In this document: positions 1 through 49,550 of the stretch, piece after piece | Layout: every line of letters begins with the position of its first letter | How positions within the stretch are numbered: the stretch's first letter is position 1 | Assembly (NCBI GenBank): GCA_947628655.1 | Contig: CANRAS010000015.1 | Coordinates: forward strand, 1 to 49,550 | Length of the DNA: 49,550 bases | Reading direction: 5' to 3' | Origin: an uncultured Clostridia bacterium | GTDB lineage: Bacteria > Bacillota > Clostridia > Oscillospirales > Ruminococcaceae | Notes under the pieces: generated by a model | Database searches by the model: none | What the model saw: only the letters and a program-made list of their open reading frames with translations | What the model was told of the DNA's origin: nothing | Made by a program: the position numbers and the translations under genes

Positions 1-166
1 TATCTTTAACAGGATAAACCGTATAATTCAAGGGGGCATTATATTGGTATGGGGCAAAGCCTCTTTGCGCTATAATATGGACAACGCAATATCTTTAACA
101 GGATAAACCGTATAATTCAAGGGGGCATTATATTGGTATGGGGCAAAGCCTCTTTGCGCTATAATA
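1..166 (+). repeat. 77-bp direct duplication carrying a hairpin and TATAAT box
   Basis: Bases 1-77 are repeated exactly at 90-166, separated by 12 bp. Each copy holds a small hairpin (GCAAAG-CCT-CTTTGC) followed by TATAAT (71-76 and 160-165), and an upstream TATAAT (22-27). The second copy lies just before the ribosome binding site of the ORF at 200, so the duplication may have doubled a promoter or leader. No good -35 box with 17-bp spacing was found for either TATAAT, so promoter activity is only inferred. The left copy begins at the window edge, so the repeat could extend further. Confidence 0.8.
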
Positions 167-199
167 ATAAACAGTTATTTAAAAAAGTGGGGGGAATTT

Positions 200-412
200 A
201 TGACCATCCAGCAGTTACATTATATTATCACAATCTCCGAAACGGGGTCGCTAAACAAAGCGTCGGAAATTCTGTATATGCCGTTTAGCGCGCCTGCCGA
301 GGGCGGGCGCACGGAAGAACTTGTGAAAAAGCTAAAGGGTATTCCGTGCAAAGGGGATAACTCCTGTCCAAATCAGCTTGCGATTGCTATTGAGCAAAAT
401 TTACCGAAATGA
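200..412 (+). pseudogene. Chimeric remnant: LysR N-terminus joined to a TSCPD-domain C-terminus
   Basis: This 70-residue ORF has a good start (GGGGGG purine run, then ATG at 200) but reads as two unrelated pieces. Residues 1-27 (MTIQQLHYIITISETGSLNKA...) match the start of the LysR-type winged-helix domain. From about residue 34 the protein looks like the end of a TSCPD-domain protein: EELVKKLKGIPCKGDNSCPNQLA resembles the family pattern KLKGI-C-...-TSCP-QLA-A. Neither half is complete: the LysR effector domain and the front of the TSCPD domain are missing. The stop overlaps the mnmA start by 4 bp (ATGA). The simplest explanation is a deletion that fused two genes in frame. It may still be translated, and may couple to mnmA, but is unlikely to keep either function. 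Confidence 0.65.
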
Positions 413-1491
413 AAAAAGCATTAATAGCAATGAGCGGCGGTGTGGACTCCTCCGTTGCGGCAAAGCTGACAAAGGATATGGGATACGAGTGTATCGGCTG
501 TATGATGAAACTTTATGACGGCGTTGATACAAATTCCCGTTCGTGCTGTACTCTGACCGACGCAGAGGACGCGCGAAGAATAGCCTATATGCTCGGAATG
601 TCGTTTTATGTTTTGAATTTTATAGATGATTTTAAAGAAAAGATTATCGAGAAATTTGTAAATTCTTATGTAAACGGCATTACGCCGAACCCGTGTATTG
701 ACTGCAATCGTTATATGAAATTCGACAAGCTGTTCGACAGGGCAAAAATACTTGATTGTGACAAAATAGTTACGGGTCATTACGCGAGAATAGAAAAAGA
801 AAACGGGCATTATCTGCTGAAAAAAGCGCTTGACGAAACTAAAGATCAGAGTTATGTTCTGTATTTCCTAACGCAGGAGATGCTGTCGCATACATTATTT
901 CCGCTGGGAAATCTGCGAAAATCCGAAGTGCGCAAAATTGCATTGCAAAACGGTTTTGTCAATGCAAATAAACGCGACAGTCAAGATATATGCTTTGTTA
1001 CGAACGGCGATTATGCAGAGTTTATCGAACAAAACACCGCCGTCCCTCTAAAGGCAGGAAATTTCATTGACCAAAGCGGAAATATTTTAGGACGGCACAA
1101 CGGAATTATCCGCTACACGATAGGTCAAAGAAAAGGACTTGGACTATCCGCGCCTCACCCTTTATATGTGTGTCGGCTTTGTCCCGAAAACGGCAATGTA
1201 GTGCTTGGCACAAGCGAAAGCCTGTTCAATACCGAAACCGATGTATGCGGATTAAATTGGATAAGCGGACATACTCCAAAGGAAAGCGTGCGCTGTAAGG
1301 TTAAAATACGCTATCGAGGGGAAGAACAATGGGCAACCGTAACCCCGAACAACGGCGGGGCGCATATTTCTTTCGATATTCCGCAAAGGGCAATAACGGC
1401 AGGACAAGCGGCGGTGTTCTATGACAGAGATATTGTGCTGGGCGGGGGGATTATAAGCCCCCAAGGTATTGACAAATCCTCCTCCGCGTGA
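409..1491 (+). CDS. mnmA: tRNA-specific 2-thiouridylase MnmA
   Basis: MnmA (TrmU) is a cytoplasmic enzyme that activates U34 of tRNA-Glu, -Gln and -Lys with ATP and replaces O2 with sulfur delivered by a cysteine desulfurase relay. The 360-residue length is typical. The PP-loop SGGVDSS is at residues 9-15. The two catalytic cysteines are present: C96 in NPCIDCN and C195 in SQDICFV. Residues 230-260 carry the GQRKGLG motif, and the C-terminal beta-barrel ends with GQAAVFYD. The start overlaps the stop of the upstream remnant (ATGA), suggesting translational coupling. No terminator follows: a new promoter sits in the last codons. The call is secure. Confidence 0.97.
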   Translation: MKKALIAMSGGVDSSVAAKLTKDMGYECIGCMMKLYDGVDTNSRSCCTLTDAEDARRIAYMLGMSFYVLNFIDDFKEKIIEKFVNSYVNGITPNPCIDCNRYMKFDKLFDRAKILDCDKIVTGHYARIEKENGHYLLKKALDETKDQSYVLYFLTQEMLSHTLFPLGNLRKSEVRKIALQNGFVNANKRDSQDICFVTNGDYAEFIEQNTAVPLKAGNFIDQSGNILGRHNGIIRYTIGQRKGLGLSAPHPLYVCRLCPENGNVVLGTSESLFNTETDVCGLNWISGHTPKESVRCKVKIRYRGEEQWATVTPNNGGAHISFDIPQRAITAGQAAVFYDRDIVLGGGIISPQGIDKSSSA

Positions 1492-1497
1492 TAAAAT
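1469..1497 (+). promoter_or_regulatory. Sigma-A promoter for the GH32 gene
   Basis: TTGACA (1469-1474), 17-bp spacer, TAAAAT (1492-1497). It lies in the final codons of mnmA and about 40 bp before the start of the GH32 gene, so the sucrase can be transcribed independently of mnmA. Confidence 0.6.
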
Positions 1498-1536
1498 GAT
1501 TATAATATAATATCACACATAATTCGGAGGCAACGA

Positions 1537-2847
1537 ATGGACACCCTGCACCTAAAATCCCCGCGCGGTTGGATTAACGACCCGAACGGATTTATCTATT
1601 ACCGAGGCGAATACCACTTGTTTTATCAGCGCTTCCCGTATGCGGCGCGCTGGGGGAGAATGCACTGGGGACACGCCGTGAGCCGAGACCTTGTGCATTG
1701 GGAACATAAGGATATTGCGCTCTTTCCGACGAAAAAACACGACCGCAGCGGGTGCTTTTCGGGAAGCGCCGTCGAGCATAACGGACGTCTGCACTTATTT
1801 TACACGGGCGCGGATTACACGACCGAAAACCCCGAAAACGTGAACACCTGCCTTGATGATATTTTCACCGCCTCACAGCTCTCGCTAATCTCCGAAAACG
1901 GCGTTGATTTTGACAATTTCAACGCGAAATTCACGGTTATCCCGCCGATTGAAGATGAAACAGCCGGCTCAAAAAATCACACCCGCGACCCAAAAGTCTG
2001 GCGCGGAAAAAACTCGTGGTATATGATTTTGGGAAGTACCGTAAATCAAAGCGGGCGCTTTCTTTTCTACAAAAGCCGTGACCTTGTGAATTGGGAATAC
2101 CTGAATTATTCGGAGAAACAGGGCGTCGGCTGGATGTGGGAATGTCCCGATTATTTCAAGGTAAACGCGCAGGGCGTTGCGGTCTTTTCGCCGATGGGGG
2201 TTCTGCAAGAACCGCATTATAGCGCGGTAACTGTCTGCACGTTTGCGGATTTTTGCGAGGAAACGGGAGAAATGCAAATATCCGGCAAATTGCAATTATT
2301 CGATTACGGCGAGGACTTATACGCTCCGCAGAGCAATCTTGATAAAGACGGCAACCGCGTTGTTATCGCATGGGCGAGAATGCCCGAACCGTTCGACAAA
2401 AACCGTATCGGTATGTTTTCCATTCCAAGAGTTTGCGAAGTTAAAAACGGGCGCATATATTTTCGCCCGCACCCGAACGCAGACAGACTTTTCACAAGGA
2501 AAATCACCTCTCCGAACGAGGCGGAAAACGGCGTTTACAAAATAAGCGCTGATATGAAAAACGGCGATAAAATAAACATCGGCGGTTATGTTTTGTCAAG
2601 AGAAAACAACCGCCTGACAGCCGACCGCACTAATGTTTTCGCGGGTCACACGGAAATAAAATGCGTTTTTAGAACCCCCGAAATTCACGACGGCAATCAC
2701 CTTGATATTTTCGTAGACCCGAACTTGATTGAAGTTTTTGTAAACGGCGGTGAATACGTTTTGACAAACGTCGTGTACGGCTTGACAAACGAAATAAAAG
2801 CGCAGAACTGCACGCTTTGCACGGTATCAGAGAGGTTAAGCGAATGA
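1537..2847 (+). CDS. Glycoside hydrolase family 32, sucrose-6-phosphate hydrolase / beta-fructosidase
   Basis: GH32 enzymes cleave beta-fructosidic bonds in sucrose, sucrose-6-phosphate or fructans. All three acidic active-site motifs are visible: WINDPNG with nucleophile D15, RDP at residues 150-152 (transition-state stabiliser), and ECPD with acid/base E202. An N-terminal five-bladed propeller is followed by a C-terminal beta-sandwich (from about residue 330, with LDIFVDPNLIEVFVNGGE). There is no signal peptide, so it acts inside the cell, which fits sucrose-6-phosphate from a PTS or sucrose/oligofructose from a permease. At 436 residues it is slightly short for the family. The RBS GGAGG precedes ATG 1537. 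It overlaps the truncated fructokinase by 4 bp, which was clearly its operon partner. No transporter or regulator is left in the window. Confidence 0.93.
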   Translation: MDTLHLKSPRGWINDPNGFIYYRGEYHLFYQRFPYAARWGRMHWGHAVSRDLVHWEHKDIALFPTKKHDRSGCFSGSAVEHNGRLHLFYTGADYTTENPENVNTCLDDIFTASQLSLISENGVDFDNFNAKFTVIPPIEDETAGSKNHTRDPKVWRGKNSWYMILGSTVNQSGRFLFYKSRDLVNWEYLNYSEKQGVGWMWECPDYFKVNAQGVAVFSPMGVLQEPHYSAVTVCTFADFCEETGEMQISGKLQLFDYGEDLYAPQSNLDKDGNRVVIAWARMPEPFDKNRIGMFSIPRVCEVKNGRIYFRPHPNADRLFTRKITSPNEAENGVYKISADMKNGDKINIGGYVLSRENNRLTADRTNVFAGHTEIKCVFRTPEIHDGNHLDIFVDPNLIEVFVNGGEYVLTNVVYGLTNEIKAQNCTLCTVSERLSE

Positions 2848-2948
2848 AAAACTACGATGTAACAGCCCTAGGCGAACTCCTCGTTGACTTCACCGAAAAC
2901 GGGCTGAGCGCGCAGGGGAATGTGCTTTACTTATTTGATAAAATTTGA
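2844..2948 (+). pseudogene. Truncated fructokinase (PfkB family) N-terminal fragment
   Basis: ATG 2844 overlaps the stop of the sucrase (ATGA). The 34-residue reading frame starts MKNYDVTALGELLVDFTENG and continues SAQGN, the familiar beginning of bacterial fructokinases (ribokinase/PfkB fold). After about 27 residues the match stops, the frame reads seven unrelated residues and ends at 2948. Everything downstream, including the substrate and ATP sites, is gone. The TGA stop overlaps the -35 box of the next promoter, so the breakpoint joins the fragment directly to another transcription unit. The sucrase has therefore lost its fructose-phosphorylating partner here; a copy elsewhere may compensate. 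Confidence 0.75.
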
Positions 2949-2973
2949 CAAACCGTTCGCGATATGTTATAAT
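2945..2973 (+). promoter_or_regulatory. Perfect sigma-A promoter with extended -10
   Basis: TTGACA (2945-2950), 17-bp spacer, TATAAT (2968-2973) with TG one base upstream (2965-2966). It drives the ankyrin-protein gene, whose RBS AAAGGAG lies about 45 bp downstream. Confidence 0.85.
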
Positions 2974-3025
2974 TAACTTGCCAAATCAAAATCACCCTAG
3001 ATAGGACAGAAAAAAGGAGTCAAAA

Positions 3026-4063
3026 ATGTCAAAGCGAAAAACATTGCCCGACAATTTCAGCGATATAATCGACAGCGGAGATATGGAGAAGTTCAAACAG
3101 GTTTTTGAAAAATGCGAGATAACTGCCGCAAACAAAGGAAAAACCACCTGCAACGCCTTTTCATACAGCAATTTAAAACCCTGCCATATTCAGTTCTTGG
3201 TTGATAACGGGTTAGAGGCAAACGCTGACTGCGGGTTCGGATACCCTGCGGTCAGCTTTCACGCCGATAATAAAGACAATCTCAAATGCCTTTTGGATAA
3301 CGGCGCGGATATAAATTATACGGCTGTTATCTTTAGAGGAAACGCTTTGGCAAGAGCTTGCTCGACATTGAACGTGCAAGCGGTGAAGAATTTGTTGGAG
3401 GCTAACGCGTCCATAAATGTCAAGGGAGATGTTGACGGGAAAACTCTGCTCGATACCGCGCTCTCGCATTGTTCAAACACCGATATTCCCGCCGTGCTTG
3501 AGATTGCGGGAATGCTGATTAAAGCGGGCGTTTTGCCGACGGATAAAACAGCAGGATATGTAAAACGGATAGGAGAACAGTTTGAGTTTTCTAAATCCGA
3601 GATGATTGATCAGAACAAAACCGAATGCGGTTCGGCATTAAACGAACTGTATAAATTATTAGGCGTCGCGCCCGTATCGGAAAGAGAAATTCAAAGCGGG
3701 AAAATATGCGTAAAAAGCCATAATTGGCAAGAGCAGTTCGGTGAACTGCGGAATATGCTCGTTCCCGCAAGCGGAAAGGCAGTGACCGTACAAGGCGAGG
3801 TCGTTCGTATTGTCGGAAAGGTAACGCACGAACTGCTTGATAACGGAGGCAGGAATTGGGGCGGTGAATATAAAGAAATGCTCCTAAAGCTAACCGATTT
3901 ATTGCAGGAAATTCATTCCTCAAATGAAAAGAACACCGCCGAGTCTGTTCGGATAATAAAGAGTATTAATTCGTCCGCGGGCAGAGAACCTTTATACAGA
4001 TTAACGGAAATTGCAGTTGAATGTGTTTTGGCAAATCCTGACCCTATCCCGCTTGACAGGTGA
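3026..4063 (+). CDS. Ankyrin-repeat protein of unknown function
   Basis: A 345-residue soluble protein without signal peptide or membrane segment. Residues about 50-175 contain three or four ankyrin repeats, recognisable from LLDNGADINY and LLEANASINVKG with the intervening helices (LKCLL, AVKNLL), so the N-terminal half is a protein-binding surface. The C-terminal half (about 190-345) is not an ankyrin and was not recognised; its most distinctive stretch is VPASGKAVTVQGEVVRIVGK followed by a Trp-Gly-Gly-Glu-Tyr segment. RBS AAAAGGAG precedes ATG 3026. It is followed after a few bases by a single-pass membrane protein gene and a terminator, making a two-gene unit behind a consensus promoter. 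Such a pair could be an anchor with an adaptor, but no function can be assigned. Confidence 0.75.
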   Translation: MSKRKTLPDNFSDIIDSGDMEKFKQVFEKCEITAANKGKTTCNAFSYSNLKPCHIQFLVDNGLEANADCGFGYPAVSFHADNKDNLKCLLDNGADINYTAVIFRGNALARACSTLNVQAVKNLLEANASINVKGDVDGKTLLDTALSHCSNTDIPAVLEIAGMLIKAGVLPTDKTAGYVKRIGEQFEFSKSEMIDQNKTECGSALNELYKLLGVAPVSEREIQSGKICVKSHNWQEQFGELRNMLVPASGKAVTVQGEVVRIVGKVTHELLDNGGRNWGGEYKEMLLKLTDLLQEIHSSNEKNTAESVRIIKSINSSAGREPLYRLTEIAVECVLANPDPIPLDR

Positions 4064-4069
4064 TTGAAT

Positions 4070-4603
4070 ATGAATGATTTTACAGAAATACTCCTGCTGT
4101 CGGTTTTGGGAGCAATAGTTATAGGAATAATCGCGTCGGTAATTATAAAAGACGCAGTCGGCATTAAGAAAGGCGTAAACAGCAAAGAGCGTTTTAGAGT
4201 GCTGGAGATACTGAAAGAGGTTATACCGACAGGCGAAAATTATGTGCCGATTTATGCTTATCAGGAAATAAGGTACAAGCGTCCGTGCGAATATTACGCA
4301 TTGGGAATTACAGATGATAAATTATATATAGTTCCATTGCAAATTACGAAAAAAGAAATAAGTTATAAAAGCAGTTTTGTTGTAACGCGCGGCAGCGTAG
4401 GAAAAATAACCCTCGGCAAACCGGGCGGCAGTACGCAGTTTGTATGGCTGTACGATAAAAAGCAAAACGAGATAATTAGATTTGTAGTCGAAGAAAATAA
4501 CACAAAAATAAGCAGAACATTTCCCGTTAATATTACGCAAAAGGAGGAATACCGCGCGTTTTTGGAAAAACTGCACGAGTGGCAAAAACATATTTCAGCG
4601 TAA
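4070..4603 (+). CDS. Membrane-anchored hypothetical protein
   Basis: A 177-residue protein with one N-terminal transmembrane helix (about residues 5-30, ILLLSVLGAIVIGIIASVII) and a cytoplasmic mixed alpha/beta domain. The domain has beta-rich stretches (YYALGITDDKLYIVPLQI, FVVTRGSVGKITLG) and a final helix (EEYRAFLEKLHEWQKHI), reminiscent of PH-like domains, but this is only a fold impression. ATG 4070 is chosen over TTG 4064 because AGGTG at 4058-4062 is at the right distance. It is co-transcribed with the ankyrin gene and is the last gene before the terminator at 4622. Function unknown. Confidence 0.7.
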   Translation: MNDFTEILLLSVLGAIVIGIIASVIIKDAVGIKKGVNSKERFRVLEILKEVIPTGENYVPIYAYQEIRYKRPCEYYALGITDDKLYIVPLQITKKEISYKSSFVVTRGSVGKITLGKPGGSTQFVWLYDKKQNEIIRFVVEENNTKISRTFPVNITQKEEYRAFLEKLHEWQKHISA

Positions 4604-4614
4604 TAATTAGAAAA

Positions 4615-4646
4615 GCAACATCCCCGCCGAAAGGCGGGGTTTTGCT
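4615..4646 (+). terminator. Rho-independent terminator
   Basis: CCCCGCC (4622-4628), GAAA loop, GGCGGGG (4633-4639), then TTTT. Flanking AGCAA/TTGCT can lengthen the stem. It ends the ankyrin operon. Confidence 0.85.
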
Positions 4647-4680
4647 CATAAATGTTTCCCTTTCTTTTTGAAATCTATGG

Positions 4681-4709
4681 TTGACAATTCAGCAATAGTG
4701 TTGTATAAT
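4681..4709 (+). promoter_or_regulatory. Perfect sigma-A promoter
   Basis: TTGACA (4681-4686), 17-bp spacer, TATAAT (4704-4709), 22 bp before ATG 4732. The mRNA leader is therefore very short and contains little beyond the RBS. Confidence 0.85.
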
Positions 4710-4731
4710 TATAATAATCGGAGGTGAACTT

Positions 4732-5229
4732 ATGAAAAAAATCGAAGTAACCCATAGTCCGAATTTTGTCAAAGCGATAACAATCGCGCTGTTTTTGTTT
4801 TGGATAATCGCCACTGTCGTCTTTGGCAATATCTACGCTAAAAATAAGGCGCTGACGCTGTTGCTGTCAGCCGGTTTGATGGCGGCTGTCGTGTTGATTG
4901 TCGCTTTTCTGTCCTGCGCAAAAACTACCGTTGAATACGATACTGAAAAAATCCGCTGGAAATGGCTTTGGCTTAAATATACGGTGAATTACAACGAAAT
5001 GGACAGCGTTTATTATACGGTAGTTTCCCAATTTACGCGTTACGGCTACGACCGCCGCCTTGAAATTGTTTTCACGGTGAAGAATATGGAGTTAAAACTA
5101 AACGACCGCATCGAAACCGAGGACATTGAAAATTGTATCAGCGGCACCTCCGACTTTCGGCTTATGATGCTGTACAAGTTTATAGAAAGCGTCTGCCCCG
5201 AAAAAGCAAAAGGCTTTGTGCGGGCATAA
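4732..5229 (+). CDS. Two-TM membrane protein with a PH-like cytoplasmic domain
   Basis: A 165-residue protein. Two transmembrane helices lie at about residues 14-33 and 38-60 with almost no external loop, followed by a soluble domain starting KTTVEYDTEKIRWKW. The alternating hydrophobic strands after the hairpin (VEYDTEKIRW, YNEMDSVYYTVV, RRLEIVFTV, MELKLND) and a final helix resemble bacterial PH-type domains placed after a membrane hairpin. RBS GGAGGTGA precedes ATG 4732. It forms its own unit between a terminator and a convergent XRE gene. The 8873 gene has a similar layout. Function unknown. Confidence 0.7.
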   Translation: MKKIEVTHSPNFVKAITIALFLFWIIATVVFGNIYAKNKALTLLLSAGLMAAVVLIVAFLSCAKTTVEYDTEKIRWKWLWLKYTVNYNEMDSVYYTVVSQFTRYGYDRRLEIVFTVKNMELKLNDRIETEDIENCISGTSDFRLMMLYKFIESVCPEKAKGFVRA

Positions 5230-5333
5230 AGCAGAGAATAAAACAGCGTACTCCTCGTCAACAGCGGGGAAAACGCGCGTTAAAATCAGTCTACGGCGGG
5301 GGAGGGCATTGTTTATTTGGTGCGTAACCCCTT

Positions 5334-5367
5334 ATCAAAAAAATCGGGCAATAAACTATTGCCCGAT
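5334..5367 (-). terminator. Terminator between convergent genes
   Basis: ATCGGGCAATA (5343-5353), AAC loop, TATTGCCCGAT (5357-5367). Seven A residues on the left give a T-run for the minus-strand XRE gene, whose stop codon abuts the stem. The 137 bp between 5229 and 5367 hold nothing else recognisable. Confidence 0.8.
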
Positions 5368-5588
5368 TATTCATATGGATTTTTATTGTCGGTAAGTCCC
5401 AGAATATAATCCACGCTTACGCCGTAGAACCTCGCGAGTTTAATAAGCACTTCCGTTGGTATATCAAGGTCGCCGCGCTCGTAGTTGCTGTAAACGCGCT
5501 GACTGCAGCCGAGAATGTCGGCAAGTTCGCGCTGTTTTAAGTCGCTGTCCTCGCGGAGGTCGCGTATTCTTTTGTATTGTACAGTCAT
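5367..5588 (-). CDS. XRE (Cro/CI)-family transcriptional regulator
   Basis: A 73-residue single-domain helix-turn-helix protein. The pattern LKQRELADILGCSQ (about residues 17-30) and VYSNYERGDLDIP, then LIKLARFYGVSVDYILGLTD, is the classical Cro/CI fold, ending with the Leu-Gly-Leu-Thr tail seen in many small Firmicute regulators. No sensory domain is present. It is divergent from the transcription unit at 5635-7175, and a perfect inverted repeat sits inside that unit's promoter. It therefore probably represses the divergent promoter and perhaps itself; a minus-strand ATTATA at 5610-5615 could be its own -10. Target assignment is inference. Confidence 0.88.
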   Translation of the reverse strand: MTVQYKRIRDLREDSDLKQRELADILGCSQRVYSNYERGDLDIPTEVLIKLARFYGVSVDYILGLTDNKNPYE

Positions 5589-5634
5589 TTGGTTATTCCC
5601 CCGTGTTTAATTATACAATATTTGAAAAAACCTA

Positions 5635-5663
5635 TTGACTTTTAGCGGAAAATCCGCTATAAT
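5635..5663 (+). promoter_or_regulatory. Promoter with an operator palindrome in the spacer
   Basis: TTGACT (5635-5640), 17-bp spacer, TATAAT (5658-5663). The spacer is filled by a perfect inverted repeat, AGCGGA-AAA-TCCGCT (5644-5658), whose last base is the first of the -10 box. A dimeric XRE protein bound here would block RNA polymerase. The XRE gene is 55 bp away and divergent. Confidence 0.75.
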
Positions 5664-5734
5664 ATATTTGTGCCTGCTGATAATTTATATTCAACAGGAT
5701 AGTAGCGCTTTTATACAGGTGTTTCAACTGAATG

Positions 5735-5763
5735 TTGACATTACTTGATTTGTATGTTATAAT
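5735..5763 (+). promoter_or_regulatory. Second perfect sigma-A promoter with extended -10
   Basis: TTGACA (5735-5740), 17-bp spacer, TATAAT (5758-5763) with TG at 5755-5756. It lies about 125 bp before the coding start at 5889, leaving a structured leader. A third TATAAT with TG (5850-5858) follows but lacks a clear -35. Confidence 0.8.
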
Positions 5764-5769
5764 AAAATT

Positions 5770-5860
5770 GACTAATTGAAACACAAACTTTGTTTTGCTG
5801 CCGCAAAACAGGAACTGCGCTCCTTTCAAATACTTCGTGCTTGCGTTTGTGTTATAATTA
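5770..5860 (+). ncRNA. Candidate structured leader or small RNA
   Basis: RNA from the 5735-5763 promoter would contain a closing stem AACACAAAC (5780-5788) with GTTTGTGTT (5845-5853). Inside it are two adjacent hairpins: TGTTTTGC-TGCC-GCAAAACA (5791-5810) and AGGA-ACTGCGC-TCCT (5810-5824; shares one base with the first). This is a multi-branched shape, about 90 nt long. It matches no riboswitch class I recognise. It could be a 5' leader of the 5889 gene or a separate sRNA. Confidence 0.35.
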
Positions 5861-5888
5861 ATTAAAAATACGGATAACGGAGGTCAAT

Positions 5889-7175
5889 ATGTTTGGAAAA
5901 AAGAAAAAACTAACAGAACAGCCGCTCGGTTATTGGGAGAAATGGTCGTGCTTTCAGGTCGTTCCCGACGAGCCTAGTCGGAAATGGACAAGCGACGATT
6001 TCATCGAGGCGGTCGGAAAAGTAAACGGTGCAAAAGTCAACTTCACAAAGTACAGCGACAAAGAGGACGCGACGCTCGTAAACTTCACATATGACGGCAA
6101 TGATTACGAGGCGGTTTTCACTCAGCGCGGTTTTGAACTGCCCCAGGCGTATCTTTACACAATGCGGACGTTCTCCCGCGATGAAGCCGAAAAATTAGTG
6201 AACGCAGAATATTCGCTGAACATTCAAATGCTGTTGCCCGGCGAACCGCAGAAGTCTTATCATTTGCAATTGAAACTCGCGCTTGCACTCGCGCCCGAAC
6301 CGCTCGGTCTGGTTGACGAAAGCGCGGAAACAGCGTTCCCTCCGCGTTGGTTAAAACTCGCCGCGACGACGGAAATCGTCCCGCCGCTCACCGATTTGTT
6401 CACGATACAGGCGGTTTCTGGGAAAGATAACTCGATTTGGTTACATACGCACGGATTGTGCAGGTTCGGGGTTACCGAACTTGAAATTCTTGATTCCGAT
6501 AAGGAAAACGCCTACGCTCACCGCGGACTTCTGTCGGCGTATGCGTGTATGTTGCTTGAGAAAGACAAGGATTACGACCCGTACAAAAGCGCGGAGTTTA
6601 TCGGCGTTTTAGAAAGTCAAGCGCCCGTTGTAGTAACGTGCCGTTCGTGGACCGACGCTCTCGGCGAATATAAAAATCTCACGCTCGGCGGTGAAAACGA
6701 CCGTCTGGACGGTCACAATTCCAAAACAAGCCCGATTTTCCTGTATGATTCCGAGGAAGATATGCACCTCGGAAAACTCACAAAACTCCGCGAATACAAC
6801 GGCTTATTCGGCGGCAGTCCGATATTTTTTATCAGTTCAAAGGAAACCGAACGTATGCAGGCGCTTGCACGGGAACGCTTTGACTATGTAAAGAAAGCGT
6901 TCGCCGATAAAAACAGCAAGATAATCATAAAGATAGGTCTAAAGCGCGACGACGGCAAGGACGATTACGACAAGGAACACGTCTGGTTTGAACTTGTCGG
7001 CATAAACGGCGACAAATTCACGGCGCGTCTGACGCACGAGCCGTTCGCCGTAAGCGGCCTGCACACGGGCGACGAACGCGAGTTTACAGTAAACGACATC
7101 ACCGATTGGTCGATTATGACGAAAGAATATCAAGTCAGCCCGAATGAAGTTTACCTGCTGGAGGGTAGAGATTAG
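5889..7175 (+). CDS. DUF4026/DUF2314-like protein
   Basis: A 428-residue cytoplasmic protein with no signal peptide or membrane helix. The last 90 residues, with EHVWFELVGINGDKFTARL, an EPFAVSGLHTGDE segment and NDITDWSI, match the DUF2314 pattern (a Trp-containing strand, then N-E-P, G-D and D-I-T/S-D-W). The larger N-terminal part resembles the DUF4026 proteins that often carry this tail. Molecular function of both domains is not established. RBS CGGAGGT precedes ATG 5889. It stands behind two strong promoters, one with an XRE operator, and ends at a terminator, so it is a single regulated gene. The last codons (GAG GGT AGA GAT TAG) resemble the end sequences of the R-elements described below. 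Confidence 0.72.
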   Translation: MFGKKKKLTEQPLGYWEKWSCFQVVPDEPSRKWTSDDFIEAVGKVNGAKVNFTKYSDKEDATLVNFTYDGNDYEAVFTQRGFELPQAYLYTMRTFSRDEAEKLVNAEYSLNIQMLLPGEPQKSYHLQLKLALALAPEPLGLVDESAETAFPPRWLKLAATTEIVPPLTDLFTIQAVSGKDNSIWLHTHGLCRFGVTELEILDSDKENAYAHRGLLSAYACMLLEKDKDYDPYKSAEFIGVLESQAPVVVTCRSWTDALGEYKNLTLGGENDRLDGHNSKTSPIFLYDSEEDMHLGKLTKLREYNGLFGGSPIFFISSKETERMQALARERFDYVKKAFADKNSKIIIKIGLKRDDGKDDYDKEHVWFELVGINGDKFTARLTHEPFAVSGLHTGDEREFTVNDITDWSIMTKEYQVSPNEVYLLEGRD

Positions 7176-7202
7176 AAGTCAGAAGCCGGAAAAGCGGATT
7201 GC

Positions 7203-7238
7203 ACCCCGCTCACCGCCGTAGGCGGGGAGCGGGGTTGT
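7203..7238 (+). terminator. GC-rich hairpin terminator
   Basis: ACCCCGCTCACCGCC (7203-7217), GTA loop, GGCGGGGAGCGGGGT (7221-7235): 15-bp stem with one mismatch, followed by TGTT. The stem core CCGCC-GTA-GGCGG recurs in many hairpins of this window. Confidence 0.65.
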
Positions 7239-7337
7239 TATCTGTATACTGTATCAGCGTTTTCCGAAAAGCGGATAATGCGTGTACTCTTAACTATTTC
7301 TTCTGCTTGCTCCTTATAAGTAATTTCATCAAACCCC

Positions 7338-7366
7338 TTGCAATTTCCCAAATAACGTGGTATAAT
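7338..7366 (+). promoter_or_regulatory. Sigma-A promoter for der
   Basis: TTGCAA (7338-7343), 17-bp spacer, TATAAT (7361-7366), about 40 bp before der. Confidence 0.7.
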
Positions 7367-7406
7367 ATAAAATGTATAGTTATGAACACGATAAAGAGGT
7401 GAGAAT

Positions 7407-8723
7407 ATGCAGCTAGTCGCAATAGTCGGCCGTCCGAATGTCGGAAAGTCAACGCTGTTCAATAAGCTGGTCGGTAAACGCCTTTCGATAGTCGATGATA
7501 CGCCCGGCGTTACCCGCGACAGAATATACAGCCGCTGTGAGTGGCTGAACCGCGAATTTATGCTTATAGATACGGGCGGTATAGAACCCGCGTCCGATGA
7601 CGTTATCTTAGCGCAGATGCGTGAACAGGCTCTGCTTGCGATTGAAAGCGCAGACTGCATAATCTTCGTCACGGATATTACAACGGGAATTACCGCCGAT
7701 GATATGGACGTCGCCGCTATGCTCACCAAAAGCGGAAAGCCTGTCGTTCTCGCGGTGAATAAAGACGACCATATCGGCGAACCCCTCCCCGAATTTTACG
7801 AGTTTTACAATTTGGGACTCGGCGACCCGATTTCGGTTTCGGCGGTACACGGTCACGGAACGGGCGATTTGCTCGACGCGGTGTTCAGTAAAATGCCGCC
7901 AGAACCCGCCGAACCTGCCGATGAGGACGCAGTAAAAGTCGCGGTTATCGGCAAGCCGAACGTCGGAAAATCTTCGCTTATAAATCTAATAACGGGCGAG
8001 GAGCGCTCTATAGTATCGGACATTGCGGGTACAACGCGCGACGCGGTGGACAGCGAGGTCATTCGCGGAGATAAGAAGTATATCTTCATAGATACCGCGG
8101 GTATGCGCCGCAAGGCGAAAGTTACGGGGAATATCGAGCATTTCAGCGTTCTGCGCGCGCTTATGGCAATAGAACGCGCCGATGTGTGCGTTGTTATGAT
8201 AGACGCCACAGTCGGGTTTACCGAACAGGACAGCAAAGTCGCGGGATATGCGCACGACAAGGGAAAAGCGTGCGTTATCGCGGTGAATAAGTGGGACGCA
8301 GTCGAGGATAAGACCGATAAGACAATGAATGAGATGAGAAAAAAGCTGGAAACGGATTTTTCGTTTATGAGTTACGCGCCGTTTCTGTTCATCTCCGCTA
8401 AGACGGGACAGCGCGTAGAAAAGCTGTTCGGTATGATAGATGAAGTTCATAGGCAACATAGTATGCGCATTTCAACGGGCGTGCTGAACGATATGTTAAG
8501 CTGCGCCACATCGCGCGTTCAGCCGCCGTCCGACAAGGGCAAACGTCTGAAACTCTACTATATGACGCAGGCGTCCGCCGCCCCGCCGAACTTCGTCGTT
8601 TTCTGCAACAACCGCGAACTTTTCCATTATTCTTATCAGCGTTATATTGAAAATCAGATAAGGGAAACGTTCGGGCTTGATAAAACACCAATAAAACTAT
8701 CTGTAAGAGAAAGAGGAGAGTAA
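7407..8723 (+). CDS. der: Ribosome biogenesis GTPase Der (EngA)
   Basis: Der is an essential GTPase needed for 50S subunit maturation. Its hallmark, two tandem G domains, is plain: first GRPNVGKS (8-15) with DTGG (55-58) and NKDD; second GKPNVGKSS with DTAG and NKWD. The last 80 or so residues form the KH-like domain that contacts rRNA. Length 438 is standard. RBS AAAGAGGTGA precedes ATG 7407. It heads a block with two small membrane genes, plsY and gpsA, an arrangement common in Firmicutes. No anomalies. Confidence 0.97.
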   Translation: MQLVAIVGRPNVGKSTLFNKLVGKRLSIVDDTPGVTRDRIYSRCEWLNREFMLIDTGGIEPASDDVILAQMREQALLAIESADCIIFVTDITTGITADDMDVAAMLTKSGKPVVLAVNKDDHIGEPLPEFYEFYNLGLGDPISVSAVHGHGTGDLLDAVFSKMPPEPAEPADEDAVKVAVIGKPNVGKSSLINLITGEERSIVSDIAGTTRDAVDSEVIRGDKKYIFIDTAGMRRKAKVTGNIEHFSVLRALMAIERADVCVVMIDATVGFTEQDSKVAGYAHDKGKACVIAVNKWDAVEDKTDKTMNEMRKKLETDFSFMSYAPFLFISAKTGQRVEKLFGMIDEVHRQHSMRISTGVLNDMLSCATSRVQPPSDKGKRLKLYYMTQASAAPPNFVVFCNNRELFHYSYQRYIENQIRETFGLDKTPIKLSVRERGE

Positions 8724-8726
8724 ATT

Positions 8727-8876
8727 ATGAAAAACGAATGTAAAGGCTGCAAGTGCTTAACTTCCATTCTCGTAATGGTATTAGGATTTCTTATCGGCGT
8801 AATTATCGGCAGAGGTCTTGAACTCGACTTCGGCTGCTGCGATGAGGACGACGGGGACGAGGATATGAAGTTTTGA
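8727..8876 (+). CDS. Small Cys-rich/acidic membrane peptide
   Basis: A 49-residue ORF: MKNECKGCKCLTS, one transmembrane helix (ILVMVLGFLIGVIIG), then a GCCDEDDGDED tail. Three cysteines precede the helix (C5, C8, C10) and two follow it. It begins 3 bp after the der stop with RBS AGAGGAGAG and overlaps the next gene by 4 bp, so it is positioned as a translated operon member. The Cys pairs and acidic tail could bind a metal, but that is conjecture. No family recognised. Confidence 0.65.
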   Translation: MKNECKGCKCLTSILVMVLGFLIGVIIGRGLELDFGCCDEDDGDEDMKF

Positions 8877-9442
8877 GTTTGATAGTCCGTGAGTACTATC
8901 GCGCGCATTATCCTATAGTGCTGCGGTTTTTCACTATAGCCGCAGTGTGTGTTTGCGTTATGCTTTTTACCGGGACATATTCCCGCGAGAATGTCGGAAT
9001 ACCCGCCGTTATAGTGAGTGTGTTTCTCGGACTTTTGGCGGTGTGGTCGGCATTAGACGTGCTGACCGCGCCCGCAAGGTTCAGGATTTTGCTCAAAAAA
9101 ATGGACGAGCCCGAACGCCGCGAGATAATAGACGGCTTTGAAACCGCGAAACCGCTCGGAAGACGTTGGTTTTTAAAGTCGCATTTGGTGTATTTCGCAA
9201 AGCGCAGGATAAAAGCGGTGCGCTATGATGATATGCTGTCCGCCGATTTGCGGGGGAATAAGCTTTCCCTGTCGCTTAGCGGCGGTAAAACCGTGCCGTT
9301 TCCGTTTACGGCGGACGAGAACCCCGCCGTGCTTGTCGCGGTGCTCAGGAGCAGGAACGAGAACCTCTCCGCCACAATAGACGGCAAGCCCGTGGAGTTC
9401 GGCAAGGGCAAAGAACAGGCAACAGTTGCTAAAGAGGAATAG
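8873..9442 (+). CDS. Two-TM membrane protein of unknown function
   Basis: About 189 residues, starting most likely at TTG 8873, which overlaps the previous stop (TTGA). Two hydrophobic helices (about 16-36, LRFFTIAAVCVCVMLFTG, and 43-64) are followed by a soluble domain with a basic segment (AKRRIKAVRYDD) and beta strands (NKLSLSLSGGKTVPFPF). The layout, membrane hairpin plus cytoplasmic PH-like domain, resembles the 4732 gene, without clear sequence identity. It is translationally coupled to the 49-residue peptide and belongs to the der unit. An alternative start is TTG 8879. Function unknown. R1 begins right after its stop. Confidence 0.65.
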   Translation: MSLIVREYYRAHYPIVLRFFTIAAVCVCVMLFTGTYSRENVGIPAVIVSVFLGLLAVWSALDVLTAPARFRILLKKMDEPERREIIDGFETAKPLGRRWFLKSHLVYFAKRRIKAVRYDDMLSADLRGNKLSLSLSGGKTVPFPFTADENPAVLVAVLRSRNENLSATIDGKPVEFGKGKEQATVAKEE

Positions 9443-9445
9443 TTT

Positions 9446-9659
9446 TTAGAGACTAGAGGCTAGAGGTAAGAGGCTGGAGCGGTAAGGGCGCGTTAATACG
9501 CTTGGTGGTAAATGAACGCGGGATAAGTGCGCGGGTCGCTTGAATTGAGCAACGCCGACCCCACGGTCGGCGCAGGGGCGTATTGACCCAAAGACAATCT
9601 AATCGCGCGCGGAGCGCGCACCAATACTAGCTACTAGTTTCTAATCTCTAGCTACTGGA
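9446..9659. repeat. R1: terminal-inverted-repeat intergenic element
   Basis: About 214 bp. The left end (TTTTAGAGACTAGAGGCTAG) and the reverse complement of the right end (CCAGTAGCTAGAGATTAG) are imperfect inverted repeats. The interior has the shared core AAAGACAATCTAATC (about 9590-9604) and a hairpin GCGCGC-GGA-GCGCGC (9605-9619). About 140 bp of interior (GGCGCGTTAATACGC, GCGGGATAAG, CGCTTGAATTGAGC) recurs in R7. No ORF inside. Confidence 0.75.
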
Positions 9660-9709
9660 AATGTTTGCGCGTTACCCCCGCCCAAACTCAAAGAAAAGAG
9701 GACTATAAA

Positions 9710-10378
9710 ATGATGTGGCTGTGTTACATAATAATGCTTTGTGTGCCGTATCTGATGTCGGGAATTAACTTTTCGATAATCGTGTGCAAAATGAAAACAG
9801 GAAAGGACATTCGCACGCTCGGCAGCGGCAACGCGGGACTTACCAACACTATGCGCGTACTTGGAAAGCCCTCCGCGGCTGTCGTGCTGATAGGCGATGT
9901 TTCAAAGGCGGCATTGGCTGTGCTGGCGGTGCGCCTGTGCTTTCTGTGGATAGGCGGGGTGAACACCGCCGATATTTCCTCTCAAATGAAGTGGGCGGAA
10001 TATATGGCTGTGTTTATGGCGATTGTAGGTCATTGCTTTCCGATGTATTACGGATTTAAGGGCGGTAAAGGAGTGCTTGCGGCGATTTCGGGGATATTCG
10101 TTCTGGATTGGCGAATTGCGTGTATTCTGCTAGGAATGTTTATTGTAATCGCAGCAATAACAAAATATGTGTCGCTGGGGAGCATTATCTCCTCGGCGAG
10201 TTTCTGCGTATGCGCCGCGCTTTTCGGATTTTTCGCGGACAGCGACCCCGCGTCTGCTGTCAATACGATAATCGCGGCGTTCTGCGGCGGGCTTATCATT
10301 TACCGCCACAAAGCGAATATCGGCAGGCTGTTGTCCCACAGCGAGAAAAAACTCGGCGAGAAAGCGGACAGAGTGTGA
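9710..10378 (+). CDS. plsY: Glycerol-3-phosphate acyltransferase PlsY
   Basis: PlsY is the integral membrane enzyme that moves an acyl group from acyl-phosphate to sn-glycerol-3-phosphate, the first step of phospholipid synthesis. Motif GSGNAGLTNT and the second motif GHCFPMYYGFKGGKG are present, with five or so transmembrane helices across 222 residues. Start at ATG 9710 is preferred because AGAGGA (9697-9702) is 7 bp upstream; the frame is open further upstream without an RBS. GpsA, which makes its substrate, follows after an inserted kinase-like gene. R1 separates it from the upstream membrane gene. Confidence 0.95.
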   Translation: MMWLCYIIMLCVPYLMSGINFSIIVCKMKTGKDIRTLGSGNAGLTNTMRVLGKPSAAVVLIGDVSKAALAVLAVRLCFLWIGGVNTADISSQMKWAEYMAVFMAIVGHCFPMYYGFKGGKGVLAAISGIFVLDWRIACILLGMFIVIAAITKYVSLGSIISSASFCVCAALFGFFADSDPASAVNTIIAAFCGGLIIYRHKANIGRLLSHSEKKLGEKADRV

Positions 10379-10500
10379 CGAGCGCGGGAGTTATGCCACA
10401 ACAAAGCGCCCGCGATTTAAGAATTAAATAAATCGGTGCGGACAGCCGGTTTTAGCTCCGCTCCCGCCGACGGCGGGTGGGCGTGATAAATCAGAATTTA
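10379..10500 (+). other. Intergenic hairpins before the kinase gene
   Basis: Contains GCGCGGG/CCCGCG arms around 10381-10413 and a stem CTCCCGCC-GAC-GGCGGGTGG near 10460-10480. Together with GC hairpins after the gene they bracket the 10516 gene. No T-run, so termination is doubtful. Confidence 0.45.
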
Positions 10501-10515
10501 GGGAGGTATGATGTT

Positions 10516-11307
10516 ATGCACAGGCTTATAATAGTGGAAGGTTTACCTTGTTCGGGCAAAAGCACAACTTCAAAACATATTGCAAATAGTATTGGCGCAA
10601 AATTCTATGATGAAGGAAGCGGAGATCATCCGGCTGATTATGAATTTCATGCTTTTGTAAAACAAAGCGAATTTGGTAGATTTTCACCAGAAGAACAGGT
10701 GCTGATAAAACAGGCTGCAGTTTCCGGACCCGACGGATATATTATCTCTCTGAAACATTTCAGCGGTGAGCTTTTTGATAAGCTTTTACAATACAAGATT
10801 TATGATTTTCTGCCTTGGGAAACTGAGAGTCCCATAATGCTTGACAAATGGAAAGAATTTATTGATGCGGTCAAGCCGAATGAACGATATGTGTTTAACT
10901 GCGTATTATTGCAAAACCCAATGTGTGAAACAATGATGCGTTTCGGATTTGATACTCAAAAGTCGTCAGAGTATATCAACAGCATCTGTGAAATCATAAG
11001 ACCGCTGGATCCGTTTATTGTCTATCTTCATAACAATAATATAAGAGATTCAATAGAAAAAACTGTTTCTGAACGTGGAACGGATTGGCTGAACGGTGTT
11101 ATAGACTATCATTGCAGCGGAGCTTATGGCAAAGCAGAACATTTGACGGGATTTGACGGCTATATAAAAGCACTGGAAGAACGTCAGCGCAGAGAAACAG
11201 AAATACTGCGTGGCTTGAGTGTAAAATATATGATTATCAATGATCCCGAAGAAAACTGGAACAAAACATACTCAAAAATAATTCAGGAACTAAACACAGT
11301 AACGTAA
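10516..11307 (+). CDS. P-loop kinase-like NTPase
   Basis: 263 residues. The N-terminus MHRLIIVEGLPCSGKSTTSK is a Walker A P-loop right after a beta strand, as in nucleotide and small-molecule kinases (thymidylate-kinase-like or chloramphenicol-phosphotransferase-like). A Walker B-like strand and a lid region (EERQRRETE, about 220-230) follow, but the substrate-defining residues were not recognised. Start chosen at ATG 10516, 9 bp after GGGAGG (10501-10506); ATG at 10508 and 10511 are out of frame. Base composition is visibly more A+T-rich and uses more AGA codons than der, plsY or gpsA. It lies between plsY and gpsA, which are normally neighbours, flanked by GC hairpins, so it looks like a later insertion. 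Substrate unknown. Confidence 0.75.
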   Translation: MHRLIIVEGLPCSGKSTTSKHIANSIGAKFYDEGSGDHPADYEFHAFVKQSEFGRFSPEEQVLIKQAAVSGPDGYIISLKHFSGELFDKLLQYKIYDFLPWETESPIMLDKWKEFIDAVKPNERYVFNCVLLQNPMCETMMRFGFDTQKSSEYINSICEIIRPLDPFIVYLHNNNIRDSIEKTVSERGTDWLNGVIDYHCSGAYGKAEHLTGFDGYIKALEERQRRETEILRGLSVKYMIINDPEENWNKTYSKIIQELNTVT

Positions 11308-11460
11308 ATACTGATTTATCACATCTACACGCCGACGGCGGGATAGGCGGGCGATATTTTTAAAACCCCGCCCGCAGGCAGCTGCGCGGGCGCTCAAACC
11401 GCCTTATATTACCAAAGAAAAAACTCGGAGAAATCCGATAAAATATAATGGAGTGTTGAT
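11308..11460 (+). other. Intergenic region with GC hairpins upstream of gpsA
   Basis: Holds GGCGGG/CCGCCC arms (about 11346-11375) and GCCCGC/GCGGGC arms flanking GCAGCTGC (about 11373-11394). TATAAT at 11444-11449 is followed at once by the gpsA RBS GGAG, leaving almost no leader, so its use as a promoter is doubtful. Confidence 0.45.
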
Positions 11461-12462
11461 ATGTCTAGGATAACGATTTTAGGTTGCGGATACGGTACGG
11501 CGCTCGGCGTACTGTACACAAAATACGGACACGAGGTGACCGCGTGGACGAAGTTCGAGGACGAGGCGGAGAGCCTGCGGCGCGAGCGCGAACACAAACG
11601 CTTGCTCCCCGGAGTGAAACTCCCCGAAGAACTGCAGGTCACGACCGACCCGAAGTGCGTTTCGGGCGCGGATATTGTCGTAGTGTGCATACCGTCGAAA
11701 TTCTACCGCGAGGCAATTCGCGCGGTAAAGCCGTATGTTGATAAAAACACGATTGTCGTGAACGCCTCAAAGGGTCTTGAGGAAACGACAGGCAGACGGC
11801 TTTCTGAGATAATCCGCGAGGAACTCCCCGAAAACCGCGTCGCCGTGATAACAGGACCTTGTCACGCGGAGGAGATAGCGCGGTTTATGCCGACCGCCGA
11901 AGTGTGCGCGGCTTATGATGAAGAAACGGCGGGCATTCTCGTGAAAACGCTCTCGAACGAGTGTTATCGAATGTACATAAACGACGATATAATCGGCTGT
12001 GAATTGGGCGGTGTGCTGAAAAATCCGATTGCGCTCAGCTGCGGAATAGCGCGCGGAATGGGACTTGGCGACAACACATTAGCCGCGATTATGACGCGCG
12101 GTATGACCGAAATAACGCGCCTTGGCGTATCGCTCGGCGCGAATTGGAAAACGTTCACGGGAATGGCGGGCATAGGCGACCTTATTGTTACCTGCACTTC
12201 GCAGCACTCGCGGAATTACCGCGCGGGAATGCTGATAGGGCAGGGAATGTCGGCGAAAGACGCAGTTGCGCAGATAGGCACGGTCGAGGGTTATATTAAC
12301 GCAAAGACCGCGTATAATCTCGCGCGCGAACACGGCGTTGACACACCTATAATTGAACAGACCGTAAGGATTTGCTACGAAAACGCCGAACCGCGCGAAA
12401 GTATTGCAACACTAATGAACCGCACGGCGAAACACGAGCGGGAATTGTTTTGGATGGATTGA
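11461..12462 (+). CDS. gpsA: NAD(P)-dependent glycerol-3-phosphate dehydrogenase GpsA
   Basis: GpsA reduces dihydroxyacetone phosphate to sn-glycerol-3-phosphate, the substrate of PlsY, in the cytoplasm. The Rossmann motif LGCGYGTALG opens the protein. TGPCHAEEIA and the catalytic-lysine region GGVLKNPIALSCGIARGMGL are diagnostic, and GIGDLIVTC is present in the C-terminal domain. Length 333 is typical. RBS GGAGTG precedes ATG 11461. dut follows after 22 bp, so both are probably one transcript. Confidence 0.97.
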   Translation: MSRITILGCGYGTALGVLYTKYGHEVTAWTKFEDEAESLRREREHKRLLPGVKLPEELQVTTDPKCVSGADIVVVCIPSKFYREAIRAVKPYVDKNTIVVNASKGLEETTGRRLSEIIREELPENRVAVITGPCHAEEIARFMPTAEVCAAYDEETAGILVKTLSNECYRMYINDDIIGCELGGVLKNPIALSCGIARGMGLGDNTLAAIMTRGMTEITRLGVSLGANWKTFTGMAGIGDLIVTCTSQHSRNYRAGMLIGQGMSAKDAVAQIGTVEGYINAKTAYNLAREHGVDTPIIEQTVRICYENAEPRESIATLMNRTAKHERELFWMD

Positions 12463-12484
12463 TAAAAAGGGAAGATTTGACTAT

Positions 12485-12982
12485 ATGAAACGAATAGCGA
12501 AATTTGAAAAGGTAAGCCTAGATCAGTTCAGGCAGGCGTACACGGGCGATGATGCGGAACGCGTCTACAATGCGATAAAACTTCCGCGCCGCGCGACAAG
12601 CGGTTCAGCGGGGTATGACATCTTTGCGCCGTTTGAAATCACATTAAAGGCGGGCGAAACCGTGAAAATCCCTACGGGAATACGCGTTAAGATAGAGGAC
12701 GGCTGGTTCTTGTCGCTGTATCCGCGCAGCGGGCTGGGGTTCAAGTTCAGACTTCAGCTTGACAATACGGTCGGAATAATCGACAGCGATTATTACAACG
12801 CGGAAAACGAGGGGCATATTATGGTAAAGCTGACGAACGATACGCGCGAGGGAAAAACCGTACAGATAGCGGCGGGTGCGGGGTTTGTTCAGGGCATATT
12901 TTTGGAGTATGGGATTACCGAGGACGACGACGCGGACGGAGAACGCATTGGCGGGTTTGGCAGTACTGATAACAGTTTATAG
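12485..12982 (+). CDS. dut: dUTP diphosphatase (dUTPase)
   Basis: The trimeric enzyme hydrolyses dUTP to dUMP and PPi, keeping uracil out of DNA and feeding dTMP synthesis. All five motifs are visible in 165 residues: ATSGSAGYD, PRSGLG, TVGIIDSDYYNAENEG (uracil pocket and catalytic Asp), TREGKTVQIA, and the C-terminal P-loop-like ERIGGFGSTD. The N-terminal 30 residues (LDQFRQAYTG) are an extension over the minimal enzyme. The last codons, AAC AGT TTA TAG, coincide with the 12-bp end sequence of repeat R2/R3, so the terminal Asn-Ser-Leu and the stop appear to come from the element rather than the ancestral gene. Confidence 0.95.
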   Translation: MKRIAKFEKVSLDQFRQAYTGDDAERVYNAIKLPRRATSGSAGYDIFAPFEITLKAGETVKIPTGIRVKIEDGWFLSLYPRSGLGFKFRLQLDNTVGIIDSDYYNAENEGHIMVKLTNDTREGKTVQIAAGAGFVQGIFLEYGITEDDDADGERIGGFGSTDNSL

Positions 12983-13066
12983 TGCAAAGTGCTGAGTGTA
13001 CAGTATAATGTGCGCCCTGCGGGCGCAGATTGGATTGTCTTTAGGTCAATGCGTTGACACACTAAA
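12971..13066. repeat. R2: half-element at the dut stop codon
   Basis: Starts with AACAGTTTATAG (identical to the left end of R3) and AGTGTACAGTATAATG, then hairpin TGCGCCC-TGC-GGGCGCA (13011-13027), then the core on the opposite strand (GATTGTCT at 13033-13040). It ends near GCGTTGACACACTA. The right inverted repeat is missing. Confidence 0.65.
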
Positions 13067-13069
13067 CAG

Positions 13070-13112
13070 CGCCCTCACCGCCGTAAGCGGGGAGGGCGAT
13101 TTAATATTTTTT
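13070..13112 (+). terminator. Terminator of the gpsA-dut unit
   Basis: CGCCCTCACCGC / GCGGGGAGGGCG stem (13070-13098) followed by a T-rich run (ATTTAATATTTTTTT). A second hairpin, TTTCCCCGC/GCGGGGGAAA (13117-13139), precedes the fabV stop on the other strand. Confidence 0.65.
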
Positions 13113-13147
13113 TGCTTTCCCCGCATACGGCGGGGGAAACTTAATTC

Positions 13148-14290
13148 TTATACACTTACATCCGCCGAATAATCAACACCGTCAACGCCGAAACCGAATA
13201 TCTCCATAAAGTCTTTCTGATACCCGTCCAAATCGGCAAGCTGTTTCAGGTTCTCTGTCGTAAGCTCGTTCCAGATTTTCGTTACCTCTGCCTGAACGTC
13301 CTCTCGCATTTCCAAATCGTCCATGCGTATCTGTCCGTCTTGGTCAAGGTTCAAATCACTGCTGTAAATCCTCGCGAAAAGCCTTTGCATTTGCTCTATG
13401 CAGCCCTCGTGAACGCCCTTTTCTTTCATCACCTTGTACAGTATCGTAATATAAAGCGGTACTATCGGAATAGCGGACGATGATTGTGTAACAAGCGCTT
13501 TGTTTACCGAAACATACGCTTTTACGCCGTTTTCCGTGATTTTGTGAGAGGTCGCGAGCAAGTGAGCCTTTGCCCTGCCGATTGAACCGTTAAAATACAT
13601 CGGGTGTGTGATTTCGGGACCGATATAGCTGTACGCTATCGTCAGCGCGTTTTCGGTGAGAACATCAGCGTTTTTCAGCGCGTTTATCCACATCTCCCAA
13701 TCCTCGCCGCCCATTACCTTTACGGTAGCGTCTATCTCTTCATCGGTGGCGGGTTCGAGGGTGATTTCGGTTATCTCGTTGGTTCTAAGGTCAATCGTCT
13801 TGTTCGTGTACGGCTCGCCCGTTGTTTTCAGAACGCTTTTGTAGACCGTATCGCCTACGGTTCTGCGCGGAGCGGCAAGGGAATACACCACAAGGTCAAC
13901 CTTTCCCAAATCCTGCTTTATCGTGTCTATTGCCTCGGCTTTTATTTCATCGGAATACGCGTCGCCGTTTATCGTTTTCGCGTACAAGCCCTCTTGCCCG
14001 GCAAATTTCTCAAACGCCTTTGTATTGTACCAGCCCGCCGTAGCGGTCTTACTGCCCGACGCGGGTTTGTCGAATATTACGCCCAAAGTCGCCGCGCCGC
14101 AGCCGAACGCCGCCGAAACGCGCGACGCCAGTCCGTAACCCATTGACGCGCCGATAACGAGTACTTTTTTTGCGCCGTCTATTCTGCCCTTTGACTTCAC
14201 ATACTCTATCTGCCGTCTGACGAGTTCCTCACAGCCTGCGGGGTGAGCGGTCGTGCAAATAAATCCTCTTACTTTCGGTTGAACTACCAT
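13148..14290 (-). CDS. fabV: Trans-2-enoyl-ACP/CoA reductase (NADH) FabV
   Basis: FabV performs the last reduction of each fatty-acid elongation cycle (enoyl-ACP or enoyl-CoA to acyl, with NADH). The start MVVQPKVRGFICTTAHPAGC is characteristic, the Rossmann loop is GASMGYGLASR, and the active-site Tyr-x8-Lys is Y-FNGSIGRA-K. The 380-residue length is slightly under the usual 395-400. ATG 14290 is chosen over an in-frame ATG at 14308 because AAAGGA lies 8 bp upstream and the family starts here. It has its own promoter and no co-directional neighbour. In anaerobes this family also reduces crotonyl-CoA, so a role in butyrate-type metabolism cannot be excluded. Confidence 0.95.
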   Translation of the reverse strand: MVVQPKVRGFICTTAHPAGCEELVRRQIEYVKSKGRIDGAKKVLVIGASMGYGLASRVSAAFGCGAATLGVIFDKPASGSKTATAGWYNTKAFEKFAGQEGLYAKTINGDAYSDEIKAEAIDTIKQDLGKVDLVVYSLAAPRRTVGDTVYKSVLKTTGEPYTNKTIDLRTNEITEITLEPATDEEIDATVKVMGGEDWEMWINALKNADVLTENALTIAYSYIGPEITHPMYFNGSIGRAKAHLLATSHKITENGVKAYVSVNKALVTQSSSAIPIVPLYITILYKVMKEKGVHEGCIEQMQRLFARIYSSDLNLDQDGQIRMDDLEMREDVQAEVTKIWNELTTENLKQLADLDGYQKDFMEIFGFGVDGVDYSADVSV

Positions 14291-14358
14291 TTTAAAATTC
14301 CTTTCCAAGCGCGAACCAAAAAGTGTTTAGTTCGATTTAACATAAACTTACAGTTTTA

Positions 14359-14387
14359 ATTATAACATAATCTTCCAAAAAAATCAA
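14359..14387 (-). promoter_or_regulatory. Sigma-A promoter for fabV
   Basis: Minus strand: TTGATT (14387-14382), 17-bp spacer, TATAAT (14364-14359) with TG extension. The leader to the start codon is about 65 nt. Confidence 0.75.
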
Positions 14388-14399
14388 GTAGGGGGGCGT

Positions 14400-14607
14400 A
14401 ACAGTTTATAGTTTATAGTGTTGAGTGCAAAGTAAGACCGTTCCCCGCCTGCGGCGGGGAACGGCAATTTTAATTTACAAGCGTACTCCCCGCCGTAGGC
14501 GGGGAGTACGCTATTTGGTGTATCAACGCAACGACCTAAAGACAATCCAATCCGCGCACGAAGTGCGCACTTTATACTGTGCACTGTACACTCTTAACTA
14601 TAAACTG
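14400..14607. repeat. R3: complete inverted-repeat element with three hairpins
   Basis: 208 bp, bounded by a perfect 12-bp inverted repeat CAGTTTATAGTT (14402-14413) and AACTATAAACTG (14596-14607) that continues imperfectly for about 30 bp (GTGTTGAGTGCA versus GTGTACAGTGCA). Inside are a 12-bp stem around TGC (14438-14464, core CCCCGCC/GGCGGGG), a 14-bp stem around GTA (14481-14511), the core CCTAAAGACAATCCAATCC, and GCGCAC-GAA-GTGCGC (14554-14568). No ORF. Confidence 0.85.
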
Positions 14608-14622
14608 CGCGACAACTCCCCT

Positions 14623-16020
14623 TTAATCGTCAGCCAACTCTCTCCCCATCAGCACGCCCATAACCGACGCCATCATCAGTCCGCGCGTCCAGCCGCTGGA
14701 GTCGCCTAAACAATGCAAGCCTGCGATGTTTGTGTTGAAATGCTCGTCCATTTTAATGCGGTTGGAATAGAATTTCAGTTCGGGCGAGTAAAGCAGAGTT
14801 TCATGGCTTGCAAAGCCGGGGACAACAATGTCAACCGCTTTTATAAAGTTTATGATGTTCGTCATCGTGCGGTACGGCACGGCGGCGGTGATGTCGCCCG
14901 CTACCGCGTCGGGCAGAGTGGGTTTCACGTTCGAGAACATCAGTTCCTTTTCCCAAGTCCGCTTGCCGTCGAGAATATCGCCGTAGCGCTGAACCAATAT
15001 ATGCCCCGCGCCCAGCATATTGCAGAGTTCGCCTACTTTTTGCGCATACGCAATCGGCTGATTGAACGGCACGGAAAAGTTGTGCGAACAGAGAATAGCA
15101 AGGTTCGTGTTTTCGCTTTTTATTCCCTTAAACGAGTGTCCGTTTACGACCGCAAGACCGTTGTCGTAGTTCTCCTGCGCGACAAATCCGCCGGGATTCT
15201 GGCAGAACGTGCGCACCTTGTTGCGAAACGGCGCGGGATAGCCTATTAGTTTCGATTCGTAAAGCACGGCGTTCACTTCTTCCATAACCTCGCCGCGCAC
15301 CTCAACGCGCACGCCGATGTCAACCGTACCCGAACGGTGGTCTATCTCGTGAGTTTCGCATATCTTCTGTAACCAGTCAGCGCCCTTTCTGCCTGTTGCG
15401 ATTACCGTTTCGCAAGCCTCAACCGTCCGTTCACTGCCGTGTTCGTCGGCTATGATTACGCCCTTGCAAACGCCGTTTTCAATGACTATATCAAGGCAGG
15501 AATTTCTGAACAAAATCTCAACGCCGTTTTCGAGCAGATACTTTTCAATGCGCGTATAAAGCTGCTGTGCCATTTCCGTGCCTAAGTGACGGATAGGACA
15601 GTCCACGAGTTTTAAATTCGCGCTTATCGCTTTCTTGCGTATAGCGCGTATCTTTTCGGGTTCTGAAACGCCCTCCACGCGGGTATCCGCGCCAAATTCG
15701 AGGTATATTTTATCCGTATAGTCTATTGTTTCCTGCGCAACTTTTTCGCCGACAAGTTCGGGGAGTAACCCGCCTACTTCGCAGGACAGCGAAAGTTTCC
15801 CGTCCGAAAACGCTCCCGCGCCCGAAAATCCCGTTGTGATGTGGCAATAAGGCTTGCAGTTCATACACTTCTGCGTTTTGGATTTGGGGCAATGACGCTC
15901 CTCCACCGCAGCGCCTTTTTCGACAATCAGTATTTTCTTCTGCGAACCGCGGCGGAGCATTTCAATCGCCGTAAATATCCCCGCAGGACCCGCTCCTATA
16001 ATAACAACGTCATATTTCAT
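14623..16020 (-). CDS. NAD(P)/FAD-dependent oxidoreductase
   Basis: 465 residues. The N-terminus DVVIIGAGPAGIFTAIEM is a dinucleotide-binding fold for FAD. A Cys cluster follows (CPKSKTQKCMNCKPYCH), then a GFSGAGAFSDGKLSL segment typical of the FAD-dependent dehydrogenase group often listed as COG2509 in clostridia. The C-terminal LHCLGDSSGWTRGLMMASVMG closes the FAD site. Substrate unknown. ATG 16020 is preferred because AAAGGTG lies 6 bp upstream; a start at 16029 is possible. It has its own promoter. R3 lies 15 bp beyond its stop. Confidence 0.85.
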   Translation of the reverse strand: MKYDVVIIGAGPAGIFTAIEMLRRGSQKKILIVEKGAAVEERHCPKSKTQKCMNCKPYCHITTGFSGAGAFSDGKLSLSCEVGGLLPELVGEKVAQETIDYTDKIYLEFGADTRVEGVSEPEKIRAIRKKAISANLKLVDCPIRHLGTEMAQQLYTRIEKYLLENGVEILFRNSCLDIVIENGVCKGVIIADEHGSERTVEACETVIATGRKGADWLQKICETHEIDHRSGTVDIGVRVEVRGEVMEEVNAVLYESKLIGYPAPFRNKVRTFCQNPGGFVAQENYDNGLAVVNGHSFKGIKSENTNLAILCSHNFSVPFNQPIAYAQKVGELCNMLGAGHILVQRYGDILDGKRTWEKELMFSNVKPTLPDAVAGDITAAVPYRTMTNIINFIKAVDIVVPGFASHETLLYSPELKFYSNRIKMDEHFNTNIAGLHCLGDSSGWTRGLMMASVMGVLMGRELADD

Positions 16021-16057
16021 AAGCAACACCTTTTAGAAAAAAATAACTTACTATTAT

Positions 16058-16086
16058 ATATTACCTCTAATTGCGCAGTTTGTCAA
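16058..16086 (-). promoter_or_regulatory. Promoter for the FAD oxidoreductase
   Basis: Minus strand: TTGACA (16086-16081), 17-bp spacer, TAATAT (16063-16058). A full TATAAT further on is spaced too far (22 bp). Confidence 0.6.
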
Positions 16087-16153
16087 GGGCTTTCAGAGTA
16101 ATTATTTCGGGTTTGTCTGCATATATTTTAAAAGTGATTGGACAAGCGCTTTA

Positions 16154-16268
16154 AGAGGTAAGATGTTAGAGGTAAGGAGTAAGAGAGTGCGTTTAACTTT
16201 CCGCTTAATGTAACTCTATAACCCGCAGGCGAAAACCTCGCGGGCGAGGTTCTTACCTCTTACTTCTG
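16154..16268. repeat. R8: AGAGGTAAGA-type inverted-repeat element
   Basis: The left end, AGAGGTAAGATGTTAGAGGT, is inverted on the right as TTCTTACCTCTTACTTCT. The interior carries the hairpin AACCTCGC-GG-GCGAGGTT. The stretch GTAAGATGTTAGAGGTAAG recurs exactly in R9. The RBS of the 16287 gene follows the right end directly. Confidence 0.65.
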
Positions 16269-16286
16269 AAAGGAGGACAAATTTTC

Positions 16287-16847
16287 GTGGAAACTGCATC
16301 AACCGCCATTCAACCGTCAAATTTGCCGAATTCTAACACGCACGTCCGTGCGCCTGAACTTAAACGAAACGGAACGCGGGTCGTTATGTTATTGGCGCTG
16401 TTTGTCGGCGCGCTCGCGGGGGCGCGGATATTGTGGAGCGGGTTTTCGGACAGCGCGCTGGGTGCGGTCGCGGAGAGTATGGGCGGGACGTTTTTTTTGA
16501 GGTTCGCCCGGCAGTTGGGATTATGCGCGGTAATGCTGGCAGGAGAGTTTGTGCTGGGATTTTTCGCGTTCGGCGACCTGCTTGTGTGGACAGCGCCGTA
16601 TATCTGCGCGGCAGGCGGAGTACTTCGCATAGCGGCGGGTTCGGCGACGGCGATACCGTCGGCGGTAATCTGCGCCGCCGCCGTGACAGCGGGCGCGGCG
16701 TATTCAGCGGAAATGTCGGGTATGCTGTTAAAGCTGTCGCAGGGGAATACCGTGTATATGGGCAATTCACCGCTGAAAAAATACGCGGGGGAATTTCTGA
16801 TTTGCTTTGTAATCGCGGTCGCGGGTTCTGTCATTCAACTGCGGTAG
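16287..16847 (+). CDS. Polytopic membrane protein (weakly SpoIIM-like)
   Basis: 186 residues starting at GTG 16287, 10 bp after AAGGAGG. About 30 polar residues are followed by a helix (MLLALFVGALAGARILW), a roughly 40-residue loop, then several hydrophobic stretches (LGLCAVMLAGEFVLGFFAFG, YICAAGGVLRIAAG, IPSAVICAAAVTAGAAYS) and a last helix (FLICFVIAVAGSVIQL). First helix, long loop, then a bundle with a Phe-Ala-Phe-Gly turn recalls stage II sporulation protein M, but the similarity is too weak to name it. It stands alone, bounded by R8 and a bidirectional terminator. Composition is markedly GC-rich. Confidence 0.65.
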   Translation: METASTAIQPSNLPNSNTHVRAPELKRNGTRVVMLLALFVGALAGARILWSGFSDSALGAVAESMGGTFFLRFARQLGLCAVMLAGEFVLGFFAFGDLLVWTAPYICAAGGVLRIAAGSATAIPSAVICAAAVTAGAAYSAEMSGMLLKLSQGNTVYMGNSPLKKYAGEFLICFVIAVAGSVIQLR

Positions 16848-16909
16848 GGGGCAGGCGGTTACTCCCGCAAAAACCGTATTATAATGTACTCACGCGAAAA
16901 CACAAAATC

Positions 16910-16937
16910 AGCCGATACTCCCGCGGGAATATCGGCT
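16910..16937. terminator. Bidirectional terminator between convergent genes
   Basis: AGCCGATA (16910-16917) pairs with TATCGGCT (16930-16937), with an inner CTCCCGCGGGAA. It overlaps the last bases of dnaE. Confidence 0.7.
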
Positions 16938-19900
16938 AATCTTTTATCAGAACATTCTCCTCCCCGCAAATGCGCTTTAGCCTGCCGATAAGCCGGGGGC
17001 AGATGTTCACACCGCGCAAACCTCGGACGGTTCGGCTCCTGCGGGTGTCGGCAAAACTTATCAGAACTTCGCTCGTCCCGCAGTACGCGAAAAGCGCCTT
17101 TTTCACTTCGTCCGCGCGGGGGTCGGTTTCGCTGTTCAGCTTTACATACAAACGCCTGCGGGGTTTTGCGGGAAGTTTGTCGGCGGGAGTTATTGTATCA
17201 GCCTGTAAGGAAAGTTTCCCGCCGCGCGTCGAAACGCGCCCGCTTACGGCATACACAAGACCAACGCGCGGTTTGCCGTATGCTTTCAGTTTATCCGAGA
17301 AAACAACAGCGTCCATATTTCCCGAAACGTCCTCAAATTCGACGAACGCCATAAGTTCGCCTTTTTTATCAGAGAACGCCCGCGAGGACGTACAGAGCGC
17401 GACAATCGACGCCACCGCGCCGTTTTGCAGGGAAAGCGCGTCGGCGATGTACATACAGTTTTCGGGAGCGCGGTCAAGGTAAACATCGGCGGGGTGAGCG
17501 GAGATGTACATTCCTAAGAACTCGCGTTCCTGCTCCGTGCGCTCCGCGGCGGTGAAATCGGGCGTTTCACGGAACGCGAACCCTTGCGGTTCGGCGCTCG
17601 TGCCGAAAATGTCAAGCTGTCCGCTTTCAATGCGCTCCCCCTCGCTCGTTCCGTAATCGACAAGCGCACCTGCGTTTTCAAATAAAGTGCGCCTGTTCTG
17701 CGGGAAACAGCCGAACGCTCCGCTGAGCGCAAGAGCCTCCGTAATTCGCCTTGTGTTGCGGTATTTCGCCATTCGCACGGCAAAATCGGCGGCGGTGAGA
17801 AATTCCCCGCTTTCGCGCTCGGAGATTATCGCCCGCGCAAAGTATTCGCCGACGCCGCGTATTCCGCATAGACCGAACCGCACACTGCCGTTTTCCTGCC
17901 GAAAACCGAAGTCGCTTTTGTTTATATCGGGAGGGAGAATTTTAATGTGGTTCTCGGACAAATCGGCGAGGTGGTCGGAAAGTTTGCCCGACACACCGCC
18001 GTCCGCGAAAGCGTTCGTAATAAGCTCGCACATATAATCACGATAAAAGTGACAGCGCAAATATGCGGTCTGATACGCAATAAGCGCGTATGCCGCCGAA
18101 TGTGACTTGTTGAACGCGTATGACGCGAATTTTACAAGTTCGTCAAAAATCGCGTTCGCGGTATCTTCGTGAACGCCGTTTTTGACCGCGCCGACGTTCG
18201 TTTCACTTCCATAGACGAACGCGCGGCGTTCCTTGTCCATAACATCGCGCTTTTTCTTAGACATTGCACGGCGCACAATATCCGCTCTGCCGTATGAATA
18301 CCCCGCGACGACGCGGCAAATCTCCATTACCTGCTCCTGATAGACAATACATCCGTAAGTGACTTCCAAAATCGGCTTTAAAAGCGGGTGCTTGTACGGT
18401 ATCTGTTCGGGGGGCTTTCGGCGGTTTTCAAGATATGCGGGGATAGAATCCATAGGTCCGGGGCGGTAAAGAGCGTTCGCCGCCGCGAGATCCTCGACCG
18501 AACGCGGTTTCAGGCGGGTCAAAAGCGAGGTTATTCCCGCCGACTCGAACTGAAAAACGCCGTCCGTACCTCCGCGCCCTAACATATCAAACACGGCGGG
18601 GTCGTTTTCGGGAATGTTGTTTATGTCAAATTCGGGGTTCGTCCTGCGGATAACGGCGCACGTTTTCTGAATGACCGTGAGGTTTTTAAGCGACAGAAAG
18701 TCCATTTTAAGAAGTCCTAACCGTTCTAACTGCGGCGCGGGGAACTGCGCTACGGACGTTTCTCCCGCCGTCACGGGAACATAATAATACACGGGTTCGC
18801 GCGTTATCAGTACGCCCGGCGCGTGAACCGATACATTGCGCGGCAGACCCTCTATGCTCAGAGCCGTGTCAACAAGCCGTCTTATTTCCGCGTCGGATTT
18901 GTACAATTCTTTCAGTTCGCCGTTTTCAAGTTCGTTCTTTAAAGACGAGTCGCCAAAGCGCGGGAGGGCGTTCGCCGTGGTATCCACCTTGCGTTCATCG
19001 GCATGGAGAACTCTCCCCGCGTCACGGACAGCGGCGCGGGCTTTCATCGTATCGAACGCGACTATCTGCGCCACTCTGTCCGCGCCGTAGCGGTGTTTCA
19101 CATACTCGACAACTTCATCACGGCGTTCGGCGCAGAAGTCTATGTCAATATCGGGCATAGAAACGCGTTCGGGGTTTAAAAACCGCTCGAACAGCAGGCT
19201 AAAGCGAATAGGGTCGGTGTCGGTTATCCCTAAGCAGTACGCGCAAAGACTGCCCGCCGCGCTTCCGCGCCCCGGTCCTACGGCAATGCCGTGCTGTTTC
19301 GCGTAGTTTACAAAATCCCACACGATAAGGAAATAGTCCGTAAATCCCATTTTGTCGATAACGGAAAGTTCATAGGAAATCCGTTCGGAAATTTCGCGGG
19401 TTACCGCGGGGTAACGCTTTAAAGCACCCTGTTCGCAAAGGCTTTTAAGATACGCCTTGTTATCCGAAACGCCGTTTTCGGTAAACTTCGGCAGGCGCGT
19501 TATGCCGAACTCAAAGTCAAAATCGCATTTTTCGGCTATTTCACACGTCCTCGAAAGTTCTTCTTCGGAAAACATCAAGCGCATTTCGTCATAGCTTTTA
19601 AGGTGGTAATTGTCGTTCGGCAGAGCGTCGGGGTCGGGGTCGGAGGCTCTGATATTCTTCCCTATGCAGGACAGAACGCGCTGAACTTTATACTCGCTCT
19701 TTTCCGTGAAGTGAACGTTGTTCGTCGGAACAAGCACCGCTCCCGTTTTTTCGGAGAACTTCCGCAGGCGTTCAATATCCGCTTGTTCTTCGGCTATGTT
19801 GTGATACGCGATTTCAACGTAAAAATCCTCGCCGAACAGTTCGCGGTAGTATTTAAGCGCGTTTTCCGCGCGTTCCGCAGAACCCTCGCGCACAAGCCTT

Positions 19901-20301
19901 GCTATCTCGCCGTCCGCAAAACAGCTTATCGCGACAAGCCCACCGCAGTTTTTTGAAAGCGTTTCCCTGTAGATGAACGCCGCGCCGTTCTCGGTTTTCT
20001 GACTTGAAATGACGGCGCACAGGTTTTTGTAGCCGACGGCGTTTTTGCACAGCAAAATAAGCCGCGACGGCGCGTCGGGTTTATCTCCCGCGACCGTTAC
20101 GGTACTGCCGATTATCGGCTTTATGCCGACCGCTCGGCACGCGTCGGAAAACTCCACAGCGCCGTAAAGCGCGCCGTTATCGGCGACGGCTATCGCGCTT
20201 TGCCCCAGCGACTTCGCTTTCTCGGCAAGTTCCTTTATCCTGCACGCCCCGCACAGCAGGCTGTAGACCGTGTGAACGTTCAAATGGACGAAATCTTTCA
20301 T
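16936..20301 (-). CDS. dnaE: DNA polymerase III subunit alpha (DnaE)
   Basis: A C-family replicative polymerase, 1121 residues. Order: PHP domain (1 to about 210), palm with GPGRGSAAGS (342-351) and catalytic aspartates in PDIDIDF (384-388), third aspartate in LLKMDFLSL, fingers/beta-binding region, then the OB domain (about 950-1040) starting VASIVALCTS. In Firmicutes with PolC, DnaE extends primers on the lagging strand. The PHP metal site looks dead: the usual HLHVHT is HLNVHT (N8), TDHG is ADNG (N42) and TNDVH is TNNVH (N195). Start ATG 20301 has RBS TTAGGAG. rpmF lies upstream on the same strand, 62 bp away. Confidence 0.96.
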   Translation of the reverse strand: MKDFVHLNVHTVYSLLCGACRIKELAEKAKSLGQSAIAVADNGALYGAVEFSDACRAVGIKPIIGSTVTVAGDKPDAPSRLILLCKNAVGYKNLCAVISSQKTENGAAFIYRETLSKNCGGLVAISCFADGEIARLVREGSAERAENALKYYRELFGEDFYVEIAYHNIAEEQADIERLRKFSEKTGAVLVPTNNVHFTEKSEYKVQRVLSCIGKNIRASDPDPDALPNDNYHLKSYDEMRLMFSEEELSRTCEIAEKCDFDFEFGITRLPKFTENGVSDNKAYLKSLCEQGALKRYPAVTREISERISYELSVIDKMGFTDYFLIVWDFVNYAKQHGIAVGPGRGSAAGSLCAYCLGITDTDPIRFSLLFERFLNPERVSMPDIDIDFCAERRDEVVEYVKHRYGADRVAQIVAFDTMKARAAVRDAGRVLHADERKVDTTANALPRFGDSSLKNELENGELKELYKSDAEIRRLVDTALSIEGLPRNVSVHAPGVLITREPVYYYVPVTAGETSVAQFPAPQLERLGLLKMDFLSLKNLTVIQKTCAVIRRTNPEFDINNIPENDPAVFDMLGRGGTDGVFQFESAGITSLLTRLKPRSVEDLAAANALYRPGPMDSIPAYLENRRKPPEQIPYKHPLLKPILEVTYGCIVYQEQVMEICRVVAGYSYGRADIVRRAMSKKKRDVMDKERRAFVYGSETNVGAVKNGVHEDTANAIFDELVKFASYAFNKSHSAAYALIAYQTAYLRCHFYRDYMCELITNAFADGGVSGKLSDHLADLSENHIKILPPDINKSDFGFRQENGSVRFGLCGIRGVGEYFARAIISERESGEFLTAADFAVRMAKYRNTRRITEALALSGAFGCFPQNRRTLFENAGALVDYGTSEGERIESGQLDIFGTSAEPQGFAFRETPDFTAAERTEQEREFLGMYISAHPADVYLDRAPENCMYIADALSLQNGAVASIVALCTSSRAFSDKKGELMAFVEFEDVSGNMDAVVFSDKLKAYGKPRVGLVYAVSGRVSTRGGKLSLQADTITPADKLPAKPRRRLYVKLNSETDPRADEVKKALFAYCGTSEVLISFADTRRSRTVRGLRGVNICPRLIGRLKRICGEENVLIKD

Positions 20302-20363
20302 AAAATTCTCCTAACAAAAAACAGGCTCAGCAAACAGCCAAGCCCGTTATTTTGTAAACAAAC

Positions 20364-20549
20364 TCAATCCGCCTCTTTTGCGATAACGACTTTGCCGTTA
20401 TAATAACCGCAGCTGCCGCAAACCTTATGCGCGAGTTTCAGTTCGCCGCAATTTTTGCAGCGCGAGAAATTCGGAGCATCGAGTTTCCAGACCGCCGAAC
20501 GTCTTTTATCGCGTCTTGCGCGAGATACTTTTCTCTTAGGAACTGCCAT
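20364..20549 (-). CDS. rpmF: 50S ribosomal protein L32
   Basis: 61 residues beginning MAVPKRKVSRARRDKRRS, the L32 signature, with a zinc-ribbon CKNC ... CGSC (Cys-x2-Cys twice). Start 20549 has a strong RBS (GGAGGAGG). The yceD/DUF177 gene that usually precedes rpmF is absent; a membrane glycosyltransferase gene lies upstream instead. A consensus promoter and a leader of about 120 nt containing a small TTGTC/GACAA hairpin precede it. Confidence 0.96.
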   Translation of the reverse strand: MAVPKRKVSRARRDKRRSAVWKLDAPNFSRCKNCGELKLAHKVCGSCGYYNGKVVIAKEAD

Positions 20550-20674
20550 ATTAACGCCTCCTCCAACACAAACTAAACGAAACAGCGCGTATAAATCCCA
20601 CAATAAATTACTGATTGTAAAAAGCATTTTGTCCAAAAGACAATTTACGCCACTGTATTTATCCGAACTCTAAT

Positions 20675-20703
20675 ATTATACCACGTTATTCCTGCTTTGT
20701 CAA
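20675..20703 (-). promoter_or_regulatory. Perfect sigma-A promoter for rpmF(-dnaE)
   Basis: Minus strand: TTGACA (20703-20698), 17-bp spacer, TATAAT (20680-20675). Fits strong expression of a ribosomal protein; no terminator separates rpmF from dnaE, so dnaE may be read through. Confidence 0.85.
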
Positions 20704-20748
20704 GTGGTTTTTTGATTTTTTTTGAAACCGACCGCATATATTTCCGAT

Positions 20749-21483
20749 TTATGCAAGCACGGACTGTTCGTGTTGATTTTTCGCGACTTCCTGCGCCTGT
20801 TCTTCGGTAAGTACGCCGTTAGCCTGCATACTGCCGAGAACCTGCTCCAGACGCTCCTTTGCAAGTTCGGGGCTTTCATCGGGGGAGTAAACGGACGGCG
20901 CGTTCGGCAGTCCCGCGAGCATTGCACATTCATAATCCGAAAGTTCGGACGGCTCTTTTCCGTAGTAGCCCCGCGCCGCCGCGCTTATGCCGTAATAACC
21001 GCTCCCGAAGTAGATGGTGTTCACATACAGTTCAAATATTTCCTGTTTATCTAATTCGCGTTCGAGTTCAAGCGCCGCCCACACTTCGGCGAATTTGCGC
21101 TCGAACTTCTTTTCCTGCGTAAACCAGATGTTCTTTGCAAGCTGTTGGGTTATCGTCGAACCGCCCTGTTCGAGCGACTTGTTTTTTAAATCGTAAAGCA
21201 CGGCGCGGAGCATGGATTTCACGTTTATACCGCCGTGGGTGAAAAATTTCCTGTCCTCCGTGGAAATTACCGCGTCAACGTAAAACTTCGGCAGTTCGTC
21301 AAATTCGACAAACCCGTCCTCCGCGCGGATATTCGCCGTCGCCGTATCAATTGAAAGCGACTTTTTCGCGTTATTCCAAAGAACAGCGCCCTTGATTGCA
21401 AAGAACCCCGCGAAAGCTAGGCATATTGCAACAATACCTGCTAGAACTATTAAGATGATTTTTAAAACTTTCTTTTTCTTCAT
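20749..21483 (-). CDS. Monofunctional peptidoglycan glycosyltransferase (GT51)
   Basis: 244 residues: a basic N-terminus, one membrane anchor (about 6-30, LKIILIVLAGIVAICLAFAGFF), then an extracytoplasmic GT51 domain that polymerises lipid II into glycan strands. Motifs in order: EDRKFFTHGG (catalytic Glu), GGSTITQQLAKN, RKFAEVWAALELE, KQEIFELYVNTIYFG and GYYGISAAARGYYGK. No transpeptidase domain follows, so it is the monofunctional (MtgA/SgtB-like) type. It has no close co-directional partner; R4 precedes its start. Confidence 0.93.
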   Translation of the reverse strand: MKKKKVLKIILIVLAGIVAICLAFAGFFAIKGAVLWNNAKKSLSIDTATANIRAEDGFVEFDELPKFYVDAVISTEDRKFFTHGGINVKSMLRAVLYDLKNKSLEQGGSTITQQLAKNIWFTQEKKFERKFAEVWAALELERELDKQEIFELYVNTIYFGSGYYGISAAARGYYGKEPSELSDYECAMLAGLPNAPSVYSPDESPELAKERLEQVLGSMQANGVLTEEQAQEVAKNQHEQSVLA

Positions 21484-21503
21484 AGCAATACCTTAAACAA
21501 AAC

Positions 21504-21605
21504 AACTAAAAGACAATCTAATCCGCGCACGAAGTGCGCACCATAGGGTAATCCGCAAAGCGGATTACCCGCTAACTACTAACTGCTATTCTCTAGCTAC
21601 TATTC
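21504..21605. repeat. R4: half-element at the end of the permease gene
   Basis: Core AAAGACAATCTAATCC (agacaatc at 21511-21518), hairpin GCGCAC-GAA-GTGCGC (21525-21539), 11-bp hairpin GGGTAATCCGC-AAA-GCGGATTACCC (21546-21570), then the right end CTATTCTCTAGCTACTA. No left inverted repeat. The permease stop is 3 bp beyond. Confidence 0.7.
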
Positions 21606-21607
21606 GC

Positions 21608-23737
21608 TTATTTCTTGCTCTTAAAAACAATAGCCGTATAACTCTTAGAAGTGCCGACATAAAACAGCACATACATTACTGCGAAAATAACGTAGCTTAT
21701 TATTGTAACGAGCGCGAACAGCTTTACATTGTACATATTGAAGATGTTCAGCATTTTCGCTATCATCGGGAAAGCGAACAGCATATGAAGTCCCGCTGTA
21801 ACAAGCGGTAAAAAGAACACTTTCAGCACCTGCGAATTTATCGCCGTGCGGATTTCCCCGCGCGTCATACCGACCTTTCGGAGTATCTCAAACCGCGCCG
21901 CGTCCTCGAAACCCTCGCTTATCTGCTTGTAGTAGATAATAAGCGCCGCCGACAGCGCGAACACACCGCCGAGCAGTATCCCTAAAAACAGCAGTCCGCC
22001 GTATATCCCGTAGTAATTATCAACAAACGTCGCCTTTGTGTCGGTGTGCCAAATCCTCTTTGAGTGCATTTCGTCAAACGCTTTAAGCCGCGCCTGCCCG
22101 TATGACCCGTACGGGTTTTCAAGCCCCTCGTAGACCTCGTTTACCTCGTTAATATCGTCCGATACGTCAAAGCCGTATTCTACCTTGAAATATGCGAGTT
22201 GATGTTCAGACCAGCCGTAGACGTTCGAGCCCAGACGCTCCGCCTCTTCTTTCGCGTCCTGCTCGGCTTTTTCGTTATACGGATTTATAATGTCGTACTG
22301 CTCCTTATATAATCTCGCAATCATATCCAAATCGCGCGTGTAGATTATCGCGAAGTCTAAGTTGGTCGTGAAGTCAAAGTCCTTTTCTTCAACGCTTGCG
22401 GGCGTTATGTCTATCGTTTGATAAGCAAGATCCAAATTGCCGAATTTAATCGTCGGATTTTTGGTAATTCGCTTGTCGCCCGCCTCGAATATAGCGACTT
22501 CGTTTTCGCCGAGCGAAATATCAAGCGCCTTGATGTTTTCGTCAGCCTCGGACAACGGCACAAACGAGTAGTCCGCTTGTATCTCGAAAGCGTCATCGTT
22601 ATCCGTTTTCATAAGGTCAACGTCCATAACGAGGTGGATAACGTCCAAAGTAATGTCAAGCGAGTGTTTAAGCGAAGTGTTGTGCGGTGTGTAGCCCCAG
22701 CCCGTCACACTTTCATTGATAATGTCAACGAACTCGTCTGTTCTGCGGGTTTCGTCGTCGTACATCGTCACGGTGATGTCGTGCGGATAAAGCGCGTTTA
22801 CGTTGTCGGGGATCGCCGCATAGAGCGACACCGTGCTTGAAATCGTAACTAATACCATAGTTGACAGAATACAGATAGACGCAAGCCCCGCGCCGTTTTT
22901 GCGCATACGGAATACCATTTGCGAGAGCGACACGAAGTTTTTGGTTTTATAATAGTAACGCTTATTTTTCTGCAATGTCCTGCAAAACACGACGCTCCCC
23001 GCGATAAACAGCAGATAAGTCGCGATTATCACGAGAATTACCGCGATAAAGAACAGCCCAATAGCCATAGCGGGTTCTTTTATGTGTGTTGCCATATAGT
23101 ATGCGACGGCAAGGCAAATAAAACCTATGACAGCCGCGGGTATATTCGTTCGCGGAGGTTTTTCGCCCGTGTTCTCCGAGTGCAGAAGTTCAATCGGACG
23201 GGAAAAGAACAGGTGGCGCAGGGAATTAAGAAGTATTATCACGAAAATCACCGCGAACAGGATAACCGCCGCGATTATCGCCGTGAAGTCCACATAAAAC
23301 GAGTATGTCACATTACTGCGCAGCATTCTCACCGCGAACATTTCGCCGAGTTTTGAAAACAGTATGCCCACGCCCAAGCCCAATACGATTGACACCACAT
23401 ACACAAAAAACGTTTCGCGGACGAGTATCCGCGCTATCTGGCGCTTTCCCAAGCCGAGGATATTATACAAGCCGAACTCTTTCTTTCGGCGTTTTACTAT
23501 AAACGAGTTTGTATAGAATAAGAATATCGCCGAGAATATTCCCATAACTATCATACCGAATTTGAGTATCAGCGTCATACCCCCGCCGCCGACCATATTC
23601 ACGAGCATCTTGTTAGCGCTCAAGAATGTGATGATGTAGAACACGGCGGTCATCAGCGACGAAGTGAGTATAAACGGCACATAAGCCGAGCCGTTTTTGC
23701 GTATTCCCGTAACGGCAAGCCTTGAATATAACCCCAT
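21608..23737 (-). CDS. BceB-like ABC transporter permease
   Basis: 709 residues with FtsX-type membrane domains at both ends, about ten helices. A first helix follows SAYVPFILTSSLMTAVFYIITF, and a long extracellular domain of about 200 residues (roughly 310-530) sits between helices 7 and 8. This is the layout of BceB/YtsD permeases, which protect against peptide antibiotics and also sense them for a partner kinase. A -1 overlap (TAATG) couples it to the ATPase gene upstream. A BceS-like kinase is just beyond R5. The target antibiotic cannot be inferred. Confidence 0.9.
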   Translation of the reverse strand: MGLYSRLAVTGIRKNGSAYVPFILTSSLMTAVFYIITFLSANKMLVNMVGGGGMTLILKFGMIVMGIFSAIFLFYTNSFIVKRRKKEFGLYNILGLGKRQIARILVRETFFVYVVSIVLGLGVGILFSKLGEMFAVRMLRSNVTYSFYVDFTAIIAAVILFAVIFVIILLNSLRHLFFSRPIELLHSENTGEKPPRTNIPAAVIGFICLAVAYYMATHIKEPAMAIGLFFIAVILVIIATYLLFIAGSVVFCRTLQKNKRYYYKTKNFVSLSQMVFRMRKNGAGLASICILSTMVLVTISSTVSLYAAIPDNVNALYPHDITVTMYDDETRRTDEFVDIINESVTGWGYTPHNTSLKHSLDITLDVIHLVMDVDLMKTDNDDAFEIQADYSFVPLSEADENIKALDISLGENEVAIFEAGDKRITKNPTIKFGNLDLAYQTIDITPASVEEKDFDFTTNLDFAIIYTRDLDMIARLYKEQYDIINPYNEKAEQDAKEEAERLGSNVYGWSEHQLAYFKVEYGFDVSDDINEVNEVYEGLENPYGSYGQARLKAFDEMHSKRIWHTDTKATFVDNYYGIYGGLLFLGILLGGVFALSAALIIYYKQISEGFEDAARFEILRKVGMTRGEIRTAINSQVLKVFFLPLVTAGLHMLFAFPMIAKMLNIFNMYNVKLFALVTIISYVIFAVMYVLFYVGTSKSYTAIVFKSKK

Positions 23738-24501
23738 TACTCCTCACCGCCTTTTGACGACATAACGGTCAGCGCGTCGGAGATTTTGCGGTACATACCG
23801 TCAACGGACGTAGAGGCGCGGTAAATCTGGTGGAACACCGCGCCGTCGCGGATAAACAGAACCCTTGACGCGTGCGCGGCGGCTTTCGTCGAGTGCGTAA
23901 CCATTAGAATAGTCTGCCCCGCGCGGTTTATGCTCTCGAACAGGCGAAGTAATTCATCGGAGGACTTGCTGTCAAGCGCGCCCGTCGGTTCGTCGGCGAG
24001 GAGAATTTTCGGCTCGGTAATTATCGCCCGCGCAATCGCGGCGCGCTGTTTTTGCCCGCCGGACACTTCATACGGGAATTTGCTCAAAATATCGGAAATC
24101 CCCAATGCCTTTGCAACAAGCGTTACAGTACCGTCCAATTCGTCAAATCTCTGCCCGCGCAGAACCAAAGGGAGCAGAATATTATCGCGTATTGAAAACG
24201 TATCGAGCAGGTTAAATTCCTGAAACACGAACCCCAGATTATCGCGCCGAAACGCGGCGATTTCGCTTTCCTTTATCTTGCAAAGGTCAAGCCCGTCAAG
24301 CACGACGCTCCCCGCCGTCGGGCGGTCAAGCGCGGCTAAGATGTTGAGGAGCGTTGTCTTTCCCGAACCGCTTTCGCCCATAATCGCGATAAACTCTCCG
24401 CGTTCGGCAGTAAACGAAACGCTTTTCAGCGCCTCGACCTTGTTCCCCCTGAACCTGCCGACATAAGTTTTTTTCAAATCATGTACTTCAAGATACGACA
24501 T
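23737..24501 (-). CDS. BceA-like ABC transporter ATP-binding protein
   Basis: 254 residues. Walker A GESGSGKTT, Q-loop FQEFNLLD, signature VSGGQKQRAAIARAI, Walker B ILLADEPTGALD and H-loop VTHS are intact, so the ATPase should be active. Sequence style matches the LolD/MacB/BceA group. It powers the 23737 permease, with which it overlaps (TAATG). A minus-strand TATAAT (24536-24531) lies 30 bp upstream with a poor -35 (TGGCTT). Confidence 0.93.
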   Translation of the reverse strand: MSYLEVHDLKKTYVGRFRGNKVEALKSVSFTAERGEFIAIMGESGSGKTTLLNILAALDRPTAGSVVLDGLDLCKIKESEIAAFRRDNLGFVFQEFNLLDTFSIRDNILLPLVLRGQRFDELDGTVTLVAKALGISDILSKFPYEVSGGQKQRAAIARAIITEPKILLADEPTGALDSKSSDELLRLFESINRAGQTILMVTHSTKAAAHASRVLFIRDGAVFHQIYRASTSVDGMYRKISDALTVMSSKGGEE

Positions 24502-24530
24502 ATATTTTCCCTCCGTTTAGTGATAATTAA

Positions 24531-24595
24531 ATTATACCACGTTCCGAAAGAAAAAGCCATAACAAAAGGATTACAATAATCTAACAAAAATGTAA
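24531..24595 (-). promoter_or_regulatory. Possible regulated promoter of the bceAB-like operon
   Basis: -10 TATAAT (24536-24531) with weak -35 TGGCTT at 17 bp. Directly upstream is an inverted repeat TTACA (24571-24575) / TGTAA (24591-24595). A weak -35 behind an inverted repeat is what an activator-dependent promoter would look like, but the regulator is not in the window. Confidence 0.4.
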
Positions 24596-24597
24596 GA

Positions 24598-24922
24598 CAG
24601 AGGTAAGAGGTAAGCGAGTAATCCGCAAGCGGATTACTCTGTAAGAGGTAAGAGAGCGCGGGGGCGCAGTTGTCTAGAGAATAGTTGTTAGTAGTTAGTT
24701 TCGGTGTCCGCCTACGGCGGACAGAAAGATTGTCTTTGAGTTAAGAGGTTGACACACTAGGCAAAAGCCACACCGCCTGCGCGTGGCGCAGGGGCGTATT
24801 AGTCCGCAGACAATCTAAACCGCGCGGGCGCAAGCCCGCGCACATTGAGCAATCCGCAAAGCGGATTGCGAACTAATTACTATAGGGTTATCCGCGTAGC
24901 GGATAACTCAACTATTCTCTAG
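24598..24922. repeat. R5: large composite element between exporter and kinase genes
   Basis: A 14-bp perfect inverted repeat CTAGAGAATAGTTG (24674-24687) / CAACTATTCTCTAG (24909-24922) bounds 249 bp; AGAGGTAAGA-type repeats extend it leftward. Hairpins: GAGTAATCCGC-AA-mirror (24616-24639), GTCCGCC-TAC-GGCGGAC-like (about 24707), GCGCGGGC-GCAA-GCCCGCGC (24822-24841), GCAATCCGC-AAA-GCGGATTGC (24849-24869), GTTATCCGC-GTA-GCGGATAAC (24889-24909). Two cores in opposite orientation (24728 and 24808). Confidence 0.8.
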
Positions 24923-25918
24923 CTACTCCCGCGTGTCAACGTGCGGTTGACAAAGCGTCACCCGAACCTGCGTTCCGCTGTTGTTGGACAAAGCAACGAT
25001 TGAATAGCCTAATCGCTCGCAAATGCGCTTGCACAAATACAAGCCTATGCCCGTGGCGCGTTTGTCGGTTCTGCCGTTGCTGCCCGTAAATCCGCGCTCG
25101 AAGATACGGGGCAAGTCCTCGCTCGCTATGCCGATACCCGTGTCGCTGATTGTAAGAACGGGCGGGTCGGCGGGTTCAAGCGCGATTTCTATACTTCCGC
25201 GCGGGGTGTATTTAAGCGCGTTTGAGATAAGCTGTTCGATAACGAAAAGCAGGAGTTTTTCGTCGGTAAGTACCGTAATGTCGGACGGCTCGTACACAAG
25301 CGTTAATTTACGGCGAATAAACTGCTTTGAAAATCGGCGTATCGCCTGCTTTACAATATCGTCAAGCGAATGTTCGCGGATTACAAGGTCGCTGTTGTCG
25401 CTGTCCAGCTGAACATAACACAGCGCCATTTCAACATACTGTTCTATCCGCTGAAGATACTCCGAAAATTCGTCCTTTTCGGAGAACTCCGCGCTTTGCA
25501 AAGCAAGGGAGAGCGCCGTTATCGGCGTTTTTATCTGGTGCGCCCACAGAGAAAAGTACACGGTCAAATCGTCATAGCGCTTGTCGGCGGCGGCAGACAG
25601 CACGTTTTTTTCGAGAAACAGCGTTTCGAGCAACTCTTGATAACGCTCCTCGTTATCATCGTCGGGGTCGGGGAGATTTTCAAGGGAAATCAAAATCTCG
25701 CCGCAAAGCTGATTTAGTGCGCTGTATTTTCTCTTGTACCGAAAAAACGCGACAGCGCCCATTACCGCGCAGACCGCCCCGCAGACGATAAGCGGATAAG
25801 CGACAGCGGAAAATTCCATTCCGTAAAGCGCCATTGACAGCGAAAACGCCGCCGCTGTCACTAATACCGCGATAATCGCATATCGGCTCCGGCGCAGAAA
25901 ACTCGCAAAGCATTTCAT
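24923..25918 (-). CDS. BceS-like intramembrane-sensing histidine kinase
   Basis: 331 residues. Two transmembrane helices (about 12-32 and 38-58) with almost no external loop mark an intramembrane-sensing kinase, which detects its signal through a BceAB exporter. The phosphoacceptor is H127 in SLWAHQIKTPI. The N-box is LISNALKYTP and the ATP lid region has SDTGIGIASEDLPRIFERGFTG and TGIGLYLCKRI. It belongs with the exporter at 21608-24501, but the usual response-regulator gene is missing: the next gene upstream is a CCA-adding-like enzyme only 5 bp away. The stop TAG lies in the R5 end sequence AGTAGCTAGAGAATAG. Confidence 0.92.
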   Translation of the reverse strand: MKCFASFLRRSRYAIIAVLVTAAAFSLSMALYGMEFSAVAYPLIVCGAVCAVMGAVAFFRYKRKYSALNQLCGEILISLENLPDPDDDNEERYQELLETLFLEKNVLSAAADKRYDDLTVYFSLWAHQIKTPITALSLALQSAEFSEKDEFSEYLQRIEQYVEMALCYVQLDSDNSDLVIREHSLDDIVKQAIRRFSKQFIRRKLTLVYEPSDITVLTDEKLLLFVIEQLISNALKYTPRGSIEIALEPADPPVLTISDTGIGIASEDLPRIFERGFTGSNGRTDKRATGIGLYLCKRICERLGYSIVALSNNSGTQVRVTLCQPHVDTRE

Positions 25919-25923
25919 AATTT

Positions 25924-27435
25924 CTATAACTTCTTTTTCTTGGAGAACACGGATTCTCCGCGCCTGCCCTTGGCGCGTTTTACGCGTTCGCGTTCCGCGC
26001 GTTCCTCCTCGGCACGGCGCTTGTCCGCCTCTATCTGCTCCAGCTTTGACTTGCTCTTTTCGGCAATGTCAATAAGCATAAGGCGATTGTTGAACGACGG
26101 CTTGTCGAGGACTATCTCAAACAGCGCGTTCATAAGCTGATCCGCTTCGGTTTCGTTATGCGCGAGTTTCCTGTCAAGCAGTTCGCGGCGCGTTACGGCA
26201 AGCTGACTTATGTCGTAACATTCGTTTGTATTGATTATCTCGTTCAAGTCGGCAAGCGATTTTCTGAGCGTTACGGTCTGCGGCGCGGGTTCGTTGTTTA
26301 TTTCGGGCTTGCGGGCGCGGCTGTCGGCTATTTCACATTGGAGAAGTTCTTTCAAGTCCTGCGCGCCAAGTTCTCTTATCAGCGCTTTCAGTTCCCGTCT
26401 GTCCTCGGGTATCGGTACGTCGTGATGATAGACAAGCCAGCTTATCTCGTCGGCGAACGCTTTCGGGAAGTTAAGTCTGCGCATAATTCCCTCGGCGAGT
26501 AAGCGGGAGCGCTCTCCGTGACCCTTGAAATGCCCGCGCCCGTTTTTGTCAAGCGACATACAGTCGGGTTTTCCCAAATCGTGAAACAGCATTGCAAAGC
26601 GGATAGCGGGTTCAGGCAGAGCGTAACCGACCGCCTTGCAGATATGTACCCACACCGTAAAATCGTGGTGCGGGGAATGTTGGCCGCACGTTATGCAGGG
26701 TTCGATTTCGGGGAGAATATACGATAATATATCGGCGTTTTTTTCGAGAGCACGCGCGGCGAATTTGCCCATAACAATACGCTGGAGTTCCTCGCGCAGT
26801 AAATCCGCGTCGGCGTAATCAAAGCACGCGAGGTTCGCCCGCATACAGTTTCGCGTTTGCTCCTCTATCTCGTATTCGTCCTCGGCGCAGTACCGCACAG
26901 CCTCAAGCAGACGTGACGGCGCTATCGAGAAACTCTTTGTCATATCGTAAACGGTCTGTACAGTCGGAACTCCGCTCACTTTTACGTTTACCGTGACATT
27001 CTCGCCTATTGCGACGACTTTCTTCACTTCTCCGCCCACAAGCGCAGTCTTGCCGTCGTAAGGGTCGATAAGTCCCGTTTTCGGAGAGTACGCCATAGCG
27101 TTCATTGTAAAACCGCGCCTTGCCAAATCCGTTTCCAAATCGGGAGCGTACATCACGCGCTGTCCGACGACCTCGCGCCGATACGGCGACACCGCTATCA
27201 CCATTCCCAGAATAGTTACCATTATCTCGCCCTTTGACATTCCCTCGTCGGATATGCGGTAATCGCGGAACGCGAACAGAATATCGTTTATTCCCGCGCT
27301 CGTCACTATATCGAAATCCTGCGGAGAGCGCCCCAAAATCATTTCGCGGACGCATTCCCCGACGACGTAAGCCTCAAAGCCCGCGTTCTCCAGAATGTCC
27401 AAGGCTTCGGATACTTGCTGTGGTAAAAAAATCAT
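25924..27435 (-). CDS. CCA-adding enzyme / poly(A) polymerase family protein with HD domain
   Basis: 503 residues of class II nucleotidyltransferase type. Head: YVVGECVREMILGRSPQDFDIVT with the DxD metal pair, then ARRGFTMNAMAYSP. A neck/body follows, then an HD domain (MLFHDLGKP, HHDVPIP) and a Lys/Arg/Glu-rich tail (about 465-503). Closest role is CCA end addition or repair of tRNA. Deviations: family GG.VRD is GECVRE here and RRDFT is RRGFT, so specificity or activity may differ. A roughly 40-residue insertion (VNVKVSGVPTVQTVYDMTKS) breaks the head. RBS AAGGAAG precedes ATG 27435. The BceS-like gene follows 5 bp after its stop. Confidence 0.85.
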   Translation of the reverse strand: MIFLPQQVSEALDILENAGFEAYVVGECVREMILGRSPQDFDIVTSAGINDILFAFRDYRISDEGMSKGEIMVTILGMVIAVSPYRREVVGQRVMYAPDLETDLARRGFTMNAMAYSPKTGLIDPYDGKTALVGGEVKKVVAIGENVTVNVKVSGVPTVQTVYDMTKSFSIAPSRLLEAVRYCAEDEYEIEEQTRNCMRANLACFDYADADLLREELQRIVMGKFAARALEKNADILSYILPEIEPCITCGQHSPHHDFTVWVHICKAVGYALPEPAIRFAMLFHDLGKPDCMSLDKNGRGHFKGHGERSRLLAEGIMRRLNFPKAFADEISWLVYHHDVPIPEDRRELKALIRELGAQDLKELLQCEIADSRARKPEINNEPAPQTVTLRKSLADLNEIINTNECYDISQLAVTRRELLDRKLAHNETEADQLMNALFEIVLDKPSFNNRLMLIDIAEKSKSKLEQIEADKRRAEEERAERERVKRAKGRRGESVFSKKKKL

Positions 27436-27471
27436 AACATTACTTCCTTATGTGATTTCTCTAATAGTTGT

Positions 27472-27628
27472 TAGAGAATAGTTATTAGTTGTTAGTTTTG
27501 GTGCGCGCTCCGCGCGCATATTGGATTGTCTTTGAATTAAAGCGTTGCTGTTTCGGGGTAAGCCACGCCCGCGCGGTAAAGCGAAACAGGACGCAACTCT
27601 ATAAACCAGCTACTAGCCTTTATTCTCC
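27472..27628. repeat. R6: inverted-repeat element overlapping a gene end
   Basis: Left end TAGAGAATAG (27472-27481) and GTTATTAGTTGTTAG, then hairpin TGCGCGC-TCC-GCGCGCA (27502-27518), core on the opposite strand (GATTGTCT, 27524-27531), and a right end CTCTATAAACCAGCTACTAG with CCTTTATTCTC. The right end is almost identical to that of R7, and includes the last codons of the 27613 gene. Confidence 0.75.
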
Positions 27629-28017
27629 AGCCTCTTTTTGGTCATAACAAACGAACCCACTGCGCCCAGCAAATTTGCGCCTAGGTATATTTTCCCGACA
27701 GCGACTACACCGAACCATTCGGAAACGGACGGCGTTCCTGCGTCGGGGAATTTAAGAGCATACAAGAACTGAAAGAAATTCAGTCCTCTTTCGACAAGTA
27801 ACGACAGCGTTAAGCCGAGAAGATATGCTATCAAATTATGTACCCACGCACGAACCGTGTCGGTTTGCAGAAGTCCTGCTGTTGCAACCGCCATAACGAC
27901 CGCCGCGACCGCCAAAATCACGGGGTGAAAAAATAAGACCGTCACCCAAAGCAAAACCGACGCGGCAACGCCCAAAGCAAGGCATTGAGCAATTCGCGGT
28001 AAATTTAAATTTTGCAT
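27613..28017 (-). CDS. Small polytopic membrane protein
   Basis: 134 residues with about four transmembrane helices (ALGVAASVLLWVTVLFF, VILAVAAVVMAVATAGLL, NLIAYLLGLTLSLLVERG, VVAVGKIYLGANLLGAVGSFV). Not recognised. The open frame continues far upstream through repeat sequence, but ATG 28017 is chosen because AAGGAG lies 8 bp before it and the protein becomes hydrophobic only after it. The final codons, GAG AAT AAA GGC TAG, lie inside the R6 end, so the Glu-Asn-Lys-Gly tail appears to be supplied by the element. Confidence 0.7.
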   Translation of the reverse strand: MQNLNLPRIAQCLALGVAASVLLWVTVLFFHPVILAVAAVVMAVATAGLLQTDTVRAWVHNLIAYLLGLTLSLLVERGLNFFQFLYALKFPDAGTPSVSEWFGVVAVGKIYLGANLLGAVGSFVMTKKRLENKG

Positions 28018-28106
28018 ATTTTGCTCCTTTTCGCAGTTTGAAAATGTTTGAAGATAGAGCGCACGGACAGCCGAGCAACGCCGTAATCCCCGCGAACCTA
28101 GCCCGC

Positions 28107-28167
28107 GTTTTGCGCAACGCGCAAAACAACGGCGCGACAGCGCCGTTAATTCGCCGTCAGGCGAATT
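28107..28167. repeat. Three contiguous perfect hairpins
   Basis: GTTTTGCGC-AAC-GCGCAAAAC (28107-28127), AACGGCGC-GACA-GCGCCGTT (28128-28147) and AATTCGCC-GTCA-GGCGAATT (28148-28167) follow each other without a single spacer base. The rest of 28018-28190 shows no ORF. Part of the region upstream of the minus-strand membrane gene. Confidence 0.8.
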
Positions 28168-28189
28168 GCGGGCGGTCGGGCAACGGTGC

Positions 28190-28380
28190 GTACACGGACA
28201 GCGCAGGCGCGTTGATACGCGGGACGGTAAACTAATGCGGGATAAGGGCGCGGGGCGCTTGAATTGAGCCACCCAAACGCGCGGTAAAGCGAACAACGTT
28301 CTGACCCAAAGACAATCTAATCCGCGCCCGCAGGGCGCAACTCTATAAACTAGCAACTAGCCTTTATTCTCTAGCTGCTA
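28190..28380. repeat. R7: R1-like element
   Basis: Interior shared with R1 (GGCGCGTTGATACGC, GCGGGATAAG, CGCTTGAATTGAGC), core ACCCAAAGACAATCTAATCC (agacaatc 28310-28317), hairpin GCGCCC-GCA-GGGCGC (28324-28338), right end AACTCTATAAACTAGC and CTTTATTCTCTAGC. A degenerate core GGACAATCT follows at 28384. Left end not clear. Confidence 0.7.
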
Positions 28381-28487
28381 GAAGGACAATCTTTCCGCGC
28401 CCACATTACCTCACTATAATTATACTATATTAAATCTTGAAAATCAACCCTTTTCTGAAAAATTACCAAAAATTTCACTAAAAAGAC

Positions 28488-28516
28488 TTGCAATTTGTGG
28501 GAATTTATTGTATAAT
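28488..28516 (+). promoter_or_regulatory. Promoter of the EF-G-like gene
   Basis: TTGCAA (28488-28493), 17-bp spacer, TATAAT (28511-28516). A leader of about 115 nt precedes the RBS GGAGGT (28625-28630). Confidence 0.7.
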
Positions 28517-28638
28517 AATGATAACGCAATGGCTATGCTCAATTATACTGATACTCAATTTGCCGAATTGTTCATTTCCCATTGTTAAAAGGGCGCGTAA
28601 AATACGCCCGAAGAGAATATTAACGGAGGTACACTTTG

Positions 28639-30648
28639 ATGAAAACATTCACGGCGGACAATATCAGGAACGTTGTTTTGACAGGTCACGGCGGGAGCGG
28701 AAAGACCGCGCTGGCGGAGGCTATGCTGTTCAAGTGCGGGCTTACCGACAGAATGGGCAACACCGCGGAGGGCAACACGGTATGCGACTTTGACGCGGAG
28801 GAGATAAAGCGCAAGATCTCAATAAACGCGTCAATAGCTAATATGACTTGGCTTGACACGAAAATCAATGTAATCGACGCTCCCGGTCAGTTCGACTTTG
28901 TGGGCGGTATGTACGAGGGTATGCGCGCCGCAGAAAGCGTGATAGTCACCGTGAACGGAAAAGACGGAGTTTGCCCCGGCACAATCAAGGCGTATCAGCT
29001 TGCCGAAAAGGAAAACAAGGCGCGTATGCTCGCGGTTACTTGTATGGAAGTGGAAAACAGCGACTTTTATCGGGTATTTACGCAGATGAAAACGGTTTTC
29101 GGACCTTCGGTCTGCCCGATAGTCGTGCCGTATGACAAGCACGGATTTGTCGAGGCGTATATCAATCTGATTACGATGAAAGCATATAAATACGATAAAA
29201 AAGGCGTTCCTGCCGAAGTGGAAATGCCCGCGTCCGAAAACCGCATAGCAGGACTTCGCGCGGCAATGGCAGAGGCTGTCGCGGAAACTAACGAGGAGTT
29301 TATGGATAAGTTCTTCAACGAGGAAGAATTTACGCACGATGAACTTGTAAAAGGTATACATGACGGCATAGCGAACGGCACGATAACGCCCGTCGTTTGC
29401 TGCGCGAACGACACTCTTTCGGGCGTGGATATGCTGCTCGACGCAGTTGTGAAAATGCTCCCGTCGCCGAACGAACGCAAACTCGAAAAGATAGACGGCA
29501 AAGAAGTCGCGTATGACGAAACAAAGCCGTTCAAGGGTATCGTGTTCAAAACCGTTGCCGACCCGTTTGTCGGGAAAATCAGCTATGTGAAAGTTGTTCA
29601 GGGCAAGCTGACCGCAAAGAGCGTTCCCGTGTCCACAAGCGGAGCAGAACTGCGTTTCGGCAAGCTCGTTACGGTAATAGGCAAGAAACAGGAAGAAGTA
29701 TCAGAAGTCAGTACGGGCGACATCTGCGCGGTAACGAAAATGGAGGCAGGCACGGGCGATACGCTCTGCGACCCCGCAGACCTCTCCGCGCTCGAACCGA
29801 TAGAGTTCCCGAAAGCGAATTACTTCCGCGCAGTGAAACTTATGGGCGGCGGCGACGAGGGCAAGCTGTCCACGGCGATAAAGCGTCTGCTCGAAGAGGA
29901 CAAAACGCTGGCTTACGTTCACAACCACGAAACGCACGAGCGTATTTTGGGCGGTTTGGGCGAACAGCACCTCGATGTTACCGCGGCGAAACTCAAAGCG
30001 AAGTTCGGCATTGACATAGAACTAACCGCGCCGAAAGTGGCGTACCGCGAGGCGATACGGAAGAAAGTCACGATTGAAAGCAAGTACAAAAAGCAGTCGG
30101 GCGGTCACGGGCAGTACGGACACGTTAAAATCGAATTTGAACCGTATGACGGCGAGGAACTGAAGTTTGAGGAGAAAATATTCGGCGGCGCAGTTCCGAA
30201 GAACTACTTCCCCGCTATTGAAAAGGGATTGCAGGAAAGCTGCGAGAAAGGCTCTCTGGGCGGTTATCCCGTTGTAAGACTTAAAGCAACGCTGCTTGAC
30301 GGCAGTTATCACCCTGTAGACAGCTCCGAAATGGCGTTCAAGACCGCCGCGTCAATGGCGTTCAAGGACTGTATGAAGATAGCCGAACCTTACCTGCTCG
30401 AACCGATACAGAGCCTTACCATTCGTATGCCCGATGATAAACAAGGCGACGTGATGAGCGTTATCTCGAAAAAGCGCGGCGCAGTACTCGGAATGAACAG
30501 CACGGGCGACGGTATGACGGAACTTATCGCAGAGGCTCCCGAAGCCGAAATGCAGGACTTCGCGCCCGTATTAAGACAGATTACGCAAGGTTTAGGCGAG
30601 TTCAGCGCGGAGTTTGCACGGTATGAGCAGGCGATGAATAAAGAGTAA
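28639..30648 (+). CDS. Elongation factor G-like protein with altered GTPase motifs
   Basis: 669 residues with the five-domain EF-G architecture; the C-terminal half (YREAIRKKVTIESKYKKQSGGHGQYG, then GGAVPKNYFPAIEKG) is well conserved. The start is ATG 28639, 8 bp after GGAGGT. The GTPase domain is unusual. The P-loop is GHGGSGKT (16-23) as in EF-G-like paralogues, not AHIDAGKT. G3 reads DAPGQ (80-84) where EF-G has DTPGH, so the catalytic His is Gln. The G4 motif NKMD is TCME (134-137), losing the Asn and Asp that select guanine. It may bind nucleotide poorly or with relaxed specificity. Canonical EF-G is presumably encoded elsewhere. Single-gene unit with its own terminator. Confidence 0.88.
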   Translation: MKTFTADNIRNVVLTGHGGSGKTALAEAMLFKCGLTDRMGNTAEGNTVCDFDAEEIKRKISINASIANMTWLDTKINVIDAPGQFDFVGGMYEGMRAAESVIVTVNGKDGVCPGTIKAYQLAEKENKARMLAVTCMEVENSDFYRVFTQMKTVFGPSVCPIVVPYDKHGFVEAYINLITMKAYKYDKKGVPAEVEMPASENRIAGLRAAMAEAVAETNEEFMDKFFNEEEFTHDELVKGIHDGIANGTITPVVCCANDTLSGVDMLLDAVVKMLPSPNERKLEKIDGKEVAYDETKPFKGIVFKTVADPFVGKISYVKVVQGKLTAKSVPVSTSGAELRFGKLVTVIGKKQEEVSEVSTGDICAVTKMEAGTGDTLCDPADLSALEPIEFPKANYFRAVKLMGGGDEGKLSTAIKRLLEEDKTLAYVHNHETHERILGGLGEQHLDVTAAKLKAKFGIDIELTAPKVAYREAIRKKVTIESKYKKQSGGHGQYGHVKIEFEPYDGEELKFEEKIFGGAVPKNYFPAIEKGLQESCEKGSLGGYPVVRLKATLLDGSYHPVDSSEMAFKTAASMAFKDCMKIAEPYLLEPIQSLTIRMPDDKQGDVMSVISKKRGAVLGMNSTGDGMTELIAEAPEAEMQDFAPVLRQITQGLGEFSAEFARYEQAMNKE

Positions 30649-30688
30649 TAACAGTTTAAAGTTTTTAGCGCAATGCGAATAATAACAG

Positions 30689-30722
30689 CGCCCTCCCCGC
30701 CGTAGGCGGGGAGGGCGTTTGC
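30689..30722 (+). terminator. 13-bp GC-rich terminator hairpin
   Basis: CGCCCTCCCCGCC (30689-30701), GTA, GGCGGGGAGGGCG (30705-30717), then TTTG. The same stem core recurs at 31982, 14481 and elsewhere. AACAGTTTAAAG just after the gene (about 30650) resembles the R2/R3 end. Confidence 0.75.
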
Positions 30723-30728
30723 ATTATC

Positions 30729-30814
30729 AAATGCCACTTTCTTCTAACCTCGAAAGTTGCGCCCCATAAGCGCGTGAGGATAGTGGCATTTCATATGAGA
30801 GGGGGCGCAACTTT
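30729..30814. other. Interlocking inverted repeats (pseudoknot-capable element)
   Basis: AAATGCCACT (30729-30738) is complementary to AGTGGCATTT (30782-30791), and AAAGTTGCGCCCC (30753-30765) to GGGGCGCAACTTT (30802-30814). Order is A-B-A'-B', which cannot be one nested hairpin. Within A-A' lie smaller stems CCTC/GAGG and GCGC-CCCATAA-GCGC. It lies between the convergent ends of the EF-G-like and pyrB genes. Confidence 0.8.
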
Positions 30815-30834
30815 AACCTCTCCAACGTTCCCGC

Positions 30835-31911
30835 TTAAAGCAGTATGCGCTCATCGCAATACTCGCACACCAAAATCCCTCCGCGGTTTATGTAGCTGTG
30901 CGGGAGATACTTTTCTGTACGGGTAATGCACTTCGGGTTGGAACATATAACGTCGTTGTGTATTTCTCCCGTAAGCAGAGGTTTTGCCTTCGGCTTTTGC
31001 GTCATTGTGTAGAGTATCAGCGCCATACGGACGTACATTCCGTTATTCGCCTGTCGGAAATACGCGGCGCGCGGGTCGTCGTCCACCGCCACTTCTATCT
31101 CGTTTACGCGCGGGAGCGGGTGCATAACTATCATATCGCGCCGCGCGTATTCCATTTTCGCCTTTGTAAGACAGTAAACTCCGCTCTGTTTAAGATACTC
31201 GTCCTCGCTGTCAAAGCGTTCGCGCTGAATACGCGTCATATAGAGCATATCAAGGTCTTTTATCGCCTCGTCTATTGTGTTTACTTCAATGAAATCCGCG
31301 CCGCGTCCTTTCAGTACGTCTTTGATATATCCCGGCAACGCCAGCGCGGGCGTGGAAATAAGCACGAATTTGTTCCCGTGAAAACACGAAAGCGCCTTTA
31401 CAAGCGAATGTACCGTGCGCCCGTACTTCAAATCCCCGCAAAGTCCGACAGTAAGGTTGTCCAGCCTGCCGAGTTCGCATTTCAGAGTAAGCAGGTCGGT
31501 GAGCGTTTGCGTCGGGTGGAGATGTCCGCCGTCCCCCGCGTTGATAACGTGGCAGTCCGCGCAGAGTGCCGCCGCCTTTGCCGAACCCTCTTGAGTGTGG
31601 CGCATTACAAGAATATCCGAATATGTACTTACAATTTTAATTGTATCCTTGAGGTTTTCGCCCTTAGCGACAGAAGAATTGCTGGGATTATCAAATCCTA
31701 TAAGACTTCCCCCCAACCGTAACATAGCCGCCTGAAAGCTCATTTGAGTACGCGTTGACGGCTCGTAGAACAGGGTAGCCATAATCTTCCCCTTGCACTT
31801 GTCGGCGTATTCTTCGGGACTCTCCTTGATTTCCTCCGCCAGCGCGATTATCTCGTTCCATTGCTTTACAGAGTAATCCTCCATATCAATCAGGTTGTTG
31901 TAGTTGTCCAT
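30835..31911 (-). CDS. pyrB: Aspartate carbamoyltransferase with C-terminal PyrI-type zinc domain
   Basis: PyrB condenses carbamoyl phosphate and aspartate, the first committed step of UMP synthesis. The catalytic chain (1 to about 305) has PSTRTQMSF (51-59), HPTQTLTDL (132-140) and HPLPR (264-268). A further 50 residues follow with C323-x4-C328-x20-C349-x2-C352 and the text ICSNPKCITRTE, closely resembling the zinc domain of the regulatory chain PyrI (which has C-x4-C-x23-C-x2-C). The nucleotide-binding allosteric domain of PyrI is absent and no pyrI gene is nearby. The tail may replace the PyrI contact in assembly, without CTP control. Start ATG 31911 follows GAGGTGAT. Confidence 0.93.
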   Translation of the reverse strand: MDNYNNLIDMEDYSVKQWNEIIALAEEIKESPEEYADKCKGKIMATLFYEPSTRTQMSFQAAMLRLGGSLIGFDNPSNSSVAKGENLKDTIKIVSTYSDILVMRHTQEGSAKAAALCADCHVINAGDGGHLHPTQTLTDLLTLKCELGRLDNLTVGLCGDLKYGRTVHSLVKALSCFHGNKFVLISTPALALPGYIKDVLKGRGADFIEVNTIDEAIKDLDMLYMTRIQRERFDSEDEYLKQSGVYCLTKAKMEYARRDMIVMHPLPRVNEIEVAVDDDPRAAYFRQANNGMYVRMALILYTMTQKPKAKPLLTGEIHNDVICSNPKCITRTEKYLPHSYINRGGILVCEYCDERILL

Positions 31912-31931
31912 TATATCACCTCGTTTACTCT

Positions 31932-31960
31932 ATTATAGCAAATTCGTGGGAAAAAATCAA
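31932..31960 (-). promoter_or_regulatory. Sigma-A promoter for pyrB
   Basis: Minus strand: TTGATT (31960-31955), 17-bp spacer, TATAAT (31937-31932). The leader is only about 20 nt, so there is no room for a PyrR attenuator. Confidence 0.75.
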
Positions 31961-31981
31961 GTACTAAAGGCTGATTACAGC

Positions 31982-32054
31982 AAGCGCCCTCCCCGCCATA
32001 GGCGGGGAGGGCGCTTATAAAAATCACTCCCCCGCTTAATAAGGCAGGGGAGTA
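31982..32054. terminator. Two GC-rich hairpins after the 32070 gene
   Basis: AAGCGCCCTCCCCGCC (31982-31997), ATA, GGCGGGGAGGGCGCTT (32001-32016) is a 16-bp perfect stem. ACTCCCCCGC / GCAGGGGAGT (32026-32054) is a second. They likely stop minus-strand transcription from the 32252 gene before the pyrB promoter. Confidence 0.6.
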
Positions 32055-32069
32055 AACATAATCGGGCTG

Positions 32070-32252
32070 TTAAGTGTTTTCGGTTTCGGGTACGGTGTCG
32101 GCGTTTGGTATCTCGTCGGTTGGAGCGATTGCGGTTTCGTACCCGCTTTCTGTTTTCCCGTCCGTGCCGTTGTAGACGTATCTCAGCAAATTGGAGGCTG
32201 CGAGTACCGCAGCCGCCAAGCCGACAACGGCGATGTATTTTTTCTCTATCAT
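32070..32252 (-). CDS. Small membrane-anchored or secreted peptide
   Basis: 60 residues: MIEKK, a hydrophobic helix (YIAVVGLAAAVLAASNLLRYV) and an acidic, Thr/Pro-rich tail (ETAIAPTDEIPNADTVPETENT). The helix lacks a clear cleavage site, so it is probably an anchor with the tail outside. RBS CGGAGGAAAAA precedes ATG 32252. It is alone in a non-coding stretch between the hyd operon and pyrB. No family recognised. Confidence 0.6.
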   Translation of the reverse strand: MIEKKYIAVVGLAAAVLAASNLLRYVYNGTDGKTESGYETAIAPTDEIPNADTVPETENT

Positions 32253-32388
32253 AATTTTTCCTCCGAATTAAACAAAAGTAATGCTGAAATGTTTGCTAAA
32301 GCTAAAGCCCGATTAATAGCTGATTAATGTTGCCGTAGCCGATAAACGGCGCACCGCAACACTAAGGGATAATACTAATAACTAATCT

Positions 32389-32587
32389 CTAATTACTACC
32401 TGCGTATAGATATGAGAGCAGGGTAGTTTGATGTGAATTTGCCTGTCTGCCTGTAAGATTTAACGGAAACGCCTGCCTGTTTTTTGGGAGAAAACAACGA
32501 TGATATTAGCGCAAATGTACGGTAATGGGAGAGAACCTGTGGTGAAATATTGTTCTGCTCTCGTATCTATACGCGGGGAGTAATTAG
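32389..32587. repeat. R10: 199-bp element with long terminal inverted repeats
   Basis: CTAATTACTACC plus TGCGTATAGATATGAGAGCAG (32389-32421) is inverted at 32555-32587 with few mismatches: about 33 bp, the longest in the window. Outer sequence TAATAACTAATCTC resembles R1 ends. The 133-bp interior has ATTTGC/GCAAAT and GTTTT/AAAAC pairings and a 27-codon ORF (32500-32583) of doubtful meaning. The remaining non-coding bases of 32253-32700 show nothing else. Confidence 0.75.
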
Positions 32588-32699
32588 TTGTCAGAGAATT
32601 ATTATTTATCCCTTCACCTATAAAGATTATAAAAAAATCAAAATATTACACTTTTTTGCAAAAATTTTTTTAAATTTTTAAATTTTGTTAAAAATCCAC

Positions 32700-32732
32700 A
32701 AAAAAGTGCCGTGCGCTTTAGGCACACGGCAC
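32700..32732 (-). terminator. Terminator of the hyd operon
   Basis: Minus strand: GTGCCGTG (32732-32725) ... CACGGCAC (32713-32706), then TTTTTT. It lies 20 bp after the hydA stop. Confidence 0.88.
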
Positions 32733-32752
32733 AAAATATATTGTTTTAACGC

Positions 32753-34492
32753 TTATCTGTAAAGTTCAGCCGCCTTGTAGCTTGTATGAAGAACTTCGTG
32801 AGCCTTATGTGAATTCGGTTCGCCGAAGTACTCTTTGTAAAGCGTCTGAATGTCGGGGTTCTCGTGTGAACGGCGCAGAGCGCAGTTCGCGTCGATGCTG
32901 TAAATTACCTTAGCACGTTCCGCGCGAATATCGGTAAAGTTGCGAACGCTTGCGGGCTGGATTATCTGTCCGCCGCCGTTTACGCAGCCGCCGGGACAAG
33001 CCATAATCTCGATGAAGTCGTAATTCGCCTCGCCTGCCTTGACTTTCTTGAGGAGAGCCTTAGCGTTTGCAAGTCCGCTTGCGACAGCGACCTTGACGGT
33101 CTTGTCGCCGACGGTGTAAGTAGCCTCTTTAATGCCCTCAACGCCGCGAACTTCCTTGAAGTCGATAGGCGCGTCGTTGTTTTCGCCCGAAAGTTTCCAG
33201 ACAGCGGTACGCAAAGCCGCCTCCATAACGCCGCCCGTAGCGCCGAAGATAGCGCCCGCACCCGTGTATGTACCGAGCGGAGAATCGGGTTTCTCGTCGG
33301 GCAGGTCACAGAACATTATGCCCGCTTTCTCGATAAGTCTTGCAAGTTCGCGCGTTGTGATCGTAATATCAACGTCAAACACGCCCGCCGCCGACTGATC
33401 CTTGCGGATCTTCTCGAATTTCTTCGCGGTACACGGCATAACGGATACGGAAATAACGTCCTCGGGTTTCTTGCCGATTTTCTCCGCGTAATATGTCTTT
33501 ACAACCGCGCCGAACATCTGCTGCGGAGATTTGCAGGTAGACAAATTCGGGATAAATTCGGGGAAGTAGTTCTCGCAGTAGCGAACCCAACCGGGTGAGC
33601 AGGAAGTGATCATCGGAAGAACGCCGCCGTTTTGTACTCTGTCGAGGAACTCGTGCGCCTCCTCCATAATCGTAAGGTCAGCCGAGAAGTTCGTGTCGAA
33701 TACCTTGTCAAAGCCGAGTCTGCGCAAAGCCGCGTACATCTTGCCCTCGACATTCGTTCCGATAGGATAGCCGAACGCCTCGCCGAGCGACGCGCGAACC
33801 GCGGGAGCGGGCTGAACAACGACCGTCTTTGTCGGGTCGGCAATAGCCTCCAGCAGTTTATCCGTGTCGTCCTTTTCGGTGAGCGCGCCTGTAGGACAAG
33901 CGATAATGCACTGTCCGCAGGATACGCAGGCGGTTTCCGCAAGCGTCATATCAAACGGCGACGCGATCTGCGTAGCAAATCCGCGCTCGTTCGCGCCGAT
34001 TACGCCGATGCCTTGTGTAACTCCGCAGGCGGCAACACAGCGGCGGCAGAGAATACATTTCGAGTTGTCGCGTATCATATGCGCCGCAGAATCGTCGATT
34101 TCAACTTCGGGGTTCGCACCCGCGAACTTGTTCTCGTCAATGCCGTATTCCTTGCAGAGCGCCTGAAGTTCACAGTTTCCGCTCCTGCGGCAGGACAGAC
34201 ATTCTTTCTTGTGGTTGCTGACGATAAGTTCAAGAGTAGTCTTTCTGCTCTCGATAACTTTCGGGGTATTCGTGAATATCTCGATACCCTCGTTTACGGG
34301 GTATACGCAAGCCGCGACAAGCGTTCTTGCGCCCTTTACCTCAACAACGCAGATACGGCACGCGCCGATAGCGTTGATGTCTTTCAGATAACACAGCGTG
34401 GGTATTTTAATTCCCGCAATGCGAGCCGCCTCAAGAATGGTAGAACCATCGGGAACGGAATAATCCACACCGTTAATTTTAATATTAACCAT
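32753..34492 (-). CDS. hydA: [FeFe]-hydrogenase catalytic subunit HydA
   Basis: 579 residues. Domains: N-terminal [2Fe-2S] (CYLKDINAIGACRIC, C63), a His-Cys3 [4Fe-4S] site (HKKECLSCRRSGNC), two ferredoxin-type clusters (CILCRRCVAAC; CVSCGQCIIACP), then the H-cluster domain with TSCSPGW, MPCTAKK and MACPGGCVNGGGQ, all complete. It reduces protons to H2 (or the reverse). With HydB and HydC next to it, it is the trimeric NAD-linked, probably electron-bifurcating type that uses NADH plus reduced ferredoxin. The maturases HydEFG are not in the window. Last gene of the operon, 21 bp after hydB. Confidence 0.97.
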   Translation of the reverse strand: MVNIKINGVDYSVPDGSTILEAARIAGIKIPTLCYLKDINAIGACRICVVEVKGARTLVAACVYPVNEGIEIFTNTPKVIESRKTTLELIVSNHKKECLSCRRSGNCELQALCKEYGIDENKFAGANPEVEIDDSAAHMIRDNSKCILCRRCVAACGVTQGIGVIGANERGFATQIASPFDMTLAETACVSCGQCIIACPTGALTEKDDTDKLLEAIADPTKTVVVQPAPAVRASLGEAFGYPIGTNVEGKMYAALRRLGFDKVFDTNFSADLTIMEEAHEFLDRVQNGGVLPMITSCSPGWVRYCENYFPEFIPNLSTCKSPQQMFGAVVKTYYAEKIGKKPEDVISVSVMPCTAKKFEKIRKDQSAAGVFDVDITITTRELARLIEKAGIMFCDLPDEKPDSPLGTYTGAGAIFGATGGVMEAALRTAVWKLSGENNDAPIDFKEVRGVEGIKEATYTVGDKTVKVAVASGLANAKALLKKVKAGEANYDFIEIMACPGGCVNGGGQIIQPASVRNFTDIRAERAKVIYSIDANCALRRSHENPDIQTLYKEYFGEPNSHKAHEVLHTSYKAAELYR

Positions 34493-34513
34493 AATCTTAT
34501 TTCTCCTTTCCCG

Positions 34514-36388
34514 TTACGACTTGCTGATAGCGCCGAACTTACAGTTAGACGCGCAGACGCCGCACTTGATACACTTGTTAGTGTCGATAGTGAACGGGCT
34601 CTTGAGTTCGCCGCTGATTGCTCCCACAGGACACTTCTTAGCGCACAGCGAGCAGCCCTTGCACTTTTCGGGGTCAATCTTGTATGCAAGCAGATCCTTG
34701 CAGATGCCTGCGGGGCATTTCTTGTCCTTAACGTGGGCGATATATTCGTCACGGAAGTAACGCAGAGTTGACAAAACGGGGTTGGGCGCTGTCTGACCAA
34801 GTCCGCAAAGTGCGTTGTCCTTGATGTAATAGCACAGTTTCTCCAGTTTGTCGAGGTCTTCCATTGTAGCCTTGCCCTCGGTAATCTTCGTGAGAATTTC
34901 ATACATTCTCTTTGTACCGATACGGCACGGAGTACATTTACCGCAGGACTCGTCAACCGTAAATTCGAGGAAGAACTTCGCAATATCGACCATACAGTTG
35001 TCCTCGTCCATTACGATAAGTCCGCCCGAACCCATCATAGAACCTATCGAGATAAGGTTGTCATAGTCTATCGGAATATCAAGATGTTCGGGAGGAATAC
35101 AACCGCCCGACGGACCGCCTGTCTGCGCCGCCTTGAACTTCTTGCCGTTCGGGATACCGCCGCCGATGTCCTCGATAACGGTGCGCAGCGTCGTACCCAT
35201 AGGAACTTCAACAAGTCCCGTGTTGTGGATCTTGCCGCCGAGTGCGAATACCTTTGTACCCTTTGACTTTTCGGTACCCATAGACGCGAACCATTCGGGA
35301 CCGTTTAAGATAATCTGCGCAACGTTTGCGTAGGTTTCAACGTTGTTAAGAATAGTAGGCTTGCCGAACAGACCCTTTACAGCGGGGAACGGAGGACGGC
35401 AGCGCGGCTCGCCGCGGTTGCCCTCAATAGAAGTCATCAGCGCGGTTTCCTCTCCGCAGACGAACGCGCCCGCGCCAAGTCTGAGTCCCAGATGGAACGA
35501 AAATCCCGTGCCGAATATGTTGTCGCCGAGCATACCTGCCTCTTCAGCCTGCTTGATAGCGATTTCAAGTCTTTCAACCGCAATGGGATACTCCGCGCGG
35601 ACGTAGATGTAACCTTGATTTGCGCCGATCGTGTAGCCTGCTATAGCCATAGCCTCGATTACGCTGTGCGGGTCGCCCTCAAGTACGGAACGATCCATAA
35701 ACGCGCCGGGGTCGCCCTCGTCGGCGTTGCAGCAAACGTATTTCTGTTCATTGACAGACGCTTTCGCGAACTGCCACTTGCGTCCTGTCGGAAATCCCGC
35801 GCCGCCGCGTCCGCGCAGACCCGATTTCAGCATAACGTCGATAACCTCGTCCTGCGACATAGAGGTAAGTACCTTATAAAGCGCCTGATAGCCGTCGCGC
35901 GCTATGTACTCTTCAATATGTTCGGGCGAGATAAGACCGCAGTTTCTGAGGGCTACACGGTGCTGGTGCGCATAGAACGAAGTGTCGTTCAGCGACTTTA
36001 TCGTATCGCCGTCAACGGTTTCTTCGTAAAGATATTTCTTTACGGGAACGCCGTTTTTAAGGTGAGATTCCACGATTTCGGGAATGTGGTCGAGTTCGGT
36101 CTTTGAATAGAACGTACCCTCAGGGTATACTATCATAATAGGACCGAGTGCGCAAAGACCGAAACAGCCCGTCTTTATAATGTTGACTTTGTTTTCAAGA
36201 CCCTGCGCCTTTACCTCTTCTTCGAGTTTCTCGATGATTTTCATAGATCCGCTGGAAGTACAGCCCGTACCGCCGCAGACCAGTACGTCCTTAACGCCGT
36301 TGTCCTTGCCGTCTACGCGGACGTTTACGACTTCCGCGGCTTTGGCTTTGACAGCGTTAAGCTCGTCAATGGTGTTAATTCTGTTCAT
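34514..36388 (-). CDS. hydB: NAD-linked hydrogenase subunit HydB (NuoF-like)
   Basis: 624 residues. An N-terminal thioredoxin-like [2Fe-2S] domain (CGGTGC ... CFGLC) is followed by the NuoF-type flavin/NADH module (GLRGRGGAGFPTGRKW, CNADEGDPGAFMDR, GEETALMTSIEGNRG), a [4Fe-4S] site ESCGKCTPCRIG, and two C-terminal ferredoxin clusters (CKGCSLCAKKC; CIKCGVCASNC). It holds FMN, takes electrons from NADH and is where bifurcation is thought to occur in this class. Operon order hydC-hydB-hydA. Confidence 0.96.
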   Translation of the reverse strand: MNRINTIDELNAVKAKAAEVVNVRVDGKDNGVKDVLVCGGTGCTSSGSMKIIEKLEEEVKAQGLENKVNIIKTGCFGLCALGPIMIVYPEGTFYSKTELDHIPEIVESHLKNGVPVKKYLYEETVDGDTIKSLNDTSFYAHQHRVALRNCGLISPEHIEEYIARDGYQALYKVLTSMSQDEVIDVMLKSGLRGRGGAGFPTGRKWQFAKASVNEQKYVCCNADEGDPGAFMDRSVLEGDPHSVIEAMAIAGYTIGANQGYIYVRAEYPIAVERLEIAIKQAEEAGMLGDNIFGTGFSFHLGLRLGAGAFVCGEETALMTSIEGNRGEPRCRPPFPAVKGLFGKPTILNNVETYANVAQIILNGPEWFASMGTEKSKGTKVFALGGKIHNTGLVEVPMGTTLRTVIEDIGGGIPNGKKFKAAQTGGPSGGCIPPEHLDIPIDYDNLISIGSMMGSGGLIVMDEDNCMVDIAKFFLEFTVDESCGKCTPCRIGTKRMYEILTKITEGKATMEDLDKLEKLCYYIKDNALCGLGQTAPNPVLSTLRYFRDEYIAHVKDKKCPAGICKDLLAYKIDPEKCKGCSLCAKKCPVGAISGELKSPFTIDTNKCIKCGVCASNCKFGAISKS

Positions 36389-36450
36389 AGTTCAACTCCT
36401 CACTAGGATAGATTGACCTGCCTTGTCTGTCCGGCAGTCAAACTTTATCA

Positions 36451-36945
36451 TCAGTTGTATTTTTCCAGTATCTTATCCACATCGTCAACGGTAAGTCTGC
36501 CGTATACATCTTCGTTGACCGTAAGTACGGGCGCCAAACCGCACGCGCCTATGCAGCGGCAAGCGTCAAGCGAGAATTTTCCGTCCGAAGTAATTTCGCC
36601 GCCGCCGATACCCAGCTTTTCCTGCAATTTGTTGTAAATGTCGCCCGAACCCTTGACGTAGCAAGCTGTTCCAAGGCAAACGGAAATCTTGTACTTGCCC
36701 TTGGGGTTGATGGAAAACTGCGCATAGAACGTTACAACGCCATACACCTTTTCAAGCGGAATTTCCATAGCGTCCGCTATCATCGTCTGCACTTCGATAG
36801 GCAAATAGCCGTAAATGTCCTGTGCTTTCTGGAGAATGGGCATAAGTGCGCCGGGGTCGCTTTTGTGTTCTTCAATCACGGCGCGCAGCTTTTTCTCCTG
36901 TTCGGGAGTTCCCGCAAAGGGAACAGCGCTTTTCTTAAAAGCCAT
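36451..36945 (-). CDS. hydC: NADH dehydrogenase-type subunit HydC (NuoE-like)
   Basis: 164 residues of the thioredoxin-like [2Fe-2S] (NuoE) family. The four ligands are in VCLGTACYVKG and CRCIGACGLAP (C-x4-C ... C-x3-C). It passes electrons between HydB and HydA. First gene of the operon; RBS TAGGAGG precedes ATG 36945. The leader contains nested stems (see 36974-37042). Confidence 0.95.
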   Translation of the reverse strand: MAFKKSAVPFAGTPEQEKKLRAVIEEHKSDPGALMPILQKAQDIYGYLPIEVQTMIADAMEIPLEKVYGVVTFYAQFSINPKGKYKISVCLGTACYVKGSGDIYNKLQEKLGIGGGEITSDGKFSLDACRCIGACGLAPVLTVNEDVYGRLTVDDVDKILEKYN

Positions 36946-36973
36946 ATCATAGCCTCCTAATGTTATTTTATTG

Positions 36974-37042
36974 TGCGCATAAACACGCAGGAAAGCCGTA
37001 TTCCGAGGGATAAATCTTCGGCTTGTCTAATATATATGCGCA
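36974..37042 (-). promoter_or_regulatory. Structured hyd leader with nested stems
   Basis: Outer stem TGCGCATA (36974-36981) / TATGCGCA (37035-37042); inner stem AAGCCG (36993-36998) / CGGCTT (37019-37024). Lies wholly between the likely transcription start and the hydC RBS. No known riboswitch recognised. Confidence 0.5.
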
Positions 37043-37058
37043 ACAATATATCATTAAC

Positions 37059-37064
37059 ATTATA
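37059..37064 (-). promoter_or_regulatory. -10 box of the hyd operon promoter
   Basis: Minus strand TATAAT with TG one base upstream (extended -10). The sequence at the -35 distance (TAGATT) is poor, so the extended -10 probably compensates, or an activator helps. The 37065-37360 stretch is A+T-rich with no ORF or clear structure. Confidence 0.55.
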
Positions 37065-37364
37065 ACATACATTCGTCCAAAAATCTATAACAAACCTTTG
37101 ATTTGAGAATGATTTCCTTGTAGAATTTATTTGCGGATTTTTGTAGATTTTGCACAAATCGTGTCGGAAAACGTTTCCTTTTTTGTGAAGTTAGACAAAA
37201 CTAACCGCCGTTTTTCCCGAAAAATCAACATTCTTTTTGCTGTCGGGAAACTGAAATTCCGCACAGCACAGCCGAATAAACTGCCGTAACAGCGCGGGCT
37301 TTCGGCATATTTTCGCCGATTTTGTATATTTTGCAAAATTTTTGAAAAAAATTTCTAAAAATAC

Positions 37365-37393
37365 TAGCAATTTTTTCAAAGATGTGATATAAT
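37365..37393 (+). promoter_or_regulatory. Promoter of ppdK
   Basis: TAGCAA (37365-37370), 17-bp spacer, TATAAT (37388-37393) with TG at 37385-37386, followed by a leader of about 70 nt. Confidence 0.65.
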
Positions 37394-37468
37394 AAAATCT
37401 AGAGATTGAAAGCGGACAACGCCCGCCTTCAAGTATTCTAATTTTTAACTAACAGGAGGAACAATCCA

Positions 37469-40108
37469 ATGGCAAAGAAATGGGTCTATACCTTTAAAGA
37501 AGGTAATATGACAATGCGCAACCTGCTCGGCGGCAAGGGCGCAAACCTCGCGGAAATGACCGAGATAGGTCTACCCGTACCTCAGGGCTTTACAATCACG
37601 ACAGAGGCGTGTACACAGTATTATGAGGACGGACGCAAGATAAACGATGAAATTATGGCGCAGGCTATGGAGGGCGTCGCTTGGATGGAAAAGGAAAACG
37701 GCAAGAAGTTCGGCGACCTGAAGAACCCGCTGCTGGTTTCCGTTCGTTCAGGCGCGAGAGCTTCTATGCCCGGTATGATGGATACTATCTTGAACCTCGG
37801 TCTTAACGACGAAGTTGTTGCCGCTATGATAGCGGGCAACCCCGACCCTAAGTTTGAAAGATTTGTTTACGACTCTTACAGAAGATTTATCCAGATGTTC
37901 TCCGATGTTGTTATGGAAGTCGGAAAGAAGTACTTTGAACAGCTTATCGACGAGATGAAAGCCAAGAAAGGCGTAAAGTTCGACGTTGACCTTACCGCCG
38001 CTGACCTTAAAGAACTCGCGTCGCAGTTCAAGGCGGAGTACAAAAAGCAGCTCGGCACGGACTTCCCGTCCGACCCCGTAGAACAGCTTAAACTCGCTAT
38101 CGAGGCGGTTTTCCGTTCTTGGGACAACCCCCGCGCGAACGTATATCGCCGCGACAACGATATTCCGTACAGCTGGGGTACAGCAGTAAACGTAATGCCG
38201 ATGGTATTCGGCAACCTGAACGACAATTCGGGTACAGGCGTTGCGTTCACCCGCGACCCCGCAACGGGCGAGAAGAAACTTATGGGCGAATTTTTGTTCA
38301 ACGCGCAGGGCGAGGACGTTGTTGCGGGCGTGCGCACTCCTATGCCGATAGCGCAGATGGCGGACAAATTCCCCGACGCATACAATGATTTCGTAAAGGT
38401 ATGCGGTATTCTTGAAGATCACTACAGAGATATGCAGGATATGGAGTTCACGGTTGAGAACGGAAAACTCTATATGCTCCAGTGCCGCAACGGTAAGAGA
38501 ACCGCGCAGGCTGCTCTTAAAATCGCGTGCGACCTCGTTGACGAGGGTATGATAGACGAGAAGAAAGCGGTATCTATGATTGACCCGCGCAACCTTGACA
38601 CATTGCTCCACCCGCAGTTCGACGCGGCGGCTTTAAAGGCTGCAACGCCCGTAGGCAAGGGCTTGGGCGCGTCGCCCGGCGCTGCTTGCGGTAAGATAGT
38701 ATTCAGCGCTGAGGATGCTGTTGAATGGAAGTCAAGAGGCGAGAAAGTCGTTCTTGTCCGTCTTGAAACATCTCCCGAAGACATCACGGGTATGAAAGCG
38801 TCGCAGGGTATTCTGACGGTTCGCGGCGGTATGACTTCTCACGCGGCTGTCGTAGCGCGCGGTATGGGTACTTGCTGTGTATCCGGCTGCGGCGACATCG
38901 CTATGGACGAGGCAAACAAGAAGTTCACACTTGCAGGCAAGACCTACCACGAGGGCGACCCGATTTCTATCGACGGCTCTACAGGCAACATATACGACGG
39001 CATTATCCCGACTGTTGACGCGACTATCGCAGGCGAGTTCGGACGCATTATGGCGTGGGCTGACAAGTACAGAAGACTTAAAGTCCGCACGAACGCCGAC
39101 ACTCCGACCGATGCAAAGAAAGCGCGCGAATTGGGCGCGGAGGGTATCGGTCTTTGCCGTACAGAGCATATGTTCTTCGCAGAGGACAGAATTGCGGCGT
39201 TCCGTGAGATGATTTGCGCGGACACCGTTGAAGAGCGCGAAAAGGCTCTCGATAAGATACTCCCGTATCAGCAGGGCGACTTCGAGAAACTCTACGAGGC
39301 ACTTGAGGGTTATCCCGTAACCATTCGTTTCCTCGACCCGCCGCTGCACGAGTTCGTTCCGACAGAAGAGGCTGACATCAAGAAACTCGCTGACGCACAG
39401 GGCAAGAGCGTAGAGCAGATAAAGAACATTATCGCGTCGCTCCACGAGTTCAACCCGATGATGGGTCACCGCGGCTGCCGTCTGGCGGTAACATATCCCG
39501 AAATCGCGAAGATGCAGACAAGAGCGGTTATCCGCGCTGCTATCAACGTGAAGAAAGCACACCCCGACTGGAACCTCGTTCCCGAAATTATGATCCCGCT
39601 CGTAGGCGACGCTAAGGAACTTAAATTCGTTAAGAACATCGTTGTTGCGGTAGCCGACGAGGAAATCAAGGCTGCGGGCAGCGATATGAAGTACGAAGTA
39701 GGTACGATGATTGAAATTCCGCGTGCCGCTCTTACGGCTGATGAAATCGCCAAGGAGGCTGAGTTCTTCTGCTTTGGTACAAACGACCTCACGCAGATGA
39801 CATACGGTTTCTCTCGTGATGACGCAGGCAAGTTCCTGAATGCTTACTATGACACGAAGATATTCGAGAACGACCCGTTTGCGAAACTCGACCAGACAGG
39901 CGTCGGCAAGCTGATGGAAATGGCTATAAAACTCGGCAAGACCACTCGTCCCGAAATGCACTTCGGCATTTGCGGCGAGCACGGCGGCGATCCCTCGTCT
40001 GTTGAGTTCTGCCACAAGATTGGGCTGACTTACGTTTCCTGCTCACCGTTCCGCGTTCCGATTGCAAGACTTGCCGCTGCGCAGGCTGCTATCGCTGAAA
40101 TGAACTGA
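37469..40108 (+). CDS. ppdK: Pyruvate, phosphate dikinase
   Basis: 879 residues, full length. PPDK interconverts PEP + AMP + PPi and pyruvate + ATP + Pi; in anaerobes it often works glycolytically and saves ATP. The N-terminal ATP-grasp part has GGKGANLAEM and LVSVRSGARASMPGMMDT. The swivelling phosphohistidine domain has GGMTSHAAVVARGMG with the catalytic His. The C-terminal PEP-binding barrel shows GLCRTEHMFF, a FGTNDLTQMTYGFSRDD segment and FGICGEHGGDP with the catalytic Cys. RBS AGGAGGA precedes ATG 37469. Monocistronic, with its own promoter and terminator. Confidence 0.98.
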   Translation: MAKKWVYTFKEGNMTMRNLLGGKGANLAEMTEIGLPVPQGFTITTEACTQYYEDGRKINDEIMAQAMEGVAWMEKENGKKFGDLKNPLLVSVRSGARASMPGMMDTILNLGLNDEVVAAMIAGNPDPKFERFVYDSYRRFIQMFSDVVMEVGKKYFEQLIDEMKAKKGVKFDVDLTAADLKELASQFKAEYKKQLGTDFPSDPVEQLKLAIEAVFRSWDNPRANVYRRDNDIPYSWGTAVNVMPMVFGNLNDNSGTGVAFTRDPATGEKKLMGEFLFNAQGEDVVAGVRTPMPIAQMADKFPDAYNDFVKVCGILEDHYRDMQDMEFTVENGKLYMLQCRNGKRTAQAALKIACDLVDEGMIDEKKAVSMIDPRNLDTLLHPQFDAAALKAATPVGKGLGASPGAACGKIVFSAEDAVEWKSRGEKVVLVRLETSPEDITGMKASQGILTVRGGMTSHAAVVARGMGTCCVSGCGDIAMDEANKKFTLAGKTYHEGDPISIDGSTGNIYDGIIPTVDATIAGEFGRIMAWADKYRRLKVRTNADTPTDAKKARELGAEGIGLCRTEHMFFAEDRIAAFREMICADTVEEREKALDKILPYQQGDFEKLYEALEGYPVTIRFLDPPLHEFVPTEEADIKKLADAQGKSVEQIKNIIASLHEFNPMMGHRGCRLAVTYPEIAKMQTRAVIRAAINVKKAHPDWNLVPEIMIPLVGDAKELKFVKNIVVAVADEEIKAAGSDMKYEVGTMIEIPRAALTADEIAKEAEFFCFGTNDLTQMTYGFSRDDAGKFLNAYYDTKIFENDPFAKLDQTGVGKLMEMAIKLGKTTRPEMHFGICGEHGGDPSSVEFCHKIGLTYVSCSPFRVPIARLAAAQAAIAEMN

Positions 40109-40135
40109 TTTCACAAACGCGAAATGAATAACCTG

Positions 40136-40167
40136 CTCCCCCGTCCGAAAGGGCGGGGGAGTTTTTT
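40136..40167 (+). terminator. Strong terminator after ppdK
   Basis: CTCCCCCGTCC (40136-40146), GAAA tetraloop, GGGCGGGGGAG (40151-40161), then TTTTTT. Confidence 0.92.
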
Positions 40168-40230
40168 CGCGGGTTGTAAGATTTGCCCAAAGAAAAGTAA
40201 AATTTTTAATTATTTTGTTCAAAATTACGG

Positions 40231-40259
40231 TTGACGAAACGGGGAAAAAGTTTTATTAT
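40231..40259 (+). promoter_or_regulatory. Promoter of the V/A-ATPase operon
   Basis: TTGACG (40231-40236), 17-bp spacer, TATTAT (40254-40259). A better TATAAT at 40257-40262 would need a 20-bp spacer. Confidence 0.55.
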
Positions 40260-40315
40260 AATTAAAGTGGGTTAATAATTTAAATATGTAATAAAGTTCG
40301 CACGGAGGTGCAAAA

Positions 40316-40624
40316 ATGGAGATTTTGCAGCAGATAATAGATATGGACAAATCCGCGAGCGCTCGTGTGGAAATGGCTGTTGAGGAGGAGCGGCGGCTGT
40401 CGGACGAATCGGGCGAGAAATCGTCAAAGGCTTTCGAGGAAACCGTTGCAGCCGAACGCGCCAAAGTGGAAGAATTTTGCAAAGAACAGCAGAAAATATT
40501 AGATGAACGGCTTTCCAAATCGGATAAGACGATAGCCGAGGAGTGCGAAAAGCTGGACGAGCGGTTCAACGCGCATAAAGAGCAATGGAAAGCAGAGATA
40601 ATCTCGCGGATAACGGAGGGATAG
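40316..40624 (+). CDS. V/A-type ATPase peripheral-stalk subunit G/H-like
   Basis: 102 residues, almost entirely charged coiled coil (ARVEMAVEEERRLSDESGEK, AAERAKVEEFCKEQQKILDERL) with no membrane segment. This and its place at the head of the operon identify it as the small coiled-coil partner of subunit E in the peripheral stalk (subunit H/G; NtpF in the Enterococcus scheme). RBS GGAGG precedes ATG 40316. Sequence alone is too low-complexity for a firm family call. Confidence 0.75.
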   Translation: MEILQQIIDMDKSASARVEMAVEEERRLSDESGEKSSKAFEETVAAERAKVEEFCKEQQKILDERLSKSDKTIAEECEKLDERFNAHKEQWKAEIISRITEG

Positions 40625-40625
40625 T

Positions 40626-41663
40626 ATGTCGTTTGCCGAAAACGCCGTTATAGCGAAAACGCGGGCGGTGTTCGGAAAATCGCTGAAAAGCGATGACTAT
40701 GTTCAGCTTGCCGCGAAAGAAAGCGTTGCGGACGTGTGCGCTTACCTGAAACAGACCGAACGCTACAAGACCGCGCTTGCGAACGTCAACCCGCAGACGG
40801 TTCACCGCGGACAGCTTGAACAGGTTATAAGACGGTCGATGTTCGATATTTTCGAGCGGTTCTACAATTTCGACCATTCCGAAAGCAGGGCGTTTTTTGA
40901 CTTCATTATAATGGAGTTGGAGATAGAGCAATTGCTGGCGGCTCTGCAAAGCGTCGCAAGCGGCGCGACGGTCGAGTTTATCGCGGCGCTGCCTATGCTC
41001 CTTACAAAGCATAGCCGAATTGACTTCGCGGCTTTGGGACTTGCGAAGAATTTCGCGGAGGTCGCCGTGCTGCTGCAAGGCACGCCTTATTATGAAATTA
41101 TCCACACCGCGCTTGTCGAGGCGGAAAGCACAGGGGATTTGAACATATGTAATATCGAACAGAAACTATACACATGGTATTATATGAATATGCTGAAATC
41201 CGCGAATAAAATCCGCAGTAAGCGCGAGAAAACGGAGTTAAAGCGACTTATCCTAGGCGTTATTGATATGCGAAACGCCGTGACGGTCTACAGATACACA
41301 CGCCTTTTCGGCGCGGGAACAGACAGCGCAAAGAACGCGCTGATACCGTTCAAGCGCAGATTGTCGGACGAAACTATCGAGCGTTTGGCGCAATTGGACG
41401 ACATCGCGAAAATAGCCGAGGAACTCAACGCAATCGGTTACGGTCTGCACTCGCAGAGCGTACCCGCGACGTTTGAACTGCTGACCGAAAGGATAAGCCT
41501 TGACCACCTGAAAAAGCAGTTCCGCCTGTCGCAAAATCCGTCTGTAGTGTATTTCGCGTTTATGGAACTTTTAAGCGTGGAGTTTAAAAACGTCAAGACC
41601 ATAATCGAGGGTGTGCGCTACAATCTGGACGGCAGCGCGATACTCGAAATGCTGGTAATATAA
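40626..41663 (+). CDS. ntpC: V/A-type ATPase subunit C (AC39/d-like)
   Basis: 345 residues, all-helical, of the AC39 family that caps the membrane rotor and couples it to the D/F shaft. Typical features are AENAVIAKTRAVFGKSL at the start, the NKIRSKREKTELKRLI region and FMELLSVEFKNVKTIIEGVRY near the end. Starts 2 bp after the previous stop, with RBS CGGAGGG. Confidence 0.9.
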   Translation: MSFAENAVIAKTRAVFGKSLKSDDYVQLAAKESVADVCAYLKQTERYKTALANVNPQTVHRGQLEQVIRRSMFDIFERFYNFDHSESRAFFDFIIMELEIEQLLAALQSVASGATVEFIAALPMLLTKHSRIDFAALGLAKNFAEVAVLLQGTPYYEIIHTALVEAESTGDLNICNIEQKLYTWYYMNMLKSANKIRSKREKTELKRLILGVIDMRNAVTVYRYTRLFGAGTDSAKNALIPFKRRLSDETIERLAQLDDIAKIAEELNAIGYGLHSQSVPATFELLTERISLDHLKKQFRLSQNPSVVYFAFMELLSVEFKNVKTIIEGVRYNLDGSAILEMLVI

Positions 41664-41692
41664 TACTAAATTAAATATATGGGGGTGATACT

Positions 41693-43663
41693 ATGGGCAT
41701 CGAAAAAATGTCGTTGCTGACGATAGAAGGTCCCGTGGGCGACCTTGACGGCGCACTTATGGCGTGCTGCCGCAGCCGCGAGTTCCAAATGTCGTCAAAC
41801 GGCTCGGTGCTGCGTAACCTTAATGAGCAAAATCCGTATCAAGGCACATATTCTAAGATACACGATATGGCTGTCAATTTGAAAATAGAGCCTGCTTACT
41901 GCGACTTCAGCAAAATTCCGTATGAAACGGCGGAGGACTTTGACGGCTATTTTGAAAGTATCAGCGCGAAGTATGACGACCTGAGCGAAAAGCTGGAGGA
42001 AGTTTCCCGCACTTTGGAGGAACACAAGACGACGGATAATTACCTGCACCATTTGGTGGGGCTTGACGTTTCTTTCCACGATTTGTTCTCGCTTAAATAT
42101 GTAAAGCTGAGAATAGGCAGACTGCCTGCGGAGAACGAATCCAAACTCGGATATTACGCGTCGAAGTGCTTTGTGTTCGTGCCGTTCGAGCGCACGGAGG
42201 ATTATGTTTACGGAATTTACCTAGTGCCGAAAAACGCCTCCGAATTTGCCGATTCGATGATGAACTCTTTCGGCTTTGAGCGCACGAAACTGCCTGATTA
42301 TCTTGAGGACAACGCTGAAAACGCCGACAAGAAGTTAGCGGATATGATCGCCGCCGAAACCGCTGAAAAAGAGGCTGTCGAAAAGGAACTTTCCGACCTT
42401 GCGGAAAGTCTTAAAGGCGATTTCAACGCGGTTTTGTGCAAGCTGAAATACAAGTCGGAATGTTTTGAACTCCGCAAGAACGCGATTGTGCTTACAGAAA
42501 AGTTTTCGTTCACGGGATTTTGCCCCGCGCGCGAGTGCAAAAAACTGCGCGCCGAACTTGAAAAAGCGTCGCCGTATATACAGTGCTTGGAGATACCGAT
42601 AGAGAAAAAAGGCGCGTCCGAAAGCGTTCCCGTACGGCTTAAAAATAATTGGTTCGTGCGCCCGTTCGAGATGTTCGTGAAGATGTACGGACTGCCGAGC
42701 TACAGCGCGTTCGACCCGACGCCTTATGTCGCGGTCACATATATGATACTGTTCGGACTGATGTTCGGCGATGTGGGACAGGGACTTGTCGTAACGCTTT
42801 TAGGACTTCTGCTTACAAAACTCACGAAAAACGGTTTAGCGCCGATTATGACGCGAATAGGGCTGTTTTCGATGATGGGCGGGTGTATTTACGGCTCTGT
42901 ATTCGGCATTGAAACGATAATCCCGCCGATTTACCACCGCGAAAACATCTGGAACGGCGTGTGCAGTCTGTTCGGCGGTTTGGGAATTTCCAAACACCCC
43001 GAAAGCATTTTCGACGTCGCGGTCGTTATCCTGCTGTTCGCGCTCGCAATAGGCATTGTGTTGATACTTATATCAATGATATTCAATATGGTGCTTAAAT
43101 TCAAGGCGAACAAGCGAAGCGAGGCTGTTTTCAGCGTGAACGGCTTGTGCGGAATTGTCCTTTACGCGTCGCTCGTAACGGGGCTTGTGTGTCAGCTTTT
43201 GTACGGAATACCCGTTATGAACGCGGTGTACGTTATCGGACTTATCGTTCTGCCCGCTTTGATGATATTCTTCAGAGAACCGCTGATGAACCTTGTAGAC
43301 CACAAAAAGTCCGAAGAGCCGTTTAAAATCGGCAGTTTCATCATCGGAAATTTCATAGAACTGTTTGAGGCGGCAATCAGTTTCCTGTCAAACACGATGT
43401 CGTATTTAAGAGTAGGCGGTTTTGTGCTGTCGCACGCGGGATTTATGCTCGTCGTGTCACAGCTTGCGGGAGTGACTTCAAATGCCCCCGTCACCGCAAA
43501 GACCGTTATAGTCTACATAATCGGCAACATTGTGGTAATGGGCGTTGAGGGACTGCTTGTAGGAATACAGGTACTGCGTCTTGAATTTTATGAAATATTC
43601 AGTCGTTTTTACGACGGCAACGGCAAGGATTTCAAGCCCGTTGAAATAAAACTTGATTCTTAA
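41693..43663 (+). CDS. ntpI: V/A-type ATPase subunit I (a-type stator)
   Basis: 656 residues. The N-terminal cytosolic half (to about 330) contains coiled coils (SEKLEEVSRTLEEH; AEKEAVEKELSDLAE) that contact the peripheral stalks. The C-terminal half has seven or so membrane helices, with MFGDVGQGLVVTLLGLLL, FGLMFGD and the long helix NTMSYLRVGGFVLSHAGF, where the Arg of SYLRV forms the ion half-channel. It is the static partner of the K ring. RBS GGGGGTGAT precedes ATG 41693. Confidence 0.95.
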   Translation: MGIEKMSLLTIEGPVGDLDGALMACCRSREFQMSSNGSVLRNLNEQNPYQGTYSKIHDMAVNLKIEPAYCDFSKIPYETAEDFDGYFESISAKYDDLSEKLEEVSRTLEEHKTTDNYLHHLVGLDVSFHDLFSLKYVKLRIGRLPAENESKLGYYASKCFVFVPFERTEDYVYGIYLVPKNASEFADSMMNSFGFERTKLPDYLEDNAENADKKLADMIAAETAEKEAVEKELSDLAESLKGDFNAVLCKLKYKSECFELRKNAIVLTEKFSFTGFCPARECKKLRAELEKASPYIQCLEIPIEKKGASESVPVRLKNNWFVRPFEMFVKMYGLPSYSAFDPTPYVAVTYMILFGLMFGDVGQGLVVTLLGLLLTKLTKNGLAPIMTRIGLFSMMGGCIYGSVFGIETIIPPIYHRENIWNGVCSLFGGLGISKHPESIFDVAVVILLFALAIGIVLILISMIFNMVLKFKANKRSEAVFSVNGLCGIVLYASLVTGLVCQLLYGIPVMNAVYVIGLIVLPALMIFFREPLMNLVDHKKSEEPFKIGSFIIGNFIELFEAAISFLSNTMSYLRVGGFVLSHAGFMLVVSQLAGVTSNAPVTAKTVIVYIIGNIVVMGVEGLLVGIQVLRLEFYEIFSRFYDGNGKDFKPVEIKLDS

Positions 43664-43687
43664 ACTTGATTTTAGGAGGAAATTATA

Positions 43688-44125
43688 ATGAATACTGTAG
43701 TTGTGTTGTTAATGCCGCTCGCTGCGGTCGCGGCTATTATGCTGCCCCTTTTCATATGCTTAAAGCGCATACATGACAAAAAGCCCGTAAACAGAAAACG
43801 CGCGGTTATCACAAATATAGCGTCGTTTTTCGGCGTATTGCTCGTAACGACATTGCTCCCGCTGACAGGCGCGTTCGCCGCGTCCGCTGACCCTGCCGCA
43901 AGCGCGGAGGGGATTTCCAACGGACTGAAGTACATAGGTGCGGGTCTGTCCACGGGTCTTGGCTCGATAGGCACGGGCGTTGCCGTAGGCGGCGCCGCTC
44001 CCGCCGCAATAGGCGCGGTGAGCGAGAACGACAAGGCTTTCTCAAAGGCGCTGATTTTCGTAGCGCTCGGCGAAGGCGTTGCGATTTACGGATTGCTTAT
44101 ATCTATACTTATCCTGTTCGGTTGA
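43688..44125 (+). CDS. ntpK: V/A-type ATPase rotor-ring subunit K with N-terminal extension
   Basis: 145 residues. The ring hairpin is the last 75 residues: KYIGAGLSTGLGSIGTGVAV and FVALGEGVAIYGLLISILIL, the Glu of GEG being the ion carrier. Before it come two extra hydrophobic segments: VVVLLMPLAAVAAIMLPLFIC, a basic loop, and FFGVLLVTTLLPLTGAFAAS, which looks like a signal peptide with Ala-x-Ala. The Gln and Ser/Thr ligands typical of Na+-binding rings are not evident, weakly favouring H+. One c-type hairpin, not the fused double hairpin of Enterococcus NtpK. Confidence 0.9.
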   Translation: MNTVVVLLMPLAAVAAIMLPLFICLKRIHDKKPVNRKRAVITNIASFFGVLLVTTLLPLTGAFAASADPAASAEGISNGLKYIGAGLSTGLGSIGTGVAVGGAAPAAIGAVSENDKAFSKALIFVALGEGVAIYGLLISILILFG

Positions 44126-44143
44126 TTTAGGATTTTTAAGATT

Positions 44144-44452
44144 ATGAAATTCTTTTTGATAAGCGATAATATTGATACTCAAATGGGTATGCGCATAGCG
44201 GGAATAGACGGCGTTGTCGCGCACAGCAAACAGCACGTCGAAGAAGAACTCGACAAGGCTGTCGAGGACAGCGACACGGCGGTAATTCTGATGACGGAAA
44301 AACTAGTCCAACTCTGCCATGATAAAGTTTACGACATAAAGCTGAACCGCCGCCGTCCGCTTATAGTGGAAATTCCCGACCGCCACGGAAACAGCGGTAT
44401 AAGCGCGTCTATTTCGAGATATATCGAAGAGGCTATCGGAGTAAAGCTGTAA
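44144..44452 (+). CDS. V/A-type ATPase subunit F (central shaft)
   Basis: 102 residues. The Rossmann-like start MKFFLISDNIDTQMGMRIAG and TAVILMTEKLVQLC, then VEIPDRHG, match subunit F of A/V-type ATPases (called NtpG in Enterococcus), which with D forms the rotating shaft. Follows ntpK by 18 bp with a weak RBS (TTTAGGA further upstream). Confidence 0.9.
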   Translation: MKFFLISDNIDTQMGMRIAGIDGVVAHSKQHVEEELDKAVEDSDTAVILMTEKLVQLCHDKVYDIKLNRRRPLIVEIPDRHGNSGISASISRYIEEAIGVKL

Positions 44453-44483
44453 AACTACAGCGTATTAGCAAATGGGGGTCACT

Positions 44484-45068
44484 ATGGAACCTGAGGAAAT
44501 TTACGCTAAAAAAGCGGAGATGTTTCGCACGGCAATAGATAAACAGGCTGATGAAGAAATAGCTTTAAGCGCGAAAGAAATCCGCTCGCGAAAGAGCGCG
44601 GCGGGAAAAGCCAAGGCACAGCAGGCTCTTTCTGACACGCTGTCAAAGGTTCGCGCGGAGCGCAGCGCGTATGAAACGAAGTTTAAAAAGGAACTTTCCC
44701 GCTGCGGATTTCAAACGACAAAGGCGGTTCGCGCACACAGAAAAGAACTTATCGACGGCTTTTTTGAGGAACTTAAAGGCGAACTCGCGGGTTTCGCTCA
44801 GTCTGATAAATACAGCGATTATCTCAAGCGTTCGCTTGCAAAGGCGGGCAAGGAGCTGGGACGGGATTTTGTCGTACTCTGCGCGCCAAAGGACGCAGAA
44901 CGCCTGAAGAAACTCACAGCGCACGAGGTACGCGAGGAGATTTCAATAATAATCGGCGGTATCAGCGCGCTTGACGAGCAAAACGGTCTGTATGCCGACT
45001 TCACGCTTGACAGCGCACTCGAAAGCGAACGCGGCGCGTTCACAGACAAACCTGAACTTAGGCTATAA
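44484..45068 (+). CDS. ntpE: V/A-type ATPase subunit E (peripheral stalk)
   Basis: About 194 residues. The N-terminal half is helical and rich in Lys/Ala/Glu (AKEIRSRKSAAGKAKAQQAL), the C-terminal half globular (VREEISIIIGGISALDEQNG, ADFTLDSALES). This is the subunit that, with the 40316 product, ties the A3B3 head to subunit I. ATG 44484 is preferred because GGGGG lies 6 bp upstream, as in ntpI; ATG 44472 lacks an RBS. Confidence 0.88.
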   Translation: MEPEEIYAKKAEMFRTAIDKQADEEIALSAKEIRSRKSAAGKAKAQQALSDTLSKVRAERSAYETKFKKELSRCGFQTTKAVRAHRKELIDGFFEELKGELAGFAQSDKYSDYLKRSLAKAGKELGRDFVVLCAPKDAERLKKLTAHEVREEISIIIGGISALDEQNGLYADFTLDSALESERGAFTDKPELRL

Positions 45069-45090
45069 TTCCACGAAGGGAATGAACGAA

Positions 45091-46842
45091 TTGAACAACA
45101 CGATATACTCAATAAACGGACCTGTCGTAAAAGCCGCCGACACAAAGGACTTTTCTATGCTGGAAATGGTCTATGTCGGTGAAAAACGTTTGATAGGCGA
45201 GGTCATAGGAGTTACCGATAAATTCACGACGATACAGGTATACGAGGACACGGCGGGGCTGAAGATAGGCGAACCTATCGAAAGCACGGGAAGTCCCGTG
45301 TGCGCAAATCTCGGTCCGGGGATAATCTCGAATATCTTTGACGGTATCGAAAGACCTCTGCGCGATATGACGAAGTTAAACGGGGCGTTTATCGCGGAGG
45401 GCAACGCGCTTTTCTCGCTCGATACGGAAAAGAAGTATGATGTGACAGTCACCGTTAAAGCCGGCGATAAATTAAGCGGCGGCGATGTTTACTGCACCTG
45501 CCCCGAAACAGCGCTTATTACCCATAAGTGTATGATACCGCCGAACGTAAGCGGAGAGGTTGTCGAAACTGCTCCAAACGGTCAGTATACGGTAAACGAT
45601 ACGATAATCAAACTGAAACTTACAGACGGCACGGAAATCCCGCTCACAATGGTGCAGAAATGGGCGATAAAGAGAGCGCGTCCTATCGCGAAACGCCTGT
45701 CGGCAAAACGCCCGCTTATCACGGGTCAGCGCATAATCGACACGATAATTCCGATAGCAAAGGGCGGCGCGGCGGCTATCCCCGGAGGTTTCGGCACGGG
45801 CAAGACGATGACTCAGCACCAGCTCGCAAAGTGGTGCGACGCGGATATTATCGTATACATAGGGTGCGGCGAACGCGGCAACGAAATGACGCAGGTTTTG
45901 GAGGAGTTCAGCGAACTTATCGACCCCAAGTCCAACCGTCCGCTGACCGACAGAACCGTGCTTATCGCGAACACGTCGAATATGCCTGTCGCGGCGCGTG
46001 AGGCGAGCATTTACACGGGAATTACGCTTGCGGAATACTACCGCGATATGGGTTATCATATAGCTATTATGGCGGACTCTACGTCGCGTTGGGCGGAGGC
46101 TCTGCGTGAAATTTCGGGGCGTCTGGAAGAAATGCCCGCCGAAGAGGGTTTCCCCGCGTATCTGCCGAGCCGACTTTCCGAATTTTACGAACGTGCGGGA
46201 TATGTCGAAAACCTCAACGGCACGGAGGGCAGTGTTACGATAATCGGTGCGGTATCTCCGCAGGGTTCTGACTTCTCGGAGCCTGTAACGCAGAACACAA
46301 AGCGTTTTGTGCGCTGTTTCTGGGCGCTTGACAAGTCGCTTGCATATGCGCGTCACTATCCTGCCATTGACTGGAACCAGAGTTATTCGGAATACGTCGA
46401 GGAACTGAGCGATTTCTATACGGAAAACGTAAGCCCCGACTTTATGACCCTGCGTCAGGAAATATCGAACATTCTCCAAGAGGAAACGAAACTTATGGAG
46501 ATAGTAAAACTGATAGGCGCGGACGTTCTCCCCGACGACCAGAAACTCGCTATTGAAACCGCAAGGGTAGTGCGCGTCGGATTTTTACAGCAAAACGCTT
46601 ACCACAAGGACGATACATACGTTCCTCTTGAAAAGCAAATGCTGATGATGCGGGTAATAACGAGCATTTATCATAAATCGCTTGACGCTCTGAAAAACGG
46701 CGTTATGCTGTCGGATATTCTCGCAACGGGAGTATTTGAAAAGGCAATAAAGATGAAGTATGATATTCCTAATGACAAGCTGTCAATGTTTGATGATTAC
46801 TTAAAAGAAATAGATGAAAAAATCGGCGGTTTAACCGTTTAA
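45091..46842 (+). CDS. ntpA: V/A-type ATPase catalytic subunit A
   Basis: 583 residues from TTG 45091. The P-loop GGFGTGKT, the family's non-homologous insertion (about 110-200), [27 protein letters not shown]-type catalytic region and the helical C-terminus are all present. It hydrolyses or makes ATP in the A3B3 head. TTG 45091 is favoured: AAGGGA lies about 9 bp upstream and [13 protein letters not shown] aligns with the usual N-terminus. ATG 45082 (three codons earlier) has its AGGG only 1 bp away. Thirteen to 22 bp after ntpE. Confidence 0.95.
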
Positions 46843-46853
46843 TGGAGTTGGAT

Positions 46854-48263
46854 ATGAGTTTACAGTATGTAGGACTTAAAGACATAAACGGACCTCTTGT
46901 GGCTTTGGAGGGCGTATCGGGCGTGTCGTTCGATGAAATAGCGCGTATTCGCCTGAACGACGGCACGGAGCGCATAGGGCGCGTTGTAGAACTTTCGGGC
47001 GACAGAGCCGTTTTGCAGGTGTTTGAGGGTACAAAAGGAATTTCCCTCGAAAATACCCGCACCGTATTTTCGGGAAAACCGCTTGAAATCCCGCTCGCAG
47101 TAGAAATGCTGGGGCGCGTATTCAACGGCGCGGGAAAGCCTATCGACGGTCTGGGCGCGGTATTCCCCGAAAAAATGGGCGACGTAAACGGTCAGCCGTT
47201 AAACCCCGTAGCGCGTAAGTACCCAAGGAATTATATCCACACGGGAATATCCTCAATAGACGCGCTTATGACGCTGATAAGAGGGCAGAAGTTACCTATC
47301 TTTTCGGGTTCGGGTCTTTCTCACAACAAACTCGCCGTACAGATAGTAAAACAGGCTAAGCTGACGGGCGAGGGGAGCGGAGATTTCGCAATAGTATTCG
47401 CGGCAATGGGCGTTCAGAACGACGTAGCGGACTATTTCCGCCGCAGTTTTGAGGAAACGGGCGCGTCGGAACGCGTGTGTATGTTCCTCAATCTTTCAAG
47501 CGACCCTATTATCGAACGTCTGCTTACCCCGATGTGCGCGCTTACGGCGGCGGAGTATCTCGCGTTTGAGAAGAATATGCACATACTTGTTATTATGACT
47601 GATATGACAAGCTATGCCGAGGCATTGCGCGAGTTTTCGAGTTCTAAGGGAGAAATCCCCGGAAGAAAAGGCTACCCCGGCTACCTCTATTCCAATCTCG
47701 CGTCGCTTTATGAACGCGCGGGCGTTATTGAGGGAAGTACGGGTTCGGTGACACAGATACCGATACTTACAATGCCCAACGACGACATCACACACCCTAT
47801 CCCCGACCTTACGGCGTACATCACGGAGGGGCAGATAGTGTTCGACCGCGACCTTGACCAGCGCGGCGTTTACCCCGGATTGTCGGTTCTGCTGTCGCTG
47901 TCGCGCCTTATGAAAGACGGCATAGGCGAGGGCTATACCCGCGCCGACCACGCGGCTGTTTCCAATCAGCTTTTCGCGGCGTATGCAAAGGTTCAGGACG
48001 CGCGCAGTTTGGCGTCCGTTATCGGCGAGGAAGAATTATCCGACACCGACCGCGCGTATTTGCGGTTCGGACGCATTTTTGAAGAGAACTTCTTAAATCA
48101 AGGCTTTGACGAAAACCGCACAATGGACGAAACGCTCGACCTAGGCTGGGACTTGTTGTGCAGTCTGCCCAAATCAGAGCTTGACAGAATTGATGAAAAG
48201 TTATTGGAAGAAAAATATAATCCCGAACGCGCTGAGAGATTTATAGAAGAGGCTAGGGGCTAG
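46854..48263 (+). CDS. ntpB: V/A-type ATPase regulatory subunit B
   Basis: 469 residues, homologous to subunit A but without a working P-loop ([15 protein letters not shown] in its place), as expected. [20 protein letters not shown] and [20 protein letters not shown] are diagnostic. ATG 46854 is chosen, 6 bp after GGAG; ATG 46842 overlaps the ntpA stop (TAATG) but lacks an RBS. The last codons, GAG GCT AGG GGC TAG, merge into the R9 end sequence. Confidence 0.95.
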
Positions 48264-48398
48264 AAGTAAGATGTTAGAGGTAAGCGGGTAATCCGCTTTG
48301 CGGATTACCCTCAAACAGCAGGCTATGCCTGCTGTTTGGTCGAGCAATCCGCTTTGCGGATTACCCTCAAACAAACAGGGTGTGCCTGTTGTTTGTTT
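48253..48398. repeat. R9: array of four hairpins between ntpB and ntpD
   Basis: After GGCTAGAAGTAAGATGTTAG come GGGTAATCCGC-TTT-GCGGATTACCC (48286-48310), CAAACAGCAGGC-TAT-GCCTGCTGTTTG (48312-48338), AATCCGC-TTT-GCGGATT (48346-48362) and AAACAAAC...GTTTGTTT (48369-48398). The pair AATCCGC-hairpin plus CTCAAACA-hairpin is duplicated in tandem. It lies inside the operon, upstream of the ntpD RBS. Confidence 0.85.
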
Positions 48399-48450
48399 AA
48401 AAGTAGATTTTATGTGCGCGGTGTTGTTCACATAGGCAGGTGACATTGAA

Positions 48451-49077
48451 ATGGCAGAACAAATTTTCCCTACAAAGGGCAATCTGATAAAGTCGAAAAG
48501 ACAGCTAAGGCAAGCGCAGTTAGGCTATGAACTTATGGACAGAAAGCGCAATATACTCGTGCGCGAAATGGTGTCCCTGACCGACGAGGCAAAGGAACTC
48601 CGTTCGACTATTGAAAGCACATATTCCGAGGCGTACAAGGCTTTAGCGTTCGCGAATATCAGGCTGGGCGTTGTAAACAAGATAGCGCAGGCAATTCCGC
48701 TTGAAAATTCGCTGAAACTCTCCGTGCGCAGTGTTATGGGCGTTGAACTGCCCAAACTTACCGCCGACATAGCCCCCGCCGACCGCCCCGTATATGAACT
48801 TTCAAGCACAAACTCGTCGTTTGACTACGCGTACATCTGCTTTAATAAGGCAAAGGAGATAACCGTGCGGTTAGCGGAAGTGGAAAACAGCATTTACCGT
48901 TTGGCAATCGCGATAAAGAAAACGCAAAAACGTGCAAACGCGCTTAAAAATATTATGATCCCCCGCTATCAAGAACAGGTCCACTTTATCACGAACGCGC
49001 TTGAAGAAAAAGAACGCGAGGAATTTTCACGCCAGAAAGTTATCAAGCGCAGGAAAACCGCCGACATCAGTGCATAG
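48451..49077 (+). CDS. ntpD: V/A-type ATPase subunit D (central shaft)
   Basis: 208 residues. The N-terminus FPTKGNLIKSKRQLRQAQLGYELMDRKRNIL and the C-terminal helix RANALKNIMIPRYQEQVHFI are the two long helices of the rotor shaft that turns inside the A3B3 head. RBS AGGTGA precedes ATG 48451. Last gene of the operon, separated from ntpB by R9 (about 190 bp), whereas all other junctions are short. Confidence 0.94.
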   Translation: MAEQIFPTKGNLIKSKRQLRQAQLGYELMDRKRNILVREMVSLTDEAKELRSTIESTYSEAYKALAFANIRLGVVNKIAQAIPLENSLKLSVRSVMGVELPKLTADIAPADRPVYELSSTNSSFDYAYICFNKAKEITVRLAEVENSIYRLAIAIKKTQKRANALKNIMIPRYQEQVHFITNALEEKEREEFSRQKVIKRRKTADISA

Positions 49078-49099
49078 TTCAAAGTGAATAATATTTTCA

Positions 49100-49136
49100 C
49101 CTGCCCCGCCGTTCGGTGGGGCAGGGGGGTTATATT
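49100..49136 (+). terminator. Terminator of the ATPase operon
   Basis: CCTGCCCCGCC (49100-49110), GTTC loop, GGTGGGGCAGG (49115-49125), one G-T pair, then GGGGTTATATTTT. Confidence 0.75.
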
Positions 49137-49261
49137 TTCGCTGAAAATCGTGACACATTCTGTATTATTCAAAGGAAATTATACGGCGCGTAAAGTCGGG
49201 AGTTTTCCTTACCTCAAAAGTCCTATAAACCGCATTGCATAGCCAAATATAGCGTTTTAAC

Positions 49262-49295
49262 TTCCCTCGCCGACGGCGGGGGAAATTCGTTTTTT
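49262..49295 (+). terminator. Second terminator-like hairpin
   Basis: TTCCCTCGCC (49262-49271), GAC, GGCGGGGGAA (49275-49284), one G-T pair, then TTCGTTTTTT. It would block readthrough towards the flagellin gene. Confidence 0.6.
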
Positions 49296-49315
49296 CAAAA
49301 AAATTTGATTTTTTT

Positions 49316-49342
49316 CAAAAAAATGCTCCTGCCCGCCAATCG
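49316..49342 (+). promoter_or_regulatory. Possible sigma-28 (SigD) promoter for flagellin
   Basis: CAAA (49316-49319), 15 bp, GCCAATCG (49335-49342), compared with the consensus TAAA-N15-GCCGATAA. Correct spacing but only partial match. Confidence 0.3.
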
Positions 49343-49479
49343 CCCAAAATCCCTTGAACCCGCATTGCAATGCGCTTTATCGCCATTTCCCGCGCCGTGC
49401 CTGCTGACCTCTAAAAAGCCTTCCCAAACAATCACAAACCGCATTGCTATGCGATTTTTAGGAGGATATTATACAGGGA

Positions 49480-49550
49480 ATGGTAGTACAACACAACATC
49501 AACGCGATGACCGCGTACAACAAGCTGAATGTAAACGTAACGGGTCTTAA
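49480..49550 (+). CDS. Flagellin, N-terminal fragment (runs off the window)
   Basis: ATG 49480 opens a frame reading MVVQHNINAMTAYNKLNVNV, the conserved flagellin start (M-x-x-x-H-N-I-x-A-M) that forms the D0 helix of the filament protein. Only 23 codons are in the window. AGGAGG (49460-49465) is 14 bp upstream, longer than usual; GGGA just before the ATG is too close. Palindromic repeats lie in the leader. Could be fliC/hag or a secondary flagellin. Confidence 0.85.
   Translation, partial: MVVQHNINAMTAYNKLNVNVTGL

Follow-up and report, generated by a model that had tools for sequence, protein, structure and literature searches.

The window, by which we mean the whole stretch of 49,550 nt that was analysed, is contig 15 of a draft genome (2.09 Mb, 34 contigs, 95.6% complete). 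It contains an enoyl reductase gene (13148-14308), the protein of which matches uncultured Ruminococcaceae and Oscillospiraceae genomes (84% for UBA5579, 79% for UBA7135, and several rabbit-gut MAGs). A dUTPase-like open reading frame (12485-12982) has its stop codon (12980-12982) inside the left tract of the repeat element at 12973..13105, and the contig starts with a perfect 77-nt direct repeat (1-77 and 90-166) that is possibly an assembly-edge effect. The element reported here, at 14402..14607, belongs to a family in which a complete member consists of two inverted end modules, each made up of a tract with a 7-nt period, a short hairpin and a AACAATCTAA core, flanking an interior of approximately 76 nt. 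The members and related sequences in the window are as follows.

9446..9656, plus strand: element with a TAG-type left tract, a long middle, core 9590-9604, hairpin 9605-9619 and right tract 9627-9656.
12973..13105, minus strand: half element with tract 12973-13005, hairpin 13011-13027 and core 13028-13042 (reverse strand), then hairpin 13070-13099.
14402..14607, plus strand: the reported element; left 7-nt tract 14402-14434 and hairpins 14438-14464 and 14480-14512, this left half having no core; core 14538-14553, hairpin GCGCAC-GAA-GTGCGC 14554-14568 and tract 14575-14607, the arms being inverted.
21509..21622, plus strand: half element with core 21509-21524, hairpin 21525-21539, second-class hairpin 21546-21570 and a tract extending to 21622.
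24600..24927, no strand assigned: nearly complete element with tracts, hairpin 24705-24723, core 24728-24737 (minus), middle, core 24806-24821 (plus), hairpin 24822-24841 and second-class hairpins 24850-24868 and 24888-24906.
27466..27547, minus strand: half element with tract, hairpin 27502-27518 and core 27524-27533.
28102..28379, plus strand: long variant with three abutting hairpins within CCCGC/GCGGG (28102-28172), core 28308-28323, hairpin 28324-28338 and tract 28350-28379.
30649..30722, no strand assigned: related intergenic tract and CCCCGCC hairpin, without a core.
48246..48400, no strand assigned: related tract without a core, accompanied by two second-class hairpins, in one of which an outer pair is broken.

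The core AGACAATC occurs nine times in the window, against a mean of 1.3 in shuffled sequence, and none of 100 shuffles reached nine. One copy (3274) lies inside an open reading frame, and the other eight are those listed in the initial annotation. The hairpins which that annotation placed beside seven of the eight are all present (GCGCGC-GGA, TGCGCCC-TGC, GCGCAC-GAA twice, GCGCGGGC-GCAA, TGCGCGC-TCC and GCGCCC-GCA), and a further hairpin, TGTCCGCC-TAC-GGCGGACA at 24705-24723, stands beside the eighth core (24728), so that every one of the eight adjoins a hairpin. A second hairpin class that had been described (TAATCCGC, CAATCCGC and TTATCCGC) is real, but compensation does not extend to every copy, CAATCCGC facing GCGGATTA near 48343; because of this one broken outer pair, the statement that the arms always pair holds almost, but not quite, without exception. 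The ends, described as imperfect inverted repeats, proved to be inverted tracts with, in addition, a 7-nt period that had gone unmentioned. Two further hairpin units were observed: one of about 28 nt (AGCGTTTTCCGC..GCGGATAATGCGT) lies inside 7-nt tracts in a seemingly fixed register (window 7253-7292; loci L010, L030, L067 and L069), and another, AAAGTTGCGCCCC...GGGGGCGCAACTTT, is found at about 30749-30817 and, in locus L001, stands after the core in place of the usual hairpin.

In sister species the order of parts is a 7-nt-period tract (CAGTGTACAGTG...), GGT, hairpin, ATTTAGATTGTT, interior, AACAATCTAAAT, hairpin, ACC and the inverted tract, and the two ends of the interior differ from each other. 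Identity at lag 7 within the tracts is 0.62 in 168 halves from relatives and 0.50 in 81 halves from the window's own genome (0.25 and 0.27, respectively, after shuffling), with recurrent peaks at lags 14 and 21; the tracts are of several types, among them ACTGTAC, TAGCTAC, AGAGGTA, CAATTGA and AATTCGG. The hairpins, flanked by AATCC/AAAT and ACC, are variable, while the core (GACAATC, AA) is invariant in the 42 halves aligned out of 45 half copies. Elements of the own genome are more mosaic, with extra hairpins within the tracts and many copies consisting of one half only. The long variant was found in 23 distinct copies among the own-genome loci examined. Its three hairpins, upstream of the core and within CCCGC/GCGGG, form a perfect cloverleaf with nearly constant stems and variable loops, the third loop being of the G..A type in 23/23 as judged by eye, and the three copies that were scored gave DNA fold z-scores of -5.2 to -6.7.

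The exact core AAAGACAATCYAATCC is present 32 times in the genome and its reversed pattern not at all. A covariance model of core and hairpin, built from 24 copies, gave at least 150 matches with E below 1e-6 in the 2.1 Mb genome; these are matches to end modules, not whole elements, and the matches listed do not include the two copies of the window at 24728 and 24808. The family, proposed from the window, is thus not confined to it. Neighbouring halves in minus-plus order no more than 4 kb apart number 20 in the own genome (7 within 300 bp, 13 more than 400 bp apart). With stricter filters the model matched 16 of 61 genomes: the own genome plus 15 of the 36 further genus members, and none of 24 genomes from other families of the order. 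Under these filters, stricter than those of the own-genome search, the four sister species G002, G005, G007 and G010 had 11, 39, 37 and 36 matches. A separate similarity search of the same four genomes returned 88-104 match rows each, which are not copy numbers because only 40 candidate stretches per genome were scored and the query holds two elements. The 80 named loci that surround the reductase gene yielded one clear model match, in UBA5579, and a 30-base pattern had no exact match in a named genome collection from which the window's own or near records were possibly excluded. Upstream of the enoyl reductase gene, loci L089 and L094 carry core-less, tract-ended elements directly 3' of a TATAAT-like box, and from this position they may belong to the 5' leader.

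The four sister species share about 92% identity over the loci compared, and many element sites are common to them. From stretches of their genomes 84 complete elements were collected and matched by flanks, giving 44 pairs, of which 36 matched on both flanks and 35 of those were of known orientation. Twenty of the 35 pairs, those from one site not being independent, had the same orientation and 15 were inverted. By site, at least one species was inverted at 10 of 22, none at 11, and orientation was not called at 1; all seven three-way comparisons were consistent. Unrelated interiors have a mean identity of 0.80 (2182 pairs from 78 of the 84 elements; 95th percentile 0.883, 99th 0.919), and the cut-off between retained and replaced interiors, 0.885, was chosen after this distribution had been seen. 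By that cut-off an orthologous-level interior was kept in 15 pairs (12 in the same orientation and 3, from 2 sites, inverted), whereas in 20 pairs the interior was at the level of unrelated copies (12 inverted, 8 same). Half of the latter eight come from a tandem copy in G007:C9 (46673, 46937) that duplicates its flank and resembles a local duplication or an assembly effect. At a shared site, then, the interior is the same, is inverted, or is replaced, in either orientation, by one as different as that of an unrelated copy. Since 12 of the 15 inverted pairs have interiors no more alike than unrelated copies, replacement is common, and the split of the 35 pairs shows two processes: replacement, in which orientation is roughly random, and in-place inversion. 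The compared genomes are all draft assemblies in which chimeric joins at repeats are possible, though the three-species sites agree.

The clear in-place inversion is at G010:C25:30398 against G007:C34:8830 and G002:C30:4633, where identity is 0.95 once the interior is reversed; the left tract of the G010 and G007 copies is identical and has not moved. A second, G002:C25:11339 against G010:C3:11938 (0.92-0.93, mutual best matches), is probable, given the post hoc cut-off and the identities that unrelated pairs attain at their 95th and 99th percentiles. Other sites differ in their ends: at one, the element of G005 is complete, that of G007 is a half ending at GATTGTT, and G010 carries a different element, and at G002:C12:13044 and G007:C14:21314 the inner sequence is the same while the end is core-hairpin-ACTG in G002 and a TAG-type tract in G007.

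We consider the chances about even that this is a genus-specific, high-copy, non-autonomous fold-back element of the MITE-like kind, the interiors of which are exchanged and inverted through its palindromic ends. Exchange and flipping are suggested by the fact that the ends are inverted repeats common to the family; interiors could pass by recombination or template switching, the partners being either different family copies or the opposite ends of a single one. The arrival of copies at new sites would call for an enzyme acting in trans.

The hairpins bear on how such exchange might proceed. Covariation was scored in 24 of 45 halves, those with other loop lengths or registers being omitted for column alignment and 3 further matches having been set aside earlier. 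In this set 99.3% of cells are paired, compared with 88.0% after shuffling; 16 cells carry changes in both partners, no cell a change in a single partner, and 1 is unpaired, which bears out the compensatory arm changes first noticed in the window. In the four sister species, 153 of 168 halves have a GNA (53) or GNNA (100) loop when followed outward from the core, and C precedes the loop in 167 of the 168; these counts are conditional on the rule for accepting elements, by which both ends had to show a fully paired hairpin, 5 pairs or longer, with a loop of 3-4. Control hairpins (at least 7 pairs, loops of 3-4, both strands read) follow the G..A rule in 155 of 1134 readings (Fisher p 1.7e-92, a test that assumes independent halves, which these are not). 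In the own genome the rule holds in 76 of the 81 hairpins with 5 or more pairs; the rest of the 97 core sites comprise 12 without a hairpin and 4 where it is shorter. DNA loops of the types d(cGNAg) and d(cGNNAg) have an unusually high stability. A stage of folded single-stranded DNA would explain both the two-arm changes and the settling on GNA and GNNA loops, and such a stage probably takes part in the exchange. The lack of one-sided standard changes, together with the many GNA triloops, speaks against reading the outward strand as a classic RNA hairpin.

Other features of the hairpins count against a DNA fold-back. Stem mismatches are 12 of the A.C type, 3 of other types and none G.T, so that wobble pairs would exist only on the strand opposite the G..A loops (12 to 0, p 0.0005, independence assumed), and 78 of 100 tetraloops are GNRA on the outward strand, which suits RNA too. 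The element may instead act as RNA. Read inward, each half is a hairpin followed by a T-rich core (GCGGACATTATTTAGATTGTTTT), which could serve as a two-way terminator or an mRNA-processing signal with selection on the RNA hairpin. All 12 A.C-type mismatches become G.U on the inward strand, with no G.T on the outward strand, several half elements adjoin terminator-like hairpins, and GNRA tetraloops are frequent, albeit on the outward strand. The T-rich stretch is interrupted, however, the window has no Rfam match at the gathering threshold, by which membership of a known Rfam family was rejected, and inverted and exchanged interiors are left unexplained; to our knowledge, triloops and GNYA loops are not a known RNA rule. 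We regard an RNA element as unlikely, at roughly one chance in five.

A further reading, which we hold to be just as improbable as the RNA element, is that DNA is shuffled genome-wide among dozens or more fixed docking sites per genome, each framed by hairpins and holding a small standard cassette that is continually inverted and exchanged. The hairpins would be self-renewing, would carry a G..A loop code and would fold as single-stranded DNA.

Doubtful, and less probable than either of these, is a site-specific inversion switch in which the inverted AACAATCTAA cores are the targets of a recombinase, of the tyrosine or serine type, that inverts the interior or swaps it between copies. Such a switch would suit the constancy of the core beside variable hairpins, the half elements that stop at the core, and the pair G007:C14:31752 and G010:C40:12423, in which the interior is reversed and both hairpins are in place. 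In other inverted pairs, such as G005:C5:5559 and G007:C4:83786, the hairpins fit movement together with the interior, and across the 15 inverted pairs the breakpoint is ambiguous, the fit to staying and to swapping being 0.748 and 0.765 for hairpins and 0.745 and 0.715 for tracts. The idea that the breakpoint is at the core in every inversion is weakened by the ambiguous hairpin fit. Tyrosine recombinases were found in all nine genomes searched, bearers and non-bearers alike, but three of the nine (G001, G017 and G032) have no model match and no recombinase is linked to the elements.

Slightly less probable again is neutral upkeep, in which an arm is rewritten from its partner through errors of replication (quasi-palindrome correction), shape is not under selection and the same slippage inverts the loop. 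It would account for the absence of one-sided standard changes in the 24 copies, and also for hairpins and tracts that diverge faster than the far flanks. In retained pairs, however, interior identity is 0.96 against about 0.91 in the far flanks and 0.73-0.87 in the nearest 100 bases on each side, and this conservation of interiors is not predicted by neutral upkeep; nor are the G..A loop rule with its strand orientation and the replacement of interiors by those of unrelated copies.

The machinery that might move a MITE-like fold-back element was sought in the own genome and in relatives. No transposase family was recognized by Pfam among 18 proteins in or near spaced inverted halves of the own genome (12 belong to ordinary families and 6 to none), and the same scan revealed no autonomous relative sharing the ends of the family. 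The idea that the enoyl reductase gene sits within a composite transposon was rejected, the reductase, its neighbours and the named genes between other inverted halves being ordinary. REP/RAYT elements carry a GTAG or CGTC tag at the foot of the hairpin. Membership of that class was rejected because the Y1 transposase is absent from the own genome and from 15 of the 16 bearing genomes; it occurs in 8 of 41 genus genomes, G035 being the sole one with model matches. A REPIN moved by a REP-associated tyrosine transposase is therefore contradicted, unless the enzyme was lost after the spread, and is highly improbable in spite of the inverted hairpin doublets, spacer and compensatory changes that it shares with the REPINs described in PMC3116915. 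No clean empty site, at which a target duplication could be measured, was found for the core-hairpin family among orthologous stretches of the sister species. The fold-back exchange that we favour is accordingly limited by the finding of no enzyme, target duplication or clean empty site and of one clear in-place inversion only. The original proposal of a repeated, non-autonomous element with constrained structure is supported by covariation, by genome- and genus-wide copies and by the G..A loops. Its mobility is supported by genus-wide spread and by changed occupants at orthologous sites, but neither a target-site duplication nor a transposase-bearing full-length relative was found for the family.

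Two other kinds of insertion were seen in the sister species. A second repeat family (CAGACTGTATATAAAGCCCC...CTACAGTCTG), with nested hairpins inside, is present or absent between species (G005:C9:30401, locus L210, against G010:C5; G007:C1:28417; G010:C1 near 145774) and has a 13-nt duplication at G005:C9:30401. An AT-rich insertion of about 88 nt at G007:C1:71054 / G010:C1 near 96785 has a 15-nt duplication on its flanks, with a TATAAT-like box inside the duplicated sequence.

Several known systems resemble this family in part. In the minute hairpin-linked inversions of plastids, which are single loops, small segments between inverted repeats are likewise turned between close relatives, whereas here a dispersed family exchanges between its copies. 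The SDR of Nostoc, reportedly described by Elhai et al. in 2008, are said to be tiny nested hairpins with compensatory changes, lying in tandem heptamers and mini-transposons. The hairpins seen by eye within 7-nt tracts here may be comparable; the SDR belong to another phylum, and here the hairpins are part of a symmetrical element with an interior. Small dispersed repeats are cited as SDR in PMC3116915. The REPINs treated in that paper likewise have two inverted hairpin modules and a spacer, are intergenic and of high copy number, show compensatory changes and are predicted to fold in single-stranded DNA or mRNA; the inverted hairpin doublet that marks a REPIN is present in the 84 complete elements of the four relatives. 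Our elements differ from REPINs in the near-absence of the REP-associated transposase from bearing genomes, in the added 7-nt-period tracts and in the inversion or replacement of the interior seen at orthologous sites. Prokaryotic MITEs, as presented in PMC10969869 and PMC2229807, are in the same size range, intergenic and gene-free and have terminal inverted repeats, and the present elements have terminal inverted repeats, a length of 50-500 bp and a short interior without a gene. Unlike those MITEs, they have yielded no target duplication or parent transposon, the orientation of their interior is not fixed, and their ends have a 7-nt period. Yeast mitochondrial GC clusters, as described in PMC4478555, are short, mobile and palindromic, merge and are shuffled where sites are homologous, vary in their loops and have short flanking direct repeats, AG or ACT. 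In contrast to that mitochondrial case, no flanking direct repeats were found here, and the clusters as described there are without an inverted dyad and interior. A literature search, with subscription journals mostly outside its coverage, found no description of the combination seen here. The kind of element is known, being MITE-like, REPIN-like and SDR-like, and its combination of features is without a match in the literature searched.

The family provides a bacterial case in which both hairpin arms are rewritten but the shape persists, and in which orthologous copies lend themselves to comparison at each site. The old question of how such tiny repeats, palindromic as they are, spread and remain perfect, whether through selection, single-stranded DNA or template switching, is directly testable in it. 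If exchange is continuing, the intergenic content and polarity of a gut genus would change on a short time scale and, should the genome-wide shuffling of cassettes between docking sites be true, intergenic regions would switch polarity between close relatives.
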